Positions 1 to 64,000 of a DNA stretch of 64,000 nt are shown here, piece after piece. The first letter of the stretch is position 1, and each line of letters begins with the position of its first letter. The notes beneath the pieces were generated by a model, which was not told the origin of the DNA, did not search any database, and saw only the letters and a program-made list of their open reading frames with translations. The position numbers and the translations under genes are program-made. The stretch comes from Halorubrum trapanicum (GTDB taxonomy: Archaea; Halobacteriota; Halobacteria; Halobacteriales; Haloferacaceae): assembly GCF_002355655.1 (NCBI RefSeq), contig NZ_AP017569.1:2542001-2606000 (forward strand), given 5' to 3'.

Positions 1-209
1 GAGATCCGGAGGTCGTGACCGTCGAGCAGCGCCCGGAGGTCCTCTCGCGCCGTCTCGTCGTCGAGGAGCGTCTCGCGGTCGACGTGGTCCTCGCCGGGCC
101 AGCCGCCGACGCCGAGTTCGACGGCGTCGACGCCGATCCCGTCGAGGTACGCGGCCGCGTCGTCGAGCGGTTCGTCGCCCAAGGGAACAGTTAGCACGCC
201 GATGTCCAT
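1..209 (-). CDS. Sugar phosphate isomerase/epimerase-like TIM-barrel protein (N-terminal part)
   Basis: Only the first 69-70 residues are in the window; the gene runs off the left edge. The ATG at 207-209 opens MDIGVLTVPL and is followed by YLDGIGVDAVELGVGGWPG, which looks like the first beta-alpha unit of the xylose isomerase-like/AP endonuclease 2 TIM-barrel family. In that family the barrel usually binds a divalent metal and isomerises or epimerises small sugars. Substrate and pathway cannot be judged from this fragment. It is transcribed away from pspA, so the 177-base gap to the right carries both promoters. Confidence 0.6.
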   Translation of the reverse strand, partial: MDIGVLTVPLGDEPLDDAAAYLDGIGVDAVELGVGGWPGEDHVDRETLLDDETAREDLRALLDGHDLRI

Positions 210-386
210 GCGCGGGGCTACAGCGACGCTCCGGATAAGCCTTCAGGAAGCGTCGGCGTCGACGCCGGTCGAATCGCCCGCGGATCCGAGGCGCTGGTCC
301 GCGGCCGCGCGTTCCCGCCGCGAGCCGGGCCGCTCCGCGCCACGAACCGCATGAGGTTTTAACGGGTGGAACGCGTACGACGTGGT

Positions 387-1286
387 ATGGGAATCCTCTC
401 GCGCGCCTCCTACGTCGTCCGCTCGAAGGTGAACGCCCTCCTGAATCGAGCGGAGGACCCGACTGAGTCGCTCGACTACTCGTACGAACAGATGCGCGAC
501 GAGCTCCAGGACGTCAAGCAGGGGATCGCCGACCTGACGACCCAGAAGAAGCGCCTGGAGATCCAGAAGCGCAAGCTCGAAGAGAACGTCGAGAAGCACA
601 ACCGCCAGGCCCGCGAGGCGGTCCAGCAGGACCGCGACGACCTCGCGCGGAAGGCCTTAGAGAAGAAGAAGTCGAAGATGACCCAGATCGAGGAGCTGGA
701 GGGGCAGATCGCCGAGCTGAACAACACGCAGGAGCAGCTCGTCGAGAAGAAGAACAAGCTCCAAAACCGCATCGAGGAGTTCCGCACGAAGAAGGAGACG
801 ATGAAGGCCCGCTACGAGGCGGCCGAGGCGTCCACTCGCGTCTCGGAGGCGATGACCGGCGTCGGCGACGAGATGGAGGACGTGAGCCGCTCGATCGAGC
901 GCGCCGAGGAGCAGACCGAGGAGATGGAGGCGCGCTCGGAGGCGATGGACGAGCTGGAGGACTCCGGCGCCTTCGAGGACGCGCTCTCCGACAAGGACAA
1001 CATCGACCGCGAACTGGAGAGCCTCTCGACGGACAGCGAGGTCGACGCCGAGCTGGAGACGCTGAAGGGCGAGCTCGGGAAAGGCGAGTCGACCGACGAC
1101 GGCGACGCCGCCGTCAGCGACGAGGAGGTCGACGCCGAACTGGAGGACATCGAGTCGGAGATCGACTCGGACGACCTCGAAGCCGACCTCGATGGTGACG
1201 GCGGTTCCGGGGACGCCGACCTCGACGAGGAGCTCGACGTCGAGCTCGAGGAGTCGGAGTCCGACGCGGACGAACAGCGGAAGTAA
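387..1286 (+). CDS. pspA: PspA/IM30 (ESCRT-III-like) membrane stress protein
   Basis: A 299-residue protein starting MGILSRASYVVRSKVNALLN, the amphipathic N-terminal helix typical of PspA/IM30. Residues about 25-190 are a long charged coiled coil (repeated Lys/Glu/Gln heptads such as QKKRLEIQKRKLEEN), and the last 100 residues are an Asp/Glu-rich haloarchaeal tail. Family members bind the inner membrane surface and form ESCRT-III-like assemblies that protect a stressed membrane. The ATG at 387 is preferred to an upstream GTG at 366 because it restores the conserved N-terminus and lies about 25 bases after the TATA-like GTTTTAACG (354-362), consistent with a leaderless mRNA. The stop codon touches the end of the downstream IS element. 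Confidence 0.85.
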   Translation: MGILSRASYVVRSKVNALLNRAEDPTESLDYSYEQMRDELQDVKQGIADLTTQKKRLEIQKRKLEENVEKHNRQAREAVQQDRDDLARKALEKKKSKMTQIEELEGQIAELNNTQEQLVEKKNKLQNRIEEFRTKKETMKARYEAAEASTRVSEAMTGVGDEMEDVSRSIERAEEQTEEMEARSEAMDELEDSGAFEDALSDKDNIDRELESLSTDSEVDAELETLKGELGKGESTDDGDAAVSDEEVDAELEDIESEIDSDDLEADLDGDGGSGDADLDEELDVELEESESDADEQRK

Positions 1287-1290
1287 ACTA

Positions 1291-1340
1291 CCCTACCCTA
1301 CTCGCTCACGGCGCTGCCGTTCGCTTCGTTGAGGGTAGGG
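1291..1340 (-). repeat. Right-end hairpin of the IS1341 element, overlapping the tnpB 3' end
   Basis: CCCTACCCT (1291-1299) and AGGGTAGGG (1332-1340) are perfect 9-base inverted repeats enclosing the last codons and stop of tnpB. Related hairpins occur at 2677-2715 and at 55.38-55.43 kb with different stem sequence but similar loop (ACTCGCTC...TCGCT..TTGAG). In haloarchaeal IS1341 elements this region yields sense-overlapping transcripts, and in TnpB systems generally it is the guide (omega) RNA scaffold. Transcription here is inferred. Confidence 0.65.
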
Positions 1341-2572
1341 CTTTCGCGTGGACTCCCGTTCTGGCCATCGCTGGCAGGCTCGTAATCGCCGTTCACGTTC
1401 AACGTCCCGCGATTCAAGCGCACGTTTACGGGTGCGCCTCCACCCGACGACGTTTGCGCCGAGCGGAGATGCTTCAGACCGATATTCTTCGCCGCGTTGT
1501 AGTCGGCGTTCACTTCGTAACCGCACTTCTGGCAGCAGAACCGCGCTTGTGTCTCGCGGTTTTCTCGGAGTGTCGTCCCGCACTTGGAACACCGCTGGGA
1601 GGTGTAGGCGGGACTCACCTGCTCGACGGAGATGCCGACGACTTCGGCTTTGTACTCGACGTACTCGAACACACGTTGGAACGCCCATGCGTGGAACTTC
1701 TTGGCGTTCGGCATCCGCTCACGAATTCCGGTCAGGTTCTCGAACGCGATCACGTCACAGTCGTGTTCGACGGCTTCTGCGACGAGTTCTTTCGAGACGG
1801 TGTGTAAGAACTGGTCATAGCGCCCCGTCTCGGTACGTCCAACCGACTGGATGGTTTCGTGGGCGGCCCGGGTTCCACGTCGTTGGAGCGACCCGCGCCG
1901 CTTCTCGAACTCGCGGTGCCAGTGGTTCAGCTCTGCCCCGTTCCAGAACGTGCCCGTGGAGGTGACGGCGACGTTTTCGATGCCGAGGTCAACGCCGAGG
2001 ACTGTGTTGTGCCCGTCGTTGCCGTCGTCGGCAGTCTCGAACTCCGCGTCCGCCTTTGTGCGGACGTGAAGGTAGAATTCGCCGTCGCGGTAGTGTAGTT
2101 CTGCGCCCGTCACGTCGTAGTCGTCGTTGAACAGATACTCCGAATGAGGCGTCTTGCGATCCTCGTCGGGGAGAACATATCTGGCGGTGATACGTCCCTC
2201 GACGGTCGAAAGCGTCGCGTGGTCGTCGTTGAACGTCGCACATCGCTTGTCGTAGACGAGCGTCGGGGCGGAGAAGCACGGCTTTCCCGCGTAGTCACCC
2301 TGTTTCCAGCGTGCGACAACGCTCTGGACGGCGTCGGCGGCCTTGTTGCGAGCGTTCTGGACGAGATTCGCTTGGAGCCTCGTTTCGGCCCGCACGTCGT
2401 TGTAGGTTTCACGCTGGAGTTGGGCTTTGCTCGTCGTCTTGTACTCACCTTGCCAGGCGTGGTCAACGACGTAGTTGGCGGCCCACAGGAACTCGGAGAT
2501 GGTTTCGTGGAGGAGGGCGGCGTCGCTGTCGGCCACGTCGAGTTTGACGGGGACCGTGCGACGTACCTCCAT
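1298..2572 (-). CDS. tnpB: TnpB, RNA-guided nuclease of an IS1341-type element
   Basis: A 424-residue TnpB from the start [12 protein letters not shown], the usual haloarchaeal N-terminus; an upstream in-frame ATG at 2635 would add 21 unconserved residues. The RuvC-like core looks intact: first Asp in GVDLGIENV (about residue 195), Glu in [11 protein letters not shown] (about 278), a zinc finger CSKCG...CCQKCG (about 325-345) and last Asp in [11 protein letters not shown] (about 357). TnpB proteins are RNA-guided DNA nucleases, ancestral to Cas12, using a guide RNA from the element's right end. The C-terminal tail ([13 protein letters not shown]) is encoded by the right-end hairpin itself. 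All catalytic residues are present, so the nuclease may be active. Confidence 0.9.
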
Positions 2573-2631
2573 CCGTAATTCAGACGTTACGCTAAGTCTT
2601 TGTAATAATACTGTTTTTGGAGGAGAGTTAG

Positions 2632-2648
2632 CCACGTGTAGAACGTGG
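2632..2648. repeat. Small hairpin, possible left end of the IS1341 element
   Basis: CCACGT (2632-2637) pairs with ACGTGG (2643-2648) around a five-base loop, 60 bases upstream of the tnpB start. Its position and size fit a subterminal left-end hairpin of IS200/IS605 elements, but no second left end is available for comparison. Confidence 0.35.
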
Positions 2649-2676
2649 TAATGACGGTATCATGTCGGTTTCCTCG

Positions 2677-2715
2677 CCGACCTACTCGCTCCCTTCGGTC
2701 GCTCCTTGAGGTCGG
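2677..2715 (-). repeat. Second right-end-like hairpin, relic of another IS1341 element
   Basis: CCGACCT (2677-2683) and AGGTCGG (2709-2715) enclose ACTCGCTC...TCGCTCCTTG, the loop sequence of the tnpB right ends at 1291-1340 and 55.38 kb, but with a changed stem. The minus strand reads PDLKERPKGAS, similar to haloarchaeal TnpB tails. It sits just upstream of the intact tnpB and suggests that an older element was deleted down to its right end. Confidence 0.5.
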
Positions 2716-2804
2716 GGGCTCCACCTTGAATTACGCTGAGGTCCGTTCCGCCTCCCGCTCGGTCCCCCCGGTCCCCGTCTTTCCCGTCCCCGCTTCCGAT
2801 TAGC

Positions 2805-3851
2805 TCACTCCGACGCCGGGCGCGCCCCGGTCCCCGCGCGGTCCTGGTCGGCGAGGCGGATCTCCCCGTCCGCGAGGTCGACGCCCTCGTACGGGTCGTC
2901 GGCGAGCAGCAGCGAGCCGTCGACGTCGGCGTAATCGAGGAGCGGCGCGAGCTGCGCGGCCGCCGCGATGGAGGCGTTCGACTCGATCATACAGCCGCAC
3001 ATCACCTCCAGCCCGTGCGCCCGCGCGGCGGCGATCAACCGTCTCGCCTCGGAGAGGCTTCCGGCCTTCATCAGCTTCAGGTTCGCGATGTCACAGCGAT
3101 CGGCGATCGCGGGCACGTCCGCGGCCGTCACGCAGGACTCGTCGGCGGCGATCGGCAGCTCGGAGCGCTCGTAGACGTACCGCAGCCCCTCGGGGTCCTC
3201 GGCCGGAACCGGCTGTTCGACGAACTCCACGTCGCGGTCGGCGAGCCACGCGCTCTTCGCGACCGCCTCCTTCGGCGTCCACGCCTCGTTGGCGTCGACG
3301 CGGAGCCGCGCGTCGGGCGCGGCGTCGCGGACCGCGTCGATCAGCTCCCGATCGCGGTCGGTGCCGAGCTTTATTTTCAGCACGGAGTAGCCCGCCGCGA
3401 CGGCGTCGGACGCCTTCTCGCGCACGCGGTCGGTCTCGTCGAGGCCGATCGTGAAGGAGGTCTTCGGGGCGTCGCTCGGGTCGAGCCCCCACAGGCGGTA
3501 CAGCGGGACGCCGAGCCGCTTCGCCGCGAGGTCGTGGACGGCGATCGAGACGGCGCAGCGGGCGGCGGGGTTGCCGTTCACGACCGCCCGCAGTTCGCCC
3601 TCGATCTCGCGGATCGCGTGGGGGTCGCCGACGCGCTCGACCGCGTCGAGGAGGGCCGGCATGACCGCCGCGACGGTGTCGGCCGTCTCGCCGTAGTGGG
3701 CCGACGGCGCCGCGCCGCCGATCCCGGTCATCCCCGCGTCGTCCGTGATCCGGACGACCACGTTCTCCGCCTCGGTCCGGGTCCCCCGCGAGATGGTGAA
3801 GGAATTTTCGAGGGGGAGCGAGACCCGTTCGAACTCGGTTTCGAGGCTCAT
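2805..3851 (-). CDS. dgcA: Enolase-superfamily epimerase, probable N-acetyl-D-glutamate racemase DgcA
   Basis: A 348-residue mandelate racemase/muconate lactonizing (dipeptide epimerase subgroup) protein. Visible motifs are the Lys pair in LKIKLGTD (about residues 160-162), the metal-ligand series VDANEAW (about 187), EQPVP (about 213) and ADES (about 237), the Lys in KLMKAGS (about 261), and MCGCMIESN near the C-terminus. It overlaps the stop region of the upstream DUF1611 gene by four bases. This pairing matches the D-glutamate pathway described in marine bacteria and haloarchaea, where DgcN acetylates D-glutamate and DgcA racemises the product to N-acetyl-L-glutamate. A generic dipeptide epimerase remains the alternative; the context favours DgcA. 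Confidence 0.75.
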   Translation of the reverse strand: MSLETEFERVSLPLENSFTISRGTRTEAENVVVRITDDAGMTGIGGAAPSAHYGETADTVAAVMPALLDAVERVGDPHAIREIEGELRAVVNGNPAARCAVSIAVHDLAAKRLGVPLYRLWGLDPSDAPKTSFTIGLDETDRVREKASDAVAAGYSVLKIKLGTDRDRELIDAVRDAAPDARLRVDANEAWTPKEAVAKSAWLADRDVEFVEQPVPAEDPEGLRYVYERSELPIAADESCVTAADVPAIADRCDIANLKLMKAGSLSEARRLIAAARAHGLEVMCGCMIESNASIAAAAQLAPLLDYADVDGSLLLADDPYEGVDLADGEIRLADQDRAGTGARPASE

Positions 3852-4906
3852 TCGCCGCCGAGCCCCGCATCGACGATCGCGTCCACGATGCGGTCCGCGC
3901 CGTCCCGGACCGGGTCGGCGGCGGGGGCCCCGACCTCGTCGCCGAAGTCGGTCACGGCGTCCGCGGCGGCCGCGTCGTCGGCCACGTCCTTCGTGTTGAG
4001 CGCGCCCGCAACGACGCTCGTCTCGTGGACCGGCGCCGCCAGGTCCTCGTAGAGGTCGACGTAGTCGGCGAGCGGCGGGAGGTCGAACGACTCGTAGCCG
4101 TGGACGGCCTCGCGGCCCGCGGCGTGACAGAGGACGAGGCCGTCCGCCATCGACCCGTGAAGGATGCCGCAGGTGACCGCGGAGTAGGCGGGGTGGACGA
4201 TGCTCCCCTGCCCCTCGACGACGAGGAGGTCGTGGTCGTCGCCGGCCTCGACGAGCATCTCCTCGACGGCGCCCGCCGCGAAGTCCGAGACGACGCGATC
4301 GATCGGGTTCCCCCACCCGGCGATCATGATCCCGGTCTGTCCGGTGGGGACGAACGCGGCGTCGATCCCGCGCTCGCGGGCGGCCGCGACGATCTCCAGC
4401 GACGCGGTCATCTTCCCCACCGAGCAGTCGGTGCCGACCGTGAGCACCACGTCGGCGTCGACGTCGCCCGACGCCCCGGAAGCGACCGTGAGGTCGTCGT
4501 CGGGCTTCCGCACGTCGACGAGGTCGACGCCGTGCTCGCCGGCCAGCGCGGCCAGCTCCGCGTCCTCGTTTAAAAAGTAGTGGAGCCCGCTCACCACGTC
4601 GCAGCCGGCCTCGATCGCGGCCTCGACGTCACCGCGCCACGACTCGTCGAAGCCGCCGCCGATGGGCGCGATCCCGATGTAGAGGGCGTCGAGGTCGCCG
4701 TCGGCGGCCGCGTGCGCGTCGGCGAACGACTCGACGATCGGCGCGTCCGAAACCCCCGCGACGTGGTCGCGCACGCGGTCGCCGGCGCGGTCGCGGTCGA
4801 GGACGCCGCACACCTCCTGGTCGCCGTAGCGCAGCACGCCGAGCGCGGTCTTCGCGCGGTCGGGGAACTTCTCGTGGGCGAGGACGGCGATCCGCTCGTG
4901 GTCCAT
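3848..4906 (-). CDS. dgcN: DUF1611 P-loop protein, probable D-glutamate N-acetyltransferase DgcN
   Basis: A 352-residue DUF1611 protein. The N-terminal half has a Rossmann-like pattern (GVLDRDRAG, IGIAPIGGGF); the C-terminal half carries a P-loop-like GTDCSVGKMTASLEI (about residue 158) and VVEGQGSIVHPAYS, both hallmarks of the family. DUF1611 proteins were long uncharacterised; DgcN was shown to acetylate D-glutamate as the first step of a D-glutamate catabolic route, with its neighbour DgcA as second step. The ATG at 4904-4906 is about 23 bases after a TATA-like motif (4929-4937), suggesting a leaderless two-gene transcript. Its stop and the dgcA start overlap by four bases (ATGA), implying coupled translation. 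Confidence 0.75.
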   Translation of the reverse strand: MDHERIAVLAHEKFPDRAKTALGVLRYGDQEVCGVLDRDRAGDRVRDHVAGVSDAPIVESFADAHAAADGDLDALYIGIAPIGGGFDESWRGDVEAAIEAGCDVVSGLHYFLNEDAELAALAGEHGVDLVDVRKPDDDLTVASGASGDVDADVVLTVGTDCSVGKMTASLEIVAAARERGIDAAFVPTGQTGIMIAGWGNPIDRVVSDFAAGAVEEMLVEAGDDHDLLVVEGQGSIVHPAYSAVTCGILHGSMADGLVLCHAAGREAVHGYESFDLPPLADYVDLYEDLAAPVHETSVVAGALNTKDVADDAAAADAVTDFGDEVGAPAADPVRDGADRIVDAIVDAGLGGE

Positions 4907-4928
4907 GGTGGGTCGCTCGCCCCGGGAG

Positions 4929-4937
4929 TTATTAAAG
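4929..4937 (-). promoter_or_regulatory. TATA box of the dgcN-dgcA operon
   Basis: On the minus strand the motif reads CTTTAATAA and lies 23-31 bases before the dgcN ATG, the spacing of a haloarchaeal leaderless promoter. Confidence 0.55.
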
Positions 4938-5011
4938 GAGTCGAGCGCTCGACGAGCGGCCGACTCGATCGCGGCGATTCCGTCCGACGAGACTCCGATC
5001 ATCGACGCGAC

Positions 5012-5340
5012 ATTTATAAACGAACTGCGGTGGCGCGTGCCTGCGAGCGGCCGCCCCCGGCGGCCGCGAGGCAGCACGCGCGAGGGAGTCAGTCGGCCGG
5101 AGCGTAGCGGAGGCCGATTGACGAGGCTGGGGAGGAGTGAGGTGCGGGGCGGTGCTGTGCGGGGCGGGACTCAAAGGGGCAGCCGCGAGGGCGGCGCAGG
5201 CGACGTAAGCACCGCAAGGAGTGAGCGAAGCGAACGACTGAGGAGCGTGGTTCGAGAGAGCAAAGCTCTCTCGTCATCCCGAAAATCTCTGATTTTCGGG
5301 CGACAGCGAGCGTGCGCCGCCCTCGCGGCTGGGGCTTTGG
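5012..5340 (+). repeat. GC-rich structured repeat, copy 1 (candidate noncoding RNA)
   Basis: Starts with a TATA-like ATTTATAAAC and continues into a dense run of hairpins. P1: GCGGCCGCC/GGCGGCCGC (5047-5055/5059-5067). P2: CAGTCGGCC/GGCCGATTG (5090-5098/5112-5120), framed by GAGGGAGT and ACGAGG. P3: CAAAG/CTTTG (5172-5176/5335-5339). A symmetric GGG/GGG loop then leads into P4, a perfect 19-bp stem (5180-5198/5313-5331). The apical part begins with GCGACGTAAGCACCGCA, also kept in the other copies. This copy has two additional hairpins inside P4: GAGAGAGC/GCTCTCTC and CCCGAAAAT/ATTTTCGGG. Copies 2 and 3 keep the pairing with different bases. No credible ORF covers it. Mechanism and transcription are unknown. 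Confidence 0.8.
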
Positions 5341-5510
5341 AGGAGTTCCCTGCCGATCCACAGTTAGTTATTTATAAGCGAGCGGTTGGGGCTTTGGAGG
5401 AGTCCGCCGTTGACCCGCGATCAGCCATTTAAAAACGAGCGGCTGACCCTTCAGGAGGCGTTCGCCGCTGATCCGCTGTCAGCTATTTATAAGCGAGCGG
5501 CTGGGGATTC
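5328..5510 (+). repeat. Three tandem units of 57-58 bases following structured repeat copy 1
   Basis: Units begin GCTGGGGCTTTGGAGG (or variants) at 5328, 5385, 5442 and 5500 and end in an AT motif plus GCGAGCG (ATTTATAAGCGAGCG, ATTTAAAAACGAGCG, ATTTATAAGCGAGCG). Spacing is 57, 57 and 58 bases. The first unit overlaps the 3' side of the P3/P4 stem. The AT motifs look like archaeal TATA boxes, so each unit could be a very short promoter-start module; alternatively they are insertion or replication scars. Confidence 0.7.
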
Positions 5511-5546
5511 CTCAGAAAGACCGACACTGAGATTAAAAAGCGCGTA

Positions 5547-5864
5547 TTAAGCGCTGCCGTCGACGAACTGCTCGGCGCCCTCGTAGAACCAGTAGCCGTT
5601 CTCGCGCATCGCGCGGCCGAGTTCCTGGTGGAACTCGACGAAGTCCGCGAACTCCTCCTTTTCGACGCCCTCGAAGATCTCCTCGACGGAGACGACCGTC
5701 TCGAAGTCGATCCGGATCGGGTGGTCGCCGTACTGCTCGACGTACTCCGCCGCCGTGAGCGGGAAGTCCTCCTCCTCGTCGATCTTCTTCGCGAGCACGG
5801 CGTGGCCGTACTGCCGCATGCCCTCGCTCCCCTGCTCGCCGTCGGGGTCGTGTGGCCAGTCCAT
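5547..5864 (-). CDS. Haloarchaeal DUF5785 family protein
   Basis: A 105-residue protein starting MDWPHDPDGEQGSEGM, a strongly conserved opening in a family found throughout haloarchaea (DUF5785, by recall). It is soluble and acidic with no transmembrane segment; the middle carries DEEEDFPLTAAEYVEQYGDH and the end a YWFYEGAEQF aromatic patch. No function is known. The longer reading frame to 6449 adds a low-complexity stretch antisense to the adjacent lipoprotein gene and is not used. It lies downstream of the copy-1 repeat and is transcribed toward it. Confidence 0.75.
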   Translation of the reverse strand: MDWPHDPDGEQGSEGMRQYGHAVLAKKIDEEEDFPLTAAEYVEQYGDHPIRIDFETVVSVEEIFEGVEKEEFADFVEFHQELGRAMRENGYWFYEGAEQFVDGSA

Positions 5865-6014
5865 ACCGGGGAATTCGCCGGATCGGGGATAGTGGTTTCG
5901 GATGCGGCGGTGCCGGCCGACCGCGCTCCGCGAGCCGCTCGCCCCGCCCCGCACCGCCGCCCACCCTACCGGGCCCGCAAAAGACACTTCACGACGCTCT
6001 GCGTCGCCCCCAAT

Positions 6015-6482
6015 ATGCGCCGCAGAGCCCTCCTCGCGTCCGCGGCCGCCGCCTCGACCGCCTCGCTCGCCGGCTGCCCCACCCCGCCGTGGACCGACGA
6101 CCCCACGGAAATCGACGGCGCCGAACTGACGTTCCGCCGCGAGTACGACGGCGACCTCGACGTCCCCGGGTCCGGCGGGAACGACGTCGCCGAGGTGCGT
6201 CGACGCCTCGATGAGGACCCGCCGCGGCTGGTCGTGGCCGGGTCGCTCCTCGACGGTCCCCGGCGCTGCTATCGGGTCACGCTGTTCGAGGCGGCGCTCG
6301 ACGACGGCACGCTCCGTCTCCGGATCGTCTCCGAGGACGACCCCGACTCGGACGTCGACCGCTGTTCGGACGTCGCCGAACCACATCCGTACTCGGTCGC
6401 CGTCGCGTTCGCCGACGCCCCCGTCCCTGACCGCGTCGAAGTCCGTCACGGCGACGAGACGGTGCTTGAGGAACGGATATAA
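6015..6482 (+). CDS. Small secreted lipoprotein
   Basis: A 155-residue protein with a short signal (MRRRALLASAAAASTASLAG) and a lipobox cysteine at position 21 (SLAGC), so it is probably exported and lipid-anchored. The twin Arg near the start and Ala-rich core fit Tat export, the usual route in haloarchaea. The mature part has two further Cys (RRCYRVTL and DRCSDVAE) that could form a disulfide. No family is recognised; similar short lipoproteins are common haloarchaeal hypotheticals. It ends 14 bases from the convergent formate dehydrogenase gene. Confidence 0.65.
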   Translation: MRRRALLASAAAASTASLAGCPTPPWTDDPTEIDGAELTFRREYDGDLDVPGSGGNDVAEVRRRLDEDPPRLVVAGSLLDGPRRCYRVTLFEAALDDGTLRLRIVSEDDPDSDVDRCSDVAEPHPYSVAVAFADAPVPDRVEVRHGDETVLEERI

Positions 6483-6495
6483 AGGCCGACGTCGC

Positions 6496-8640
6496 TCAGT
6501 CGTCCGCCGATGCCGGCGAGTCGTCGCCCGCGGCCTCGATGTCGACCTCGATCTCGGCCGACGCGGCCTTGTACTCGGGGATCTTCGAGCGCTCGTCGAG
6601 CACGTCGTTGGTGAGGCGGTTCGCGGAGGCGGCCGCGAAGTGCGGCGTGGTCCAGACGACCCCCTCCTTGATGTCCTCGGTGACGTCGGCGCGGACGGTG
6701 ATCTCGCCGCGGCGCGACTTCAACACCACGTCGTCGCCGTCCTCGATACCGTACCGCTCGGCGTCGTTCGGGTGGACGTCGACGAAGTTCTCCGGGTGCT
6801 GCTTCGAGAGCGTGGGCGAGCGGCGGCTCATCGTCCCGGTGTTGTAGTGCTCTTCGAGCCGCGCCGTGGTCAACACGAGCGGGTACTCCTCGTCGGGGAC
6901 CTCCTTCGGCTCCTGGTGGACGACCCCCTCGATGCGGCCGAGGCCGTCCTCGGTCTCGAACTCGTCCTCGTAGAGGAACGGGTCGCCCTCGTCGCCCTCC
7001 TCGTAGCAGGGCCAGTGGAGCCCCGTCTCGCCGAGCGCGTCGTAGGTCATCCCGTGCATGATCGGGCACACCTCGCGCAGCTCCTCGAACACGTCCTCGG
7101 GGCCGTCGAACGCGAACTCGTCGCCCCCGAACAGCCGCGTGCCGACCTCACAGAGGATGTCGAGGTCGTGACGCGTGTTCTCGTGGACCTTGTGGACGCC
7201 GCGCATGCGCTGGACGCGCCGGTCGGTGTTGGTGACGGTGCCGTCGCGCTCGGCCCACGTCGTCGCCGGGAGGACGACGTCCGCGAGCTCGGCGGTCTCG
7301 GTCATGAAGATGTCCTGGACCACCATGAAGTCGAGCTCCTCGCGGAACCGGCGCTCCGTCTCGTTGCCGTCGGGCTCGCTCATGATCGGGTTCTCGCCCA
7401 TGACGTAGAGCCCGTGGACGGTGTCGCCGATCGCGTGGGAGATCTCGACGTTCGTCAGCCCGGGCTCCGAGGGAATCTCGAAGCCCCACACGTCCTCGAC
7501 GGACTCCCTCGCCTCGTCGTCGTCGACGAGCTGGTACCCCGGGAGGACGTTCGGCATCGCGCCCACGTCGCAGGTGCCCTGGACGTTGTTCTGCCCGCGC
7601 AGGGGGTTGACGCCCGTCCCCGGGCGGCCGAGGTTCCCCGTGACGAGCGCGAGGTTGATCTCGTTTTGAACGTTGTCGACGCCGCAGGTGTGCTGGCTCA
7701 TCCCCATCCCGGTGAAGATGGCCGCGTCGTTCGCCATCGCGTACTTCTCGGCGGCGAGTTCGATGTCCGCCAGCGGCACCCCGCACTCCTCGGCGGCCGC
7801 CTCCTTGTCGAAGTCCGCGAGCGTCTCCTTCAGGTGGTCGAACCCCTTCGTGCGCGCTTCGACGAACTCCTCGTCGATCCAGCCCGCGTCCGGCTCTTCC
7901 TCGTGGCGCTCCAGGATCGTCTTGAGGACGATGTTCAGGAGCGGAATGTCGGTGCCCGGCTTCAGCTGGAGGTGTATGTGCCGGTCGGTGTCGTCGATCT
8001 CGAACGACCGGGTGGTCTTGTTCGCGTGCGGGTCGACCTGGATGACGGTCGCGCCCTCCAACACGGCCTGCCGGAAGTACTGGCTGTTAGCGATCGGGTG
8101 CTGCTCGCCCGGGTTCGCGCCTTGGATCCACAGCACGTCCGCGGAGTCCTCTAGGTCGGCCATGCTGTTCGTCATCGCGCCCATCCCGAGGCTGGTCCGC
8201 AGCGCCCAGACGGTCGAGGCGTGACACATCCGCGTGCAGTTGTCGACCTGATTCGTGCCGTACCGCCGCGCCAGCTTCTGGATCAGGTAGTTCTCCTCGT
8301 TGAACGTCTTCGAGGAGCCGAAGAATCCCATCCCGTCGGGGCCGTGCTCCTCGTGGATTCCCTCCATCTCGTCGACGACGCGGTCGAGCGCCTCCGACCA
8401 GGTCGCCTCGCGGAACTCCCCGTCCTCCTTGATCAGCGGCTCCGTCAGCCGGTCCTCGTGGTCGACGACCTGCGTCGCCGCGCCGCCCTTGATGCAGACG
8501 CTCCCCTCGTTCACCGGTGCGTCGCCCCACGGCATGAACCGCATCTCGCCCGGCTCGTCGCCCTCGAGGACGCGGATCCCGCACCCGACGCCGCAGTACG
8601 GGCAGATCGTCTTCGTCGCGTCGTCCGGCTCACTGGACAT
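6496..8640 (-). CDS. fdhF: Formate dehydrogenase alpha subunit, molybdopterin enzyme (FdhF-like)
   Basis: A 714-residue molybdopterin oxidoreductase. Near the N-terminus CPYCGVGC and a later SVCIKGG bind a [4Fe-4S] cluster. The active-site segment reads VDNCTRMCHASTV (about residues 130-143), aligning with the E. coli FdhF selenocysteine site: Cys replaces Sec and the catalytic His follows it. GQNNVQGTCD with its Arg and the C-terminal dinucleotide-binding domain (LTTARLEEHYNTGTMSRRSP) complete the fold. It oxidises formate to CO2; no beta subunit or FdhD is adjacent. The ATG at 8640 is chosen over a GTG nine bases upstream because a GGTGAG ribosome-binding motif precedes it. It diverges from a formaldehyde dehydrogenase-like gene. 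Confidence 0.85.
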   Translation of the reverse strand: MSSEPDDATKTICPYCGVGCGIRVLEGDEPGEMRFMPWGDAPVNEGSVCIKGGAATQVVDHEDRLTEPLIKEDGEFREATWSEALDRVVDEMEGIHEEHGPDGMGFFGSSKTFNEENYLIQKLARRYGTNQVDNCTRMCHASTVWALRTSLGMGAMTNSMADLEDSADVLWIQGANPGEQHPIANSQYFRQAVLEGATVIQVDPHANKTTRSFEIDDTDRHIHLQLKPGTDIPLLNIVLKTILERHEEEPDAGWIDEEFVEARTKGFDHLKETLADFDKEAAAEECGVPLADIELAAEKYAMANDAAIFTGMGMSQHTCGVDNVQNEINLALVTGNLGRPGTGVNPLRGQNNVQGTCDVGAMPNVLPGYQLVDDDEARESVEDVWGFEIPSEPGLTNVEISHAIGDTVHGLYVMGENPIMSEPDGNETERRFREELDFMVVQDIFMTETAELADVVLPATTWAERDGTVTNTDRRVQRMRGVHKVHENTRHDLDILCEVGTRLFGGDEFAFDGPEDVFEELREVCPIMHGMTYDALGETGLHWPCYEEGDEGDPFLYEDEFETEDGLGRIEGVVHQEPKEVPDEEYPLVLTTARLEEHYNTGTMSRRSPTLSKQHPENFVDVHPNDAERYGIEDGDDVVLKSRRGEITVRADVTEDIKEGVVWTTPHFAAASANRLTNDVLDERSKIPEYKAASAEIEVDIEAAGDDSPASADD

Positions 8641-8718
8641 CCGTCTCACCGCCCCCCTGTGTGCTCATACCACATGATCTATCGTCGCCGTCCATCAGTG
8701 TACCGGTGGTTCCCGTCA

Positions 8719-8818
8719 GCGAGGGAGTGCGCGAAGCGGAAGGTGGGCGAAACGGAAGGTGGGTGAGGTGGAAGGCGGGCGAAAAGGTTAGCGAAACTGA
8801 AGATTGGCGAAGCGCATT
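8719..8818. repeat. Degenerate 16-bp tandem repeat array between fdhF and the formaldehyde dehydrogenase gene
   Basis: Units GCGAAGCGGAAGGTGG (8731), GCGAAACGGAAGGTGG (8747), GTGAGGTGGAAGGCGG (8763), a 12-base GCGAAAAGGTTA (8779), GCGAAACTGAAGATTG (8791) and a partial GCGAAGCGCATT (8807) follow each other without gaps. The array fills the divergent promoter region just upstream of the TATA motifs of the plus-strand gene. It could be a cooperative regulator-binding array or simple slippage. Confidence 0.75.
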
Positions 8819-8842
8819 AACATCGCTAGCAGATGGGTTATT

Positions 8843-8862
8843 AATGGTAATATATAATGGAA
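8843..8862 (+). promoter_or_regulatory. AT-rich core promoter of the formaldehyde dehydrogenase-like gene
   Basis: The region holds TTATTAATGG and TAATATATAATGG, followed by further AT-rich sequence up to the start codon at 8907. Several overlapping TATA-like motifs make the true start of transcription uncertain; a short leader is likely. Confidence 0.45.
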
Positions 8863-8906
8863 AAACATTTACTATGGTTTGTTAACATGATACAATCGGA
8901 ACCAAC

Positions 8907-10076
8907 ATGAGAGCTGTTGTCTATCAAGGCCCATACGACGTGGCCGTCGAAGACGTAGACGAACCGGAGATAGAACACCCGAACGACGTCGTCGTCGATA
9001 TCACTACGTCCTGTATCTGTGGGTCGGACCTCCACATGTACGAGGGTCGAACCGCGGCCGAGGAAGGGATCATCTTCGGCCACGAGAACATGGGCGTCGT
9101 CAGCGAGGTCGGCGAAGCGGTATCGACGCTGGAGGAGGGCGACCGCGTCGTGATGCCGTTCAACGTCTCCTGCGGCTTCTGTCAGAACTGCGAGGAGGGG
9201 TACACCGGCTTCTGTACCAACGTCAACCCCGGCTTCGCGGGCGGCGCGTACGGTTACGTCGCCATGGGCCCGTATCCGGGCGGACAGGCGGAAAAACTGC
9301 GCGTCCCGTACGCCGACCACAACGCGCTGAAGCTGCCGGAGGGCCGCGAACACGAGGACGCGTTCTCGCTGCTCGCGGACATCTTCCCGACGGGGTGGCA
9401 CGGCACCGAGCTGGCGAACCTCGAGTCGGGCGAGTCCGTCGCCATCTTCGGCGCGGGACCGGTCGGGCTGATGGCCGCCTACAGCGCGAAGATCAAGGGC
9501 GCGGCCGAGATCTACGTCGTCGATCAGGTGCCGAGCCGACTTGAGCTCGCGGAGGAGCACTGCGACGCCCACGCCATCGACTTCTCCGAGGGCGACCCGG
9601 TCGACCAGATCATCGAGGAGCACGGCGGGATGGTCGACAAGGGCGTCGACGCGGTCGGCTACCAGGCGACCGACCCGGACGACGTCGACACCGAGACGGA
9701 GGACTACTCCTACCAGCCGGCCAAGGAGAATCCGGCGGTCGTGATCAACAACCTCATCCGGGTCGTCCGGCCGACCGGCGAGCTGGGAATTCCCGGGCTC
9801 TACGTCCCTGAGGACCCCGGCGCGCCCGACGACATGGCCGCGCAGGGGCGACTCGGCATCGACTTCGGGAAGTTCTTCGAGAAGGGGCTCAAGTGCGGCA
9901 CCGGGCAGTGTAACGTGAAGGAGTACAACCGGTACCTCCGCGACATGATCATCGAGGGCCGGGCGGACCCGAGCTGGGTCGTCTCGCACCGGGTCGACCT
10001 GGAGGAGGCGCCCGAGATGTACGAGGCGTTCGACGCCCGCGAGGAGGGCGTCACGAAGGTCCTGCTGGAGCCCTGA
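8907..10076 (+). CDS. fdhA: Glutathione-independent formaldehyde dehydrogenase-like zinc alcohol dehydrogenase
   Basis: A 389-residue medium-chain dehydrogenase. Catalytic zinc ligands appear in CICGSDLHMYEG and GHENMGV; the structural zinc loop is CGFCQNCEEGYTGFC; the NAD site is GAGPVGLMAAYSAKIKG. Length and inserts (YSYQPAKENPAVVINN, FEKGLKCGTGQCNVKEYN) match the Pseudomonas putida formaldehyde dehydrogenase/dismutase subgroup rather than ordinary alcohol dehydrogenases. These enzymes oxidise formaldehyde to formate without free glutathione. The divergent neighbour is a formate dehydrogenase, so together they could take formaldehyde to CO2. Substrate is inferred from subgroup and context; other short aldehydes or alcohols are possible. 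Confidence 0.75.
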   Translation: MRAVVYQGPYDVAVEDVDEPEIEHPNDVVVDITTSCICGSDLHMYEGRTAAEEGIIFGHENMGVVSEVGEAVSTLEEGDRVVMPFNVSCGFCQNCEEGYTGFCTNVNPGFAGGAYGYVAMGPYPGGQAEKLRVPYADHNALKLPEGREHEDAFSLLADIFPTGWHGTELANLESGESVAIFGAGPVGLMAAYSAKIKGAAEIYVVDQVPSRLELAEEHCDAHAIDFSEGDPVDQIIEEHGGMVDKGVDAVGYQATDPDDVDTETEDYSYQPAKENPAVVINNLIRVVRPTGELGIPGLYVPEDPGAPDDMAAQGRLGIDFGKFFEKGLKCGTGQCNVKEYNRYLRDMIIEGRADPSWVVSHRVDLEEAPEMYEAFDAREEGVTKVLLEP

Positions 10077-10137
10077 CTCCCGAGCTACTCCCGAGCCACC
10101 CCTCGCCGGCGTTCCGACTTTTTTCGCTCCCGACGCG

Positions 10138-10305
10138 TCAGGCCCGGAGCCACGCCTTCGGGTGTTCCGCCCGAAGATGCGACTGGTACCGCGAGACCAG
10201 CTCCGGATACCCGTCGGCGACGCAGTGCCACTCGCAGTGGTCGCAGCCCCGCTCGACCGCCTCGTCGTCGCCCTGAACGTGTCCGCCGCGTCTGTATGTG
10301 ACCAT
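10138..10305 (-). CDS. Small C2H2-type zinc-finger-like haloarchaeal protein
   Basis: A 55-residue protein (MVTYRRGGHV...) with CDHCEWHCVADG, then SRYQSHLRAEHPKAW. The Cys-x2-Cys and His-x4-His spacing resembles a single C2H2 zinc finger, with an additional Cys between. Such short zinc microproteins are frequent in haloarchaea and some act as regulators. It ends 62 bases after the dehydrogenase stop on the opposite strand. It is supported by GC-rich third positions and the intact finger pattern rather than by a recognised family name. Confidence 0.6.
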   Translation of the reverse strand: MVTYRRGGHVQGDDEAVERGCDHCEWHCVADGYPELVSRYQSHLRAEHPKAWLRA

Positions 10306-10473
10306 GATGAGATTTCCGCCGCGGCCGGTCCGCGTCGATAGTTACCGTACGCCACGAACGGAGTTCACTCTGTCGGCGTTCGGGACGCGCGGCGGCGGTC
10401 CCGTCCGTCCCGCCTCGCCCGTCCCGTCGCTCCCGCCGAAACCCGTATGTCGATCCCTCTCGTGGCTACTCGT

Positions 10474-10626
10474 ATGTGTAAGTACTGTAACTGGGCGTTC
10501 CACGACGAGTGGGGGCAGCTGCTGAAGTACGACGACGTCTACCAGTCGGCGGTCGGGGCCGAGACCGAGTCCACCCACGGGTTCCACGAGGAGTGGGACG
10601 ACCTACAGGCCGAGCTCGGGATCTGA
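10474..10626 (+). CDS. Small Cys-x2-Cys haloarchaeal protein
   Basis: A 50-residue protein starting MCKYCNWAFHDEWGQLLKYD and containing a second His/Trp cluster (STHGFHEEWDDLQ). The paired Cys and the His residues could bind one zinc. An ATG nine codons upstream is in frame, but MCKYC gives a compact start. No family is recognised. It ends ten bases before the stop of the convergent CobW gene. Confidence 0.5.
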   Translation: MCKYCNWAFHDEWGQLLKYDDVYQSAVGAETESTHGFHEEWDDLQAELGI

Positions 10627-10636
10627 CTCGTCGGCC

Positions 10637-11842
10637 TCACAGCGGGAACGCGTCCGCAGCCGCCTCCTCGGCGGCCGCGGTCTCCCCGTCGGCGTCGGCC
10701 GTCGTCAGGCCGTCGAGCTCGCCGCGGATCCGCGCCTCGTCCATCTCGCTGCCGATGAACACGAGCCGCGTCCGCCTGTCGTCGTCGGGCTCCCACTCGC
10801 CGATGGGACCCGCCTGTACCGAGGGGCCGGCCTGGCTCACGCCGATCACCTCGTCGGTGCCCGCGACGTTCGCGACGCCCTTCGCCCGAACGATCGCGCC
10901 GTCCCAGTCGTCGAGCCAGTCCGCGAACGGCTCCGGGTCGAGCGCGTCGGCCGAGCGGTAGACGAACGAGTCGACCCCGTGGGCCGCGGCGGCCCCCTCG
11001 GCGTGGTCGTGGTCGTGCGCGTGGCCGCCTCCTCCTTCTCTGCCCTCGCCCGCCGCATCGCCCTCGTCCGCCGCGTCGCCCTCGCTCGCCGCGTCGCCCT
11101 CGTCCGCCGCGTCGCCCTCGCTCGCGGCGATCTCGCGTTTCCACCCCGGTGACCGCTTGGCCGTCTCGAAGTCGAACCGCCCGGTGTCGAGCACGTCGCC
11201 GGGGTCGACCTCGGAGTAGCTCGTCCGGATCCGCTTCGCACGCGGCCCCAGCCGGTCGGCGACCGACTCGATCTCGTCGAGCACGTCGTCGGGGACCATG
11301 TCAGTCTTGTTCAACACGAGCACGTCGCAGAACTCGATCCCCTCGACGAGCACGTCCGCGAGGGGGCGGTCGGCCGCCGGCTCGCCGTCGCCCGGGAGGC
11401 TCTCGCCCGCGTCGAACTCCTTCCAGAACCCGTAGGTGTCGAGGACGGTCACCATCGTGTCCAGCCGGAAGCGCTCGGTCGGGTCGACCTCGCTGTCCTC
11501 GGTCCCCTCTGTGAACGCCCGCGCGACCGGGATCGGCTCGGAGATGCCCGACGACTCCACGAGCAGGTAGTCGAACTCGCGCGACTCCGCGAGCGCCGCG
11601 GCCTCCGAGAGCAGGTCGTCCTGGAGCCGGCAGCAGATACAGCCGTTCGAGAGGTCGACGACGCCCTCCTCGTCGTTCTCGCGGGCGACGAGCTCGGCGT
11701 CGACGTTCACCTCTCCCATGTCGTTTAAGATGACCGCGATCCGCCTGTCGCCGGGGTTTGCGAGCAGGTGGTTCACCATGGTCGTCTTCCCGGCGCCGAG
11801 GTAGCCGCTGAGGACGGTGACCGGGATCCGGTCGTCTGTCAT
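10637..11842 (-). CDS. CobW/G3E-family GTPase, probable zinc metallochaperone
   Basis: A 401-residue G3E GTPase. Walker A is GYLGAGKTTMVNH (about residues 10-22), the metal site is SNGCICCRLQ (CxCC, about 73-76), Walker B region YLLVESSG, and guanine specificity NKTD (about 185). Residues about 245-285 are a low-complexity insert made of repeated EGDAADEGDAAS units followed by a His-rich HAHDHDHAE stretch, then a CobW C-terminal domain. Family members load zinc, cobalt or other metals into client enzymes at the cost of GTP. The His-rich loop argues for metal delivery. Two tiny putative zinc proteins lie beside it. Metal and client are unknown. Confidence 0.8.
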   Translation of the reverse strand: MTDDRIPVTVLSGYLGAGKTTMVNHLLANPGDRRIAVILNDMGEVNVDAELVARENDEEGVVDLSNGCICCRLQDDLLSEAAALAESREFDYLLVESSGISEPIPVARAFTEGTEDSEVDPTERFRLDTMVTVLDTYGFWKEFDAGESLPGDGEPAADRPLADVLVEGIEFCDVLVLNKTDMVPDDVLDEIESVADRLGPRAKRIRTSYSEVDPGDVLDTGRFDFETAKRSPGWKREIAASEGDAADEGDAASEGDAADEGDAAGEGREGGGGHAHDHDHAEGAAAAHGVDSFVYRSADALDPEPFADWLDDWDGAIVRAKGVANVAGTDEVIGVSQAGPSVQAGPIGEWEPDDDRRTRLVFIGSEMDEARIRGELDGLTTADADGETAAAEEAAADAFPL

Positions 11843-11932
11843 GTGTGCTACCAGTGTCCACGCCTGTATCAAACGATCGATCGGGACGATCGAGACGAAC
11901 GTTCATCCGTCCCACCGCCGTACCGCGAGGCG

Positions 11933-12553
11933 ATGGACCTGAGCGAGTCGACCCTCCGGGACCGCGCCCGAGCGTACGCGGAGACGGAACCGCTGTACGA
12001 CGTGGAGCGCCAGCACGTCGAGACGGTCCCGAAGACGTTCGCCGGCGACGAGTACGGGCGCCGCGACGCCCAGTGGATCGTCCGGTGGTACTTCCGCCGG
12101 TACCTCGGCGAGTACCCGGACCGCGAGCGGCGCGAGCGCGAGGAGGCGTTCCGCGACAACGAGTTCGACGACGTGATCGACGCCCTCGACGCCGCCGTCG
12201 ACGCGGTGGGCGTCGGGGGAAGCGAGGGCGGCCCCGCGGACGCGACGGAGCCGGACGTCGCCGCCGCGCTCGACGCGCTCACCGCGCTCGACGGGGTCGA
12301 CGTCGCGGTCGCGTCCGGGTTCCTCCAGTTCCTCGCCCCCTCGCGGTTCGTCGCGGTCGACCGCCGGACTTGGGAGGTGCTGGCCGCCGCCGGCGAGCTC
12401 GACGACCCGTATCCGGACCCGCCCTCGGTCGCCGACTACCGGCGGTTCGACGAGGCCTGTCGGGCCGTGATGGACCGGACCGGCGTCGACGCGTGGACGC
12501 TGTACCGGGCGCTGTGGCGCTCGTTCGAGGAGGTTCCGGGGGAGGACTCGTAG
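11933..12553 (+). CDS. Haloarchaeal hypothetical protein with HhH/glycosylase-like segment
   Basis: A 206-residue acidic protein. The middle is a charged helix-rich part (YFRRYLGEYPDRERRERE). Residues about 120-155 (LTALDGVDVAVASGFLQFLA followed by PSRFVAVDRRTWEVL) resemble the helix-hairpin-helix plus Asp segment of the endonuclease III superfamily, but no catalytic Lys or Fe-S cluster cysteines are visible. It may be a degenerate or structural member. It diverges from the CobW gene and converges with the YqeC-like gene, ending five bases from that stop. Function unknown. Confidence 0.6.
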   Translation: MDLSESTLRDRARAYAETEPLYDVERQHVETVPKTFAGDEYGRRDAQWIVRWYFRRYLGEYPDRERREREEAFRDNEFDDVIDALDAAVDAVGVGGSEGGPADATEPDVAAALDALTALDGVDVAVASGFLQFLAPSRFVAVDRRTWEVLAAAGELDDPYPDPPSVADYRRFDEACRAVMDRTGVDAWTLYRALWRSFEEVPGEDS

Positions 12554-12558
12554 GGGAT

Positions 12559-13290
12559 CTACTCGACGACCTCGACGACCGGGTCGTCCGCGATCAGGCG
12601 CGTGAGGAGGACGCGCGGCACGTTCGCGCGGAAGAGGATCTCACCGGCGATCGCTCGGGCCGCGTCCGCGTCCGCCTCGTCGTCGACCTTGTTCACGACC
12701 GGGATCGCGGTCGCGTCGCCCGGGACGCCCTTCAGCCCGCCCGCGGGGCTCGCGAGGACCGTCGCGACGTCGGCGGGGCGGATCTCGTCGCCGATCTCGC
12801 GGCCCGTGATCGCGGCGACCTCCTCCGGCCGGTGGACGAGCTCCTCGGTGAGCGGCTCTCCGACGACGTGCGCGCTCGCGATCGGGACGACCACGTCCGC
12901 GTTCGACGGGATCTGCGGCTCGTGGTCGCCGGGCGCCTTGAACTCCCGGAGCCGCGCCCCGTCCGCCTTCACGAGCGTCGCGCCGGGCGCGGCGTCGGCG
13001 ATCTCGGCGACGGCCTCGGTGTCGTACCCGAGGTACCGGTCCGAGCGCTCGCGTTCGGGGACCAGCCCGAGCGGCCAGTCGCCGTCTCCCGCCTCGTCGA
13101 GCGCGCCCACCGGGTCCTCGGTCACGCGGACCGCGGCGACCCGGTCGTCGAATATCGGTATCCGCACGCTCGCGGTCACGACCGACCGATCGAGCCGGTC
13201 GGCGAGCGCGAACAGCGTCGACTTCTTGCCGCCCGCGCCGACGACGCAGACGGTCGCGTCGCGGGCGTCGAGCGCGGTCGTGAAGTCCAT
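12559..13290 (-). CDS. yqeC: YqeC-like putative selenium/molybdenum hydroxylase accessory protein
   Basis: A 243-residue protein with a P-loop-like VCVVGAGGKKSTLFALAD (residues about 14-31), then VVTASVRIPIF, LVKADGARLREFKAP and PVVNKVDDEADAD, the ordered motifs of the YqeC family. In bacteria YqeC clusters with selenium-dependent molybdenum hydroxylases and is thought to help build their cofactor; the biochemistry is unsettled. Here no xanthine dehydrogenase-type hydroxylase is near; the neighbour across the divergent promoter is an AOR-family protein and fdhF lies 4 kb away, so a role in molybdenum or tungsten enzyme maturation is plausible but inferred. Confidence 0.7.
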   Translation of the reverse strand: MDFTTALDARDATVCVVGAGGKKSTLFALADRLDRSVVTASVRIPIFDDRVAAVRVTEDPVGALDEAGDGDWPLGLVPERERSDRYLGYDTEAVAEIADAAPGATLVKADGARLREFKAPGDHEPQIPSNADVVVPIASAHVVGEPLTEELVHRPEEVAAITGREIGDEIRPADVATVLASPAGGLKGVPGDATAIPVVNKVDDEADADAARAIAGEILFRANVPRVLLTRLIADDPVVEVVE

Positions 13291-13432
13291 ACCCGGACGT
13301 TCGCCCGCCGGCGGCCTCACTCTAACGGTCGGACCCTCGGGCGGAGGGGGAACCGCGAGGGACTCGACCCCCGCGGGCGCTCGACCCCCGCGGCGAACAG
13401 ATTGATACGTCCTCGCCGCGCAGGGCATCCAA

Positions 13433-15340
13433 ATGAGTCGGCGCCGCACCCACGTCCTCCGCGTCGACCTCTCGACGGGTGAGACCGCCCGTGAACGCGT
13501 CCCCCGCGACTGGCGACGCGACTACGTGGGCGGGAAGGGACTGGGGGCGCGCTACCTCTACGAGGAGCTGTCCCCGGGGACCGACCCGACGGCCCCGGCG
13601 AACCGCCTCGGATTCTTCGTCGGGCCGCTCGCGGGCTACCTCCCCGGCGAGACGCGCTACGCCGCGGTGACCAAGTCCCCGCTCACCGGCGGCTTCCTCG
13701 ACTCGTACGCCGGCGGCGAGTTCGCCGATCGGCTCGCGGGGTCGCTCGACGACTGCCTCGGGCTGCTCGTGACGGGCGCCGCCGACCGGCCGGTCCGGAT
13801 CGAGGTTGAGAGCGGCCGCGCCCGGATCGAGGCGAGCGACGCGTGGGGCGCCGACGCGGCCGAGACGGACGAGCGATTCCCGGACGCCGGCGTCGCCTGC
13901 GTCGGTCCCGCGGGCGAGCGCGAGGCGGCCTACGCGACGGTCGCGAGCGACGGCGGCGATCACCACGCGGGCCGCGGCGGCGCCGGCGCCGTGATGGGTT
14001 CGAAGCGGCTGAAGGCGGTCGTCGGCCGCGACCCGCCGCCGACGGTCCCCGACGACCTCGCTAAGCTCCGCGACCGCGACGCGGCGGCATACGGCGACGA
14101 TCCGACCGGCGAGTGGCAGGCGGCCGGCGAGACGGTCGAGACGGTCGACTACGCCAACGAGGTCGGGATCCTCGCCGCGGAGGGGTGGACGGGGACCGGC
14201 TTCGACGGCGCCGACGACATCGGCGTCGAGGCCGCGCTGGAGCGCGCGACGGGGCGCGAGGCAGTTGCCGACGCCGGCCAAGGCGAGGGCCCCGCCGTCC
14301 CCGGCGGCTTCCGGATCGACACGCCCGACGGCGAGGTGGTCCCGCGCGGCGCGGCGCCGATCACGCTCGGGGCGGGCCTCGGCATCGACGACTTCGACCG
14401 CGTCGTCGACCTGTGCGGGGTCTGCGACCGGCTCGGCCTCGACGTGATCGGCGCGGGCAACGCGGTCGCGTGGGCGATCCGTGCGGGGGAGGCGGGAGTC
14501 GTCGACTGTCCGGTCTCGTTCGGCGACGCGGCGGGCGCCGAGCGCCTCTTGGAATCGATCGCGGCCCGCGAGGCGCCGCCGGACCTCGACGTCCACCCGG
14601 ACCTGCCGGACGCGCTCGCCGACGGCATCGACGCCGCGGTCGCCCGGTTCGGCGGCGCGGACCTCGTGCCGACGGTGAAGTCGATGGCGCTGCCCGGCTT
14701 CGACCCCCGCGCGGCGGTCGGCGTCGCGCTCGCGTACGCGACGAGCGACCGCGGCGCGTGCCACCGCCGCGCGCGGCCGCAGGACACCGAGCCCCTGGCC
14801 CGCCCGGACCGGTCCCCGACAGACCGGGTCCGCGACGTGGTCGGCGAGCAGAACGCGCGCTCGGTGCTGTGGAGCCTCGTCGTCGACGACTTCGTCGGCG
14901 AGGCGGTCTGGACCGACCTCGGCGCCGAGTGGCTCGCGGCGGTCGACCACCCCGCGGTCGCCGATGTCGACCGCGGCGGGGACGCCGAGTGCGAGGCCGA
15001 CGCCGACACGCGGAGCGACCCGGTCGCCGCGCTCGCGACGACCGGCGAGCGGATCTGGACGCTCACCCGGCTGTTCAACGCCCGCGAGGGGTTCGACCGC
15101 GACGACGACGCGCTCCCCGAGCCGCTCCGCACGGCCGCGGCCGACGGGACGCCCGGCGTCGACGTCGACGCGTTCGACCGCCTGCTGGACCGCTACTACG
15201 CGGCGCGCGGCTGGGGGGACCGCGGCCTCCCGACGCCGGCGGGGCTCGACCGCCTGGGACTCGCCGGCGTCGTCGACGACGCGACGCCGCTCGACGACCG
15301 CCCGATCGACCTCGCCGCGGCGGCCGAGTCGGACGACTGA
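13433..15340 (+). CDS. aor: Aldehyde:ferredoxin oxidoreductase (AOR) family protein lacking Fe-S cysteines
   Basis: A 635-residue AOR-family protein. The N-terminal pterin-binding domain is clear: VLRVDLSTGETARE, YVGGKGLGARYLYEEL, KSPLTGGFLDSYAGGEF and the central GRGGAGAVMGSKRLKAV. In characterised AORs a CxxCxxxC motif plus one distal Cys holds a [4Fe-4S] cluster beside the tungstopterin. Here the corresponding stretch (REAVADAGQGEGPAVPGGF) has no cysteine, and the distal region (SLVVDDFVGEAVWTD) has none either. The only closely spaced pair is DLCGVCDRLGLD (about 326-330), in the conserved CDxLGLD segment. The protein may bind cofactor without a cluster or use another electron path. It diverges from yqeC. 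Confidence 0.8.
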   Translation: MSRRRTHVLRVDLSTGETARERVPRDWRRDYVGGKGLGARYLYEELSPGTDPTAPANRLGFFVGPLAGYLPGETRYAAVTKSPLTGGFLDSYAGGEFADRLAGSLDDCLGLLVTGAADRPVRIEVESGRARIEASDAWGADAAETDERFPDAGVACVGPAGEREAAYATVASDGGDHHAGRGGAGAVMGSKRLKAVVGRDPPPTVPDDLAKLRDRDAAAYGDDPTGEWQAAGETVETVDYANEVGILAAEGWTGTGFDGADDIGVEAALERATGREAVADAGQGEGPAVPGGFRIDTPDGEVVPRGAAPITLGAGLGIDDFDRVVDLCGVCDRLGLDVIGAGNAVAWAIRAGEAGVVDCPVSFGDAAGAERLLESIAAREAPPDLDVHPDLPDALADGIDAAVARFGGADLVPTVKSMALPGFDPRAAVGVALAYATSDRGACHRRARPQDTEPLARPDRSPTDRVRDVVGEQNARSVLWSLVVDDFVGEAVWTDLGAEWLAAVDHPAVADVDRGGDAECEADADTRSDPVAALATTGERIWTLTRLFNAREGFDRDDDALPEPLRTAAADGTPGVDVDAFDRLLDRYYAARGWGDRGLPTPAGLDRLGLAGVVDDATPLDDRPIDLAAAAESDD

Positions 15341-15374
15341 CCGAGAGAACCGGATCCAAGGGTTTTCCGGAGGC

Positions 15375-15701
15375 TCAGCGACGCAGCCCGCCCTCGGCCT
15401 TGATCCGCATGATGTGCCGGACGTTGAGGTAGATCTCCTCGGGCGACGTCTCCTCCTCGTCGTCGTACAGGTCCGAGACGCGGTAGAGAATCGCCGAGAG
15501 CTGCCTGCTCTCCGAGCTGTCCCCCCGAACGTCCTCGGCCACGTCCCGGAGGAACTCCCGTACCTCGTCGTCCGCGGGAAACTCCGCCTCCGACGCGTCC
15601 TCCGGGACGACCGGGTCGACGCCCGCGGCCGCGAGCGGGTCCTCGTGGTCGGCGTCGGCGCCCCCCTCGGAGGCGGAGGCGTCGTCGTCCGCGTCGGTCA
15701 T
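15375..15701 (-). CDS. Haloarchaeal hypothetical protein downstream of mrp
   Basis: A 108-residue protein with a very acidic, probably disordered first third (DADDDASASEGGADADHED) and a helical C-terminal half (REFLRDVAEDV, SRQLSAILYRVSDLYDDEEE, EIYLNVRHIMRIKAEGGLRR). The start overlaps the end of mrp by four bases, so the two are very likely co-translated and the product may assist Fe-S cluster carriage or assembly. No named family is recognised. Confidence 0.65.
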   Translation of the reverse strand: MTDADDDASASEGGADADHEDPLAAAGVDPVVPEDASEAEFPADDEVREFLRDVAEDVRGDSSESRQLSAILYRVSDLYDDEEETSPEEIYLNVRHIMRIKAEGGLRR

Positions 15702-16741
15702 CGCCCCTCGCTCACCCCGCGGCGGCGGACGACGCCGGCGTTGTTCGCGACGTTCTCGACGAGCACCTTGAACGCGTCCGCGGTCTCGCCGTCTTCCAAG
15801 ACGACCGGCTCGCCGTCGTCGCCGCCGGTGCGCACCTCGGGGTCGAGCGGGATCCCGCCGAGGAACGGGAGATCGTGCTCCTGCGCGAGCGCCTTCCCGC
15901 CGCCGGAGCCGAATATCTCGTGGAAGCCGCCGCAGTCGGGACAGCGGAAGCCGGCCATGTTCTCCGCGATGCCGAGGACGTTCGTGTCGTGTTTGCCGAA
16001 CATGCGGAGCCCCTTCACCGCGTCGTCGAGGGCCACGTCCTGCGGCGTCGTGACGATCACGGCCCCCGTCAAGGGGAGCGTCTGGAGGATGGTGAGCTGG
16101 GTGTCGCCGGTGCCCGGCGGCAGATCCATCACGAGGTAGTCGAGCTCACCCCACTCGACGTCCTCGACGAGCTGGGTGATGATCTTGTGGACCATCGGGC
16201 CGCGCCAGATGACGGGGTCGTCCTCGCCGGTGAGGAAGTCCATGCTCATCAGCTTCACCCCGAACCGCTCGGGGGGAACGATCGTCTCGCCGTCGGTCTC
16301 GGGGCGCTCCTCGGCCGAGACCATCCGCGGCACGTTCGGCCCGTACACGTCGGCGTCGAACAGGCCCACGCGGGCGCCGAGCTGGGAGAGCCCGGCGGCG
16401 AGGTTCACCGCGACGGTCGACTTCCCAACGCCGCCCTTCCCGGAGGCGACCGCGATCACATTCTGGACGCCGGGGAGAACCTGCTCGTCCGCCGAGAGGT
16501 CGTCCGGAATCGACGCCGACAGCTCGACGTCGAGGCCCGTATCCGCGAGCGCCTCGCGCACGTCGTCCGCGACGGCCGACTCGTTCGGCGAGAAGGGGGC
16601 GCCGAGCGCGAGCGACACACGGACCGTCCCCGCTCCCTCGTCGACCTCGACGTCGTTCACCAGCCCGAGCGAGACGATGTCGCCGCCGAGGTCGGGGTCC
16701 CGCACGTCGGCGAGCCGCTCTCGAACGTCCGCTTCGTTCAT
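15698..16741 (-). CDS. mrp: Mrp/NBP35/ApbC family Fe-S cluster carrier ATPase
   Basis: A 347-residue protein with an N-terminal MIP18/DUF59 domain (VRDPDLGGDIVSLGLVNDV, residues about 12-30) fused to a deviant Walker A ATPase: VASGKGGVGKSTVAVNLA (about 100-117), FDADVYGPNVPRM, MDLPPGTGDTQL, and the C-terminal CPDCG that binds a bridging [4Fe-4S] cluster between two subunits. These ATPases assemble or transfer Fe-S clusters in the cytoplasm. The gene is the first of a two-gene unit. The conserved cysteine pair is intact, so this is a canonical carrier. Confidence 0.9.
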   Translation of the reverse strand: MNEADVRERLADVRDPDLGGDIVSLGLVNDVEVDEGAGTVRVSLALGAPFSPNESAVADDVREALADTGLDVELSASIPDDLSADEQVLPGVQNVIAVASGKGGVGKSTVAVNLAAGLSQLGARVGLFDADVYGPNVPRMVSAEERPETDGETIVPPERFGVKLMSMDFLTGEDDPVIWRGPMVHKIITQLVEDVEWGELDYLVMDLPPGTGDTQLTILQTLPLTGAVIVTTPQDVALDDAVKGLRMFGKHDTNVLGIAENMAGFRCPDCGGFHEIFGSGGGKALAQEHDLPFLGGIPLDPEVRTGGDDGEPVVLEDGETADAFKVLVENVANNAGVVRRRGVSEGR

Positions 16742-16860
16742 AGTCGGACGGAGGGAACTCGGTCGAATAAGGGTTCTGTACGGGCCGCGGTCGACGGTGT
16801 CGCCCGCGGCGGCTGCGAACTTGGCAACATGCTTATAGCTGGTCGTCGAACGCTTCGACG

Positions 16861-17670
16861 ATGGCAGACCGAACCGCGTCGACCGACCGGATCCGCGTCC
16901 TCCACGTCGAAGACGACGAGGCCTTCGCCGACCTCACCGCGGCGCACTTCGAGCGACTCGCCGCCGACATCCGCCACGAGGCGGTCGGCTCCGTCGCGGC
17001 CGCGCGTCGCCGGTACCGCAGCGAGTCGTTCGACGCGATCGTCTGCGACTACGACCTCCCCGACGGCACCGGAATCGACCTCCTCGAACACGTCCGAGAC
17101 GTCGACGAGGACCTGCCGTTCGTCCTCTTCACCGGGAAGGGTAGCGAGGAGGTCGCGAGCGAGGCCATCTCGGCCGGCGTGACCGACTACCTTCAAAAAC
17201 GCGGCGGGAGCGACCAGTACGAGGTCCTGGTCAACCGGATCCGTAACGCGGTCGACCGGTACCGGTTGGTGCGGCAGGTCGACCGCACCGTCGAGGCGCT
17301 CAACGCCGCCAGCGAGCCGATAGGTATCCTCGGCGCCGACGGCACCTACCTGTTCGTCAACGAGGCGTACGCGTCGGTGTACGGCCGTACTCCCGCCGAG
17401 ATCGTCGGCAAACACTGGGAGGCGTTCTACCCCGACGAAGAGGTCGAACGGTTCACCGACGAGATCCTCCCGCGCGTGACGGCCGAGGGGCACTGGAACG
17501 GCGAGGCCGTCGTCTGCGGGCCGGACGGCGGTCTAGTCCGCGAACGCCTCGCGCTCACGCACACGACCGACGGCGGCCACGTGTGTATCATCCGGCGAGC
17601 GGAGCCGATCGAGGAGGCCTCGGCGGACGCCCCGGGGTCGAGCGCAACCGATCCGGACGGCGCGGACTGA
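16861..17670 (+). CDS. Response regulator receiver-PAS sensor protein
   Basis: A 269-residue protein. Residues about 10-130 are a receiver domain: acidic pair in HVEDDE, phospho-acceptor Asp in IVCDYDLPDGTG (about residue 62), conserved Thr in LFTGKGS and Lys in YLQKRGG. Residues about 140-255 are a PAS domain (ALNAASEPIGILGADGTYLF). There is no histidine kinase or output DNA-binding domain, so it probably acts as a phospho-receiver partner of a separate kinase, a common haloarchaeal design. A TATA-like TGCTTATAGC about 30 bases upstream suggests a leaderless message. Confidence 0.8.
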   Translation: MADRTASTDRIRVLHVEDDEAFADLTAAHFERLAADIRHEAVGSVAAARRRYRSESFDAIVCDYDLPDGTGIDLLEHVRDVDEDLPFVLFTGKGSEEVASEAISAGVTDYLQKRGGSDQYEVLVNRIRNAVDRYRLVRQVDRTVEALNAASEPIGILGADGTYLFVNEAYASVYGRTPAEIVGKHWEAFYPDEEVERFTDEILPRVTAEGHWNGEAVVCGPDGGLVRERLALTHTTDGGHVCIIRRAEPIEEASADAPGSSATDPDGAD

Positions 17671-17684
17671 GCGGCGCGCCCGAG

Positions 17685-18488
17685 TCAGTCGATCCGGGTT
17701 CCGGCGCCCTCGCCGCGCAGGAACGGCGCCAGCCCGTCGGCGCCGAACACGTACGCCGGCGCGCCGAGCGCGAGCAGTTCTCGCACCTTCGCGGCCATGC
17801 CGCCGGAGACGTCGGTGGCGTCGCTCGCGCCGAGCGCGTCCGCGACCGCGTCGAAGTCGTCGATCTCGGCGATTACGTCCCCGTCGCCGTCGAGGACGCC
17901 GGGGACCGTCGAGCAGACCCCCACGCGACGCGCGCCGAGCCCCGCGGCGAGCTCGACGACCAGCTCGTCGCCCGAGACGACCGTCACCCCGTCGCCCGCC
18001 GTCGCCACGCCGTCGCCGTGGAGGACGGGGACGAACCCCTCGCCGAGCAGCGTCGCTGTCGACCCGAGCGGGAGGTCGAGCCCGCCGTCAGCTCCCTCCG
18101 GTCGCGCCGCGAGCGACAGCGGGTGGACGGGCACCGCCGGCACGCCGCGCTCCCGGAGCCGTTCTAACACACGCGCGTTCAGCCGCTTCATCGCGCCGTG
18201 GACCGCGGCCACCGCGTCGGCGTCGCGCGTCCCGTCGCCCGTCGACACTCCGCGCTCGCTGGCGTGGTGGTGCCCGAAGCTCCCGCCCCCGTGAACGACG
18301 ACGAGCCGGCCGACGTCGCCGGCCGCGAGCGCGTCGGCGACGGCGTCGCAGGCGGCGTCGAGCGCCGCCTCGTCCAGCGTCTCCGGGCGGTCCTTCTCGG
18401 TGATCAGGCTCCCGCCGAGCTTGAGGACGACGGGGGGTGCGGCGTCGTCAGCGGCGTCGGCGTCGAGATCGGCCTCGCCGCCCGTCAC
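17685..18488 (-). CDS. ipk: Isopentenyl phosphate kinase
   Basis: A 267-residue amino acid kinase fold enzyme. Visible signatures are VVLKLGGSLITEKD near the N-terminus, VVHGGGSFGHHHASE with the catalytic-type His, HGDGVATAGDGVTVVSGDEL, and DVSGGMAAKVRELL. It phosphorylates isopentenyl phosphate to isopentenyl diphosphate, the last step of the archaeal mevalonate route. The GTG start at 18486-18488 overlaps the mevalonate kinase stop (GTGA), so the two are translationally coupled. The first 18 residues are an acidic haloarchaeal extension. Confidence 0.88.
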   Translation of the reverse strand: MTGGEADLDADAADDAAPPVVLKLGGSLITEKDRPETLDEAALDAACDAVADALAAGDVGRLVVVHGGGSFGHHHASERGVSTGDGTRDADAVAAVHGAMKRLNARVLERLRERGVPAVPVHPLSLAARPEGADGGLDLPLGSTATLLGEGFVPVLHGDGVATAGDGVTVVSGDELVVELAAGLGARRVGVCSTVPGVLDGDGDVIAEIDDFDAVADALGASDATDVSGGMAAKVRELLALGAPAYVFGADGLAPFLRGEGAGTRID

Positions 18489-19501
18489 GGCTCCACCACC
18501 CGGACGCCCTCGGTCGCCAGCTCGGCGCGGAACGCCTCCTCACAGCCCTGCGTGAACGAGAGGGCGGTCTCCGTCGCGTCGCTCTCGTCGAGCGCGACGA
18601 TGCAGCCGCCCCCGCCGGCGCCGGTGAGCTTCGCGCCGTGCGCGCCCGCGTCACGCGCGGCCCATACCATCGCGTCGAGCGACCGCGCGGAGACGCCGAG
18701 CGCGGCGAGTAACCCGTGGTTGAAGTCCATCAGCTCGCCCAGCCCCGCGAGCAGCTCCGGCTCCGGGGCGCTCTCCGGGTCGGCGTCGGCGAGCAGCCCC
18801 TCGCCCGTCCGGACGAGGTCCCCGACGGACTCGACCGTGTCCGCGGCGAACTCGTGTTCCTCGCGCAGGGCGCGGACGCCGGCGACCAGTTCGCCGGTGT
18901 CGCCCGCGCCGCCGTCGAAGCCGACGACGAACGGGAGGTTCGGGGCGTCGATCGGCTCGCAGTCGTCGCCCTCGACCCGCACCGCGCCGCCCATCGTCGA
19001 GCAGAAGGTGTCGGCGCGGGAGGCCTGTCCGTCCTGTACTTCGAACTCGGCCTGATACGCCCGCTCCGCCAGTTCGCGTCGGTCGAGCGGCTCCCCGAGC
19101 GCGCGGGTCGCGGCGTCGATGCCCGCGACGACCACGGCCGCGGACGAGCCCAGTCCCGCGCCCAGCGGGATGTCGCTCTCGACGGTGATGTCGAAGCCCG
19201 CGTCGGGCGCGTCGGCGGCGTCCCGCGCCTGCTCGACGGCCGCGTCGACGTACCCCATCGCGGCCTCGACGAGCGGGGTCGGCACGTCGACGTCGGGGCG
19301 GTCGCCCGTGCCGCCGGCGTACTCCACCGTGAACCCGTCCAGAGAGAGGTCCTCGGCCTCGACGCGCACGTGGTCGTCCTCGCGGGGCTCGGCGCGCACC
19401 GTCGCGCGTCGCTCGATGGCCGCCGGCACCGCCGGCTCGCCGTAGACGACGGCGTGTTCGCCGAAGAGGTACACCTTCCCCGGCGCTTCGCAAACGGTCA
19501 T
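18485..19501 (-). CDS. mvk: Mevalonate kinase (GHMP kinase family)
   Basis: A 338-residue GHMP kinase: motif 1 APGKVYLFGEHAVVYGEPAV, motif 2 IPLGAGLGSSAAVVVAGIDA (about residue 105), and motif 3 GAHGAKLTGAGGGGCIVAL near the C-terminus. It converts mevalonate to phosphomevalonate for isoprenoid (archaeal lipid, carotenoid, menaquinone) synthesis. It is the first gene of a two-gene unit with ipk. All three motifs are intact and the length is normal. Confidence 0.9.
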   Translation of the reverse strand: MTVCEAPGKVYLFGEHAVVYGEPAVPAAIERRATVRAEPREDDHVRVEAEDLSLDGFTVEYAGGTGDRPDVDVPTPLVEAAMGYVDAAVEQARDAADAPDAGFDITVESDIPLGAGLGSSAAVVVAGIDAATRALGEPLDRRELAERAYQAEFEVQDGQASRADTFCSTMGGAVRVEGDDCEPIDAPNLPFVVGFDGGAGDTGELVAGVRALREEHEFAADTVESVGDLVRTGEGLLADADPESAPEPELLAGLGELMDFNHGLLAALGVSARSLDAMVWAARDAGAHGAKLTGAGGGGCIVALDESDATETALSFTQGCEEAFRAELATEGVRVVEP

Positions 19502-19567
19502 ACGGCGACCGTCGCTCCGCGGGCTTACAGTCGTTGCGCTTGCCGAGTTCCGGCCCGCGGCGAGGGG

Positions 19568-20593
19568 TCACTCCTCCGTTCGACCCGGATCGCGGTCGCG
19601 GATCGTCTCCCGGCACCGGATCGCACGGCGCAGTCCGATCTCCGCCACGTCCCCGCCGCACTCCGCGGTCCGCCGCAGCGAGCGCGAGACGCGACGGAGC
19701 TCCGCCGCCCCCTCGCCCGCGTCGTCCAGCCCCCGGTCCAGCGCGTCGATCCGGTCGCGAGCCCGGGAGAGGTCGCCGATCGCGCTCCGAGCGACGTCGG
19801 CGCCCTCGTCGCCGAGGGCGACGCTCACGCCGTCGGACACGACCTCCCGGACCGCGGCGCCGACGTCGCGACACGTCTCCAGCCGGGGCTCCGACGGCGG
19901 GGCGTCGAGCGACGCCGCGGCGTCGCCGATGTCCGCCGCCGCGTCGCGGAAGCGGCACAGCTCCCGCATCGCCGTCCACGACTCGAACAGCTCCGGCCGG
20001 GTCGTCCCGAGCGCGTCGACCTCGCCCAGGTCCGCCATGCCGCGGGAGACGGAGCGGTCGATCATCGAGGCGAGGCGGTCGACCTGCCCGTCGCGAGAGC
20101 CGATCGGCGACGAGTCGGGAGGCGTCGCCAGCGCCTCGACCGCCTCGCGGTGTATCGAGCGCACCGTGAACGCCAGCTGTCGGAGTGACTGGCTCACGGA
20201 GACCTCCCGCGAGTCCAGCATGATCCGGACCGTCGTCGCGGTCTCCGACTCCGCGGCCACGGACATCCCGATCCGGTCGCGGGCGACCCGCTCGACGACG
20301 CGCCGTTGGTCCGAGGTGATCGGCTCGTCTCGTTCGAGCGTGACCTCGCGCGCGCCGGCGGCGTAGGCCGCTCGCAGCGCCCGCGCTATCACCTCCGGGT
20401 CGGCCGACTCGATCCGGGCGACGGGCGGCTCACAGTCCTCGCCGTCCCCGGTCTGGACCGCCAGCACGCCGTCGATGTGGTCGTGGAGCGTCACGCTGTC
20501 GCCGGACGTGACGCCCTGCGACTCCGCCCACTCCTTCGGGAGCGAGACCGTGTACGTTCCGTTTCCCACGGTCTGTACCTTTCGTGACTCCAT
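19568..20593 (-). CDS. AbrB-PhoU phosphate regulatory protein
   Basis: A 341-residue protein with an N-terminal SpoVT/AbrB-like DNA-binding fold (VQTVGNGTYTVSLPKEWAES, residues 6-25) followed by PhoU-like helical repeats (LRQLAFTVRSIHREAVEALA, MIDRSVSRGMADLG). This fusion is widespread in haloarchaea as the last gene of pst operons, where it probably acts as transcriptional regulator of phosphate genes. It follows phoU by one base. There are two PhoU-type genes in a row here: this one could regulate DNA while the neighbour acts on the transporter. Confidence 0.8.
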   Translation of the reverse strand: MESRKVQTVGNGTYTVSLPKEWAESQGVTSGDSVTLHDHIDGVLAVQTGDGEDCEPPVARIESADPEVIARALRAAYAAGAREVTLERDEPITSDQRRVVERVARDRIGMSVAAESETATTVRIMLDSREVSVSQSLRQLAFTVRSIHREAVEALATPPDSSPIGSRDGQVDRLASMIDRSVSRGMADLGEVDALGTTRPELFESWTAMRELCRFRDAAADIGDAAASLDAPPSEPRLETCRDVGAAVREVVSDGVSVALGDEGADVARSAIGDLSRARDRIDALDRGLDDAGEGAAELRRVSRSLRRTAECGGDVAEIGLRRAIRCRETIRDRDPGRTEE

Positions 20594-20594
20594 C

Positions 20595-21266
20595 TCAGTA
20601 GAGCAGCTCCGGGTCGTTTTCGATCATGTAGAGGGTGCGCGCCGCGATGTTGACGGCGTGGTCCGCGACCCGTTCGAGGTCCCGGACCGTCAACAGCACC
20701 CGCGATACGTCGTCCAACACCCGCTCGACCTCCCACCCGTCCCCGTCGCTTCCCGCGATAAGGTCGCGGGTGACGCTCTCGCTCGCGCGCTGACAGAGCG
20801 CGTCGACCTCGTCGTCGTCGGCCGCGACCGCCCGGCACGCGGCCGCGTCCTCGGTCTCGTACGCGGCGAGGCTCCGTTCGAGGAGTGCGCGCGCCGCCTC
20901 GCCGATCGCGTCGAGCTGTACCTCCGGCGAGAGCGTCTCCGTCGCGGTGCGGAGGTAGTTGGCGAGGTTGACCGCGAGGTCGCCGATCCGTTCGAGGTCG
21001 GTGACGATCTTGAACGAGGCGGTGACGAACCGGAGGTCTCCGGCGACCGGCTGCTGGAGCGCGAAGAGGTCGACGCAGCGGTCCTCCAGGCGCAGGTACG
21101 TCTCGTTGATTTCGGCGTCGGCCTCGACGACCGACTCCGCGAGCGACTCGTCGCGGCGTTCGACGGCGTCGAGGCTCCGTTCGACCTGCCCGGTCACCTG
21201 ATCGCCCATGGCCAGCACGTCCGAGCGGAGCTCGTCGAGCGAGTCCCGGTACTGTTCTCGGGGCAT
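20595..21266 (-). CDS. phoU: Phosphate transport system regulator PhoU
   Basis: A 223-residue all-helical protein with two PhoU repeats; the conserved metal-binding segments are DLRFVTASFKIVTDLERIGD (about 80-100) and TVRDLERVADHAVNIA (about 193-208). PhoU damps PstSCAB activity and phosphate signalling when phosphate is plentiful. It lies four bases after pstB in a tightly packed operon. Confidence 0.9.
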   Translation of the reverse strand: MPREQYRDSLDELRSDVLAMGDQVTGQVERSLDAVERRDESLAESVVEADAEINETYLRLEDRCVDLFALQQPVAGDLRFVTASFKIVTDLERIGDLAVNLANYLRTATETLSPEVQLDAIGEAARALLERSLAAYETEDAAACRAVAADDDEVDALCQRASESVTRDLIAGSDGDGWEVERVLDDVSRVLLTVRDLERVADHAVNIAARTLYMIENDPELLY

Positions 21267-21270
21267 GGGA

Positions 21271-22206
21271 TCACCCGAACTTGCCGGTGATGTAGTCTTC
21301 GACGCGCTCGCTGTGGGGGTCCTCGAACACCTGGTCGGTGTCGCCGTACTCGACCAGCTCGCCGCCCGTGAGGAAGACGGCGGTCTGGTCGGATATCCGG
21401 GCCGCCTGCTGCATGTTGTGCGTGACGATGACGACCGTGTACGTCTCCGAGAGGTCGTCGATCAGGTCCTCGATCTTCGCGGTGGCGATGGGGTCGAGCG
21501 CCGAGGCCGGCTCGTCCATCAGGATGATCTCCGGGTCGACCGAGAGGGCGCGGGCGATACAGAGGCGCTGCTGTTGCCCGCCCGAGAGCCCGAGCGCGTT
21601 GTCGTCGAGGCGGTCGCTCACCTCGTCCCACAGCGCCGCGTCGCGCAGGCACCGCTCGACGAGCTCGTCGCGCTCCTCGGCGTCGCTCCGGTTCAGCAGC
21701 CGGGCGAGGAGCCCCGTGTCGAGGTCGCCGTGCTTCTTCGGGCCGTAGGCGACGTTCTCGCGGATCGACTTGGGGAACGGGTTCGGCGACTGGAACACCA
21801 TCCCGACCCGCTTCCGGAGCTCGACGAGGTTGACGCCGTCCTGGTAGATCTCCCGGCCGTCAAGCTTCACCGACCCGTCGACCCGCGCAGAGCTGATGCG
21901 GTCGTTCATTCGGTTGAGACACCGGAGGTACGTCGACTTCCCGCAGCCGGAGGGCCCGATCAGCGCGGTGACGCTCTGCTCCGGTATCTCCATCGAGACG
22001 CCCTTCAGCGCGTGGTCGTCGCCGTAGTGGACGTCGAGGTCCTCGACGGCCATCTTTGCCTCGCCCCGGAACTCGTAGTCGGTCCACTCGTCGCGGGTCC
22101 GCTCGGCGGTCTCGCCCGTCGTCGTGGTCGGCGAGCGGTCGTCCGTCGGTGCGGTGTCTGTCGTCGCGGTCTCCGTCTGCGTCCGTGGGGTAGTGTTCTC
22201 GCTCAT
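21271..22206 (-). CDS. pstB: Phosphate ABC transporter ATP-binding protein
   Basis: A 311-residue ABC ATPase with a roughly 45-residue Thr/Glu-rich N-terminal extension before the conserved core. Walker [21 protein letters not shown]-loop [11 protein letters not shown], signature [15 protein letters not shown] and Walker [13 protein letters not shown] are all intact and match PstB. It powers high-affinity phosphate import with PstC and PstA. Five bases separate it from pstA. Confidence 0.93.
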
Positions 22207-22211
22207 TGGGT

Positions 22212-23840
22212 TCAGGTGTGCTTGAGGCGCCGCCGGAAGTAGTAGCGCGTCGCGATGCCGATCGCGTAGAAGGAGAGGACGACTAACAGGAGGACCAGCG
22301 CCGTCGCCCAGCGGAACTCGTCCGCGTTGCCGACGTTGCTGCTCGCGCCGACGCCGGCCGAGATGAGGGCGTACAGCTGGTACGGGAGCGCTGAGGTCGC
22401 CTGGAGGAGCTCCGGGTTCGCGACGAACGGCGGCGTCGACGTGAACCGGAAGCCGCCGATGACGTTCGCCGTCTGCGAGCCGGTGACGAACGTCCCGCCG
22501 GCCATCGTCAACAGGATGGGCGCCGTCTCGCCGGCGATCCGACCGACGCCGAGGATGACGCCGGTGACGACGCCCGGGAGCGCAGCCGGCAGGACGACGC
22601 TGCGGATCGTCTGCCACTTCGAGACGCCGAGCGCGGCGCTCGCGTCGCGGTACTCGTCCGGCACCGAGAGCATCGCCTCGCGGGAGGTGATCACCACGAG
22701 CGGGAGGAGCATGAACCCGAGCGTGATCATGCCCGAGAGCAGCGACTTCCCGTTTCCGAACCGCGGGACGAGGAAGGCGAACCCGAACAGCCCGAAGACG
22801 ATGCTCGGGGTGCTCCACAGCCCGTTGGTCGCGACCTCGACGACCTGCGTGAACCGGCCGCGGTCCGCGTACTCGGTGAGGAAGACGGCCGCCCCGACGC
22901 CGAGCGGAACCGCGAGCGTGACCGCGCCCGCCACGAGCCAAATCGTGCCGACGATCGCGGGCAGCACGCCCTGGAAGTCGTTGAAGAGGGCGACGCCGTT
23001 CATCACGAACGGGACCGAGACCGGGAGCGCGACCGACACGCCGAGGATCGACGTCGTCGGCCCGCTCCCGAACCCGAGCTCGGCGCCGTTCAGAAGGCCC
23101 GGGACCCCTTGAACGACCACGAAGGCGACGAGGATGAACAGGAAGGCGACGATCGAGAGCGCGTTGAGGTAGACGAGCACGTACGCGCCCATGTGTCGCC
23201 CGCGAGCCCCGAAGCCGCCGTACGCCTTCGCCGACGCCCAGCCGCCGTACAGCGCGCTGAACAGCGTCGACGCGGGGATGAGGAACTCCGCGGTGATCGC
23301 GGCCTGCTGTTCCCAGTCCAGCTCCCACGCCCACTCCGGGCCGACGACGCCGGTCAGGAACACGAGCCCCGTCAGCGCGAGGAGAGTCCCCAGCGGGAGC
23401 GTCGACCCGAGGTCCTCCCGCGGCAGGACGGTGAGCGCGAACGCGACGCCGCCGGCGGCGATGCCGGCGACGACGCCCGCGGCCGTGCCGAGCCCGAGCG
23501 TCTGGCTCGCGACGCCCCCGCCGACGACGACCCACGGGACGGCGGCGCCGAAGCCCGCGATGAGCCCGGTACTCGGGTCCGGGTCCGTCTCGACGTAGCC
23601 GAGGCGCGACCCGGCCCCGAAGGCGACCACCGCGACGCCGAGGGCGGTCAGGAGACCGCCGAGCAGCGTCACGGTCCGGACGCCGAACAGCGAGCCGGTG
23701 AGGCTGACGCGCTCGAACAGCGCCGCGACCGCGAGGGCGAACAGGACCGCCGAGAGTCCGACGGCCACGCCCGCGACGGCGTCCGTCTCCGTGGTCTCCG
23801 ACTCGACCAGCTTCGCGTCGGTCTCGCTGGCACCGGCCAT
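22212..23840 (-). CDS. pstA: Phosphate ABC transporter permease PstA (long form)
   Basis: A 542-residue permease, much longer than the usual 280-300. The last 300 residues are a standard PstA domain including the EAA-type loop [19 protein letters not shown] and [13 protein letters not shown]. The first 240 residues add about six further hydrophobic segments ([35 protein letters not shown] and others), an arrangement seen in haloarchaeal PstA proteins. Its start overlaps the pstC stop by one base. The role of the added membrane part is unknown. Confidence 0.9.
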
Positions 23841-24973
23841 CAGACCTCACCCCCGAGCCGCTCGTGCATCCGCCATTCGATGTACTGCGCGCCGATCGAG
23901 ATGACGAGGACGGTAACGAACAGGATGACGCCCGCGACGAACAGGGCGTCCATCTGGAGCCCGTCCGCCTCGCCGTAGTTCCGCGCGATGATCGAGGTCA
24001 GCGTCTCCTGCCCGTAGAAGACGTTGACGAGCGGGTCCGTGAGCCGCGGCACGCCGCGGAGCATCACCGTCGCGGCCATCGTCTCGCCGATGGCGCGGCC
24101 GACGCCGAGCAGGACCGCGGCCGACACGCCGGAGAACGCGGCCGGCAGCGTGATCGAGGTCATCGTCTGCCAGTCGGTGGTGCCCATCGCCAACGACCCG
24201 CTCTTCATCGACTCGGGGACGCTGCTCAGCGCGTCCTCCGCCACGGAGACGACGGTCGGAAGCGCCATCACTCCGACGACGATGCCGACGAACAGGTACG
24301 ACCCCTGTCCGGTCGTTTGGAACTGGTCTGAGGCCCACGGGCCGAGCACGGTGAAGCCGATGAACCCGTAGACGATCGAGGGGATGCCGGCGAGGATCTC
24401 GACGCCGGGCTTGACGACCTCGCGGACGGTGGCCGGAGCGATCTCCGAGAGGAAAAGCGCCGCGGAGACGCCGAGCGGCGCGGCGACGGCCGACGCGATG
24501 AGCGTCACCATCACCGTGCCGTGGATCATCGGGACCATCGAGTAGCGGATCGGCGGCGAGACCGCGTCCCAGTTCGGCTGGATGAACATTCTGAGCCCGG
24601 GGACCGTGATCCCGAACACCGTCGCGCTCTCGTACCGGATCACCGGGATCGACTCCCGGAAGATGAACACGATGATCAGCCCGAGGATGAGGATGGTCGA
24701 CACCGTCATCATCAGCGCGATGACGTACGCCGTCTCCTCCTGGTACCGGAACCAGCCGACCCCCGCGGCGGTGAGGAAGACCACGAAGGGGACGATAGTC
24801 AGGTTCGAGACGGCCAGGAACCCGACGAGCGTACCGAGCAGCGACAGCGTCATCACGGAGATGATCGCCAACGCGGGCGGTTCGGTCTCGTCGGCGAACT
24901 CCCTGAGCCGCCTGAGCTGCGCGCCCAGCGCGTCGATCGCCCGTCTACCCGGGGCAGTTAGTACCGATGGCAT
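23840..24973 (-). CDS. pstC: Phosphate ABC transporter permease PstC
   Basis: A 377-residue membrane protein with about eight transmembrane segments and the permease loop [18 protein letters not shown] plus [14 protein letters not shown]. The ATG at 24971-24973 ([11 protein letters not shown]) is chosen; the frame stays open to 25090, but that added part is unconserved and lies in the gap after pstS. A charged cytoplasmic stretch ([19 protein letters not shown]) precedes the first helix. It pairs with PstA to form the phosphate channel. Confidence 0.9.
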
Positions 24974-25123
24974 GTGTCTGGTATCGAAAGCATTCGCGTT
25001 TTGTGTGTCGTAGAAGCGATATTGGTGTCGTGTGTGAACGCCGACGGCCGCGAGGAAACGGGCGGTGGCGGGGGCCGGTCGGCGCGACACGCTCCCCTCG
25101 GGCGGCGGACCTCGGTCGTCGGG

Positions 25124-26365
25124 CTACGGCGAGAGGAGCTCTTCCGTCGCGACCGCCGAGACCTGGTCTTTCATCGACTGGAGGTCGCTGGTCGGGAGCG
25201 GGATGTAGTTGTTCCCCTCGACGAAGACGGTCTGACCGTACTCGTTGAGGAACATGTTGACGAACGCCGCCTCGCGCCGGTCGTAGCCGCCGCCGTTCGG
25301 GTTGTCCTCCTCGATGAGCGTGTACATGTGGAGGTCGCGGTTGAGCGGGTACTCGCTGTCGAAGATGGTGTTCTCCGCGTCGCGGCTGGTCTCGTACAGC
25401 GTGCCGTCGAAATTGATGGCGATGGGAGTGACTTCCGGCCCCGTGAACGCCAGCGCCATGTACGCGATGGCGCCCTCGTTCTGAGCGACCGCCTGTGCGA
25501 CCTGTTGGTTCTGTCCGAAGCGCGTGGCGACGCCGGGCATCGGAGCGTCGGCGCTGCCGAGCATGTTCAGCCGGAACGAGGTGTCTGTCCCGGACCCCTC
25601 GGCGCGGCCGATGACGTAGATCTCCTGGTCGTAGTCGACGCCGTCGATCTGGTTCCAGTTGGTGATCTCGTCCTGGTAGATCCCGCGGATCTCCTCGCCG
25701 GTCAGCTGAGCAACGCCCGCGTCCGCGACGTCGGAGCTGACGACGACCGGCTGGCCGTCGCGGCCGACGACGTTGTCGACCACCGTGTTCTGCGCCTTCT
25801 CCTCGCTCCAGTCCAGTTCGGCCGTGATCGGACCGGAGGAGTTGCCGATGTCGACGAGCCCCTCGGTGACCGCCTCGCAGCCGGTCCCGGAGTGGCTCAG
25901 GCCGACCGTCGTCGGGAACGGCGGGGAGGAGCGCTGGTCGGTCGGCTCGAAGCCGAACTTCGAGGCGAAGTAGTCGGCGAGGAGCATGTCGTCCGCGCCG
26001 TCGGACGCGAGCTCGTCCCAGCCGGGAACCGAGCTCTCGTCGTTCGCGCCCCAGTACTCACCGTCGCTCGGCGGCGCGTTGGAGTTCCAGTACGAGCTCC
26101 CCGTGTTCGAGATCGGGTACACCGTCGAGGAGCCCTCGGCGTTGAGCAGCGCCGTGTTCGGACCGGAGCCGCCGTCGGAGTCCCCGTCGCCGCCGGAACT
26201 CCCGTCACCGCCGTCGCCGCCCGAACCGCCCGATCCCCCGTCGCCGCCGTCGCCGCCGTCGCTTTGACCGCTACAGCCCGCCAGTCCCGCGGCCCCGAGC
26301 GCTCCGGACGTGATGAGAACTTTCCGCCGCGACACGCCGCCGTCGACCCAGTTGCGGTCTGACAT
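25124..26365 (-). CDS. pstS: Phosphate-binding lipoprotein PstS
   Basis: A 413-residue solute-binding protein. The N-terminus SRRKVLITSGALGAAGLAGC shows a twin-Arg (Tat) signal ending in a lipobox Cys, followed by a Gly/Asp/Ser linker of about 35 residues and the PstS fold (EGSSTVYPISN, IGNSSGPIT, IYVIGRAEGSGTDTSF). It captures extracellular phosphate for PstCAB. It is the first gene of the operon; a TATA-like GTTTAATAG 23-30 bases before the ATG implies a leaderless start. Confidence 0.93.
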   Translation of the reverse strand: MSDRNWVDGGVSRRKVLITSGALGAAGLAGCSGQSDGGDGGDGGSGGSGGDGGDGSSGGDGDSDGGSGPNTALLNAEGSSTVYPISNTGSSYWNSNAPPSDGEYWGANDESSVPGWDELASDGADDMLLADYFASKFGFEPTDQRSSPPFPTTVGLSHSGTGCEAVTEGLVDIGNSSGPITAELDWSEEKAQNTVVDNVVGRDGQPVVVSSDVADAGVAQLTGEEIRGIYQDEITNWNQIDGVDYDQEIYVIGRAEGSGTDTSFRLNMLGSADAPMPGVATRFGQNQQVAQAVAQNEGAIAYMALAFTGPEVTPIAINFDGTLYETSRDAENTIFDSEYPLNRDLHMYTLIEEDNPNGGGYDRREAAFVNMFLNEYGQTVFVEGNNYIPLPTSDLQSMKDQVSAVATEELLSP

Positions 26366-26573
26366 CGAGTGGAGGGACAGCGCGATCTATTAAACGGGTT
26401 TATATTTTTGATATATCTGTATCTATGGCCGGGGTGTGCGCCCGGTAACGCTCGTATCGATCATAGCTAAATAAATATCATATATAGTCCCATATAGCGC
26501 TCTCATAGGCTCTATCCACCAAATTACGATTCTGACCGAAGGTATAACACCGGCGTGTCGAGTACCGGGACGC
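26366..26573. promoter_or_regulatory. AT-rich divergent control region upstream of pstS
   Basis: Two TATA-like motifs serve pstS: GTTTAATAG (minus strand, 26387-26395) and an AT run at 26399-26412. Farther upstream CATAG/CATATAG-type motifs recur at 26462, 26479, 26491 and 26504. This is one of the most AT-rich stretches in the window. Repeated motifs at this place would suit a phosphate-responsive regulator; no binding protein is known to me. Confidence 0.5.
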
Positions 26574-27500
26574 ATGGCCGGACCCGTGGTGGACGACGTT
26601 TCAGTCGACGTACTAATCGACGAGGTCACCGACCGAGCGGACGAGGGGCCGGAGTCGATCCGCCGTCGGCTCGACCCCTTCGTCGACGACGGGACCGTGA
26701 CGGCCGCGGCGTTCGAATCGACCGTCACCGACGTGTCTCAGATCCTCGCGACCGCCGAGACGCGAGTCGACCTCGCGACGCGCGCCCACGAGGACGCGAC
26801 TGACGCCGCCGCCGAGGCACCCGACCTCGACGTCGTCGACGTCCGCAGGCGGGCGTTCGGGGCGCGCCTCGACGACCTTCGGGAGGACGTGGAGGCGCTC
26901 GGAGACGACCTCCGGGCAGCGAGGGCGGACCCGGACTCCCCGATGGCAGTGTACCGCGCCGCGACCGACCTCCACGAGGTCACGACCGGCGCACAGGATG
27001 TCGTTCGGGTCGCTCACGACCTCGAGACCGAACTCGAGGCGTTCGAGGCGTGGCTCAATTCGGCCAACCGCCGCCACGACGCGCTCGTGGACGAGGTCGA
27101 GGCCGCCGAGGAGTCCGTCGACTCGATCGCTGAGGCCGTCGAGGCGCTGCGGGCCGCCGACGAACCCGACCCGGAACGGCGGTTCGACGCGGGCGTCCAG
27201 GTGCGCGTCCTCGACCTCGTCGTCGCCGACCTCCGCGCCGAGGCCGAGGACCTCCGCGCGTGGGCCGAGCGCGACGGCGCCGACTTCCCCGACGGCGTCG
27301 AGACCCGGATCGACGACCTCGCGGGCGAGGTGACGACGGTCGCCGAGGCGCTCGCGGACGGCATGACCCCCGGCGGCGAGTTCGGCGACCGACTCGACGC
27401 GCTCGACGCGGAGCTATCGGCCGTCGAGCCGCCCGTCGCCTGGGGACTCGTCGACGAGACGGTCGCGGAGGTGCGGGAAGTCCCGTCGACTGAGAATTGA
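26574..27500 (+). CDS. Haloarchaeal coiled-coil protein (halo-transducer-like hypothetical)
   Basis: A 308-residue acidic, almost entirely helical protein with long heptad-like stretches (RRRAFGARLDDLREDVEALG, DLETELEAFEAWLNSANRR). No signal peptide or membrane helix is present. Related proteins carry the loose name halo transducer protein, but no methyl-accepting signalling domain is seen. It precedes a mechanosensitive channel gene by 96 bases in the same direction and may share its transcription. Function unknown. Confidence 0.65.
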   Translation: MAGPVVDDVSVDVLIDEVTDRADEGPESIRRRLDPFVDDGTVTAAAFESTVTDVSQILATAETRVDLATRAHEDATDAAAEAPDLDVVDVRRRAFGARLDDLREDVEALGDDLRAARADPDSPMAVYRAATDLHEVTTGAQDVVRVAHDLETELEAFEAWLNSANRRHDALVDEVEAAEESVDSIAEAVEALRAADEPDPERRFDAGVQVRVLDLVVADLRAEAEDLRAWAERDGADFPDGVETRIDDLAGEVTTVAEALADGMTPGGEFGDRLDALDAELSAVEPPVAWGLVDETVAEVREVPSTEN

Positions 27501-27596
27501 CGCGGCGACGGGGACGCGGCCGACTGGACTGCCGAGTGTCGACGACGGACTCGCCCGTCCCCCACCTTTTCACCGCGGACCCGCGTTCGTCCCGGT

Positions 27597-28178
27597 ATGA
27601 CGCAGATCCCGTCGCTTCTGACGCGGTCGCTGTCGAACTTCGTCGAGGGGTTGGCCGTCGCGATCCCTCGACTGCTCTCGGGGCTGGTGTTCCTCGCGTT
27701 AGCCTACGTCACGGTCCGGATCGTCCTCCCGGTCGTCCGGCGGTCGATCGATCGGCTCTACGTCGGCGACCGCGAACTGGTGGGCGACCTCATCGTCACG
27801 CTCGTCTCGATCTTCCTGTGGTTCGGCGTCGCGCTCACCTTCCTGAAGGTCGTCGGGATGGGCGACATCGCGGCGAGCCTCGGCACCGCGGTCGGATTCA
27901 TCGCGCTCGGCGTCTCGTACGCGCTCTCCGAGATGATCGAGGACACGGTGGCGGGCGTCTACCTCCTCCGCGACCCGGACTTCAACGTCGGCGACCGCGT
28001 CGAGGCCAAGGGCGTCACCGGCACCGTCGCCGCCATCGAGCTCCGGAAGACGCGGATCGACGCGGACAACGGCGACCGGATCGTGATGGCGAACCGCGAG
28101 ATAGAGCCGCGCTGGACCCACGACGTGCCCGAGGAGGCTGACGCTTCGGCGGCCGACGACGCGGCTACGGGCGAATAG
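27597..28178 (+). CDS. Small MscS-family mechanosensitive channel
   Basis: A 193-residue protein with three hydrophobic helices (AIPRLLSGLVFLALAYVTVR, DLIVTLVSIFLWFGVALTFL and a pore-like SLGTAVGFIALGVSYALSEM), then a short beta domain (FNVGDRVEAKGVTGTVAAIE). This is the core of MscS without the large C-terminal cage. It should release solutes on hypo-osmotic shock. The length suits the short archaeal MscS-like subgroup. Confidence 0.85.
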   Translation: MTQIPSLLTRSLSNFVEGLAVAIPRLLSGLVFLALAYVTVRIVLPVVRRSIDRLYVGDRELVGDLIVTLVSIFLWFGVALTFLKVVGMGDIAASLGTAVGFIALGVSYALSEMIEDTVAGVYLLRDPDFNVGDRVEAKGVTGTVAAIELRKTRIDADNGDRIVMANREIEPRWTHDVPEEADASAADDAATGE

Positions 28179-28258
28179 CGACCCTCTGGCATTGCGTCGA
28201 ACGCCGCGGCTGGACGAGAGTGAGTACTGAAAAGTAGAACTCGACGTCGAAAACCGAC

Positions 28259-29056
28259 TTACAGTTCGTCCTCGAAGTCTTCGAGGGCGAACACCGTGTC
28301 GGCGCCGCGGCGGTCGAGCGTCTCGTTGGCGAGGAGCCAGTAGACGACCGACAGCGCGCGGCGACCCTTGTTGTTCGTCGGGATGACGAGGTCGACGTTC
28401 GACAGCTGGTTGTTGGAGTCGCACATCGCGATCACCGGGATGCCGACGGTGATGGCCTCCTTGACGGCCTGCGCGTCGCCGATCGGGTCGGTAACCACGA
28501 CGACGTCCGGCTCGATGTAGCCGGCGTAGTCGGGGTTCGTCAGCGTGCCCGGGATGAAGCGCCCGGTGCGGGCGCGGGCGCCGATGGCGTCCGCGAACTT
28601 CTCGGCCGGGAACCGGCCGTACTGCCGCGAGGACGTGACGAGGATCTGCTCGGGGTCGTAGTTCTCGAGGAAGTCCGCGGCCGTGCGGATCCGCTCGTCG
28701 GTGAGGCTCACGTCGAGGACGTACAGCCCGTCGTCGCGGACGCGGTGGATGAACCGCTCCATGTCCTTCGTCTTCTGCTGGGTCCCGATGTGGACACCGG
28801 CGGAGAGGTAGTCCTCGACGGGGATCAGCAGGTCGACGTCGTCGTCGGGCATGACGTCGTCGTCGAACGGGGAGGCCTCCTCCTCGTCGGCGTCGTCGCC
28901 CTCTGCGGTCGCCTCGTCGGTCTCGCCGGCGGCGGCCTCGTCGGCCGCGGCGGCGGTCGGTTCCTCGGTCGTGTCGGCCTCCTCCTCGACCGCCGCGTCG
29001 ACCGCCTCGGTCTCCGCGTCGTCGTCGAGTTCGACCGCGTCGTTGTCTTCGCTCAT
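28259..29056 (-). CDS. rpsB: 30S ribosomal protein S2 (uS2)
   Basis: A 265-residue S2. Residues 1-70 are an Asp/Glu/Ala-rich extension unusual outside halophiles; the S2 core begins [20 protein letters not shown] and includes [12 protein letters not shown] and [16 protein letters not shown]. It is the last gene of the operon. The acidic tail is part of the reading frame and ATG choice at 29056 is consistent with a 16-base gap from eno. Confidence 0.95.
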
Positions 29057-29072
29057 GCGTGGTGTGGGCCCG

Positions 29073-30275
29073 TCATACCGCGTCGTCCGCGATGCGGACC
29101 AGTTCGTTCAGCTTGGCGGTGCGCTCGCCGCCGACCGTGCCGGTCTTGATGTAGCCGGCGTCGGTCGCCACGGCGAGGTGTGCGATGGTCGCGTCCTCGG
29201 TCTCGCCCGAGCGGTGGGAGATAACCGTCTCGTACCCGTTGCGGGCGGCGAGCTCGACGGCGTCGAACGCGTCCGACAGCGTCCCGATCTGGTTCGGCTT
29301 GATCAGGATGCTGTTGGCCGCGCCCGCGTCGATCCCGTCCTGGAGGCGCTCGACGTTGGTGACGAACAGGTCGTCGCCGCAGATCAGCGTCCGGTCGCCG
29401 ACCCGGTCGGTCAGCTCCGCGAACGCCTCGTAGTCGTTCTCGTCGAGCGGGTCCTCGACGTACGCGAGGTCGTACTCGTCGACGAGGCCGGCGACGTACT
29501 CGATCTGCTCGTCGGCCGACTTCGTCTCGTCGCCGTAGACGTACGCCTCTCGGTCGTCGTCGTACAGCTCGGCGGCGGCCATGTCGAGCCCGAAGCGGAT
29601 CTCGAAGCCGACCTCGCTCTCGACGCGTTCGACCGCCTCGTCGACGACCTCGAACGCGTCGGCGTCCGAGATCGGGGGCGCCCACGCGCCCTCGTCGCCC
29701 TTCGCCGCGGGCACGCCGCGCTCGTCGAGCACGTCAGCGACCGCCGCGTGGACCGCGGCGTTCGCGAAGACGGCCTCCGAGACGCTGGGCGCGCCGACGG
29801 GCGCCGCGAGGAACTCCTGGATGTGGGTCGCCTCCTTGGCGTGCTCCCCGCCGCCGACGACGTTGCCGAGCGGAATCGGGAAGTTCTCGCCGCGGAACGC
29901 GCCCCCGAGGTGCTGGTACAGCGGCGCGCCGAGCACGTCGGCGGCCGCCTTCGCCGCCGCCATTGAGATGGCGACCGCGCTGTTGGCGCCGATGGCGGAG
30001 AAGTCGTCCGTGCCGTCGGCGGCGCGCAGTGCGTTGTCGACCGCGCGCTGGTCGCCCGCGTAGACGCCTTCGAGACGCGGCACCGCGTGTTCGCGGGCCT
30101 TCGCGATCGACTCGCTCGCGGGCAGTTCGATCGCCTCGTACTCGCCCGTCGAGGCCCCGCTGGGGGCCGCGCCGCGGCCGAAGCCGCCGGACTCGGTGAG
30201 CACGTCGGCCTCGACCGTCGGGTTCCCGCGGGAGTCGAGCACGCGACGCAGCGAGACGCTCGTGATCCGCGTCAT
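29073..30275 (-). CDS. eno: Enolase
   Basis: A 400-residue phosphopyruvate hydratase: [17 protein letters not shown] near the N-terminus, [14 protein letters not shown] and [11 protein letters not shown] with metal ligands, LIKPNQIGT with the catalytic Lys, and [17 protein letters not shown]. It catalyses 2-phosphoglycerate to phosphoenolpyruvate in glycolysis and gluconeogenesis. Its location among ribosomal and RNA polymerase genes is the standard archaeal arrangement. The start overlaps the rpoK stop by one base. Confidence 0.96.
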
Positions 30276-30451
30276 CAGCTCTCCCTCCGGACCGTAAAGG
30301 GGAGCGCACCCGCGTCGTACTCCTCCGCGGCGACGAGGATCGGCTCCGTCTGGTCCGTGTCGATCAGCACGGGCGCCCCGTAGGACACCTGCAGCGCTCG
30401 CGCGCCGAGGATTCGTGCCTTCTCGTATCGATTGTATCGCTGTTCTGACAT
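30275..30451 (-). CDS. rpoK: DNA-directed RNA polymerase subunit K (Rpb6/omega homologue)
   Basis: A 58-residue protein starting [20 protein letters not shown] and ending [12 protein letters not shown]; the [14 protein letters not shown] block is the signature of RpoK/Rpb6, which helps assemble and stabilise the polymerase. It lies between rpoN and eno, its usual archaeal place, with a one-base overlap with eno. Confidence 0.95.
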
Positions 30452-30453
30452 GG

Positions 30454-30648
30454 TTACTGGTACGGCGAGACGACGTCGACGAGGTCGCGGTGGCTCACCA
30501 GCATGCGCCGGCAGCAGTGCCGGTCGACCCCGAGGTCGTCGAGCACCTCGCCGGGGTCCTCGTCGCCCTCGCGAGCCCGCTCTTTGAACTCTTCCCAGTG
30601 CTCACCCACGACGTTGCCGCACGTGAAACACCGGACGGGGATCATCAT
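30454..30648 (-). CDS. rpoN: DNA-directed RNA polymerase subunit N (Rpb10)
   Basis: A 64-residue zinc protein: [15 protein letters not shown] and [12 protein letters not shown] form the CxxC...CC zinc-bundle of Rpb10, which bridges subunits D and L. Two ATGs are adjacent at the start (30648 and 30645). Two bases separate it from rpoK and it follows rpsI closely. Confidence 0.96.
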
Positions 30649-30660
30649 GACTGGATCACC

Positions 30661-31059
30661 TCAGCGGTAGGACTTCTGGTAGCGAGCGCGCGCGCCGGGC
30701 CCGCCCCACTTCTTGGGTTCGGACTGGCGCACGTCGTTGACCAGCAGGGTGCGGTCGAAGTTCATGTACGCGTCGCGCAGCTCGGCGTCGCCGAGGTGCT
30801 GGACGAGGCCGCGGGCGATGGCGGTCCGCGTCGCGTCCGCCTGCCCGCTGAAACCGCCGCCCTCGACGTCGATGTCGATGTCGACGCCGTCGCGGAGCTC
30901 CTCGCCCGCGATGCGGAACGGCTCCAGCATCTTGAGCCGCGCCTGTTCCGGTTCGACCAGCTCGACTGGCTGGGAGTTGATGCGCACGCGGCCCTCGCCC
31001 TCGCGCACGGTGGCGCGGGCGACGGCCGTCTTCTTCTTGCCTGAGGTGTTCGTTACCAT
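30661..31059 (-). CDS. rpsI: 30S ribosomal protein S9 (uS9)
   Basis: A 132-residue S9 with the usual ending [14 protein letters not shown], whose basic tail reaches toward the tRNA in the P site, and the conserved [19 protein letters not shown]. It overlaps rplM by seven bases, so translation is probably coupled. Confidence 0.96.
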
Positions 31060-31502
31060 GTGACGTTAGCTCCCAGAGACTCGGAGATCTCTCCGAGCGT
31101 GGTGAATTTGATGTTCGAGAGGCGGTCGAGCGAGGTGCCGTCGAGGACGACGCTGTCGACGTCCTCGTCGCGCTCGTAGGGGTTCCCGACGTACACGCGC
31201 ACGTTCGAGAACGCCTCGCGGCCGTCCTCCGACTTGTACGGCAGCATGCCGCGGATGGCGCGCTTGAAGATCCGGTCCGGACGCTTGGGGTAGTAGGGCC
31301 CGCTGTCCGAGCCGAGCTCCGCGCGCTTGTGGTACGTCTCCATCGTCGCCTCCTCGTTGCCGGTGATGACGGCGCGCTCGGCGTTGACGACGGCGACGGT
31401 CTCCCCGGCGAGGACGCGCTGCGCGACCTCAGAGGAGACGCGACCGAGGATACAGTCGCGGGCGTCGACGACGACGTCCGCGTCGATCTTCGCGAGGCTC
31501 AT
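31053..31502 (-). CDS. rplM: 50S ribosomal protein L13 (uL13)
   Basis: A 149-residue L13 with [20 protein letters not shown] near the start, [16 protein letters not shown] and [19 protein letters not shown] in the middle. It overlaps both neighbours (rpl18e by four bases and rpsI by seven), typical of this operon. Confidence 0.96.
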
Positions 31503-31852
31503 CGGATCACCCGCACGTTGCTTCCTTCGGGGTTCTGTTCGACGTACTGTTCCAGCGTCACCGCTTCGCCGGCCTGGTCGATCTTCGTCCGGGCGGTCCC
31601 GGAGAAGTCGACGGCGGCGACGGTGACGTTCGTTTCGAGCACACCGCTGCCCAGCACCTTGCCGGGGACGACGACCGTCTCGTCTTCCTGCGCGTATCGT
31701 TCGATACGGCCCAGGTTGACCTCAGCGTGCGTGCGCCGTGGCTTCTCCAGTCGGTCGGCGACGTCCTGCCACACGTTGGCACCGGAGTCGCGCGAGACCG
31801 ACTTCAGATCGGCGATGAGGTTCTGTAGTTTCGGATTCGTCTTGCTACTCAT
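31499..31852 (-). CDS. rpl18e: 50S ribosomal protein L18e (eL18)
   Basis: A 117-residue archaeal/eukaryal-type L18e: [20 protein letters not shown] at the start, [20 protein letters not shown] in the core. It begins 40 bases after the embedded tRNA-Leu gene, so processing of that tRNA may split the operon transcript just before this gene. Confidence 0.95.
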
Positions 31853-31891
31853 AGCTGTCCCTCCTGAGTGGAGAGTTCGTGGAAAACGGAG

Positions 31892-31976
31892 TGCAGGGAG
31901 CAGGATTTGAACCTGCGGACCTCTACAGGACAGCGCCCTGAACGCTGCGCCGTTGGCCTGACTTGGCTATCCCTGC
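31892..31976 (-). tRNA. tRNA-Leu (CAG)
   Basis: Minus strand folds as a class II tRNA of 85 bases: acceptor GCAGGGA/TCCCTGC with discriminator A, anticodon arm CAGCG-TTCAGGG-CGCTG giving anticodon CAG, a long variable arm, and T arm GCAGG-TTCAAAT-CCTGC. CCA is not encoded. It is embedded between rpoD and rpl18e inside the ribosomal operon. Confidence 0.95.
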
Positions 31977-32125
31977 GTGCACTCCACCGTATTCCGGCTC
32001 CCTTCAAACCACTTTCGGTCCCGGCGTCCCCGCGGTCGGTCGCGGGCGCTCCGGCGGTCGGAGCGGCGCCGCGGCTGTCTGCGGGGGCGACGGTCAGGGG
32101 CATGGTTCGAAGGGCCGTCATTTCC

Positions 32126-32878
32126 TTATACTGCGACTTTCGTCTGTAGTTCGTCCGCGCGCTCCTCGATGGAGTCGATCGCGCGGAGCAGCAGTTCCTC
32201 GACGTCGAACGAGCCGTCCGTCTCGATGTGGAAGACGAAGGCTCCGGGGACGTCCTCGACCGCGACCTCCTTCCCGGGGAACCGTTCCGAGAGGTCGTTG
32301 TCGAACTCGTCGGTGAGTTCGATGTCGCCCTCCGGCGTCTCGACGACGCCGCGGAGGATGTTCGGCTCGTCGTCGTCGAACTCGCCGCGGTCGCCCTCGA
32401 CCGAGACGCGCTGGAGGTGGCGGTAGCCGACGGAGACGCCGCCCTGGTGTTTGGCGTGCTCCTTACCGGTGTCGAGGACCGCGTCGGCCTCGAACTCCAA
32501 CCGCTGCCCCTCCTTCAGCTCGATGATCGGGACGTTCTCGTCGGCGACCTCGACGAGCGGGTCAGCGCTCTCGATGTCGCCGGAGTACGCCGTCGCCGGG
32601 CCTTCGACGTCGAGCGCGAGGGTGACCTCGTCGCCGAGTTCGAAGTCGTCGAGCGGCGTCGTCAGGGGAACGAGCCCCAGACGCAGACCGATCATCTCGT
32701 CGAACATGACCGAGGAGTTCTCGACGAACCGGACGGTGTCGATCGAGAACGTCGGGACGTCGGCGATCATCGCGCGGCGGATGCCGTTGGCGAACGCCGG
32801 CGTGAGCCCGCGGATCAGCACCCGCGCGCTGCGATCGTCCCGTTCGACGTACTGGACGTCGAATTCGTCTTCGGTCAT
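32126..32878 (-). CDS. rpoD: DNA-directed RNA polymerase subunit D (Rpb3/alpha homologue)
   Basis: A 250-residue subunit [21 protein letters not shown] and [16 protein letters not shown] belong to the alpha/Rpb3 dimerisation domain, which pairs with subunit L in polymerase assembly. The Fe-S cluster cysteines found in some archaeal D subunits are absent, as usual in haloarchaea. The long frame upstream of 32878 is not used because the ATG matches the family start and lies one base after rpsK. Confidence 0.95.
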
Positions 32879-32879
32879 G

Positions 32880-33272
32880 TCAGACTCGCTTGTTCTTCGG
32901 CGCCTTCGTCCCGTCGTGCGGGATGGGCGTGACGTCCTCGATGCGGCCGATCTCGACGCCCGCACGCGAGAGCGCGCGGATCGTCGCCTGCGCACCGGGA
33001 CCGGTGGACTTGTTGAGGTTGCCGCCGGGGCCGCGCACGCGAACGTGCACGCCCTCCAGACCGGCGTCCTTGACGCGCTCGGCGACGACCTCCGCCATCT
33101 GCATGGCGGCGTACGGCGACGCCTCGTCGCGGTTCTGCTTCACCACGGTGCCGCCGGACGACTTGGCGATCGTCTCGGCGCCCGTCTCGTCGGTGACCGT
33201 GATGAGCGTGTTGTTGAACGACGCGTACACGTGGGCGATGCCCCACTTTCCTCCGTCCTCGGATTCACTCAT
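32880..33272 (-). CDS. rpsK: 30S ribosomal protein S11 (uS11)
   Basis: A 130-residue S11: [40 protein letters not shown] and the basic ending [16 protein letters not shown]. It binds 16S rRNA at the platform of the small subunit. Six bases separate it from rpsD. Confidence 0.96.
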
Positions 33273-33278
33273 GTATGC

Positions 33279-33806
33279 TTACTCCTGTGACTCCGCGCGC
33301 TCGGGGTGGAGATCGTCCGCGAGCGGGCTCGTCTCGTCGAAGGCGATGGCGCCCTCGTCGTCGACGTCCACCTTCACCGACGGGCGCGTGACGCGGGCGC
33401 CGTCGACGGTGATGTGGCCGTGGACGATGAACTGGCGGGCCTGCTGGGTCGAGGAGGCGAAGCCCTGTCGGTAGACGACCGTCTGGAGGCGACGCTCCAG
33501 CAGGTCGGTCACGTCGAGCGACAGGACCGTCGAGATGTCGTCGTTGTCGCCGAGGATGCCGATGCGGCGGAGCCGCGTAACGAACTCCGCGCCGGCGTCC
33601 TGAGCGGCCTCGACGTCGCCCTGCGCCTCGCCGAGCAGGCGTCGGGCCTCCCGACGCATGTTGCGCAGCTCGGACTGGGCGCGCCAGAACTCCTCTTTGT
33701 TCTTCAGGCCGTACCGCGAGAGGAGGTCGGACTCCTCGGCGATGCGCTCGCCCTGGTACGGGTGGTTCGGCGTCTCGTAGCCCTTGGTGTTCTTGCCGGT
33801 GCTCAT
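33279..33806 (-). CDS. rpsD: 30S ribosomal protein S4 (uS4)
   Basis: A 175-residue archaeal S4: [20 protein letters not shown] at the start and an S4 RNA-binding domain ([34 protein letters not shown]). It nucleates small-subunit assembly. Its start overlaps the rpsM stop by four bases. Confidence 0.96.
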
Positions 33807-34324
33807 TCCTCGTCACCCGCTTCTTCGTCCGCCATCTCCTCGCGGATCTCCTCGACGTTGACCCCGATGGTCCCCTCCGAGCGACCCGTGGACTTGGTGC
33901 GCTGACCGCGGACCTTCTGCCCGCGCTTGTGGCGCACGCCCTTGTACGATTCGATGATCTTCATGCGGTTGATGTCGTGACGGCGCTTCTCCTCGACGTC
34001 GGTGCCGACGAGGTGCGTCGTCTCTCCGCTGAAGAAGTCGTTCTGTCGGTTCGTCATCCACGACGGGACGTGGTCTTCGAGGTTCTCGGCGATGTCGACC
34101 ACCGCGTCGATGTCATCCTCGTCGAGGAGCCCGAACGTGGCGTTTCTGTCCACGTCGGCCTTCTCGGCGACCAGCCGCGCCGTGCGCGTGCCGATGCCGT
34201 CGAGTTCGGACAGGCTTCGCTCGACCGTCTTCGTCCCGTCGAGGTCCGCGCCCCCGATCCGAACGAAGTACTGGAGGTCTTCCTCCTCCTCCGGCGAGTC
34301 GTCCTGTGATTCTTCCGTGCTCAT
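33803..34324 (-). CDS. rpsM: 30S ribosomal protein S13 (uS13)
   Basis: A 173-residue S13 with an 18-residue acidic N-terminal extension, then [20 protein letters not shown] and the conserved [20 protein letters not shown] followed by GQRTKSTGR. The ATG at 34322-34324 is used; the frame is open upstream but runs into the tRNA-Ser gene. It is the first protein gene of the operon. Confidence 0.95.
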
Positions 34325-34380
34325 GTGTTGGTTGTGGTGAGCCCTACCGGCGCGAATCCGGCGGTACTCGTCCGTTCGAG

Positions 34381-34466
34381 CGTTGCGGCGGGGATTCGAA
34401 CCCCGGAGGCAGTGACGCCACAGAGTTAGCAACCCTGCGCCTTGGGCCAGGCTTGGCTACCGCAAC
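34381..34466 (-). tRNA. tRNA-Ser (GCT)
   Basis: Minus strand folds as an 86-base class II tRNA: acceptor GTTGCGG/CCGCAAC with discriminator G, anticodon arm CAGGG-TTGCTAA-CTCTG giving anticodon GCT, long variable arm, T arm CGGGG-TTCGAAT-CCCCG. CCA is not encoded. It heads the ribosomal operon and probably shares its promoter. Confidence 0.95.
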
Positions 34467-34544
34467 CCGCGTTGTATCATCGCCCTCTCGGACTCGGGGC
34501 CCGACGCCCCTGCAGTTCGTGCGTTCGTATGCTCCCGCTTTCGG

Positions 34545-34553
34545 TACTTAAAC
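34545..34553 (-). promoter_or_regulatory. TATA box for tRNA-Ser and the ribosomal operon
   Basis: Minus-strand GTTTAAGTA lies about 80 bases before the tRNA-Ser 5' end, leaving a leader of about 50 bases before the mature tRNA. No other good TATA motif is seen between it and rpsM. Confidence 0.5.
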
Positions 34554-34803
34554 ATCACGAAACGGCCGGGTCGCTGTGGGGGTCTCGCACGGTCGTCGCG
34601 TCGGGAGTATCGAGGGGCGACGAGGTCGCGAAGGACGCGTAGAATCCGTCGAGACGGCGCTGTTGGAGCCCTGTTTTTCAGATGTTTTCCCGTCTGAAAC
34701 GGCCGATCGGTGAGTTGTGCTTCTTGATCGATCGCGGGAGTGAGTATCGCAGATCGGCGGTGGCGGGAGCGTATTTAAAAGGCGATGAGCGACGGCGACG
34801 AGC

Positions 34804-35060
34804 GCTTATAAATGGCAGGCGGTGGCGCGCCTGCGAGCGGCCGCCCTCGGCGGCCGCGAGCCAGCCCGCGAGGGAGTCAGTCGCCGGAGCGAAGCGGAGG
34901 CGACTGACGAGGTTGGGGAGGCGTGAGGTGCCGTGCGGGGCGGGACTCAAAGGGGCAGTCGCGAGGCGGCCGCAGGCGACGTAAGCACCGCAGCGAAGGA
35001 GCGCCAGCGACTGAGCGAGGAGCACAGCGAGCGTGCGTCCGCCTCGCGACTGGGGCTTTG
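34804..35060 (+). repeat. GC-rich structured repeat, copy 2 (candidate noncoding RNA)
   Basis: Same architecture and orientation as the copy at 5.0 kb. TATA-like GCTTATAAATGG leads into P1 GCGGCCGCC/GGCGGCCGC (34837-34845/34849-34857), P2 CAGTCGCC/GGCGACTG (34878-34885/34899-34906), P3 CAAAG/CTTTG (34948-34952/35056-35060), GGG/GGG loop and P4 (34956-34974/35034-35052). P4 is one mismatch short of perfect and uses different bases from copy 1 at positions 4, 12 and 13, each compensated. It lacks the two inserted hairpins of copy 1. It lies in the divergent gap between the ribosomal operon and a dehydrogenase gene. Confidence 0.8.
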
Positions 35061-35083
35061 GAGGTACTCACCGCAGTAGCGTC

Positions 35084-35131
35084 AATCACTTATAAACAGC
35101 CGACAGCAACACCGCAATCTGAATTATAAAC
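35084..35131 (+). repeat. AT-motif tail of structured repeat copy 2
   Basis: Two TATA-like motifs, CTTATAAAC and ATTATAAAC, lie about 35 bases apart after the structured part. They correspond to the AT motifs of the tandem units behind copies 1 and 3, but the units here are shorter and decayed. Confidence 0.5.
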
Positions 35132-35304
35132 GACCGCTCTCAAGACGTACTACACTCACTCCCGAAATCGCTCGTCGCTACGTCTGTGTTGACCGAGACC
35201 GGGTAGAACGTGTCTCTCTCAGAGGGTTTCACCAGAGCCATCGAGGCGCACCGCCCGTTTCCGTGAGGCGTACTGTTTAGTGGATCCCGCGGGAGAGTCC
35301 GACC

Positions 35305-36345
35305 ATGAAGGCCGTTCAGTTCGCCGACCACGGCGACCGCGACGTGATCGAGTACGGCGAGTTCCCCGACCCCGAGCCCGACCGCGGCGAGGTGCTCGTC
35401 GACGTCAAGGCCGGCGCGCTCAACCACCTCGACATCTGGACCCGACGCGGGATGCCCGGCATCGACCTGGAGATGCCGCACATTCCGGGCAGCGACGCGG
35501 CGGGGGTCGTCGAGGCCGTCGGCGAGGGCGTGACACGGTTCGAGCCGGGCGATCGCGTCGCCGTGAGCGCGGGCGTCTCCTGCGGGAACTGCGAGTTCTG
35601 CCGGAACGGCGAGGAGTCGCTGTGCGTCTCCTTCCACATCATCGGCGAACACGTCCGCGGCGTCCACGCCGAGAAGGCCGCGGTCCCCGAGGAGAACCTC
35701 GTCCCGGTCCCCGACGGCGTCGACTGGGAGGTCGCCGGCTCCGCGTCGCTCGTCTTCCAGACCGCGTGGCGCATGCTCCAGACGCGCGCGGACATCGAGG
35801 CGGGCGAGAAGGTCCTCGTCCTCGGCGCCTCCGGCGGCGTCGGCCACGCGGCGGTCCAGATCGCCGACCACGCGGGCTGTGAGGTGTTCGCGACCGCCTC
35901 CACCGAGGCGAAGCTCTCGCACGCCGAGGACTGCGGCGCCGACCACGTCATCGACTACGAGGCGAACGACTTCGCCGAGGAGATCGACGCGCTCACCGGC
36001 AAGCGCGGCGTCGACGTCGTCGTCGACCACGTCGGCGAGGCGACCTACCCGAACTCGCTGAAGTCGATGGCGAAGGGCGGCCGGCTCGTCACCTGCGGCG
36101 CCACGACCGGTCCGAACCCGGGCGCCGGGCTCAACCGCATCTTCTGGAACCAGCTCTCCGTCATCGGCTCGACGATGGCGACGCCGGGCGAGGTCGACGA
36201 CGTGCTGGAACTCGTGTGGGACGGCACCTTCGAGCCCCGCGTCCGCGAGGTCCTCCCGATGAGCGAGGCGGCGCGCGCACACGAGATGATCGAGAACCGT
36301 GAGGGCTTTGGCAAAGTGGTTGTTAAACCCGACAGTGAGTTCTGA
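35305..36345 (+). CDS. Zinc-binding medium-chain alcohol dehydrogenase/quinone reductase family protein
   Basis: A 346-residue medium-chain dehydrogenase: N-terminal GroES-like half with HLDIWTRRGMPGIDLEMP and structural zinc loop CGNCEFCRNGEESLC, then a Rossmann half with VLVLGASGGVGHAAVQIADH. The catalytic-zinc Cys of true alcohol dehydrogenases is not evident (the segment reads ALNHLDIW), so it groups with zinc-loop-bearing oxidoreductases of the alcohol dehydrogenase/quinone oxidoreductase type. Substrate unknown. It is the first gene of a plus-strand run continuing to 39.7 kb. Confidence 0.75.
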   Translation: MKAVQFADHGDRDVIEYGEFPDPEPDRGEVLVDVKAGALNHLDIWTRRGMPGIDLEMPHIPGSDAAGVVEAVGEGVTRFEPGDRVAVSAGVSCGNCEFCRNGEESLCVSFHIIGEHVRGVHAEKAAVPEENLVPVPDGVDWEVAGSASLVFQTAWRMLQTRADIEAGEKVLVLGASGGVGHAAVQIADHAGCEVFATASTEAKLSHAEDCGADHVIDYEANDFAEEIDALTGKRGVDVVVDHVGEATYPNSLKSMAKGGRLVTCGATTGPNPGAGLNRIFWNQLSVIGSTMATPGEVDDVLELVWDGTFEPRVREVLPMSEAARAHEMIENREGFGKVVVKPDSEF

Positions 36346-36751
36346 GACCGACGCGGCCGCCGGCGCGGACGCCACCGCCGACGATGCGTCCGTCCGCGAC
36401 GCGGACGCCACCGCCGACGGCACCACCGACGGCGGCTACGTCCACGTCCCCGAGACCGGCGACGGCGCCGACGCGGCCGGCGGCGACGGCGGCGGCTCGC
36501 GGGACCCGACGGTCGACGCCGACGAGCCCGCCGCCGACGGCTTCGGTCGCGAGGGGTGGGCGCTGACGGCGGCGATCTTCGTCTGCGCCCTCGTCATCCC
36601 GGGGATCATCTACGTCTACCCGTACGCCGCGGGCTGGTTCGGCCTCCCCTTCTTCGCCACGTACCTCGCGCTCCCGCTCGTCCCCGCGCTCCTCCTCGGC
36701 CTCGTGGCGGTCTGGTCGATGACGGCCGCGACCGCCGACCGCGAGGAGTGA
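36335..36751 (+). CDS. Two-helix haloarchaeal membrane protein
   Basis: A 138-residue protein with an acidic low-complexity first half (Asp/Ala/Gly) and two transmembrane segments, [20 protein letters not shown] and [20 protein letters not shown], separated by a short aromatic loop. A GTG start at 36335 overlaps the dehydrogenase stop by 11 bases and gives [10 protein letters not shown]; no ATG fits. Similar small membrane proteins are common in haloarchaea; function unknown. Confidence 0.6.
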
Positions 36752-36863
36752 GCGGTCCGCGAGGCGACGGCGGGCTCCCTCGCGGCCGGGGTCGACCCCG
36801 TCAGATCGCGCCCTCGCGCCGGCGAACGACAACCGTTTTGAACGACACCCGCGCAGTGGTGAT

Positions 36864-37442
36864 ATGTTGATCACCGTCTCCGGCCCGCCCGGCAGCGGGA
36901 AGAGCACCAACGCTGTCCAGCTGGCGGACGCGCTCGGTCTCGGGCACGTCTCCGGCGGCGACATCTTCCGCGAGATGGCGGCCGAACGCGACATGACCCC
37001 CGTCGAGTTCAACGAGTTCGCCGAGGAGGACCCCCAGATCGACCGCGACCTCGACCGCCGGCTCCGCGAGATCGCGGTCGAGCGCGACGACGTCGTCCTC
37101 GAATCGCGGCTCGCCGGCTGGCTCGCGGCCGACCACGCCGACTTCCGGTTCTGGTTCGACGCGCCGCTTTCAGTCCGCGCGGAGCGGATCGCGGAGCGCG
37201 AATCGAAGGACGTCGACCGCGCGCGAACGGAGACGGAGCGCCGCGAGGCCTCCGAGCGCAAGCGGTACGAGGAGTACTACAACATCGACATCGAGGACCT
37301 GTCGATCTACGACGCCGCGTACAACACCGCCCGCTGGGGCCCCGAACGGTTCCTCGACGTCCTCGTCGCCACCGTCGAGGCGTACGACCCCGACGACGAC
37401 GAGGGGAAAGCGCCCGTCGAGGGCGTCGTGTACGACTTCTGA
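36864..37442 (+). CDS. cmk: Cytidylate kinase
   Basis: A 192-residue archaeal-type CMP kinase: P-loop [32 protein letters not shown] and [20 protein letters not shown], then the lid Arg region [20 protein letters not shown]. It phosphorylates CMP/dCMP. A conserved archaeal pairing with truB follows 21 bases downstream. Confidence 0.92.
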
Positions 37443-37463
37443 GCCGCGCCCGCCGCCCACCTC

Positions 37464-38444
37464 ATGACTGACGCCTCAGACGCCGACGCCGACGCTCCCG
37501 CCGACGGCGAGGGCCCCCTCAGAGCGCCTCCCGGCGAGCGGTCGGTGCCGGAGCTGCTCCGGTTCGGCGTCGTCAACCTCGACAAGCCGGCCGGCCCCTC
37601 CTCGCACCAGGTGTCGGCGTGGGTGCGGGACGCGATAGACGAGACGCTCGCGGCGCTCGATCCCGAGGGGCCACCGACCGGCGGCGTCGCCCACGCGGGC
37701 ACGCTCGACCCGAAGGTCACCGGCTGTCTCCCGACGCTGACCGGCGACGCGACGCGCATGGCGCAGGTGTTCTTGGAGGGGACGAAGGAGTACGTCGCGG
37801 TCCTAGAGCTCCACGGGCCGCCCCCGTCTGACTTCGAGGACGTAGTCAGCGAGTTCGAGGACGAGATCTACCAGAAGCCGCCGCGGAAGAGCGCGGTGAG
37901 CCGGCGGCTCCGCACGCGGACGATCCGCGACCTCGACGTGCTGGAGGTCGACGGCCGACAGGCTCTCCTCCGGATCCGCTGCGAGTCGGGGACGTACGTG
38001 CGGAAGCTCTGTCACGACGTCGGGCTCGCGACGGGCGTCGGCGCGCACATGGGTCACCTCCGGCGCACCGCCACCGACCCGTTCGACGACCGCGACCTCC
38101 ACACGCTTCAGGACCTCGTGGACGCGCTCGCGTGGGCCGAGGACGGCGACGACGCGCTCCTCCGCGAGGTGGTCCGCCCGGCGGAGGACGCCCTGACGCA
38201 CCTCCCGTCGGTGACGATCGCGCGGTCGGCAGCGCGCAGCGTCGCGACCGGCGCGCCGGTGTACGCGCCCGGCGTGATCGACGTCGACGACGATGCCGAA
38301 GCGGCCGATAATGACACCGACGGCGACCCTCCCCTCGTCGCGTGTTTCACGCCGGACGGCACCGCGGTCTGTCTCGGGCGGGTCGTCGGCGATCCGGACG
38401 CCGACGGCGGGACCGTCGTCGACTTGGAGCGCGTTCTTTTATAA
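37464..38444 (+). CDS. truB: tRNA/rRNA pseudouridine synthase Cbf5/TruB
   Basis: A 326-residue archaeal Cbf5. The catalytic Asp lies in GGVAHAGTLDPKVTGCLPTL; the family motifs KEYVAVLELHGPPPSD, YQKPPRKSAVSRRLR and RIRCESGTYVRKLCHDVG follow, then a C-terminal PUA domain (TIARSAARSVATGAPVYAPG). In archaea it works with H/ACA guide RNAs and Nop10, Gar1 and L7Ae to modify rRNA, and can also modify tRNA position 55. It shares a unit with cmk. Confidence 0.93.
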   Translation: MTDASDADADAPADGEGPLRAPPGERSVPELLRFGVVNLDKPAGPSSHQVSAWVRDAIDETLAALDPEGPPTGGVAHAGTLDPKVTGCLPTLTGDATRMAQVFLEGTKEYVAVLELHGPPPSDFEDVVSEFEDEIYQKPPRKSAVSRRLRTRTIRDLDVLEVDGRQALLRIRCESGTYVRKLCHDVGLATGVGAHMGHLRRTATDPFDDRDLHTLQDLVDALAWAEDGDDALLREVVRPAEDALTHLPSVTIARSAARSVATGAPVYAPGVIDVDDDAEAADNDTDGDPPLVACFTPDGTAVCLGRVVGDPDADGGTVVDLERVLL

Positions 38445-38466
38445 CACCACCAGCCCGGGTTCGGGT

Positions 38467-39702
38467 ATGGACGAGCCGGACGAAGGCGAAGCCGCGGGCG
38501 GGGACGGACGGATAGCGATCGGAAGCGCGAGCGCCGCGTCGGGCACGCTCGACCGCGGCCGCCTCTCGGTCGCGGAGCTCCCGACGGGCGGTGCGGAGCG
38601 GCTTCCGGTCGTCGTCGCGAACGGCGCCGAGGACGGGCCCACGCTGTGGCTCACGGGCGGCGTTCACGGCGACGAGGCGACCGGCGTCGCGGTCGTTCAG
38701 GACGCGGTCGCGGCCCTCGGCGAGTGCCTCGCCGACCTCGCGGGCGCGGTCGTCGCGGTGCCCGCGGTCTCCCCCGCCGGACTCCGCCGGAACGCGCGGG
38801 AGACGTACTACGCCGACGAGGACCCGAACCGCCACTTCCCGGACGCCGACGCGGAGTCGGCGCGCCCGCCGAGGCTTCAGGAGCGGATCGACGCCCGCCT
38901 GTACGCCGCGATCACGGGCGAGGTGCCGGCCGACGCGGGCAAGTCCGCGGACGGGTCGAGCGAGTCCGCGGACGATTCGAGAGAGTTCGCCGTCGAGACG
39001 GTCGGGACGAACGCGGCCGCGGACGCGCTGATCGACTGCCACACCGCCGGCGTCGGCAGCGAGCCCTTCGCCATCCGCGACCGAGTCCTGTACGGCGACC
39101 GCCGCAGCGAGTCCGAGGCGACCGCGCTCTCCGAGGAGCTCGGCCGGCTGGTCGACGCGTTCGGCCTCCCGGTCGTCCGGGAGTATCCCGCGGCCGAGTA
39201 CGTCGAGGAGAACCTCCAGCGGTCGACCGCTGGCGCCGTGCTCAACGAGGCCGGAATCCCGGCGTTCACCGCGGAGTTAGGCGCGCACAGCGTCGTCGAC
39301 GACGCCCTCCTCGACGCGGGCGTCGCGGGCGTCTTCGGCGTCGCGGTCGAACTCGGGCTACTGGCCGCCGGCGACGTGCCCGAGTCGGTCGGCGCGCCCG
39401 GCGTCGGCGTCGACCCCGCGCCCGTCGAGTTCCCCGTGCGGCGCTTCCGCGGGCCGACGACCGACGACTCCGGCCTCGTCCGGCACCGCGTCGCGGCCGG
39501 CGACGCGTTCGCCGAGGGTGACGTGCTCGCGAGCGTGGTCGACGCCACGGGCGAGGAGCGCGCGACGGTCCGCGCCGACAGCGACGGCTACGTCCTCGGT
39601 CGGTGCGAGGGGCTGGCCGTCTACGAGGGCGACCCGATCGGCAGCCTCGCGGTGCGGGACGACGGCGACCTCGTGGTCCCGCGGGACGCCGAGGAGGAGT
39701 GA
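38467..39702 (+). CDS. Succinylglutamate desuccinylase/aspartoacylase family zinc hydrolase
   Basis: A 411-residue M14-like zinc hydrolase. Metal ligands are visible in GGVHGDEATGVAV (His, Glu) and ALIDCHTAGVG (His); FTAELGAHSVVDDAL carries the likely catalytic Glu. NPNRHF-type substrate Arg/Asn residues appear as DEDPNRHFPDAD. The C-terminal 90 residues resemble a lipoyl/barrel-sandwich domain (AGDAFAEGDVLASVVDATGE). The family deacylates N-acyl amino acids or related amides; the substrate is not evident. Confidence 0.8.
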   Translation: MDEPDEGEAAGGDGRIAIGSASAASGTLDRGRLSVAELPTGGAERLPVVVANGAEDGPTLWLTGGVHGDEATGVAVVQDAVAALGECLADLAGAVVAVPAVSPAGLRRNARETYYADEDPNRHFPDADAESARPPRLQERIDARLYAAITGEVPADAGKSADGSSESADDSREFAVETVGTNAAADALIDCHTAGVGSEPFAIRDRVLYGDRRSESEATALSEELGRLVDAFGLPVVREYPAAEYVEENLQRSTAGAVLNEAGIPAFTAELGAHSVVDDALLDAGVAGVFGVAVELGLLAAGDVPESVGAPGVGVDPAPVEFPVRRFRGPTTDDSGLVRHRVAAGDAFAEGDVLASVVDATGEERATVRADSDGYVLGRCEGLAVYEGDPIGSLAVRDDGDLVVPRDAEEE

Positions 39703-39711
39703 AGCGAAGTC

Positions 39712-39719
39712 CTTAATTA
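39712..39719 (+). promoter_or_regulatory. TATA box of tRNA-Pro
   Basis: CTTAATTA lies 30 bases before the mature tRNA 5' end, the normal position for a haloarchaeal tRNA promoter. Confidence 0.55.
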
Positions 39720-39748
39720 CCGGACCGTCGTTTTTCAGCGTGTAGTCA

Positions 39749-39819
39749 GGGACCGTGGGGTAGTGGTATCCTATGCGGATGGGGTCCGTATGACCTGAGT
39801 TCGACTCTCAGCGGTCCCA
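39749..39819 (+). tRNA. tRNA-Pro (GGG)
   Basis: A 71-base tRNA: acceptor GGGACCG/CGGTCCC with discriminator A, anticodon arm TGCGG-ATGGGGT-CCGTA giving anticodon GGG, and T arm TGAG-TTCGACT-CTCA. CCA is not encoded. The 180 bases that follow, up to the pilin gene, hold no feature that I can see. Confidence 0.93.
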
Positions 39820-40001
39820 CTTCGATTTCTACCGAGACCATTGCCGCCCGTAGTCCCTAGGTGGCCCTCTGGCAGACGTGAGGATAACCGATCGGACAAC
39901 GTCCACGAGACCGTCGCGTCTTGAACTCGTCGTCACCGGCCTGATGACAGAGTCGAACAAAAGTAATCAAAAACTGCGCAGAAAGACGCGGAATCAGCCG
40001 A

Positions 40002-40415
40002 TCAGTTGAAGTCGTACGTCTCCTCGAAGATCACGTTCCCGCTCGGGTCGTGGATGATCCGAACGGTGGCCTCGCCGCTCGGGCTGGCGAAAAGGTAGTC
40101 CAGTGATTTTTGTTCTCCGCTCTGCCATTCGCCGTCGTTGATGCTAGTTCCGGCCCTCTCACCATCGATAGAGAGCGTCAGATCGGCCGAGTCGATCGTC
40201 TGGCCGCCGGTTTTTGTCACGTTGACGTGTGTCGTGTTGTTGCCGTCAATGGTGAACGACGCCTGCGGCGCGGTGTCGCCTAACTGATCGCCCAGCCCGA
40301 GGACGAACGTCCCGATGACGGCCGCCAGGATGACTGTGATCGCGACCATCAGGATGACCCCGATAACGGGGCTCACCGCACGGTCGTCCGAGTTGGATTG
40401 GTTCTGTGGTTTCAT
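40002..40415 (-). CDS. Type IV pilin-like protein
   Basis: A 137-residue protein with a class III signal: a short basic/polar leader, [20 protein letters not shown], then a long hydrophobic helix and a beta-rich C-terminus ([20 protein letters not shown]). This is the archaeal pilin N-terminal domain (formerly DUF1628), cleaved by prepilin peptidase PibD and assembled into adhesion pili. The ATG at 40415 (MKPQNQSN) is used rather than an upstream MNRWVQT. The 280-base gap upstream is AT-richer and carries its promoter. Confidence 0.85.
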
Positions 40416-40697
40416 TGTTTGAACCCAGCGGTTCACCGAGAAACGGGAGTGAGAGCCTCGTGTGCCATGGTCGAAGTGGCTCTCAGGTCCGTTCCGATCG
40501 GTTGCTGGCTATATGTAGAGAAGCGGACCGGGCTTATGTACTTAATGGCATGAATATCAGCGACGAAAATTGAGCGACGAGATTTGCCCTGTTCGTCGAA
40601 AGATGGCGTACGTCGGCGACCTCTGATGCTCGTCGGGTGAGCGCCGATCCGGACACCGTCCGCAACCACTATACGCGCCTCGTACCACCCTTCGATA

Positions 40698-42221
40698 ATG
40701 GCCGATTGGACGGAGAAGTACCGCCCGAGCACGCTCTCGGAGGTGCGCGGCAACGACAAGGCCCGCGACGCGTTCGCGGAGTGGGCCCGCTCGTGGGACG
40801 ACCACCGCGAGGCGGTCGTCCTCCACGGGAGCCCGGGCGTCGGGAAGACGAGCGCGGCGCACGCGCTCGCGAACGACATGGGCTGGGAGACCGTCGAGCT
40901 CAACGCCTCCGACCAGCGCACCGCCGACGTCATCGAACGGTCCGCGGGACGGGCCGCGCGCAACGCCACCCTCGGCGGGAGCGCGGCGGGCGGCGGCGCG
41001 GCCGGCGGCGACACCGCCTCGCGCCAGCTCGTCATCTTAGACGAGGCGGACAACATCCACGGCAACTACGACCGCGGCGGCGCCTCGGCGATCACGGAGC
41101 TGGTCAAGGAGTCCGGCCAGCCCATCGTGCTCATCGCCAACGACTACTACGACATGTCGCGCGGGCTCCGGAACGCCACGCAGGAGATCGAGTTCCGCGA
41201 CGTCTCCGCGCGCTCCATCGTCCCCGTCCTCCGGGACGTCTGCCGCAAGGAGGGGATCGAGTTCGAGTCGGACGCCCTCCAGCGGATCGCGGAGGGGAAC
41301 CGCGGCGACCTCCGCGGCGCGATCAACGACCTCCAGGCCGCCACGCAGGGCCGCGACTCGATCGCGGTCGAGGACGTGGTCACCGGCGACCGCGACAAGG
41401 CGCTGGGGCTGTTCCCGTTCCTCGACGCGGTCCTCAAAGAGGAGTCCGCCGAGGAGGCGCTCCAGTCCGCGTACGCCGTCGACGAGACGCCGGACGACCT
41501 GACGCGGTGGATCGAGAACAACCTCCTCGACGTGTACGAGCCCGCCGAGGCGGTCCGCGCGTACGACTTCCTCGCGAACGCGGACGTGTGGCTCGGCCGC
41601 GTGCGCGCCACGCAGAACTACTCCTACTGGCGCTACGCGACCGACAACGCGGCCGCGGGCGTCGCGGCCGCCCGCGACGGCGAGAAGGGCGGGTGGACGC
41701 GGTACGGCCGCCCGCAGTTCTGGTCGTCGTCGGACGCGACCGCGGACGAGGTCGTCGGCAAGATCGCGGCCGCGAGCGGCTGTAGCGTCGCGACCGCTCG
41801 CCGCGAGGTGTTGCCGTTCCTCCAAGCGGTCACCCACCACTGCAAGCCCCGCGAGCTGACCGTCGCGATGGCGGCGGCGTACGACCTCGACGAGGAAGGG
41901 GTCGCCTTCGTCACCGGCTCCGGCGAGTCGACGAACAAGGTCGCCTCCATCGTCGAGGACGCGCAGGCACGGCGCGACGAGCTGATCGAGGAGCACGCGG
42001 ACGGCGCCTTCGCGTTCGACGGCGCGGCTCGGGAAGGCGAGGAAGACGACGCGGCCGCGACCGATGCGGACCACGACCCGGAAGGCTCTGGAGCGACCGC
42101 GGGCGGGAGCGATCGAAGCGATTCGGCGGAGGACTCGGCCGCGGAGGGCGATTCACCGAACGAGGACGATTCCTCGACCGAGGACGACGACGATCAGGCG
42201 GGCCTAACCGACTTCATGTGA
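40698..42221 (+). CDS. rfcL: Replication factor C large subunit
   Basis: A 507-residue AAA+ clamp loader subunit: MADWTEKYRPSTLSEVRGND start, Walker A LHGSPGVGKTSAAHALAND, Walker B LVILDEADNIHGNYDRGG, sensor 1 IANDYYDMSRGLRNATQ. The last 80 residues are an acidic low-complexity tail that ends DQAGLTDFM, resembling a PCNA-interacting (PIP-like) end. It opens PCNA onto primer ends. Start is about 28 bases from a CACTATACGC motif, so probably leaderless. Confidence 0.95.
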   Translation: MADWTEKYRPSTLSEVRGNDKARDAFAEWARSWDDHREAVVLHGSPGVGKTSAAHALANDMGWETVELNASDQRTADVIERSAGRAARNATLGGSAAGGGAAGGDTASRQLVILDEADNIHGNYDRGGASAITELVKESGQPIVLIANDYYDMSRGLRNATQEIEFRDVSARSIVPVLRDVCRKEGIEFESDALQRIAEGNRGDLRGAINDLQAATQGRDSIAVEDVVTGDRDKALGLFPFLDAVLKEESAEEALQSAYAVDETPDDLTRWIENNLLDVYEPAEAVRAYDFLANADVWLGRVRATQNYSYWRYATDNAAAGVAAARDGEKGGWTRYGRPQFWSSSDATADEVVGKIAAASGCSVATARREVLPFLQAVTHHCKPRELTVAMAAAYDLDEEGVAFVTGSGESTNKVASIVEDAQARRDELIEEHADGAFAFDGAAREGEEDDAAATDADHDPEGSGATAGGSDRSDSAEDSAAEGDSPNEDDSSTEDDDDQAGLTDFM

Positions 42222-42239
42222 TCCGGGTCCGGGGGTCGG

Positions 42240-43385
42240 TCAGGGCTTCCCGCCGCCGCGGACCGGAGTCGAGTTCGGGTCGGAGTCGCGTTCGCTCGCC
42301 TCCGCGGCTCCGATCGACTCGCCGACGACGAACTCGAACCGCGCGCCGCCCTCGCGGCCCTCCGTTACCGACACCGTCCAGTCGTGCGCCTCCGCGATCC
42401 GCTCGACGATCGCCAGTCCGAAGCCGGTGCCGTCCGGCGCCGTCGTGTGGCCCGGCTCGAAGACGGCCTCCCGCTGGTCGGGATCGATCCCCGGGCCGTC
42501 GTCCGCGACGTAGAACCCGTCCTCGGTCCGTCCGACTCGGACGCAGACGGCGTCGTCGTCGGGATCCGTCGGGGCAGCGTCGGCGTCCGAACCGGCACGC
42601 GGTGCCGACGTTCCGGATGCGACCCGGTCTCCCGATCCCGACTCGCCACCGGTACCCGCGGCGCCGGAGCAGTCTCCCTCGGACGCGCCGTGTTCGATCG
42701 CGTTCCGAAAGAGGTTCTCGAGGGCCTGTCGGAGCCTGTCGGCGTCGCACGGGACCGTCGGGAGCGCCCCGTCGACGACGAGTGCGGCGTCGGCCGGCTC
42801 GCCGACCGTCCCCCACGCGCTCTCGACGACCGACTGTAGGTCGGTCGGCTCCGTCGACTGGACCGTCTGCCCCTCCCGGGCCAGCGTCAGGAGGTCGCCG
42901 ATGAGGTCGTCCATGCGGTCGAGCGCGTCGAGGGCGCGGTCTAACCGCTCGCTCGACGCCTCGCCGTCGAGCTCGTCGGCCAGCTCGACGTTCCCGACCG
43001 CGACGGAGAGCGGGTTCCGGAGGTCGTGGCTCACGACGCTCGCGAACTCCTCGAGCCGTTCCCGCTGTCGCTCCAGCCGCCGCCGTCGCTCCACGCGGTC
43101 GTCCGCGAGGAAGAGGTATCCGACCACGTCGCCGTCCTCGGTCGTCCGCCCGCGCTCGTGGACCCACTGCGGCTCCCCGCCGGCGTCGACCCGGTACACG
43201 ACATCGACCGGGCCGGTCTCCAGCGCCTCGCGGAGCCGGTCGCGGTCCTCGCCGGCCACGCAGTCGAGCCAGCCGCCGTCCGGCCGCTCCGGCGCGTTGA
43301 GCCGCGTCTCTCCCGACGCCTCGATCACGAACCGAGAGGGGTCCCCCTCGGGGCGGCGGTAGGCGATCCCGGGTCGCCGTTCCAT
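42240..43385 (-). CDS. PAS-domain sensor histidine kinase
   Basis: A 381-residue soluble kinase. A PAS-like domain (residues about 20-110) precedes HisKA with FASVVSHDLRNPLSVAVGNV (phospho-acceptor His about residue 125), then HATPase: LENLFRNAIEHGASE (N box), YVADDGPGIDPDQREAVFEP (G1) and GTGFGLAIVERIAEAHDW (G2). A Gly/Ser/Asp-rich loop of about 60 residues interrupts the ATPase domain. The ATG at 43383-43385 is chosen over a GTG four codons upstream. No response regulator is adjacent. Confidence 0.85.
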   Translation of the reverse strand: MERRPGIAYRRPEGDPSRFVIEASGETRLNAPERPDGGWLDCVAGEDRDRLREALETGPVDVVYRVDAGGEPQWVHERGRTTEDGDVVGYLFLADDRVERRRRLERQRERLEEFASVVSHDLRNPLSVAVGNVELADELDGEASSERLDRALDALDRMDDLIGDLLTLAREGQTVQSTEPTDLQSVVESAWGTVGEPADAALVVDGALPTVPCDADRLRQALENLFRNAIEHGASEGDCSGAAGTGGESGSGDRVASGTSAPRAGSDADAAPTDPDDDAVCVRVGRTEDGFYVADDGPGIDPDQREAVFEPGHTTAPDGTGFGLAIVERIAEAHDWTVSVTEGREGGARFEFVVGESIGAAEASERDSDPNSTPVRGGGKP

Positions 43386-43543
43386 CGGTCGCGACACGTG
43401 TCAAGGAGGTTACCCTGTTGGCATAAACCTTACTCGTCTATCACTTGTCAGACGCTGAGATCAAGTCGGAAAACACGCGAAATAATCAAACGCGGGACCG
43501 GACCGCCGGGAGACCTTTGTCCCGTCCGCCGATCGATCGCCGT

Positions 43544-44620
43544 ATGCGCGCAGCGATCCTCCGGGAGCACGGCGAGCCGCTCGCGGTTCGCAAACTCCCA
43601 GACCCCGACCCCGAAGCCGACGGCGTCGTCGTCCGCGTGAACGCCTGCGGCGTCTGCCGCAGCGACTGGCACGCGTGGGCCGGCCACGGCGAGTGGGCGG
43701 ACGACCGCGTCCCGCGCGGGCAGGTCCTCGGCCACGAGCCGGCCGGCGAGGTGGTTGCCGTCGGCGACGAGGTCGACCGGTTCCGCCCGGGCGACCGCGT
43801 GGTCGTCCCCTTCTCGCTCGGCGACGGCACCTGCCCGCACTGCCGCCGCGGGGCCGGCAACGTCTGCGAGGACGGCCGCGCGCTCGGGTTCGAGGCCGCC
43901 GCGCCGGGCGCGTTCGCGGAGCGAGTGGCTGTCCCGGCGGCCGACTATAACCTCGTCAAGCGCCCCGAGTGGCTCGGCGCGACCGCCGCCGCGGCGCTCG
44001 GCTGTCGGTACATGACCGCCTACCACGCCCTCGCCGAGCGGACGACCGTCGGCGGCGGCGACGCGGTCGCCGTCCACGGCTGCGGCGGCGTCGGGCTCTC
44101 CGCGGTCCAGATCGCCGCGGCGCTCGGCGCGCGCGTGATCGCGGTCGACGTCGACGGCGACGCCCTCGAACTCGCTCGCGAGTTCGGGGCCGACGCGACC
44201 GTGAACCCGGCGTCGCTGCCGGAGGAGCGATCCGTCCCCGAGCGGATCCGCGCCCTCACCGACGGCGGCGCCGACGTCTCGATGGACGCGCTGGGGATCG
44301 CGGAGACCTGCCGCAACTCCGTCCGGTCGCTGCGGCCGCGGGGAACGCACGTTCAGGTGGGGCTCACGACGGACGCCGAGCGCGGCGAGGTGTCGCTGCC
44401 GACGGACTGGATGACGCGGTGGGAGATCTCCTTCCTCGGCTCGCGCGGGATGCCGCCGACGAGCTACCCGGACCTGTTCGCGCTGATCGAGGCGACGGGG
44501 ATCGACCCCGGCGCCCTCGTCGCCCGCGAGCTGTCGCTCTCGGAGGTCTCCGACCGGCTCGCGGCCATGGACGAGTACGAGGCGACGGGCGTGGAGGTCG
44601 TCACCGATTTCGAGGGGTGA
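43544..44620 (+). CDS. Zinc-dependent alcohol dehydrogenase
   Basis: A 358-residue medium-chain alcohol dehydrogenase: catalytic zinc CGVCRSDWHAWAGHGEW and GHEPAGEVVAVG, structural zinc CPHCRRGAGNVC, NAD site VHGCGGVGLSAVQIAAALGA with an Asp specifying NAD (VIAVDVDGD). It probably interconverts an alcohol and aldehyde; substrate unknown. It diverges from the histidine kinase gene. Confidence 0.85.
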   Translation: MRAAILREHGEPLAVRKLPDPDPEADGVVVRVNACGVCRSDWHAWAGHGEWADDRVPRGQVLGHEPAGEVVAVGDEVDRFRPGDRVVVPFSLGDGTCPHCRRGAGNVCEDGRALGFEAAAPGAFAERVAVPAADYNLVKRPEWLGATAAAALGCRYMTAYHALAERTTVGGGDAVAVHGCGGVGLSAVQIAAALGARVIAVDVDGDALELAREFGADATVNPASLPEERSVPERIRALTDGGADVSMDALGIAETCRNSVRSLRPRGTHVQVGLTTDAERGEVSLPTDWMTRWEISFLGSRGMPPTSYPDLFALIEATGIDPGALVARELSLSEVSDRLAAMDEYEATGVEVVTDFEG

Positions 44621-44791
44621 TCTGTCGCTCTATCCGAACACGTGTCACGTGACGCGTTCTTAGGAAATCGGTCCGCAGCAGTCGACCGGTAGACTCTGAC
44701 TATTTAACTGCCGTTTTCGGACTTCTCCAGTAATGGGATACAGAGAATATCCGACTTTAAAAATGCCCTCCGAGTTCAGAAACGGGTGTAT

Positions 44792-45322
44792 TCACACCTG
44801 AGAAGGTCTCTGGCGCTCGTGACGAAGGTTATTCTGATCGGATAACTGTTCACGCACCGTTTTCACGAAATCCTGTACCTGGTCTTTATCATCAGCACCC
44901 ATCCAATTTATTCGCCACATTTCTGGTTCCTGTTGGATCACGCCCCCGCCCCGGAACTCGAAATAGGACTTCGAAGAATTGTACCAGATATACAGAAATA
45001 GAACCCCTGCCCCCACGAAGAGTCCCGAAAACACGACTGCTACGGCGGGATCATAACTATCTACGTTCGAGAGCATATACCACCAGCCAAATAACCCGAT
45101 CAGACAGAAAATGGATACAACCAGATAGATCGATTTACGTGGCTTGTTCGTCAAACTGATCGCACTAATCTCTCTGAAGGACAGGTCGTGAAGCGACTCC
45201 GTACCACGGTCTGACTCACGATATTTCAGTATTCGTTGATCCGTACAGACCCATACCCACGACCGTGTGGAGCAATGAGCCACGACATCTTCGTCATCTA
45301 ATATGTGTTGCTTAATGGACAC
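44792..45322 (-). CDS. Low-GC membrane protein with PH-like domain
   Basis: A 176-residue protein: an N-terminal PH-like segment (DEDVVAHCSTRSWVWVCTDQ, RILKYRE, LSFREISAISL), two transmembrane helices (IYLVVSIFCLIGLFGWWYML and VAVVFSGLFVGAGVLFLYIW) and a C-terminal second half of the fold (YFEFRGGGVIQQ). The layout resembles bacterial PH/DUF304-type membrane proteins. Codon use is AT-richer than the surroundings, indicating transfer. Function unknown. It is divergent from the next gene, which is of similar composition. Confidence 0.65.
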   Translation of the reverse strand: MSIKQHILDDEDVVAHCSTRSWVWVCTDQRILKYRESDRGTESLHDLSFREISAISLTNKPRKSIYLVVSIFCLIGLFGWWYMLSNVDSYDPAVAVVFSGLFVGAGVLFLYIWYNSSKSYFEFRGGGVIQQEPEMWRINWMGADDKDQVQDFVKTVREQLSDQNNLRHERQRPSQV

Positions 45323-45501
45323 ACAGAACGTGTCTATCAGGGGATATTAAAATTTTGGGCATCCACAGAAACAGAGAGATGGTGAAACACGCCATATTAA
45401 CCGGTAAAATACTGATTTCACTGCCTCTCTGTTCAGTACCGTAGAGAGACAACACGCTCAACTAAAGTTCGATGACTACCAGAGGTGATAGCTCTACCCT
45501 C

Positions 45502-45511
45502 AGTTATATAT
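45502..45511 (+). promoter_or_regulatory. TATA box for the 45.5-kb membrane gene
   Basis: TTATATATA at 45504-45512 region lies about 26-32 bases before the ATG at 45536, favouring that start over the ATG at 45518 and predicting a leaderless message. Confidence 0.5.
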
Positions 45512-45535
45512 ACTTTCATGATTGCCGACGTGTGT

Positions 45536-46552
45536 ATGGGAAAGGCGAAAGACTCTCTGAAATTCACCAGACAGGATCTGCGGAAGTCGACGAAGTTCGT
45601 CGAAGGAGATTACTCCGGAATTAACCCGAGGCAGTTTTACAGGAAGCTAAAACGGAGTATTGAGGAAATCCAAGAGGAATCCGACTTCAAATATACGACT
45701 CACGGGTCACAGGACGCCGATCTCGATATTCAGAGCGAGGAAGTCGGAAGCAAAACAGGAACGGTAGAGGGGCGGCTTCAGGCCGAATCTGACTGGGCGA
45801 AGATCGGTGAATCAGAGATCGAGTACCGCCCGTACGGACCTCACGGTGCTCTCGGGATTGTCGTTGGTGGATTGCTCTTTCTTCTTGGCCTCGCTGGTGG
45901 AACCGAGATAGCGGTTCTTGGAATGTTGATGCTGGGCGGCGGCGCCTACGCGTACTGGCAGACCGAGACGGGAACGTATCCCGTAATGAGAGAGGACGTG
46001 ATTCGGGTCCTGATCACCGGCGAGGTCAGCGAGCGGACCGTCGATAGCGAGGACGCATCCAGAACGGACATGTTCGCCAACATGAGCGTCATATTCTCCG
46101 GAGACGCCTTCGTCGCGGTTGGAACGAGTGAAATGGATCGGCACGACTGGCCGATGCGTCTGGAGCTTCTCTCGCAGGTAGCGGAGTGGCGTAACCGGTG
46201 CGTGAACAACCCATCGAACGAAGTTGAGGCCCCGGGTGGGTTTATTTATATGCTAAAGGGCTGGACGAAGCGGGATCCCGCGGAAATCAAACGCGAGGTC
46301 CAGCGGATTCAACAGCCGCTCTTGGATGCGGACTTCGACCTCCGAGAGAGATACGCGGATATACTCCGCGAGCAGTTACACGGTGCGCTCGAGACCGAAC
46401 TGGATCAGCACGAGGCAGATCTCCGCAACGAACTCGAATCGCTGGCGCAGGATCTGAACATCTACGTTGAGCGGGAAGGGATGACGCATACCGATAACGT
46501 TGAACGAAACAGAACCGACGCGGCGGGAGAGTTAGATCCAGAGGATCTCTGA
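45536..46552 (+). CDS. Haloarchaeal hypothetical membrane protein with C-terminal coiled coil
   Basis: A 338-residue protein: soluble basic N-terminus (SLKFTRQDLRKSTKFVEGDY), two closely spaced hydrophobic segments around residues 105-140 (LGIVVGGLLFLLGLAGGTEI, VLGMLMLGGGAYAYW), a globular middle, and a helical charged C-terminus (LHGALETELDQHEADLRNEL). No family is recognised. Composition is lower in GC than core genes. Together with the PH-like protein across the divergent promoter it may form a small transferred membrane module. Confidence 0.6.
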   Translation: MGKAKDSLKFTRQDLRKSTKFVEGDYSGINPRQFYRKLKRSIEEIQEESDFKYTTHGSQDADLDIQSEEVGSKTGTVEGRLQAESDWAKIGESEIEYRPYGPHGALGIVVGGLLFLLGLAGGTEIAVLGMLMLGGGAYAYWQTETGTYPVMREDVIRVLITGEVSERTVDSEDASRTDMFANMSVIFSGDAFVAVGTSEMDRHDWPMRLELLSQVAEWRNRCVNNPSNEVEAPGGFIYMLKGWTKRDPAEIKREVQRIQQPLLDADFDLRERYADILREQLHGALETELDQHEADLRNELESLAQDLNIYVEREGMTHTDNVERNRTDAAGELDPEDL

Positions 46553-46724
46553 GTCACATCCGAGGTCCGCTATCGGGTCGAGGGAGCTTGATTTCAGTAC
46601 GGCGTGACGGCAGCGGTGGCACGGCACAGACTGATCGGTTTTCCGGTTGGCGTACCCATCGAAAACGGTGTACAGACGGCTTCGCCGCACGCCTGGACCA
46701 GAACCGCCGATCGACGATCCCGAC

Positions 46725-47651
46725 TCACCGCTCCCGGTCGGCGCCGAGTCCCGGGATCGCGACGCGGTCGTCGACGCGCTCCATGAACTTCGAGGCCGTT
46801 AGCACCAGCGCGAGGTACATCGCCCCGAGTATGAGGAAGACGGCCGTGTACCGGAAGGTGTCGGTCGCGACCTGGTTGGCCCGGTAGTACAGCTCCGGGA
46901 CCGTGATGAAGCCCGCGAGCGACGAGTACTTGATCAGGTAGACGAACTCGTTCGTCCACGAGGGGATCGCGTACCGGAGCGCCTGCGGGAGCACCACGTA
47001 GTAGATCGACTCCAGCTTCGAGAGCCCGATCGCCCGTCCGGCCGTGATCTGTCCCTCGTCGACGCTCTCGACCGCGCCGCGGATGTACTCGGCCTGGTAG
47101 GCGGCCCCGTTGAGCGTGAACCCGAGGATCGCGACCCACACCACGTCGCGCGGGAACACGCCGGACAGCGCCGCGGGCACCGACGCCGCGAGGTTCAGCC
47201 CGTAGTAGAGCACGAACAGCTGCGCGAGGAGGGGCGTGCCGCGTAACAGCTCGGTGTAGCCCAGCGAGAGCCACGCCGAGAACCGCCCGTACACCCGCGC
47301 GACGGCCAGCGGCACGGCGATGAAGAAGCCGCAGACGAGGCTCACGCCGGTGATGACCACGGTGAGCCACGTCCCCTCCGCGAGGACGGGCGTGAGTTCC
47401 ACCACGAACGCGGCGTCGGCCGCCACCGCGGCGAGCCCCGGCACCGCGGCGAACGCGCTCTCGACGGCGTCCGGTGCGACGAACGGCTCGCCGACCGGGG
47501 CGACGACGCCGCCGAGCCATCGGTTGACCCAGCTGACGACGAGCCAGCCCCAGAACAGCGCGCCGGCGGCGACGAGAAGGACCCTCCCCGCGGACGGGTC
47601 CGCGTCGGCCACGCGCTCGCCCACCGTCCGCGGTCGCGTCGCCCCCGACAT
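46725..47651 (-). CDS. Polar amino acid ABC transporter permease (second)
   Basis: A 308-residue permease with five to six helices and the loop SVDEGQITAGRAIGLSKLES typical of HisMQ/GlnP-type permeases (EAA motif), plus the upstream LLRGTPLLAQLFVLYYGLNL. It is the last gene of a four-gene import operon (binding protein, permease, ATPase, permease). The 170 bases beyond its stop hold no gene. Confidence 0.9.
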   Translation of the reverse strand: MSGATRPRTVGERVADADPSAGRVLLVAAGALFWGWLVVSWVNRWLGGVVAPVGEPFVAPDAVESAFAAVPGLAAVAADAAFVVELTPVLAEGTWLTVVITGVSLVCGFFIAVPLAVARVYGRFSAWLSLGYTELLRGTPLLAQLFVLYYGLNLAASVPAALSGVFPRDVVWVAILGFTLNGAAYQAEYIRGAVESVDEGQITAGRAIGLSKLESIYYVVLPQALRYAIPSWTNEFVYLIKYSSLAGFITVPELYYRANQVATDTFRYTAVFLILGAMYLALVLTASKFMERVDDRVAIPGLGADRER

Positions 47652-48397
47652 CAGTCGTGGCTCGCGATGCGTTCGAGGAAGCGGCCGGTCCGCTCTTTCT
47701 CGGGCCGTTCGAACAGCTGCTCCGGCGGGCCGCGTTCGACGACCCGACCGTCGTCTAAGAACACGACCTCGTCGGCGACCGCCCGCGCGAAGCTCATCTC
47801 GTGGGTGACGACGAGCATCGTCATCCCCTCGTCGACCAGGGACCGCATCACCTCCAACACCTCGCCGATGAGCTCGGGGTCGAGCGCGCTCGTCGGCTCG
47901 TCGAACAGCATGAGCTTCGGCTCCATCGCCAGCGCGCGGGCGATCCCCACGCGCTGCTGTTGGCCGCCGGACAGCTCGGCCGGGTACGAGTCGAGCTGGT
48001 CGGCGAGCCCGACGCGCTCCAGCTGGTCCGCCGCGCGCTCGCGGGCCTCGTCCTCGGAGAGGCCCAGCACGCGCCGTGGCCCGAGCGCGACGTTCCCGAC
48101 CGCGGTCAGGTGCGCGAACAGGTTGAAGCTCTGGAACACCATCCCGACCTCGCGGCGGAGCTCGTCGACGTCGGTGTCGGGCGAGAGCACCCCCACGCCG
48201 TCGAGGGTGATCGACCCCTCCTGGGCCTCCGCGAGCCGGTTGACGCAGCGCAGCATCGTCGACTTGCCGGAGCCGGACGGCCCGATCAGGACGGTCACGT
48301 CGCCGCTGTCCATCTCGAAGGAGACCTCGTCGAGCACCTGCTCGTCGCCGTACCACTTCGAGACGTCGCTCACCCGGAGGAAGTCGCCGTCAGTCAC
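47651..48397 (-). CDS. Polar amino acid ABC transporter ATP-binding protein
   Basis: A 248-residue GlnQ-like ATPase: Walker A GPSGSGKSTMLRCVNRL, signature [16 protein letters not shown], Walker B LMLFDEPTSALDP and switch His in VVTHEMSFARAV. It starts with GTG (48395-48397), which overlaps the preceding permease stop by four bases; its own stop overlaps the next permease start. Complete and canonical. Confidence 0.92.
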   Translation of the reverse strand: MTDGDFLRVSDVSKWYGDEQVLDEVSFEMDSGDVTVLIGPSGSGKSTMLRCVNRLAEAQEGSITLDGVGVLSPDTDVDELRREVGMVFQSFNLFAHLTAVGNVALGPRRVLGLSEDEARERAADQLERVGLADQLDSYPAELSGGQQQRVGIARALAMEPKLMLFDEPTSALDPELIGEVLEVMRSLVDEGMTMLVVTHEMSFARAVADEVVFLDDGRVVERGPPEQLFERPEKERTGRFLERIASHD

Positions 48398-49212
48398 GCC
48401 GACTCCCCCTCCGGGATCGCGTAGCGGGTGCCGAGGTAGTCGAGCGCGCGGTTCGTCGTGAACGTGAGGACGAAGTAGATGCCACTGATGAACAGGATGA
48501 CTTCGAGGACCGCGGTCGTCTGTTGCGTGAACAGGTCGTACCCACGGGTCAGGAGCTCCGCGAGCCCGATCGCGAAGACGATGCTCGTGTCCTTCAACAC
48601 GATGGTGAACTCGTTTTGGAACCCCGGGATCGACCGCCGGAGCGCCTGCGGGACGACGACGTAGCGGATCGCCTCGAACCGCGAGAGTCCGACGGATCGG
48701 CCGGCCTCCAGCTGACCGTCGTCGACGCTTGACAGTGACGCTCGGAATATCTGCGACTGGTACGCCGCGCTCCGCAACCCGAGCCCCAGTATGCCCGCCG
48801 AGACCGCGGGAGAGATCGACCCCACGCCGAGGTTCACCTGTGGGAGGCCGACGACGAAGTAGATCACGAGGAGGATGACGACGATCGGGGTCCCGCGGAG
48901 GACGACGCCGACCGTCTCCACGAGCCGCTTCGAGAGTCCACCGCCGTACACCTCCACCGCGCCGGCCGGGAAGCCGACGAGGAACCCGAGCAGGATCGAC
49001 GCGACGGTGAGCCCGACGGTCAACAGGACGCCGCCGGCCAGGTAGTCGACGTTCCGGATGACGAACCACCAGTCCGCGGGATCACCGACCAGCCACCAGT
49101 CGAACGGCTCGCCGACCGACCGAACGGCGCCCCTCGCCGTCGGTCCCGCGGCAGACCCCAGACTGTCGAGACTCCCGGACGCGATGGGCGCGAGCGACCC
49201 CGCCACCGACAT
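48394..49212 (-). CDS. Polar amino acid ABC transporter permease (first)
   Basis: A 272-residue permease with about five helices and the conserved loop SVDDGQLEAGRSVGLSRFEA; LRGTPIVVILLVIYFVVGLP is the second family landmark. It pairs with the other permease of the operon. One base separates it from the binding-protein stop. Confidence 0.9.
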   Translation of the reverse strand: MSVAGSLAPIASGSLDSLGSAAGPTARGAVRSVGEPFDWWLVGDPADWWFVIRNVDYLAGGVLLTVGLTVASILLGFLVGFPAGAVEVYGGGLSKRLVETVGVVLRGTPIVVILLVIYFVVGLPQVNLGVGSISPAVSAGILGLGLRSAAYQSQIFRASLSSVDDGQLEAGRSVGLSRFEAIRYVVVPQALRRSIPGFQNEFTIVLKDTSIVFAIGLAELLTRGYDLFTQQTTAVLEVILFISGIYFVLTFTTNRALDYLGTRYAIPEGESA

Positions 49213-49213
49213 C

Positions 49214-50017
49214 CTACTCCTGCCCGAACCAGGTGTTGGTTATCTCTTGGTACGTCCCGTCGTCGCGGACGGTCGCGAGCCCGTCGTTGAGCGCGGACTG
49301 GAGCTCCGACTCGCCCTGGCGGAGCCCGAAGCCGAACTGTTCGCCCGTCTCCTCGACGAACGCGATCGTCACGTCGCGGTTCGCGGCGAACGTCTCCGCG
49401 ACGGGGTTGTCGACGACGACTGCGTCGATGTTCTCGTTCGAGAGGTCCTCGACCGCGAGGACGTAGCTGTCGTACGTCGAGAAGTTCTCCTCCGGGATGA
49501 TCCCCTCGTCGATGAGGTTCGCCTCCACCTCGTCCGCGCCGGTCGTCCCCGACTGCGCCCCCACGCGCGTGCCCTCGAAGTCCGCCCATCCCGACGGCTG
49601 GAAGTCGCCGCCCTCGCGCACGAGGATCGCCTGATCGGACTCCCAGTAGGGGTCGGAGAAGGCGATCGTCTCCTGCCGGCCCTCGGTGATCGTCATCGCC
49701 GCCGCGATGACGTCGATCTCCTCGTTCTGCGTGAGCGCGGGAATGAGCCCGTCGAAGTCGAAGGTGGCCCACTCGCCGATCTCGTAGTCGGTCTCGGCGA
49801 CGACGGCTTCGAGCAGGTCGATGTCGAACCCGACCAGCTCGCCGTCTTCCCGCATTTCGAACGGCGGGAATCCGGGTGCGGTTCCGGGCGTGATCGTCAT
49901 GCTGCCCCCGCTCTCGCCGAGACAGCCGGCGAGGCCGGTGGCTCCCACGGCGGCCGTTCCGCCGGTCAGCTTCAGGTACGTCCGTCGGCTCACGTCGGCT
50001 TGGGTGCGGCGTGTCAT
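49214..50017 (-). CDS. Polar amino acid-binding lipoprotein
   Basis: A 267-residue solute-binding protein. Tat-type signal SRRTYLKLTGGTAAVGATGL ending in a lipobox (LAGC), then a family 3 binding fold (GFDIDLLEAVVAETDYEIGE, VGAQSGTTGADEVEANLIDE, AVVVDNPVAETFA). It captures an amino acid or related polar solute outside the cell. The start ATG at 50017 is chosen because it precedes the twin-Arg motif; an upstream GTG-started form adds unconserved residues. Confidence 0.88.
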   Translation of the reverse strand: MTRRTQADVSRRTYLKLTGGTAAVGATGLAGCLGESGGSMTITPGTAPGFPPFEMREDGELVGFDIDLLEAVVAETDYEIGEWATFDFDGLIPALTQNEEIDVIAAAMTITEGRQETIAFSDPYWESDQAILVREGGDFQPSGWADFEGTRVGAQSGTTGADEVEANLIDEGIIPEENFSTYDSYVLAVEDLSNENIDAVVVDNPVAETFAANRDVTIAFVEETGEQFGFGLRQGESELQSALNDGLATVRDDGTYQEITNTWFGQE

Positions 50018-50139
50018 ACCCGTGCGAGTACGGCGAGCGATTTCAACCTTTCCTCCCTCGGGCAGGGTCAACCCGTCTCTGGGGATCCGACATCGCCTTT
50101 CCCAAGGTGGCTCACAAAAACCCGGCCGTGCGGCGCCGG

Positions 50140-51036
50140 TCAGTCGCCGCCGATGGGGACGGAACCGTCACGCATCCCCTCTGTCCCGCGGAGGGTCCAC
50201 GCCGCGCCCGCGGCGAGCGCGACCGCGACGCCCAGCGCGACGAGGTTGATCTGCTGCCAAACGACGGTGTAGAGGACCAGGTCGCGCCCGAGCAGCAGCG
50301 TCCCGACGAGCGCGGTCATGGACCCGGCGGCGAGCGCGCGGACGGTGGCGGCTGTGCCGGCGTCGAGGCCGTCGTATCCCCCTCGGACCGCCTCCGTCGC
50401 GTACGCGACCGTCGCGACGAGTCCGAGGTGCCCGGCGAGTCCGGTGATATAAAAGGCCCCCTGCGCGGGCGGCGCGTAGGTGAGGAACGGCACCGCCCGC
50501 GAGAAGACCGCGCTGGCGACGATCCCCGCGACCGCGATTCCCGCGGCCGCGCGGAGCAGCCGCGCGTTCCCTCGGCCGCCGCCCCAGATTGTCGCCAGTC
50601 CGAGCAGCGTGAAGATTGTCAGCGCCACGATCAGGTGCGCGGCGTGGGTCGACACCGTGTATCCGCCGGGGACGAGCCCGCCGAGCGTGACGGTGATCGC
50701 GCCGACCGCGATCTGAAGCGGGAGGACCGCGACCGCCAGCGTCGCCGCCAGCTTCGTCCGGCGCTCGAAGCCCGAGCCGAGCCACGTCCACCCGGCGACG
50801 CCGACGATGAGGAAGCCGGTGACCATCGCCCACACGCGGTGGAACCACTCGATGAAGTCCGGGTTGATCGTCAGCGCCGGGATCAGCTGGTCGGAACACA
50901 GCGGCCACTGGGCCTGACACGCCAGTCCGGAGCCGGTCGCCGCCGTGTAGACGCCGAGCGAGAAGAGGACGAGCGTCATCCCCGTCGTCGCCGCCGCGTA
51001 TCGCCTGAACGTTAGCCACGCGGGCCGAAGACTCAT
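50140..51036 (-). CDS. ctaA: Heme A synthase (CtaA/COX15)
   Basis: A 298-residue membrane protein with eight predicted helices. Heme-ligand histidines sit in FIEWFHRVWAMVTGFLIVGV and STHAAHLIVALTIFTLLGLA, and in the second half GLAGHLGLVATVAYA. It oxidises heme O to heme A for cytochrome oxidase. ATG at 51036 gives MSLRPAWLTFRRYA; upstream in-frame sequence is low-complexity Arg-rich and is ignored. ctaB and oxidase genes are not in the window. Confidence 0.85.
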   Translation of the reverse strand: MSLRPAWLTFRRYAAATTGMTLVLFSLGVYTAATGSGLACQAQWPLCSDQLIPALTINPDFIEWFHRVWAMVTGFLIVGVAGWTWLGSGFERRTKLAATLAVAVLPLQIAVGAITVTLGGLVPGGYTVSTHAAHLIVALTIFTLLGLATIWGGGRGNARLLRAAAGIAVAGIVASAVFSRAVPFLTYAPPAQGAFYITGLAGHLGLVATVAYATEAVRGGYDGLDAGTAATVRALAAGSMTALVGTLLLGRDLVLYTVVWQQINLVALGVAVALAAGAAWTLRGTEGMRDGSVPIGGD

Positions 51037-51129
51037 TGGCCGATTTCGGGCGCGCGCGCACTTAGACCGTTCGGCCGCTCCCCGCGCACGGGAAGCGCGC
51101 ACCGGGCCCCTCCGGCTTCCGAACGTTTT

Positions 51130-51147
51130 TGACTGACCAGTCAGTCA
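51130..51147. promoter_or_regulatory. TetR-type palindromic operator upstream of the MATE gene
   Basis: TGACTGAC-CA-GTCAGTCA is a perfect 8-base inverted repeat with a 2-base centre, directly downstream of the TATA-like AACGTTTTT. Palindromes of this form accompany TetR/AcrR-family regulators in haloarchaea. A bound repressor would cover the start of transcription. Confidence 0.6.
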
Positions 51148-51164
51148 GTATTGACAGGTACCGA

Positions 51165-51314
51165 ATGGCCGACACGGAACGACCGATCCCCGACGTCTCG
51201 CACAGCTCCATCCTCGAAGGCGACGCCGCGTCCAGTCGCCGCCACGACTTCGAAGTCGCGTCCAGTCGCCGCCACGACCGCGACGCCGCGAGCCTCCGGG
51301 AGGCGATCCGCTGA
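51165..51314 (+). CDS. Small leader-like ORF preceding the MATE gene
   Basis: A 49-residue ORF (MADTERPIPDVSHSSILEGD...) with a repeated ASSRRHD segment. Its stop overlaps the MATE start by one base (TGATG), so ribosomes could pass directly to the transporter gene. No family is recognised; it may be a leader peptide or the relic of a deleted regulator gene. The position behind the operator supports transcription but not function. Confidence 0.4.
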   Translation: MADTERPIPDVSHSSILEGDAASSRRHDFEVASSRRHDRDAASLREAIR

Positions 51315-52816
51315 TGGGGCTCCGCGATTCGGTCGACTCGCTGTTCAAGGGGGCCGACGAATTGGACCTCACCTCGGGCGACATCGGGTGGCCGCTGTTC
51401 TTCCTTTCCCTACCGATCGTCGTCCAGAACCTCTTTCAGGTGCTGTACAACCTGGCCGACACCTTCTGGCTCGGCCGCTACAGCACCGAGGCGCTGTCGG
51501 CGATCACGTTCGCGTTCCCGATCGTCTTCCTGATGATCTCGCTGGCGCTCGGCGTCTCCGTCGCGGGGAGCGTCCTCGTCGCGCAACACACCGGCGCCGG
51601 CGACGAGGAGCGCGCCGCCTACGCCGCATCGCAGACGATGGCGTACGCGGCCGTCATCTCCGTCATGCTGGGCGTGCTGGGGTACGCCCTCGTCGACGAC
51701 GTCACCGCGCTCCTCGGCGTGAACGAGACCGTGGCGCCGCTCGTCGTCGAGTACATGCGCGTGTACGCGGTCGGCCTGTTCGCGGTATTCGGCTTCGCGG
51801 TGTTCATGGCGCTGATGCGCGGCTACGGCGACACGGTGACCCCGATGTACGTCATGGCCGGGTCGGTGGTCCTCAACATCCTCCTCGACCCGATACTCAT
51901 CTTCGGCTTCGACGCGAACCCCCTCTTCGGCGCGCTCGGACTCGGCGGGCTGGAGGCGGCCGCGCTCGACGCGACGGGATTCACCGGCTGGGGGATCGCC
52001 GGCGCCGCCATCGCGACCGTCGGCTCCCGGGCCCTCGCGCTCCTCGTCGGGCTTCGGATCATGTTCCGCGGGAACCGGGGCGTCCGAATCCGACTTTCGG
52101 AGATGCTCCCCGATCCCGAGTTCGGCAGGACCGTCCTCGGCATCGGCCTGCCGGCCTCCGCCGAGGGCGCGGCCCGGTCGGTCTCCATCACCGCGCTCCT
52201 CGTCGTGGTCGCGAACTTCCCGAACGCGGTCAGCGGGGCGTACGGCATCGGGACGCGGATCTTCTCGGTGATCTTCCTGCCGGCGCTCGCCGTCTCGCAG
52301 GGGATCGAGACGATGACGGGGCAGAACATCGGCGCCGAGGAGCTGGACCGCGCCGCCGAGACGAACCACTTCGGCGCCCGCGCCATGCTCGGCCTGCTCA
52401 CGGTCGGCGGCGGGGTCATCGTCCTCGCCGCGCGGCCGATAGCCGGCGTCTTCTCCCCCGATCCGGCGGTCGTCGACCACGCGGCGACGTTCCTCCGCGT
52501 GAGCGGCCTCTCGTTCGGATTCATCGGCGCCATGCGCGCGTACACCGGCGGCTTCCGCGGCGCGGGCCACACGATGATCGCGGCCGTCATCTCCCTGATC
52601 ACGCTCGGCTTCGTCCGCCTGCCGGTCGCGTGGGTCGCCGCCGGCTCGCTCGGGACGATGGGACTGTGGATCTCGTTCCCGATCTCGAACGTCGTCGGCG
52701 GGGTCGTCGCGTACCTCTGGTTCAAACGCGACACCTGGCGCGAGGGGAACCTGACCGAGGAGGACGCACCCGCCGAGGAAATCGGCTCCGGCGTCGCCTC
52801 GCCGGACAACGACTGA
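51314..52816 (+). CDS. MATE family efflux transporter
   Basis: A 500-residue transporter with twelve predicted helices in two halves: IVVQNLFQVLYNLADTFWLG (first helix with the family Asp), FMALMRGYGDTVTPMYVMAG, NEFPNAV-type loop NFPNAVSGAYGIGTRIFSVI and MRAYTGGFRGAGHTMIAAVI. MATE proteins export cationic drugs or metabolites with Na+ or H+. A palindromic operator upstream suggests ligand-induced expression. Confidence 0.9.
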   Translation: MGLRDSVDSLFKGADELDLTSGDIGWPLFFLSLPIVVQNLFQVLYNLADTFWLGRYSTEALSAITFAFPIVFLMISLALGVSVAGSVLVAQHTGAGDEERAAYAASQTMAYAAVISVMLGVLGYALVDDVTALLGVNETVAPLVVEYMRVYAVGLFAVFGFAVFMALMRGYGDTVTPMYVMAGSVVLNILLDPILIFGFDANPLFGALGLGGLEAAALDATGFTGWGIAGAAIATVGSRALALLVGLRIMFRGNRGVRIRLSEMLPDPEFGRTVLGIGLPASAEGAARSVSITALLVVVANFPNAVSGAYGIGTRIFSVIFLPALAVSQGIETMTGQNIGAEELDRAAETNHFGARAMLGLLTVGGGVIVLAARPIAGVFSPDPAVVDHAATFLRVSGLSFGFIGAMRAYTGGFRGAGHTMIAAVISLITLGFVRLPVAWVAAGSLGTMGLWISFPISNVVGGVVAYLWFKRDTWREGNLTEEDAPAEEIGSGVASPDND

Positions 52817-52876
52817 CGCCGGGCCGCGGCGTCTGCGAGCGGGGGCGGCGTCGGCGGGCCGACTCCGTTCCGGACG

Positions 52877-53332
52877 CTATCCCGACAGTTCCCGCTTCGC
52901 CTTTCGCGCCCGCTCCGACATCTCCTCGTCGCCGTCGACGTCCGCGAGCGTCTCGACGGCCTCGAGGTTCCGCACCGCGTCGTCGAGGAAGGAGAGCACG
53001 TCGCCCGTGTACGCGTACACCATGTAGTCGTCGGTCATCACGTCGACGATGGCTTGCGGGCCGAGCCCCTCGGCGCGCAGCTCGAGGACGTAGCGCATGA
53101 ACTTCTCCTCGGGATGGCCGCAGTAGGGGTTCGAGTCGCAGTCGCAGTCGAGGAAGTCCTCGGCGAAGTCGAGGACGCGGTCGCGGGTCGTCTCGTCGAG
53201 CTTCGAGAGGCCGTCGCCGGTGAACAGCAGGTCGAGGGTGGCGCCGGCGAACGCCCCCTTCGGGATGTTCGCCTCCAGCTGGGAGGAGAGCTGCCGGTGG
53301 TTCTTCACGTAGATCTTGTCGGTAAAGGCCAC
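52877..53332 (-). CDS. Haloarchaeal DUF5814-like protein
   Basis: A 151-residue protein starting MAFTDKIYVKNHRQLSSQLE with a compact cysteine cluster DCDCDSNPYCGHPEEKFMRY (three Cys plus His, likely zinc) and LELRAEGLGPQAIVDVMTDD. The same sequence occurs in haloarchaea alone and as part of DEAD-box helicase proteins (family name from recall). It lacks helicase motifs, so this is the stand-alone form. Function unknown; nucleic acid-related by association. Confidence 0.65.
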   Translation of the reverse strand: MAFTDKIYVKNHRQLSSQLEANIPKGAFAGATLDLLFTGDGLSKLDETTRDRVLDFAEDFLDCDCDSNPYCGHPEEKFMRYVLELRAEGLGPQAIVDVMTDDYMVYAYTGDVLSFLDDAVRNLEAVETLADVDGDEEMSERARKAKRELSG

Positions 53333-53491
53333 AGTTACGCTCCGATACGCCCGCGGCCCTCAAAAGCGACGCGGTGATCGGAGAAGCGAGCGGCGTCTCT
53401 CCCGGGCGCTCCGCGTCGGGCGCCACTCGGTCGCACGCCCGTCCGGGAGTCGTAACCGTTATTTATCGAAGCGGGGTACTTTGCGACGCGT

Positions 53492-53565
53492 GTCCGGGTT
53501 AGGGTAGTGGACTATCCTTCAGCCTTGTGGAGGCTGAGACGCGGGTTCGATTCTCGCACCCGGAC
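53492..53565 (+). tRNA. tRNA-His (GTG), island attachment site
   Basis: Complete tRNA: extra G-1 opposite C73, acceptor TCCGGGT/ACCCGGA, anticodon arm CAGCC-TTGTGGA-GGCTG giving anticodon GTG, T arm GCGGG-TTCGATT-CTCGC with one G-T pair. The 3' part is duplicated with one mismatch at 56521-56552, where the T arm is perfectly paired. That pattern suggests that the present 3' end was brought in by the island. Confidence 0.93.
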
Positions 53566-53567
53566 CT
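53536..53567 (+). other. Left attachment repeat of the tRNA-His island
   Basis: 32 bases covering the T arm and acceptor 3' side of tRNA-His. They recur at 56521-56552 with one base changed; similarity with two more differences extends back through the anticodon arm. Confidence 0.75.
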
Positions 53568-53568
53568 A

Positions 53569-53583
53569 CACGGCGGAGCCGTG
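53569..53583 (+). terminator. Hairpin after tRNA-His on the island side
   Basis: CACGGC-GGA-GCCGTG followed by TTGCGTTTT. It could end tRNA-His transcription now that the original downstream region has moved 3 kb away; a 9-base hairpin CTCGCGGTG/CACCGCGAG (56554-56576) follows the partial copy and may be the ancestral one. Confidence 0.4.
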
Positions 53584-53898
53584 TTGCGTTTTCACCGGTT
53601 CTCAACACAACGAGAACCATCTGTTTCAAGTCAAAAAGGCGGGTCTCCGGGTGGTTCCCAACCCGTCCGAAGCTGTCACAATATCAGTTGACTGACCACC
53701 GAGAACACCTCATCGGCTGGAGTAATCGCAGCTTTCGATTACAACGGTAGCGAGGCGAATTCCTCCGTTTACGGGTGAGATGAAGCCGACAACAGAGAAT
53801 CTATCCGCGTTCCCGGCCGTACTCGGGCTTGGATACTTGGCTGGCTCGTTCGGGTGTTAAGCCGACACTCAAATCAGCCAGCGTGTCAAGACTCACGT

Positions 53899-55365
53899 AT
53901 GCGCGATCAGCTCCGACGTCATTATCACTCGATTCGCAATCGACTCCTGCGAATTGAACGACGTGAGGTTCACGAGATCCGTCGGTGGCTCGAGGACACG
54001 GAAAATCTGCTTCACTTCTCTGTCGTGGTTATCGTACCGCTTCTCATCGGAGCCATCACGTGGATAGCGAACGTCTCACCGATCGTGTCCTTCCTCGTTT
54101 ACCCGCCGCTGGCGTCGGGCACATATACGCTGTTTGCTGACCCTGATGGACCGTACTCCTCGCCAACGACGTTCGTCGGTGGGATGACCGCCGGGGCGCT
54201 CAGCGGATGGTTCGCGCTCGAAATCGGAACGCGGTTCTGGTACCAGACTCCGCCTGAACAGTTTCAGGTACAGGCTGGCGTGGCTGCGTTCGGTATTTTT
54301 CTCACCGGTATCGTCACGTGGGCCCTCTCACTCGAAGAACCGACGGCGTTTTCGACGGCGCTTCTCGTCCTCGTCACCGGCTCCGACCGGCTGGCGTACG
54401 TCACTGGAATCATCGGAGCGAGTCTACTCATCGCCGGCGCCTTCGTACTCTGGCGGCAGCACTTCTATCACGAACGTGCCCGCTATCTGTACACGTCCAC
54501 CCACGGTGACGATCAGATTCTGGTACCTGTCCGTGGCGAGACGTCCGAGTCACTCGCCCTCTTTGCCGCACGTCTCGCGGCCGCCCACGACGCCAGCAAG
54601 GTCGTTCTCCTGAGAACAGTCAGTGAGGAGGTCATCGAGGAAACCGAAACGATAGTGGCGGCTACTCAACAGGGGACTGTTCCCGAGGCTCCTGAAGAAC
54701 CGCCGGATGAAGGCGTAACCCGCGCAGCTGAAGAGTTGGTGACTGAACAGCAACTACAGCGGCTCGAAGGACTCAAAAATCTGGTCGAATCAACCGTCGA
54801 TGTATCGTGTGAGTTCGTGATCGCCGCGGAGGGAAACTCAGCTGGAGAAACCGTTCTCACGACGGCTGAAGAGGAGAACTGTGATCTGATCGTCTGTCCG
54901 TACGAAACCGAAGACGGAGGCCCCAGTTCGTTCGTCAGAACGATCTTGAAAGGTAACACGGACTCGATCGTGTTGCGCTCGTCGAACGGACGAACGGAGT
55001 GGCGGCGCATTCTTGTAATGGCCCGCACGTCAGGAGAACCCGCCAACGCGATGCTTGACTTCGCGGTTCGACTCCTCCCCCCTGACGGGACCATAAGTGC
55101 GTGCACTTGTATTTCACACCAACAGGAGCGTCGGACAGCGGAGATTATGCTTGAGAATCTCGTCGAACAATTTTCGACGGGTATCGAGACTCGCATCAGC
55201 GTCGCGTCTGCCGAAGCGTTCCTCGACCGGAACGCATCCTCGTACGATCTAGCAGTTGTCGGGGCGAGCACTGATCGAAGCGTTCTATCACGAGTCGTGT
55301 CCATGCCGACATTCAAACGCATTCAAGAGGTTGACTGTGACGTCGCAATCGTCCATCGAGCATAG
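53899..55365 (+). CDS. HPP-family membrane protein fused to two universal-stress domains
   Basis: A 488-residue protein. Residues about 45-200 contain four hydrophobic helices with FLVYPPLASGTYTLFADPDG, characteristic of the HPP family. Two UspA-like domains follow: ILVPVRGETSESLALFAARL to LIVCPYET (about 215-360) and RILVMARTSGEPANAMLDFA to CDVAIVHRA (about 385-488). HPP members are linked to anion or nitrite transport; Usp domains often bind ATP, so a stress- or nucleotide-gated membrane protein is conceivable. The ATG at 53899 is chosen by fit. Base composition is markedly lower in GC than the core, consistent with arrival on the island. Confidence 0.75.
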   Translation: MRDQLRRHYHSIRNRLLRIERREVHEIRRWLEDTENLLHFSVVVIVPLLIGAITWIANVSPIVSFLVYPPLASGTYTLFADPDGPYSSPTTFVGGMTAGALSGWFALEIGTRFWYQTPPEQFQVQAGVAAFGIFLTGIVTWALSLEEPTAFSTALLVLVTGSDRLAYVTGIIGASLLIAGAFVLWRQHFYHERARYLYTSTHGDDQILVPVRGETSESLALFAARLAAAHDASKVVLLRTVSEEVIEETETIVAATQQGTVPEAPEEPPDEGVTRAAEELVTEQQLQRLEGLKNLVESTVDVSCEFVIAAEGNSAGETVLTTAEEENCDLIVCPYETEDGGPSSFVRTILKGNTDSIVLRSSNGRTEWRRILVMARTSGEPANAMLDFAVRLLPPDGTISACTCISHQQERRTAEIMLENLVEQFSTGIETRISVASAEAFLDRNASSYDLAVVGASTDRSVLSRVVSMPTFKRIQEVDCDVAIVHRA

Positions 55366-55388
55366 AAGGTTGTGTGAACTACCCTACC

Positions 55389-55442
55389 CTACTCGCTCAC
55401 GGCTGACGCCGTTCGCTCCTTGAGGATAGGGCTTCCTGCTTC
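55389..55442 (-). pseudogene. tnpB: C-terminal relic of an IS1341-type tnpB
   Basis: The minus strand reads EAGSPILKERTASAVSE then stop, a typical haloarchaeal TnpB C-terminus, and includes the right-end hairpin CCCTACCCT/AGGATAGGG. The frame is cut at about 55442 where the IS6-type element begins; no other part of tnpB is found on the far side, so the rest was deleted. The right end beyond the stop matches that of the element at 1.29 kb. Confidence 0.75.
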
Positions 55443-56138
55443 CGAGGGTGTCAACCTTAGCGTGAAGGAAGCGGCCGAGCAAGGGTAAGTTGGGTGTTGA
55501 GCAATGCTCGACCGCATGGTTGAGAAGGCTCGCCAGCAGGAAGTATTTTCCCGTGAGGACACGCCGACGGAGCGGCGTGTCCTCGCGGCGTTTTTGTACC
55601 ATGCTGGCCTCTCCTACCGGCGAATCGAACCGTTCGTTGATCGCTCGTATGAGGCGATCAGACAGTGGTTTCATCGGCTCAAGCATCTCTTCGAGCCCGA
55701 CTGCCGGGCTCGCCAAGAAGTCGCCGTCGATGAGACGAAAATCGAGATCGACGGCGACGAGCACTACGTGTGGGCGGCAGTCGATTGTGACACGCTCGAA
55801 GTGCTTGCCGTCGAGGTCTCTCCCGGCCGATCGAGTCTCGATGCGCTCCTGTTTTTGAGGGACGTTCTCGAACGATGCCGCGGTCGCCCGCTGGTGCGGG
55901 CCGACCGCGGCCCGTGGTACGACTGGCCGCTTGAACTCTTAGACTGCGAATACGAGCGTGAAACGTGGGGAAATCGGTCACTCATCGAAGCGTGGTTCGG
56001 GATCTTCAAATACCGAACCAGACGTTTCTACCACCGATTTCCCTTCCACAGCACCGCCAGCTCCACCAGATAATGGCTCACAGCTTTCGCCGCTCTCCAC
56101 AATGCTGCGCTCTAACCTTGACACCCTTCGAGGGTGGG
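55443..56138 (+). mobile_element. Decayed IS6-type insertion sequence
   Basis: About 0.7 kb with imperfect terminal inverted repeats: left GAGGGTGTCAACCTTAG (from about 55444) and right, read inward, GAAGGGTGTCAAGGTTAG (ending about 56133). Size and transposase type fit the short haloarchaeal IS6 elements. No target duplication is recognisable, in keeping with the loss of the flanking tnpB. Confidence 0.7.
55504..56115 (+). pseudogene. IS6-family DDE transposase with internal stop
   Basis: Reads from MLDRMVEKARQQEVF through YRRIEPFVDRSYEAIRQWFH (helix-turn-helix), VAVDETKIEID (first Asp), LVRADRGPWYDWPL (second Asp) and NRSLIEAWFGIFKYRTRRFY (Glu). A TAA at 56071-56073 interrupts the conserved C-terminus; in the same frame the sequence continues WLTAFAALHNAAL to the original stop at 56113-56115. 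Only 14 residues are lost and the catalytic triad remains, but that tail is conserved, so the enzyme is probably impaired. Confidence 0.8.
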
Positions 56139-56146
56139 GGCTTAGC

Positions 56147-56308
56147 GCCTATATCCAGCTAACCCCGGTTTCAGGAACTCTTCTATTGGAGGGTTCAATA
56201 TCGATCGATGGAACCGCCGGACCCGCGCTTCCGTTCGCAGTCGTCTGTCCGACTCTGTTCCTCGGTGCGGCTGCCTCCATCGCGCTCTCAAGTGGTCTTG
56301 GAACGTAA
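56147..56308 (+). pseudogene. Fragment of a membrane protein gene
   Basis: The frame ending at 56308 reads LPFAVVCPTLFLGAAASIAL then SSGLGT and stop, a hydrophobic helix and terminus of an integral membrane protein. Nothing recognisable precedes it because the IS6-type element ends here. The parent family is not identified. Confidence 0.4.
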
Positions 56309-56487
56309 CAATCAGGCGAAAAGAGCCCGTCAGCGAGGTCAGTAGACAGGATGGCATTGCGTTGGGTCCCGTATTTAGATACGGTCTCTCAAGACGCGGG
56401 CCGGGTTCACGAAGCGGGGGGTGGCCAGTCCCCCCGTGAGCGGCCAGAATTCGGCTTTTTCGAGGACCGGCTTTGGCGCATAAACCC

Positions 56488-56550
56488 GGTAGTGGGGGTC
56501 GGCAAGGCCTTGTAGAGGCCGAGACGCGGGTTCGATTCCCGCACCCGGAC
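56488..56550 (+). pseudogene. Partial tRNA-His copy at the island right end
   Basis: Matches tRNA-His from the D loop (GGTAGTGG) to C73, but lacks the 5' acceptor strand; the anticodon loop reads TTGTAGA. The last 32 bases (56521-56552) form the right attachment repeat. It is not a functional tRNA despite the apparent GTA anticodon. Confidence 0.75.
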
Positions 56551-56601
56551 CTTCTCGCGGTGAGCGACACCGCGAGCCTAGGGCCGCGCCGGCTGCGGGC
56601 G

Positions 56602-57162
56602 CTACCGCAGCCCTTCGAGGATCTGTAGGTACCGGAACCCCGTCTCGCTGTAGTCCTTCGACGACGCGTCCGCGGCGTCGCGGAGTTCCTCGATCCGGTC
56701 GGTGTAGTCGTCGTTAATCACGAGTCTGACGGCGGGCTCGTGGTCGCGCTCGGTGCGTTCGACGACCTCGGCGAGCCCCTCGGTCTGATACCCCTCGCTG
56801 ACGTACGGCGACCACAGCTGGATCTCGGCGAGCGAGAGGTCGTCGAACACGACGTCGAGGTAGCCGACGACGCGGTCGAACTTCTCGGAGATCCGCTCTA
56901 AGCTGTACTGGTAGCTCGCGTTGCCGTACGCGGCCCACTCGTCCGTCGAGGGCGTCCCGGAGTACAGCTGGCCGTCGAGGTGCGTGACGACCTCGCAGGC
57001 GAAGATCCGCCGTCCCCCGGGCGTCGACTTGACGCCCAGCACGTCGAGCTCCGTCTGGTCGCCACGCTCCATGGAACGCTGGTTGTACGTCACGAGGTCG
57101 CACTCCTCGATGACGCGGAGGTACGCCCCGACCAGCTGCTCTCCCGGCTGCGGCTGCGTCAC
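56602..57162 (-). CDS. Haloarchaeal hypothetical protein, possible PD-(D/E)xK-like fold
   Basis: A 186-residue protein. The segment TELDVLGVKSTPGGRRIFAC followed by EVVTHLDG resembles the D...E-x-K core of restriction-endonuclease-like folds, but the Lys is replaced (EVV), so catalysis is doubtful. The C-terminal half is helical (LVINDDYTDRIEELRDAADA). It follows the MBL-fold gene by 49 bases in the same direction. Alternatives cannot be excluded. Confidence 0.55.
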   Translation of the reverse strand: MTQPQPGEQLVGAYLRVIEECDLVTYNQRSMERGDQTELDVLGVKSTPGGRRIFACEVVTHLDGQLYSGTPSTDEWAAYGNASYQYSLERISEKFDRVVGYLDVVFDDLSLAEIQLWSPYVSEGYQTEGLAEVVERTERDHEPAVRLVINDDYTDRIEELRDAADASSKDYSETGFRYLQILEGLR

Positions 57163-57211
57163 CGTCGATCACCGGTCCGGACGCGGAACCGACTGCGGCT
57201 ACTGAATGCTC

Positions 57212-57943
57212 TCATAGGATCCGCTCGCCGTCCTCCGGGACCAGCACGTTCTCCGTCTCCGATCGGAGCTCCTCGCGCGAGAGCAGGCAGTGGTTGATCG
57301 CCTCCATGTGGACCACGGCGACGGCGGCGTCCGTGGCCTCGCGTACGGCGGTCACGTCGTCGACCCCCATCGTGATCGGTTCGCCCTCGTTGAACCGCGC
57401 CGCGCCGCCGTTGAGGACGACCGCGTCGGGGTCGAAACGGTCCAGCGTCTCCGCGACGGGCTCGTACCAGACCGTGTCGCCCGCGAGGTACAGCGTCTCC
57501 TCGCCCTCGAAGGCGAATCCGGAGACGGGTCCCATCCGCTCGGCCAGTTCGCCGTGTCCGTGACGGCCGGGCGTCCGGTGGAGCGTGACACCGTCGAACG
57601 ACGCCGAATCCTCGACCGGTCGCACGTCGGTGAACCCGTCTTCGACGAACGCGTCCGCCTCTGCGGGCTGGCAGAACAGGGGCACGTCCGCGTCGAGCTC
57701 CGCTTTCGCCGCGTCGTCGAAGTGGTCGGGGTGGCGGTGGGTGACGATCACCGCGTCGTGCGCGAGATCGACGTCGGGCATCGGGACGAGCGGGTTGTTC
57801 CGGTCGTTGGGGGTGTCGTCGATCGCGGGCATCGAGCCCTGCGGCGCGAACAGGGGATCGACGAGGAAGGCCGTCTCGTCCACGGTCGCGAGGACCGTGG
57901 CGTTGCGAACGAGGGTGACGCCGGTGCCGGCGGCTGTCGACAT
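57212..57943 (-). CDS. MBL-fold metal-dependent hydrolase
   Basis: A 243-residue metallo-beta-lactamase-fold protein of the UlaG/UPF0173-like type: the metal motif VIVTHRHPDHFDDAAK (HxHxDH variant), TLYLAGDTVWYEPVAE (bridging Asp) and VVHMEAINHCLLSREE (C-terminal His). It hydrolyses an unknown small substrate; lactones, cyclic phosphodiesters or amides are handled by relatives. Confidence 0.8.
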   Translation of the reverse strand: MSTAAGTGVTLVRNATVLATVDETAFLVDPLFAPQGSMPAIDDTPNDRNNPLVPMPDVDLAHDAVIVTHRHPDHFDDAAKAELDADVPLFCQPAEADAFVEDGFTDVRPVEDSASFDGVTLHRTPGRHGHGELAERMGPVSGFAFEGEETLYLAGDTVWYEPVAETLDRFDPDAVVLNGGAARFNEGEPITMGVDDVTAVREATDAAVAVVHMEAINHCLLSREELRSETENVLVPEDGERIL

Positions 57944-58086
57944 ACCCTCGGTTCGGCGAGCAACGGGTTGTGACTTGCGCCGCCTTCCAGCGGCGAGGCG
58001 CGACAGCGGCGACCGTCAGGCAGAGGTCCGCGAGCGCGACTGCCGCGCCCCGGACGGCCTCGTCGCATCCGGATACTTATATGGTG

Positions 58087-58106
58087 CTCGCGAGTCGTGT
58101 CGCGAG
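58087..58106. promoter_or_regulatory. Palindrome between TATA box and start of the 58.1-kb gene pair
   Basis: CTCGCGA (58087-58093) and TCGCGAG (58100-58106) are perfect inverted repeats that follow the TATA-like ACTTATATGG (about 58074-58083) and end two bases before the ATG at 58109. A protein bound here would block initiation. Confidence 0.45.
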
Positions 58107-58108
58107 TA

Positions 58109-58249
58109 ATGGAGAGCTGCGAGACGACGACTCGATCCGGATCGCTCCCGAAGAGCGCCGGGACTGGCGCCGTCGGCACGGCCGTGGTCTGGGAGGCGGA
58201 CGCGACGCACTACGTCGACGACCTCTCGGTCCGCGTCGAGGCGCGATGA
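58109..58249 (+). CDS. Small ORF coupled to the 58.2-kb membrane gene
   Basis: A 46-residue ORF (MESCETTTRSGSLPKSAGTG...) ending VDDLSVRVEAR. The stop overlaps the next gene's start by four bases (ATGA). The ATG is about 27-35 bases after a TATA motif, so it could be the leaderless first gene. No family is recognised. Confidence 0.5.
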   Translation: MESCETTTRSGSLPKSAGTGAVGTAVVWEADATHYVDDLSVRVEAR

Positions 58250-59331
58250 GCGGGGACTCGGAGCCGGCGTCGAGCGCTTCCGACGCCCCCGACGGCCCCG
58301 ACGCGGAGAGCGACACGGACACCGCCGACACGATGCGCGAGCGCGCCGGCGAGAGCCGCGTGAAGCTCTGGCTGCTGTTGCGCGCGGACCGGCTCGTCGT
58401 CGCGGGGGTCCTGACGGCCGCCGTCTTCGTCGCGTTCGTCGCCGTCGCGGTCGGCCTCTCGCCGTCCCTCGCGGAGAAGGTCGGGTCGAGCGATCCGATC
58501 GAGACGCTGTTCGCGTCGATGATCACGGCGATCGTCACCGGAGCGACCCTCGTCGTCACGATCGGACAGCTCGTGCTCACGCAGGAGAACGGCCCGCTCG
58601 GCGACCAGCAGGAGCGCATGAACGACACGCTCGCGGTCCGGGAGTCGGTCGCGGACCTGACCGGTACGCCGGCCCCCACGGACCCGGCCGCATTCCTCGA
58701 CGCGGTCCTCGGCGCCGCGGCGGAGCGCGCCCGGGGTCTCCGCGACTCGGTGTCCGATCAGGAGGGCGACGGCGACGGATCGGACCGGGCCGCACTCCGG
58801 GAGGAGGTCGACGACCTCGCCGCCGAGGTCACGGGGAACGCCGACGCCGTGCGCGGGCAGCTCGACGGCGCCGAGTTCGGCTCCTTCGACGTCGTGTTCG
58901 CCGCACTCAACTTCGACTACGGTCCGAAAATCGGCCGGATCGAGCGGCTCGCGGCCGATCACGACGATGAACTCACCGACGACGAGCGGAGTACCCTCGG
59001 GGAGCTGAAAGAGGCGCTGTCGCTGTTCGGGCCCGCCCGCGAGCACGTCAAGACGCTGTACTTCCAGTGGGCGCTGATCGACCTCTCGCGCCTAATCTTA
59101 TACGCCGCGGTGCCCGCGCTGGTCGTCGCGGGCCTCGCCCTCACCGCCGTCGACGCCGGCACGGTTCCGGGAAGCACCCTCGGCGTCGACCACGTGACGC
59201 TCGTCGTCGGGGGCGCGTTCGCGGTCACGCTCCTCCCGTTCTCGCTGTTCGTCTCCTACCTGCTTCGCGTGCTCACCCTCGCGAAGCGGACGCTCGCGAT
59301 CGGGCCGCTGGTGTTGCGCGACTCGGAGTAG
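58246..59331 (+). CDS. Haloarchaeal hypothetical membrane protein (four helices)
   Basis: A 361-residue protein: acidic N-terminus, two helices (VVAGVLTAAVFVAFVAVAVG and MITAIVTGATLVVTIGQLVL), a soluble helical middle of about 170 residues (AAAERARGLRDSVSDQEGDG and later), and two more helices (YAAVPALVVAGLALTAVD, HVTLVVGGAFAVTLLPFSLF). Family not recognised. It probably shares a transcript with the preceding small ORF. Confidence 0.65.
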   Translation: MSGDSEPASSASDAPDGPDAESDTDTADTMRERAGESRVKLWLLLRADRLVVAGVLTAAVFVAFVAVAVGLSPSLAEKVGSSDPIETLFASMITAIVTGATLVVTIGQLVLTQENGPLGDQQERMNDTLAVRESVADLTGTPAPTDPAAFLDAVLGAAAERARGLRDSVSDQEGDGDGSDRAALREEVDDLAAEVTGNADAVRGQLDGAEFGSFDVVFAALNFDYGPKIGRIERLAADHDDELTDDERSTLGELKEALSLFGPAREHVKTLYFQWALIDLSRLILYAAVPALVVAGLALTAVDAGTVPGSTLGVDHVTLVVGGAFAVTLLPFSLFVSYLLRVLTLAKRTLAIGPLVLRDSE

Positions 59332-59700
59332 TCGATCGCGGTCGCTCTCGGAGTCGTCGGAATGTCGCCCGCGACACTAACGACCGGTCTCATCTCCGGC
59401 GGCGTGCCGCGTCGACCGGGAAACCCTCGTGGCGGGCGGTCGCCTGCGCGGCGACGGGCGGGTCGCGTCTGCGACCGGTGTCACGCGCCTGGGTTCTCCG
59501 CGCTGTCATCGCTCCCATCGGGGAGTACTCGGGCGGGGACTAATGGCGCGCACCGGAACGTACCGTCCCGAGGCGTTTAACGGTCCTGTTCCCGGTGGCA
59601 AGGCCCCGCGACCGGCTCCGGTTCGCCGGCGACGCGGAGCGACCGGCGGTATCGACGCCTATCCGAACGCACTTACGTCCCTGTCACCGACCCACGCGCA
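59332..59700. other. Noncoding gap upstream of asd
   Basis: Open frames cross this 369-base gap, but none shows family motifs or a plausible start. A TATA-like CGTTTAACGG (about 59573) and a CACTTACG motif (about 59667, some 30 bases before asd) are the only features noted; the second suits a leaderless asd start. Confidence 0.4.
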
Positions 59701-60747
59701 ATGTCAGTCCGAGTCGGCATCCTCGGCGCGACGGGCGCCGTGGGCCAGCGATTCATCCAGTTGCTCGACGACCACCCGACGTTCGACCTCGCCGCGGTCA
59801 CGGCGAGCTCGGAGAGCGCGGGCGAGACGTACCGCGAGGCGGCGAAGTGGCGCGTCGACACGCCCATCCCGGACGACGTCGCCGAGATGGAGGTCGCGGA
59901 GACGACGCCAGCGGGCATCGCGGACGACGACGTCGACCTCCTGTTCTCCTCGCTGCCCTCGGGCGTCGCGGCCGAGGTCGAGCCGGCGTTCCTGGAGGAG
60001 GGCTACGTCGTCTCCTCGAACTCCTCGAACGACCGCATGGCGGCGGACGTGCCGCTCACGATCCCGGAGATCAACCCGGACCACCTCGATTTGATCGAGG
60101 TCCAGCGCGACGAGCGGGGCTGGGACGGCGCCCTCGTGAAGAACCCCAACTGCTCGACGATCACGATGGTGCCGACGCTCGCCGCCATCGACGAGTTCGG
60201 CCTCGAAAGCGTCCGCGTCTCGACGCTCCAGGCCGTCTCCGGCGCCGGCTACTCCGGCGTCACCTCGATGGAGATCATCGACAACGCCATCCCGCACATC
60301 GGCGGCGAGGAGGAGAAGATGGAGACGGAGTCGCGCAAGCTGCTCGGCGAGTTCGACGGCGCCGAGGTCGCGCTCCACGGCGCCGACGTGGCCGCCTCCT
60401 GTAACCGGATCCCCACGCTCGACGGCCACCTGGAGAACGTGTTCGCCGAGTTCGCCGCGGACCCCTCGCCCGAGGAGCTCCGCGAGGCGATGCGCTCGTT
60501 CGAGGGCGCCGGCGACCTCCCGAGCTCGCCGGACCAGCTGATCAAGGTGTTCGGCGACGACGAGCCCGAGCGCCCGCAGCCCCGCCTCGACCGCACGTAC
60601 GCGGACGGGATGGGGATCGTCGCCGGCGGCGTCCAGTCGACGGACGCCGGCGCGAAGTACAACTGCCTCGCGCACAACACGATCCGCGGCGCGGCCGGCG
60701 CCTCCCTGCTCAACGGCGAGCTGCTCGTCGAGGAAGGGTACGTCTGA
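59701..60747 (+). CDS. asd: Aspartate-semialdehyde dehydrogenase
   Basis: A 348-residue enzyme: NADP site RVGILGATGAVGQRFIQLLD, catalytic Cys in VKNPNCSTITMVPTLAAID (about residue 148), and LQAVSGAGYSGVTSMEII. It reduces aspartyl phosphate to the semialdehyde on the route to threonine, methionine and lysine. Length and motifs are of the archaeal/fungal-type subfamily. It is followed by the third structured repeat. Confidence 0.93.
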   Translation: MSVRVGILGATGAVGQRFIQLLDDHPTFDLAAVTASSESAGETYREAAKWRVDTPIPDDVAEMEVAETTPAGIADDDVDLLFSSLPSGVAAEVEPAFLEEGYVVSSNSSNDRMAADVPLTIPEINPDHLDLIEVQRDERGWDGALVKNPNCSTITMVPTLAAIDEFGLESVRVSTLQAVSGAGYSGVTSMEIIDNAIPHIGGEEEKMETESRKLLGEFDGAEVALHGADVAASCNRIPTLDGHLENVFAEFAADPSPEELREAMRSFEGAGDLPSSPDQLIKVFGDDEPERPQPRLDRTYADGMGIVAGGVQSTDAGAKYNCLAHNTIRGAAGASLLNGELLVEEGYV

Positions 60748-60854
60748 GGCTCGACCCGATCGACTGCCGGCGCCCGACGGCGACGACCGCACCTTTTTAA
60801 ATATTAGACGGTGACCGAACCGCGGGTCGGGGCCCGAATCCCACCGCTTTGCGG

Positions 60855-61116
60855 TTGGCGCGCGCCTGCGAGCGGCCGCCCTCGGCGGCCGCGAGCTAGC
60901 CCGCGTGAGGGAGTCGCGGCCGCTTAAAAGCGGCCGCGACGAGGCTGGGGAGGCGTGAGGTGCTGTGCGGGGCGGTGCGGGGCGGGGCGGTGCGGGGCGG
61001 GACTCGAAGGGGCAGGCGGGAGGCGGGCGCAGACGACGCAAGGACCGCAACGAGGGAGTGAAGCGACCGAGTGAGGACCACAGCGAGTGTGCGCCCGCCT
61101 CCCGCCTGGGGCTTCG
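60855..61116 (+). repeat. GC-rich structured repeat, copy 3 (candidate noncoding RNA)
   Basis: Same order and orientation as the copies at 5.0 and 34.8 kb. P1 GCGGCCGCC/GGCGGCCGC (60872-60880/60884-60892). P2 is replaced by a perfect 13-bp hairpin GTCGCGGCCGCTT/AAGCGGCCGCGAC (60913-60925/60928-60940) between the same flanks. P3 is CGAAG/CTTCG (61005-61009/61112-61116), a compensated change from CAAAG/CTTTG. P4 is a perfect 19-bp stem (61013-61031/61090-61108). The P2-P3 linker is expanded by GTGCGGGGCG repeats. It lies between convergent genes, so it cannot be a promoter for either. Confidence 0.8.
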
Positions 61117-61285
61117 GCGGCGGTCGTGTCGATCAGTGATTTAAAAGCTAACCGTCGTCCATCGGAGCGGCTGGGGAGTTGATGACGTTAGACACCGTTC
61201 ACCGGCAACAATTTATAAGCGATCGGCTGGGGCTTCGACAGTGTTTCCTCAAACTCCGCGATCAATCACTTATAAATAAACGGTC
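61105..61285 (+). repeat. Tandem AT-motif units following structured repeat copy 3
   Basis: Units begin CCTGGGGCTTCGG (61105), GCTGGGGAGTTG (61170) and GCTGGGGCTTCG (61226), each ending in an AT motif (GATTTAAAAGC, AATTTATAAGCGATCG, CTTATAAATAAACG). Spacing is 65, 56 and about 57 bases, matching the units behind copy 1. Confidence 0.65.
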
Positions 61286-61329
61286 GTCGAGGTGGTCGCC
61301 CTCGCCACCACAGCCGACCCACTCGCCTC

Positions 61330-63324
61330 TTACTTCCCTTCGAACTCGGGCTCGCCGTCGCCCATGAACGCCGTGACCCCCTCCATGAGGTCGTCGGTGT
61401 TCATCACGTGGCCGAAGCCCATCGCCTCCACCTCTAATCCGGCCTCGTTGTCCGTCCGGCCGGAGTGGATCGCGCGCTTCGTGTACTTCTGGGCGATCGG
61501 CGGGCCGCCGGCCAGCTGCTCGGCCAGCTCGCGCGCCCGCTCGTCGAGCTCGTCGTCCGGGACGACCTCGTTGACGAAGTCGTAGTCGGCCATCGTCTCG
61601 GCGTCGTAGCGGTCGGCGGTGAGGATGATCTCCTTCGCGCGGCCCTCGCCGACGATCCGGGCGAGCCGCTGGGTGCCGCCCCACCCCGGCAGCAGGCCGA
61701 GGTCGAGCTCGGGCTGGCCCAGCTCGGAGCGCTCGGAGGCGATCCGCATGTCGGCCGCGGTCGCCAGCTCCATCCCGCCGCCGAGGCAGTAGCCGTCGAT
61801 GGCGGCGACCACGGGCTTGTCCGACGCCTCGAGCTTGCCGAACGTCTGCTGGCCCTGCCGGGAGAGCTCGACGGCGTGGATCGGGTCGGCGCCGCCCGCG
61901 GCCATGCTCTGGACGTCCGCGCCCGCGGAGAACGCGCGGTCGCCGGCGCCGGACAGCAGGATCGCCCGGACCTCGTCGTCGGCGTCGAGCCGGTCGATCG
62001 CCTCGGCGAGCTCGTCGAGCACCTCGCCGCTGATCGTGTTCATCCGGTGCGGGCGGTCGATCTCGACGTGCCCGACCCGGTCTTCGACCGCGACGTTCAG
62101 CACCTCGTAGTCGGCGCCGCCCTCGGCGTCACCCGCGTCGCCGCTCCCGCCACCCGCGCCGCCGCGGAATCCGCCGGCTTCGGCGGCCTCGCGCAGGTAG
62201 TCGGTCGCCTCGTAGCGCGCCTCGCCGGTCTCCTCGGCGAGGGCGTCGAGCGTCTCGACGAGCGCGTCGAGCCCCTCCTCGTCCGCGAGCTTTGCCGGGC
62301 CGTCGGGGAAGCCCGCGCCGAGCTTGACCGCCTCGTCGATGTCCTCGGCGTCGGCCACGTCGTTGCCGATGAGGCCGGCCGTCTCGTTGGCCATCACCGC
62401 GAGCAGGCGGCGGCGGACGTCCTCGTCGACCGCGTCGGTCGGGATCTGGGCGCCCTCGCCGTCCTCGTAGTCGTAGAACCCCTTCCCGGTCTTCTTGCCG
62501 AGCTCCTCCGCCTCGACCTTCTCGCCGAGCAGCGGGCAGGGGCGGTAGGCGTCGCCGAGGACCTCGTGCATGTACTCCAACACGTGGTACCCCACGTCGA
62601 TGCCGACCTGGTCGGCGAGCTCGAACGAGCCCATCGGGAGGCCCATGTCGAACTTCGTCGTGGAGTCGACCGCCTCCATCGTCGCGTCGCCGGACTCGAC
62701 GATCCACGCCGCCTCGTTCATCAGCGGGACGAGGATGCGGTTGACGATGAAGCCCGGGCTGTCCTTCCGGACGCGGACGGGGGTCTTCCCCATCGACTCC
62801 GCGAGCCCCTCGATCAGTTCGAGGGTGTCCTCGCTCGTGTGTTTCCCGGAGATGACCTCGACGAGGTCCATCCGCACCGGCGGGTTGAAGAAGTGCATGC
62901 CGCAGAAGCGCTCGGGGCGGTCGGTGACCTCGGAGAGCTCGGTGATGGAGAGGCTGGAGGTGTTGGTGACGAAGACGGCCTCCTCGGGCGCGTGCTCGAC
63001 GACCTCGTCGTACACGTCCTTCTTGATCGCCATCTTCTCGGGGACGACCTCGACGACGACGTCGGCGCCGTCGAGCGCCGCTTCGAGGTCGACGAACGCC
63101 TCGACGCGGTTGAGCGCGGCGTCGGCCTCGTCGTCGCCGATCCGGTCCTTCTCGGCGAGCTTGCCGAGCGACCACTCGATCTGGTCGTACCCCTCCTGGA
63201 CGAGCTCGTCGTTGATGTCGCGGAGCGACACGTCGTAGCCGGCGAGCGCCGCCACCTCCGCGATGCCGTGCCCCATGTTTCCGGCGCCGAGCACCGTCAC
63301 GCGCTGGACGTCTTCGAGCTGCAT
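61330..63324 (-). CDS. 3-Hydroxyacyl-CoA dehydrogenase/enoyl-CoA hydratase fusion
   Basis: A 664-residue bifunctional protein. Residues about 8-380 are the dehydrogenase: NAD site VTVLGAGNMGHGIAEVAALA, VFVTNTSSLSITELSEVTDR, and catalytic His in GMHFFNPPVRMDLVEVI. A Gly/Asp-rich linker (about 392-410) leads to a crotonase domain: AFSAGADVQSMAAGG (oxyanion hole) and GYCLGGGMELATAADMRIAS. It performs two successive beta-oxidation steps on acyl-CoAs. The order (dehydrogenase first) is the reverse of bacterial FadB and is typical of archaeal fusions. Confidence 0.92.
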   Translation of the reverse strand: MQLEDVQRVTVLGAGNMGHGIAEVAALAGYDVSLRDINDELVQEGYDQIEWSLGKLAEKDRIGDDEADAALNRVEAFVDLEAALDGADVVVEVVPEKMAIKKDVYDEVVEHAPEEAVFVTNTSSLSITELSEVTDRPERFCGMHFFNPPVRMDLVEVISGKHTSEDTLELIEGLAESMGKTPVRVRKDSPGFIVNRILVPLMNEAAWIVESGDATMEAVDSTTKFDMGLPMGSFELADQVGIDVGYHVLEYMHEVLGDAYRPCPLLGEKVEAEELGKKTGKGFYDYEDGEGAQIPTDAVDEDVRRRLLAVMANETAGLIGNDVADAEDIDEAVKLGAGFPDGPAKLADEEGLDALVETLDALAEETGEARYEATDYLREAAEAGGFRGGAGGGSGDAGDAEGGADYEVLNVAVEDRVGHVEIDRPHRMNTISGEVLDELAEAIDRLDADDEVRAILLSGAGDRAFSAGADVQSMAAGGADPIHAVELSRQGQQTFGKLEASDKPVVAAIDGYCLGGGMELATAADMRIASERSELGQPELDLGLLPGWGGTQRLARIVGEGRAKEIILTADRYDAETMADYDFVNEVVPDDELDERARELAEQLAGGPPIAQKYTKRAIHSGRTDNEAGLEVEAMGFGHVMNTDDLMEGVTAFMGDGEPEFEGK

Positions 63325-63406
63325 ACCTGAGGGTCGGAACCGTCATGGTTGAACGTTTTCATCTTCCAAACGCGAAACGCACCGTAAGTTTATTCGGACG
63401 GCGGGG

Positions 63407-63444
63407 AGCCCGCGAACCGAACCGCGGAGCCCGCGAACCGAACC
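63407..63444. repeat. Short tandem duplication in the 63.4-kb promoter gap
   Basis: A 21-base unit containing GGAGCCCGCGAACCGAACC occurs twice in direct succession between the divergent fusion gene and the glycosylase gene. It may be a recent slippage event or a paired binding site. Confidence 0.5.
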
Positions 63445-63474
63445 GTACTCCCGCGTGCGGCCCCACCCCTCGAT

Positions 63475-64000
63475 ATGGACGACCACGTCGCGGCAGCGCT
63501 CCGCGAGGACCCGACGATGGCGGCGCTGATCGACCGGCACGGCCCGCTCGACGTCGCGCCCGCGGCCGACGAGTTCGGCCGGCTCTGTACCTCGATCGTC
63601 AACCAGCAGCTCTCGACCGCCTCCGCGAACGCGATCCGCGAGCGGTTCGTGGACGTGCTCGGCGGCGACCCGACGCCCGACCGCGTCCTCGCGGCCGACG
63701 AGGACGCGTTGCGCGAGGCCGGCCTCAGCGGTACGAAGGTCGAGTACCTGCGCAACGTCGCGGCCGCGTTCCGCGACGACGAGCGCGACTTCACCCGGGA
63801 AGGGCTGGCGGGCGTGAGCGACGAGGCGGTCGTCGACCGGCTCACCGAGATTCGTGGGGTGGGCGAGTGGACCGCGCGGATGTACCTCATCTTCGCGCTC
63901 GGCCGCGAGGACGTGCTTCCCCTCGGCGACCTCGCGGTGCGGAAGGGGATCGAGCAGGCCTACAACGACGGCGCGGAGCTGTCGCGCGTCGAGATGCGCG
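63475..64000 (+). CDS. DNA-3-methyladenine glycosylase (AlkA-like), 5' part
   Basis: The first 175 residues are in the window and the gene runs off the right edge. LCTSIVNQQLSTASANAIRE and RLTEIRGVGEWTARMYLIFA form the helix-hairpin-helix glycosylase core, followed by LPLGDLAVRKGIEQAYN with the catalytic Asp. It removes alkylated purines from DNA. A TATA-like AGTTTATTCGG lies upstream (about 63387). Confidence 0.85.
   Translation, partial: MDDHVAAALREDPTMAALIDRHGPLDVAPAADEFGRLCTSIVNQQLSTASANAIRERFVDVLGGDPTPDRVLAADEDALREAGLSGTKVEYLRNVAAAFRDDERDFTREGLAGVSDEAVVDRLTEIRGVGEWTARMYLIFALGREDVLPLGDLAVRKGIEQAYNDGAELSRVEMR

Follow-up and report, generated by a model that had tools for sequence, protein, structure and literature searches.

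The window analysed here is a 64,000-nt stretch of the Halorubrum trapanicum genome (NZ_AP017569.1, assembly GCF_002355655.1, positions 2,542,001 to 2,606,000 of the forward strand). It encodes an AOR/WOR-family protein without cysteine ligands for a [4Fe-4S] cluster, referred to below as the cluster-free WOR. The gene has YqeC as its divergent neighbour and shares the region with genes for the alpha subunit of a cytoplasmic-type formate dehydrogenase (FDH), a zinc alcohol dehydrogenase, a CobW-family GTPase, and an Mrp/ApbC-like Fe-S carrier ATPase (Table 1). The alcohol dehydrogenase is formaldehyde-dehydrogenase-like and adjoins FDH, which suggests a formaldehyde-formate-CO2 route.

The 635-residue protein is composed of AFOR_N (PF02730, 195 bits) and AFOR_C (PF01314, 223 bits) domains, both well above cut-off. 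These are its sole Pfam matches, and it does not belong to the FdhD family PF02634. The AlphaFold model of the protein (pLDDT 92.5) has the full AOR fold, with TM-scores (query length) of 0.83-0.86 to structures 1aor, 9mqx, and 1b25. The protein thus has both domains and the fold of an AOR/WOR large subunit. Two further WORs of the same genome carry the cluster cysteines and are located elsewhere. Ten plasmid records with 54-58% identity to the protein are labelled 'aldehyde ferredoxin oxidoreductase C-terminal domain-containing'; the label is shared by relatives near 30% identity, and labels of this kind are no evidence of aldehyde oxidation.

Table 1 Features of the cluster-free WOR locus, numbered from the first nucleotide of the window
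Feature	Position	Strand	Basis or remark
FDH alpha subunit, cytoplasmic type	6496..8640	-	TIGR01591 722 bits, cut-off 666
Zinc alcohol dehydrogenase, nearest glutathione-independent formaldehyde dehydrogenase	8907..10076	+	TIGR02819 333 bits, below cut-off 637; near gene in 7/52 loci
CobW-family GTPase	10637..11872	-	PF02492/PF07683; 6/52 loci
YqeC (TIGR03172), divergent neighbour	12559..13290	-	168.6 bits, cut-off 73.05
Cluster-free AOR/WOR-family protein	13433..15340	+	ATG at 13433, stop end 15340, 635 aa
AGRGGAGAVMGSK, residues 179-191, conserved family motif, kept	13967..14005	+	alignment
Site of lost CxxCxxxC, residues 274-294	14252..14314	+	variable loop running into PGGF; model strands 293-297, 300-302
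Arg305-Gly306-Ala307 replacing PfAOR Glu311-Tyr312-Glu313	14345..14353	+	alignment
DRLGLD, residues 332-337, presumed first pterin-binding motif, kept	14426..14443	+	D337 invariant in 63 rows
His444 (= PfAOR His448), kept	14762..14764	+	39/39 clade, 24/24 cysteine-bearing
WSLVVDD, residues 480-486	14870..14890	+	fourth Cys to Asp485, D489 to Trp480, 39/39 each
Mrp/ApbC-like Fe-S carrier ATPase	15698..16741	-	profile matches; 5/52 loci

Residues lost and retained in the cluster-free clade

For the residue comparison, 63 sequences were aligned, of which 39 belong to the clade of the window protein and 24 are cysteine-bearing WORs. The three cysteine columns of the CxxCxxxC motif and the column of the distal fourth ligand hold Cys in all 24 cysteine-bearing sequences and in none of the 39 clade sequences, which bears out the original prediction that the window protein lacks both. 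The fourth ligand, C494 of PfAOR, is replaced by Asp throughout the clade. At the other end of this second DxxGLC motif, D489 has become Trp in 39/39 clade sequences and is Asp in 22 of the 24 cysteine-bearing ones, so that the motif is altered at both ends. The Glu311-Tyr312-Glu313 columns read Glu, Tyr, and Glu in 24/24 cysteine-bearing sequences; in the clade they contain Arg (39/39), Gly (39/39), and Ala (34/39, with Gly in four and Ser in one). Two more replacements are fixed in the clade: Tyr occupies the Asn93 column, and a mostly conserved Arg of the cysteine-bearing sequences corresponds to His177 (39/39 each). The window protein therefore has neither the four cysteines for one [4Fe-4S] cluster nor Glu313 and its neighbours Glu311 and Tyr312. 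Class I WORs are defined in PMC13328260 as a single WorL that contains a [4Fe-4S] cluster and has no adjacent subunits, and the cluster ligands of this class are likewise absent. Because the cluster ligands and Glu313 are missing, the protein should not, as judged from its sequence, be classified as a functional WOR.

The same positions were read in 52 haloarchaeal loci, 51 of them fetched and one from the window. None of the 52 has Cys at the CxxCxxxC place. Asp occupies the fourth-ligand place in 50/52, a count to be read with the bias that one of the two fetch patterns included the DDF motif; the remaining two loci, L077 and L079, are unreadable there because the retrieved frame breaks. Within the 133 genomes that carry the gene (see below), the residue-by-residue inspection covers those with fetched loci. 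Displacement of the cluster ligands to other cysteines, the case that would have overturned the original prediction, is not supported by the 63-sequence alignment: the columns that hold Cys throughout the clade (C156, C331, and C443 of the window protein) also hold Cys in 24/24 cysteine-bearing WORs, and no column has a Cys fixed in the clade only, C108 being Cys in 16/39. A lone Cys lies four residues ahead of the fourth-position Asp in eight of the 52 loci (L048, L053, L055, L058, L061, L064, L067, and L075) and is missing from the window protein. It is not supported as a displaced ligand, as it has no partner Cys.

Much of the cofactor site is retained. Residues R181, G183, G185, V187, G189, and K191 of the AGRGGAGAVMGSK motif are invariant across all 63 sequences, cysteine-bearing WORs included, and the motif presumably has a role in the pterin-phosphate/Mg region. 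We take Arg76, the DxxGLD/C motifs, and Asp489 to be pterin contacts. Arg75 is kept in 38/39 clade sequences, and Arg181 and Asp337 are kept as well. The second-shell residues Thr243, Tyr427, and His448 are represented by T234 (39/39), by position 423, which is Tyr in 36/39 and Phe in three sequences including that of the window, and by H444 (39/39). The roles of the AOR/WOR residues follow PMC12096430 and PMC13328260, in the first of which Ala183 of PfAOR is described as a backbone Mg ligand and Glu313 as the proposed proton acceptor of AOR. Since the clade keeps most of the pterin/phosphate motifs, it is predicted to bind W- or Mo-bis-MPT with a bridging Mg. The original prediction that the pterin-binding domain is well kept thus applies to most of these motifs and fails for Glu311-Tyr312-Glu313, the loss of which it had missed, and for the second DxxGLC motif.

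In an unrooted tree of 49 sequences, built with the trait columns excluded, the 24 cluster-free sequences form one haloarchaeal clade (support 100/100), the outcome of an alignment check proposed with the original prediction. Four cysteine-bearing haloarchaeal WORs join the clade as its sister (100/99), and a single loss event is the simplest reading of this topology. The sister WORs (L114-L119 and L121) show 36-41% identity, share with the clade the DRG.CHQR motif, and in five of seven have an aromatic residue at the D489 place, as the clade does. They differ from it in having CxxCxxxC and Glu313 in 7/7 and the fourth Cys in all five in which the motif is readable. Tungsten AOR/WOR large subunits of known structure (PfAOR 1aor, FOR 1b25, and the electron-bifurcating WOR 9mqx) have in common with the clade both domains, the full-length fold, most pterin/phosphate motifs, Thr243, His448, and mostly Tyr427, whereas the clade is without CxxCxxxC, the fourth Cys, and Glu311/Tyr312/Glu313, and has Trp in place of D489.

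The original prediction also allowed for a decaying copy kept in frame. Eight residues conserved in cysteine-bearing WORs are indeed lost, and the frames of three retrieved loci (L070, L077, and L079) are broken. However, the replacement residues are conserved in 39/39 sequences, the single clade extends across many genera, and the fold is predicted with high confidence. Ten genes of the genus of the window give dN/dS ratios of 0.20-0.26 against the window gene, with a median of 0.24 over 45 pairs, by which measure the clade is under purifying selection. Decay is therefore hardly credible.

Association of the cluster-free WOR with formate dehydrogenase

Occurrence of the gene was profiled over 242 haloarchaeal genomes, the identical set each time, from lists compiled by hand. 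The cluster-free WOR, counted as present at a sequence identity of at least 50% with split and partial matches included, is found in 133/242 genomes. Cytoplasmic FDH (at least 65% identity to that of the window) is present in 109 genomes, 92 of them with the cluster-free WOR, and Tat-FDH (E <= 1e-170) in 66 genomes, every one of which has it (66/66). One or other of these two types accompanies the gene in 119/133 genomes. A third type, added after the first two had missed 14 of the 133, occurs in 62 genomes (61 near full-length, one partial), 51 of which have the cluster-free WOR. Any of the three types is present in 160 genomes, which contain 133/133 of those with the gene (p 2.6e-41); this and the p-value below are optimistic because the FDH types were picked from the neighbourhoods of the gene itself and type 3 was added later, and the genomes are related and non-independent. 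A shorter FDH-like group, T3b, has no positive link to the gene (1/133 genomes with it versus 16/109 without). The gene and FDH occur together in 43 genera, FDH only in six, and the gene only in none. In 12 of the 19 genera that vary for the gene, every genome without it is also without the three FDH types. The cluster-free WOR is not needed for every FDH, because 27 of the 160 FDH genomes do without it (the cytoplasmic type alone in 16, type 3 alone in 10, and both in one).

Canonical cysteine-bearing WORs are present in 187 genomes, among them 159/160 FDH genomes and 132/133 cluster-free WOR genomes. As the canonical WOR also tracks FDH (phi 0.74, compared to 0.79 for the cluster-free WOR), a large share of the raw association is explained simply by whether a genome uses Mo/W cofactors. 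An apparent set of 17 genomes with the cluster-free protein as the sole family member was a threshold effect. Within the 187 canonical-WOR genomes, 132 have both the gene and FDH, none has the gene only, 27 have FDH only, and 28 have neither (p 2.4e-18). The near-constant company of the canonical WOR could mean that the cluster-free protein is its partner, for example in a heterodimer, rather than a partner of FDH. We regard this as very improbable, since the cluster-free gene occurs in one genome (G130) that has no canonical WOR at E <= 1e-150 and is missing from 55 canonical-WOR genomes, 28 of them being also without FDH, and in the window genome the other WOR copies lie elsewhere while the neighbours are FDH and Moco genes.

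Neighbourhoods were counted in the 52 loci by a uniform tblastn procedure within about 10 kb. FDH lies near the gene in 39/52 loci, with the best match given by the cytoplasmic query in 19 and by the Tat query in 20; the third FDH type, some 1,100 residues long, is among the matches that reach ~40% identity with the cytoplasmic query. Full flanks are available for 43 loci; FDH is present in 35 of them, and at least one of FDH, YqeC, MobA, and TorD in 40. YqeC is near in 23 of the 52 loci, a TorD-like gene in 21, a NuoF-like gene in nine, and MobA in 19, the last at a median gap of 145 bp. An HdrA-like FeS protein is near in 19/52 loci, all of Tat-FDH type. FDH was found beside none of the seven sister cysteine-bearing WORs and in none of 29 non-haloarchaeal loci, in controls of which several loci were short-flanked. 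L120, a cysteine-bearing WOR from haloarchaea that is more distantly related, is near Tat-FDH-like and TorD-like genes, which weakens a strict specificity of the FDH link. Taken together, the tie of the cluster-free WOR to FDH, which the original prediction had missed along with those to YqeC and MobA, is well supported. A pattern search did not find the usual His448 motif in L120. A DUF7124 (PF23439) protein is encoded downstream of the cluster-free WOR in 23/52 loci, at a median gap of 168 bp (e.g. L050:11869-12654).

Co-location with FDH would equally fit an enzyme of formate/formaldehyde metabolism. Such a metal-bis-MPT enzyme without an internal cluster might perform a non-redox or anion-binding step, in which the new Arg305 together with His444 could bind formate, or it might perform a redox reaction and pass electrons straight to a partner protein, for which the multi-FeS and DUF7124 proteins encoded nearby are examples. 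The invariance of Arg305, the retention of the Thr243 and His448 equivalents in 39/39 sequences and of Tyr427 in 36/39, and the proximity of the DUF7124 protein, the HdrA-like protein, and the formaldehyde-dehydrogenase-like alcohol dehydrogenase (23, 19, and 7 of 52 loci) all fit this proposal. Nevertheless, the proposed AOR proton acceptor Glu313 (PMC12096430) is gone, and no redox partner is shared by all FDH types: the HdrA-like protein was found in Tat-type loci only. An enzymatic role is thus unlikely, if still a serious alternative. A structural or regulatory FDH-binding partner, that is, a pseudoenzyme subunit or sensor with or without pterin, would account for the tie to FDH and for the lost catalytic residues. 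It is less probable again, because the protein goes with three different FDH types, which is not readily expected of a dedicated subunit, and most of its cofactor motifs are strictly kept. The original prediction had offered a protein with a different electron acceptor and a pterin protein of hydratase-like or structural kind, each of which is possible; the structural option is close to the cofactor-holder reading that we prefer.

YqeC and a putative role in FDH cofactor maturation

FDH without fdhD is common in halobacteria, and a 2023 review poses as a question which proteins insert and sulfurate the cofactor in them (PMC10609526). FdhD was detected in 0/242 haloarchaeal genomes by a model that finds it in 8/14 control genomes. 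Elsewhere FdhD binds bis-MGD, sulfurates it, and delivers it (PMC10609526), and the maturation order given for one tungsten FDH is MoeA1/MobB, MobA, FdhD (PMC13197769).

YqeC is present in 170/242 genomes (169 over cut-off), including 160/160 FDH genomes and 133/133 cluster-free WOR genomes, and 72/242 genomes have neither YqeC nor FDH. Ten genomes have YqeC without the three FDH types; four of these are among the 20 SelD genomes, and a further FDH-like gene, at 52% identity, is present in two. Of the 17 cytoplasmic-FDH genomes without the cluster-free WOR, 12 have YqeC at most 5 kb from FDH and three have it elsewhere; it is absent from the matches listed for the other two. YqeC has been proposed as an accessory of selenium hydroxylases (PMC2276186), and its deletion in C. 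difficile is described as giving no clear phenotype (PMC11448449). The window neighbour resembles the YqeC of selenium-dependent molybdenum hydroxylases in exceeding the TIGR03172 cut-off. However, haloarchaeal YqeC follows the distribution of FDH, and most of the genomes concerned have no SelD above cut-off: SelD reaches it in only 20/242 genomes and in 15/133 of those with the cluster-free WOR. The distribution of YqeC in this class suggests a general partner of FDH and not a marker of selenium use.

YqeC contains an invariant GAGGK, and its structure was modelled with a pLDDT of 96.1. The YqeC profile gave no match to sequences of solved structures up to E = 1, and Foldseek gave none at E <= 0.001, so the reading of the fold comes from a second structure comparison. 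The model aligned with the SRP GTPase 1okk (Z 12.8, 3.1 Å, 173 residues), MeaB 8dpb (Z 10.4, 3.3 Å, 160 residues), and MinD 1g3q (Z 10.3, 3.7 Å, 178 residues). Based on these alignments, YqeC is predicted to be a P-loop NTPase of the same kind as the SRP GTPase, MinD, and MeaB. G proteins that deliver cofactors belong to this class too.

We hypothesize that the cluster-free WOR serves FDH maturation, a role that we rate at a little short of an even chance. The protein would no longer carry out ferredoxin-linked aldehyde oxidation and would instead bind a metal-bis(molybdopterin) intermediate, which it may hold or present during the maturation of FDH. It would act most likely upstream of MobA, the enzyme that attaches the guanine nucleotides, since the AOR-family pocket of E. 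coli YdhV, by analogy, takes nucleotide-free bis-MPT and not bis-MGD. YdhV is an AOR-family holder of bis-MPT that was purified without a functional cluster and supplied bis-MPT for MobA in vitro; bis-Mo-MPT derived from YdhV was converted with MobA and GTP to bis-MGD, which activates apo-TorA, and apo-YdhV is reported not to take up bis-MGD (PMC9103625). A difference from the clade is that descriptions of YdhV include a [4Fe-4S] site and a Cys that ligates the metal (PMC9103625; PMC12096430). YqeC could be the general partner, responsible for energised transfer and/or terminal sulfuration, and the two proteins together might cover the work that FdhD does elsewhere. We speculate, more tentatively still, that a tungsten enzyme without its former cluster and catalytic acid has, alongside YqeC and MobA, taken the place of FdhD in haloarchaea and keeps metal-bis-MPT ready to be converted and delivered to FDH. 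The proposed service in FDH cofactor maturation is the likeness of the clade to FdhD/FdsC, which belong to an unrelated sequence family; FdhD, moreover, binds bis-MGD and transfers sulfur (PMC10609526). The maturation reading is weakened by the change of D489 to Trp in the second pterin motif, by the 27 FDH genomes that do without the gene, and, as regards YqeC, by the ten genomes that have it with none of the three FDH types and by the C. difficile deletion result.

The cluster-free WOR and YqeC are thus two named candidates for the maturation of FDH in halobacteria without FdhD. The clade is also an example of a metalloenzyme family that shed its electron-transfer site and catalytic acid and is still tied to another metalloenzyme. 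The literature, covered at the level of titles and abstract openings, with supplements and most subscription journals outside the scope, mentions neither a cluster-free WOR clade nor a WOR-derived FDH maturation factor; the 92-clade WOR tree of PMC13328260 may hold the clade under a number. Matches of FDH and the cluster-free WOR that had been flagged as containing an internal TGA (one TAG) were checked in eight loci, and selenocysteine was rejected: in two FDH loci the stop falls at the extreme C-terminus, and the other six have no internal stop in the local alignment. The window additionally encodes a TnpB-family RNA-guided endonuclease (1298-2635, minus strand; 181 bits, cut-off 100).
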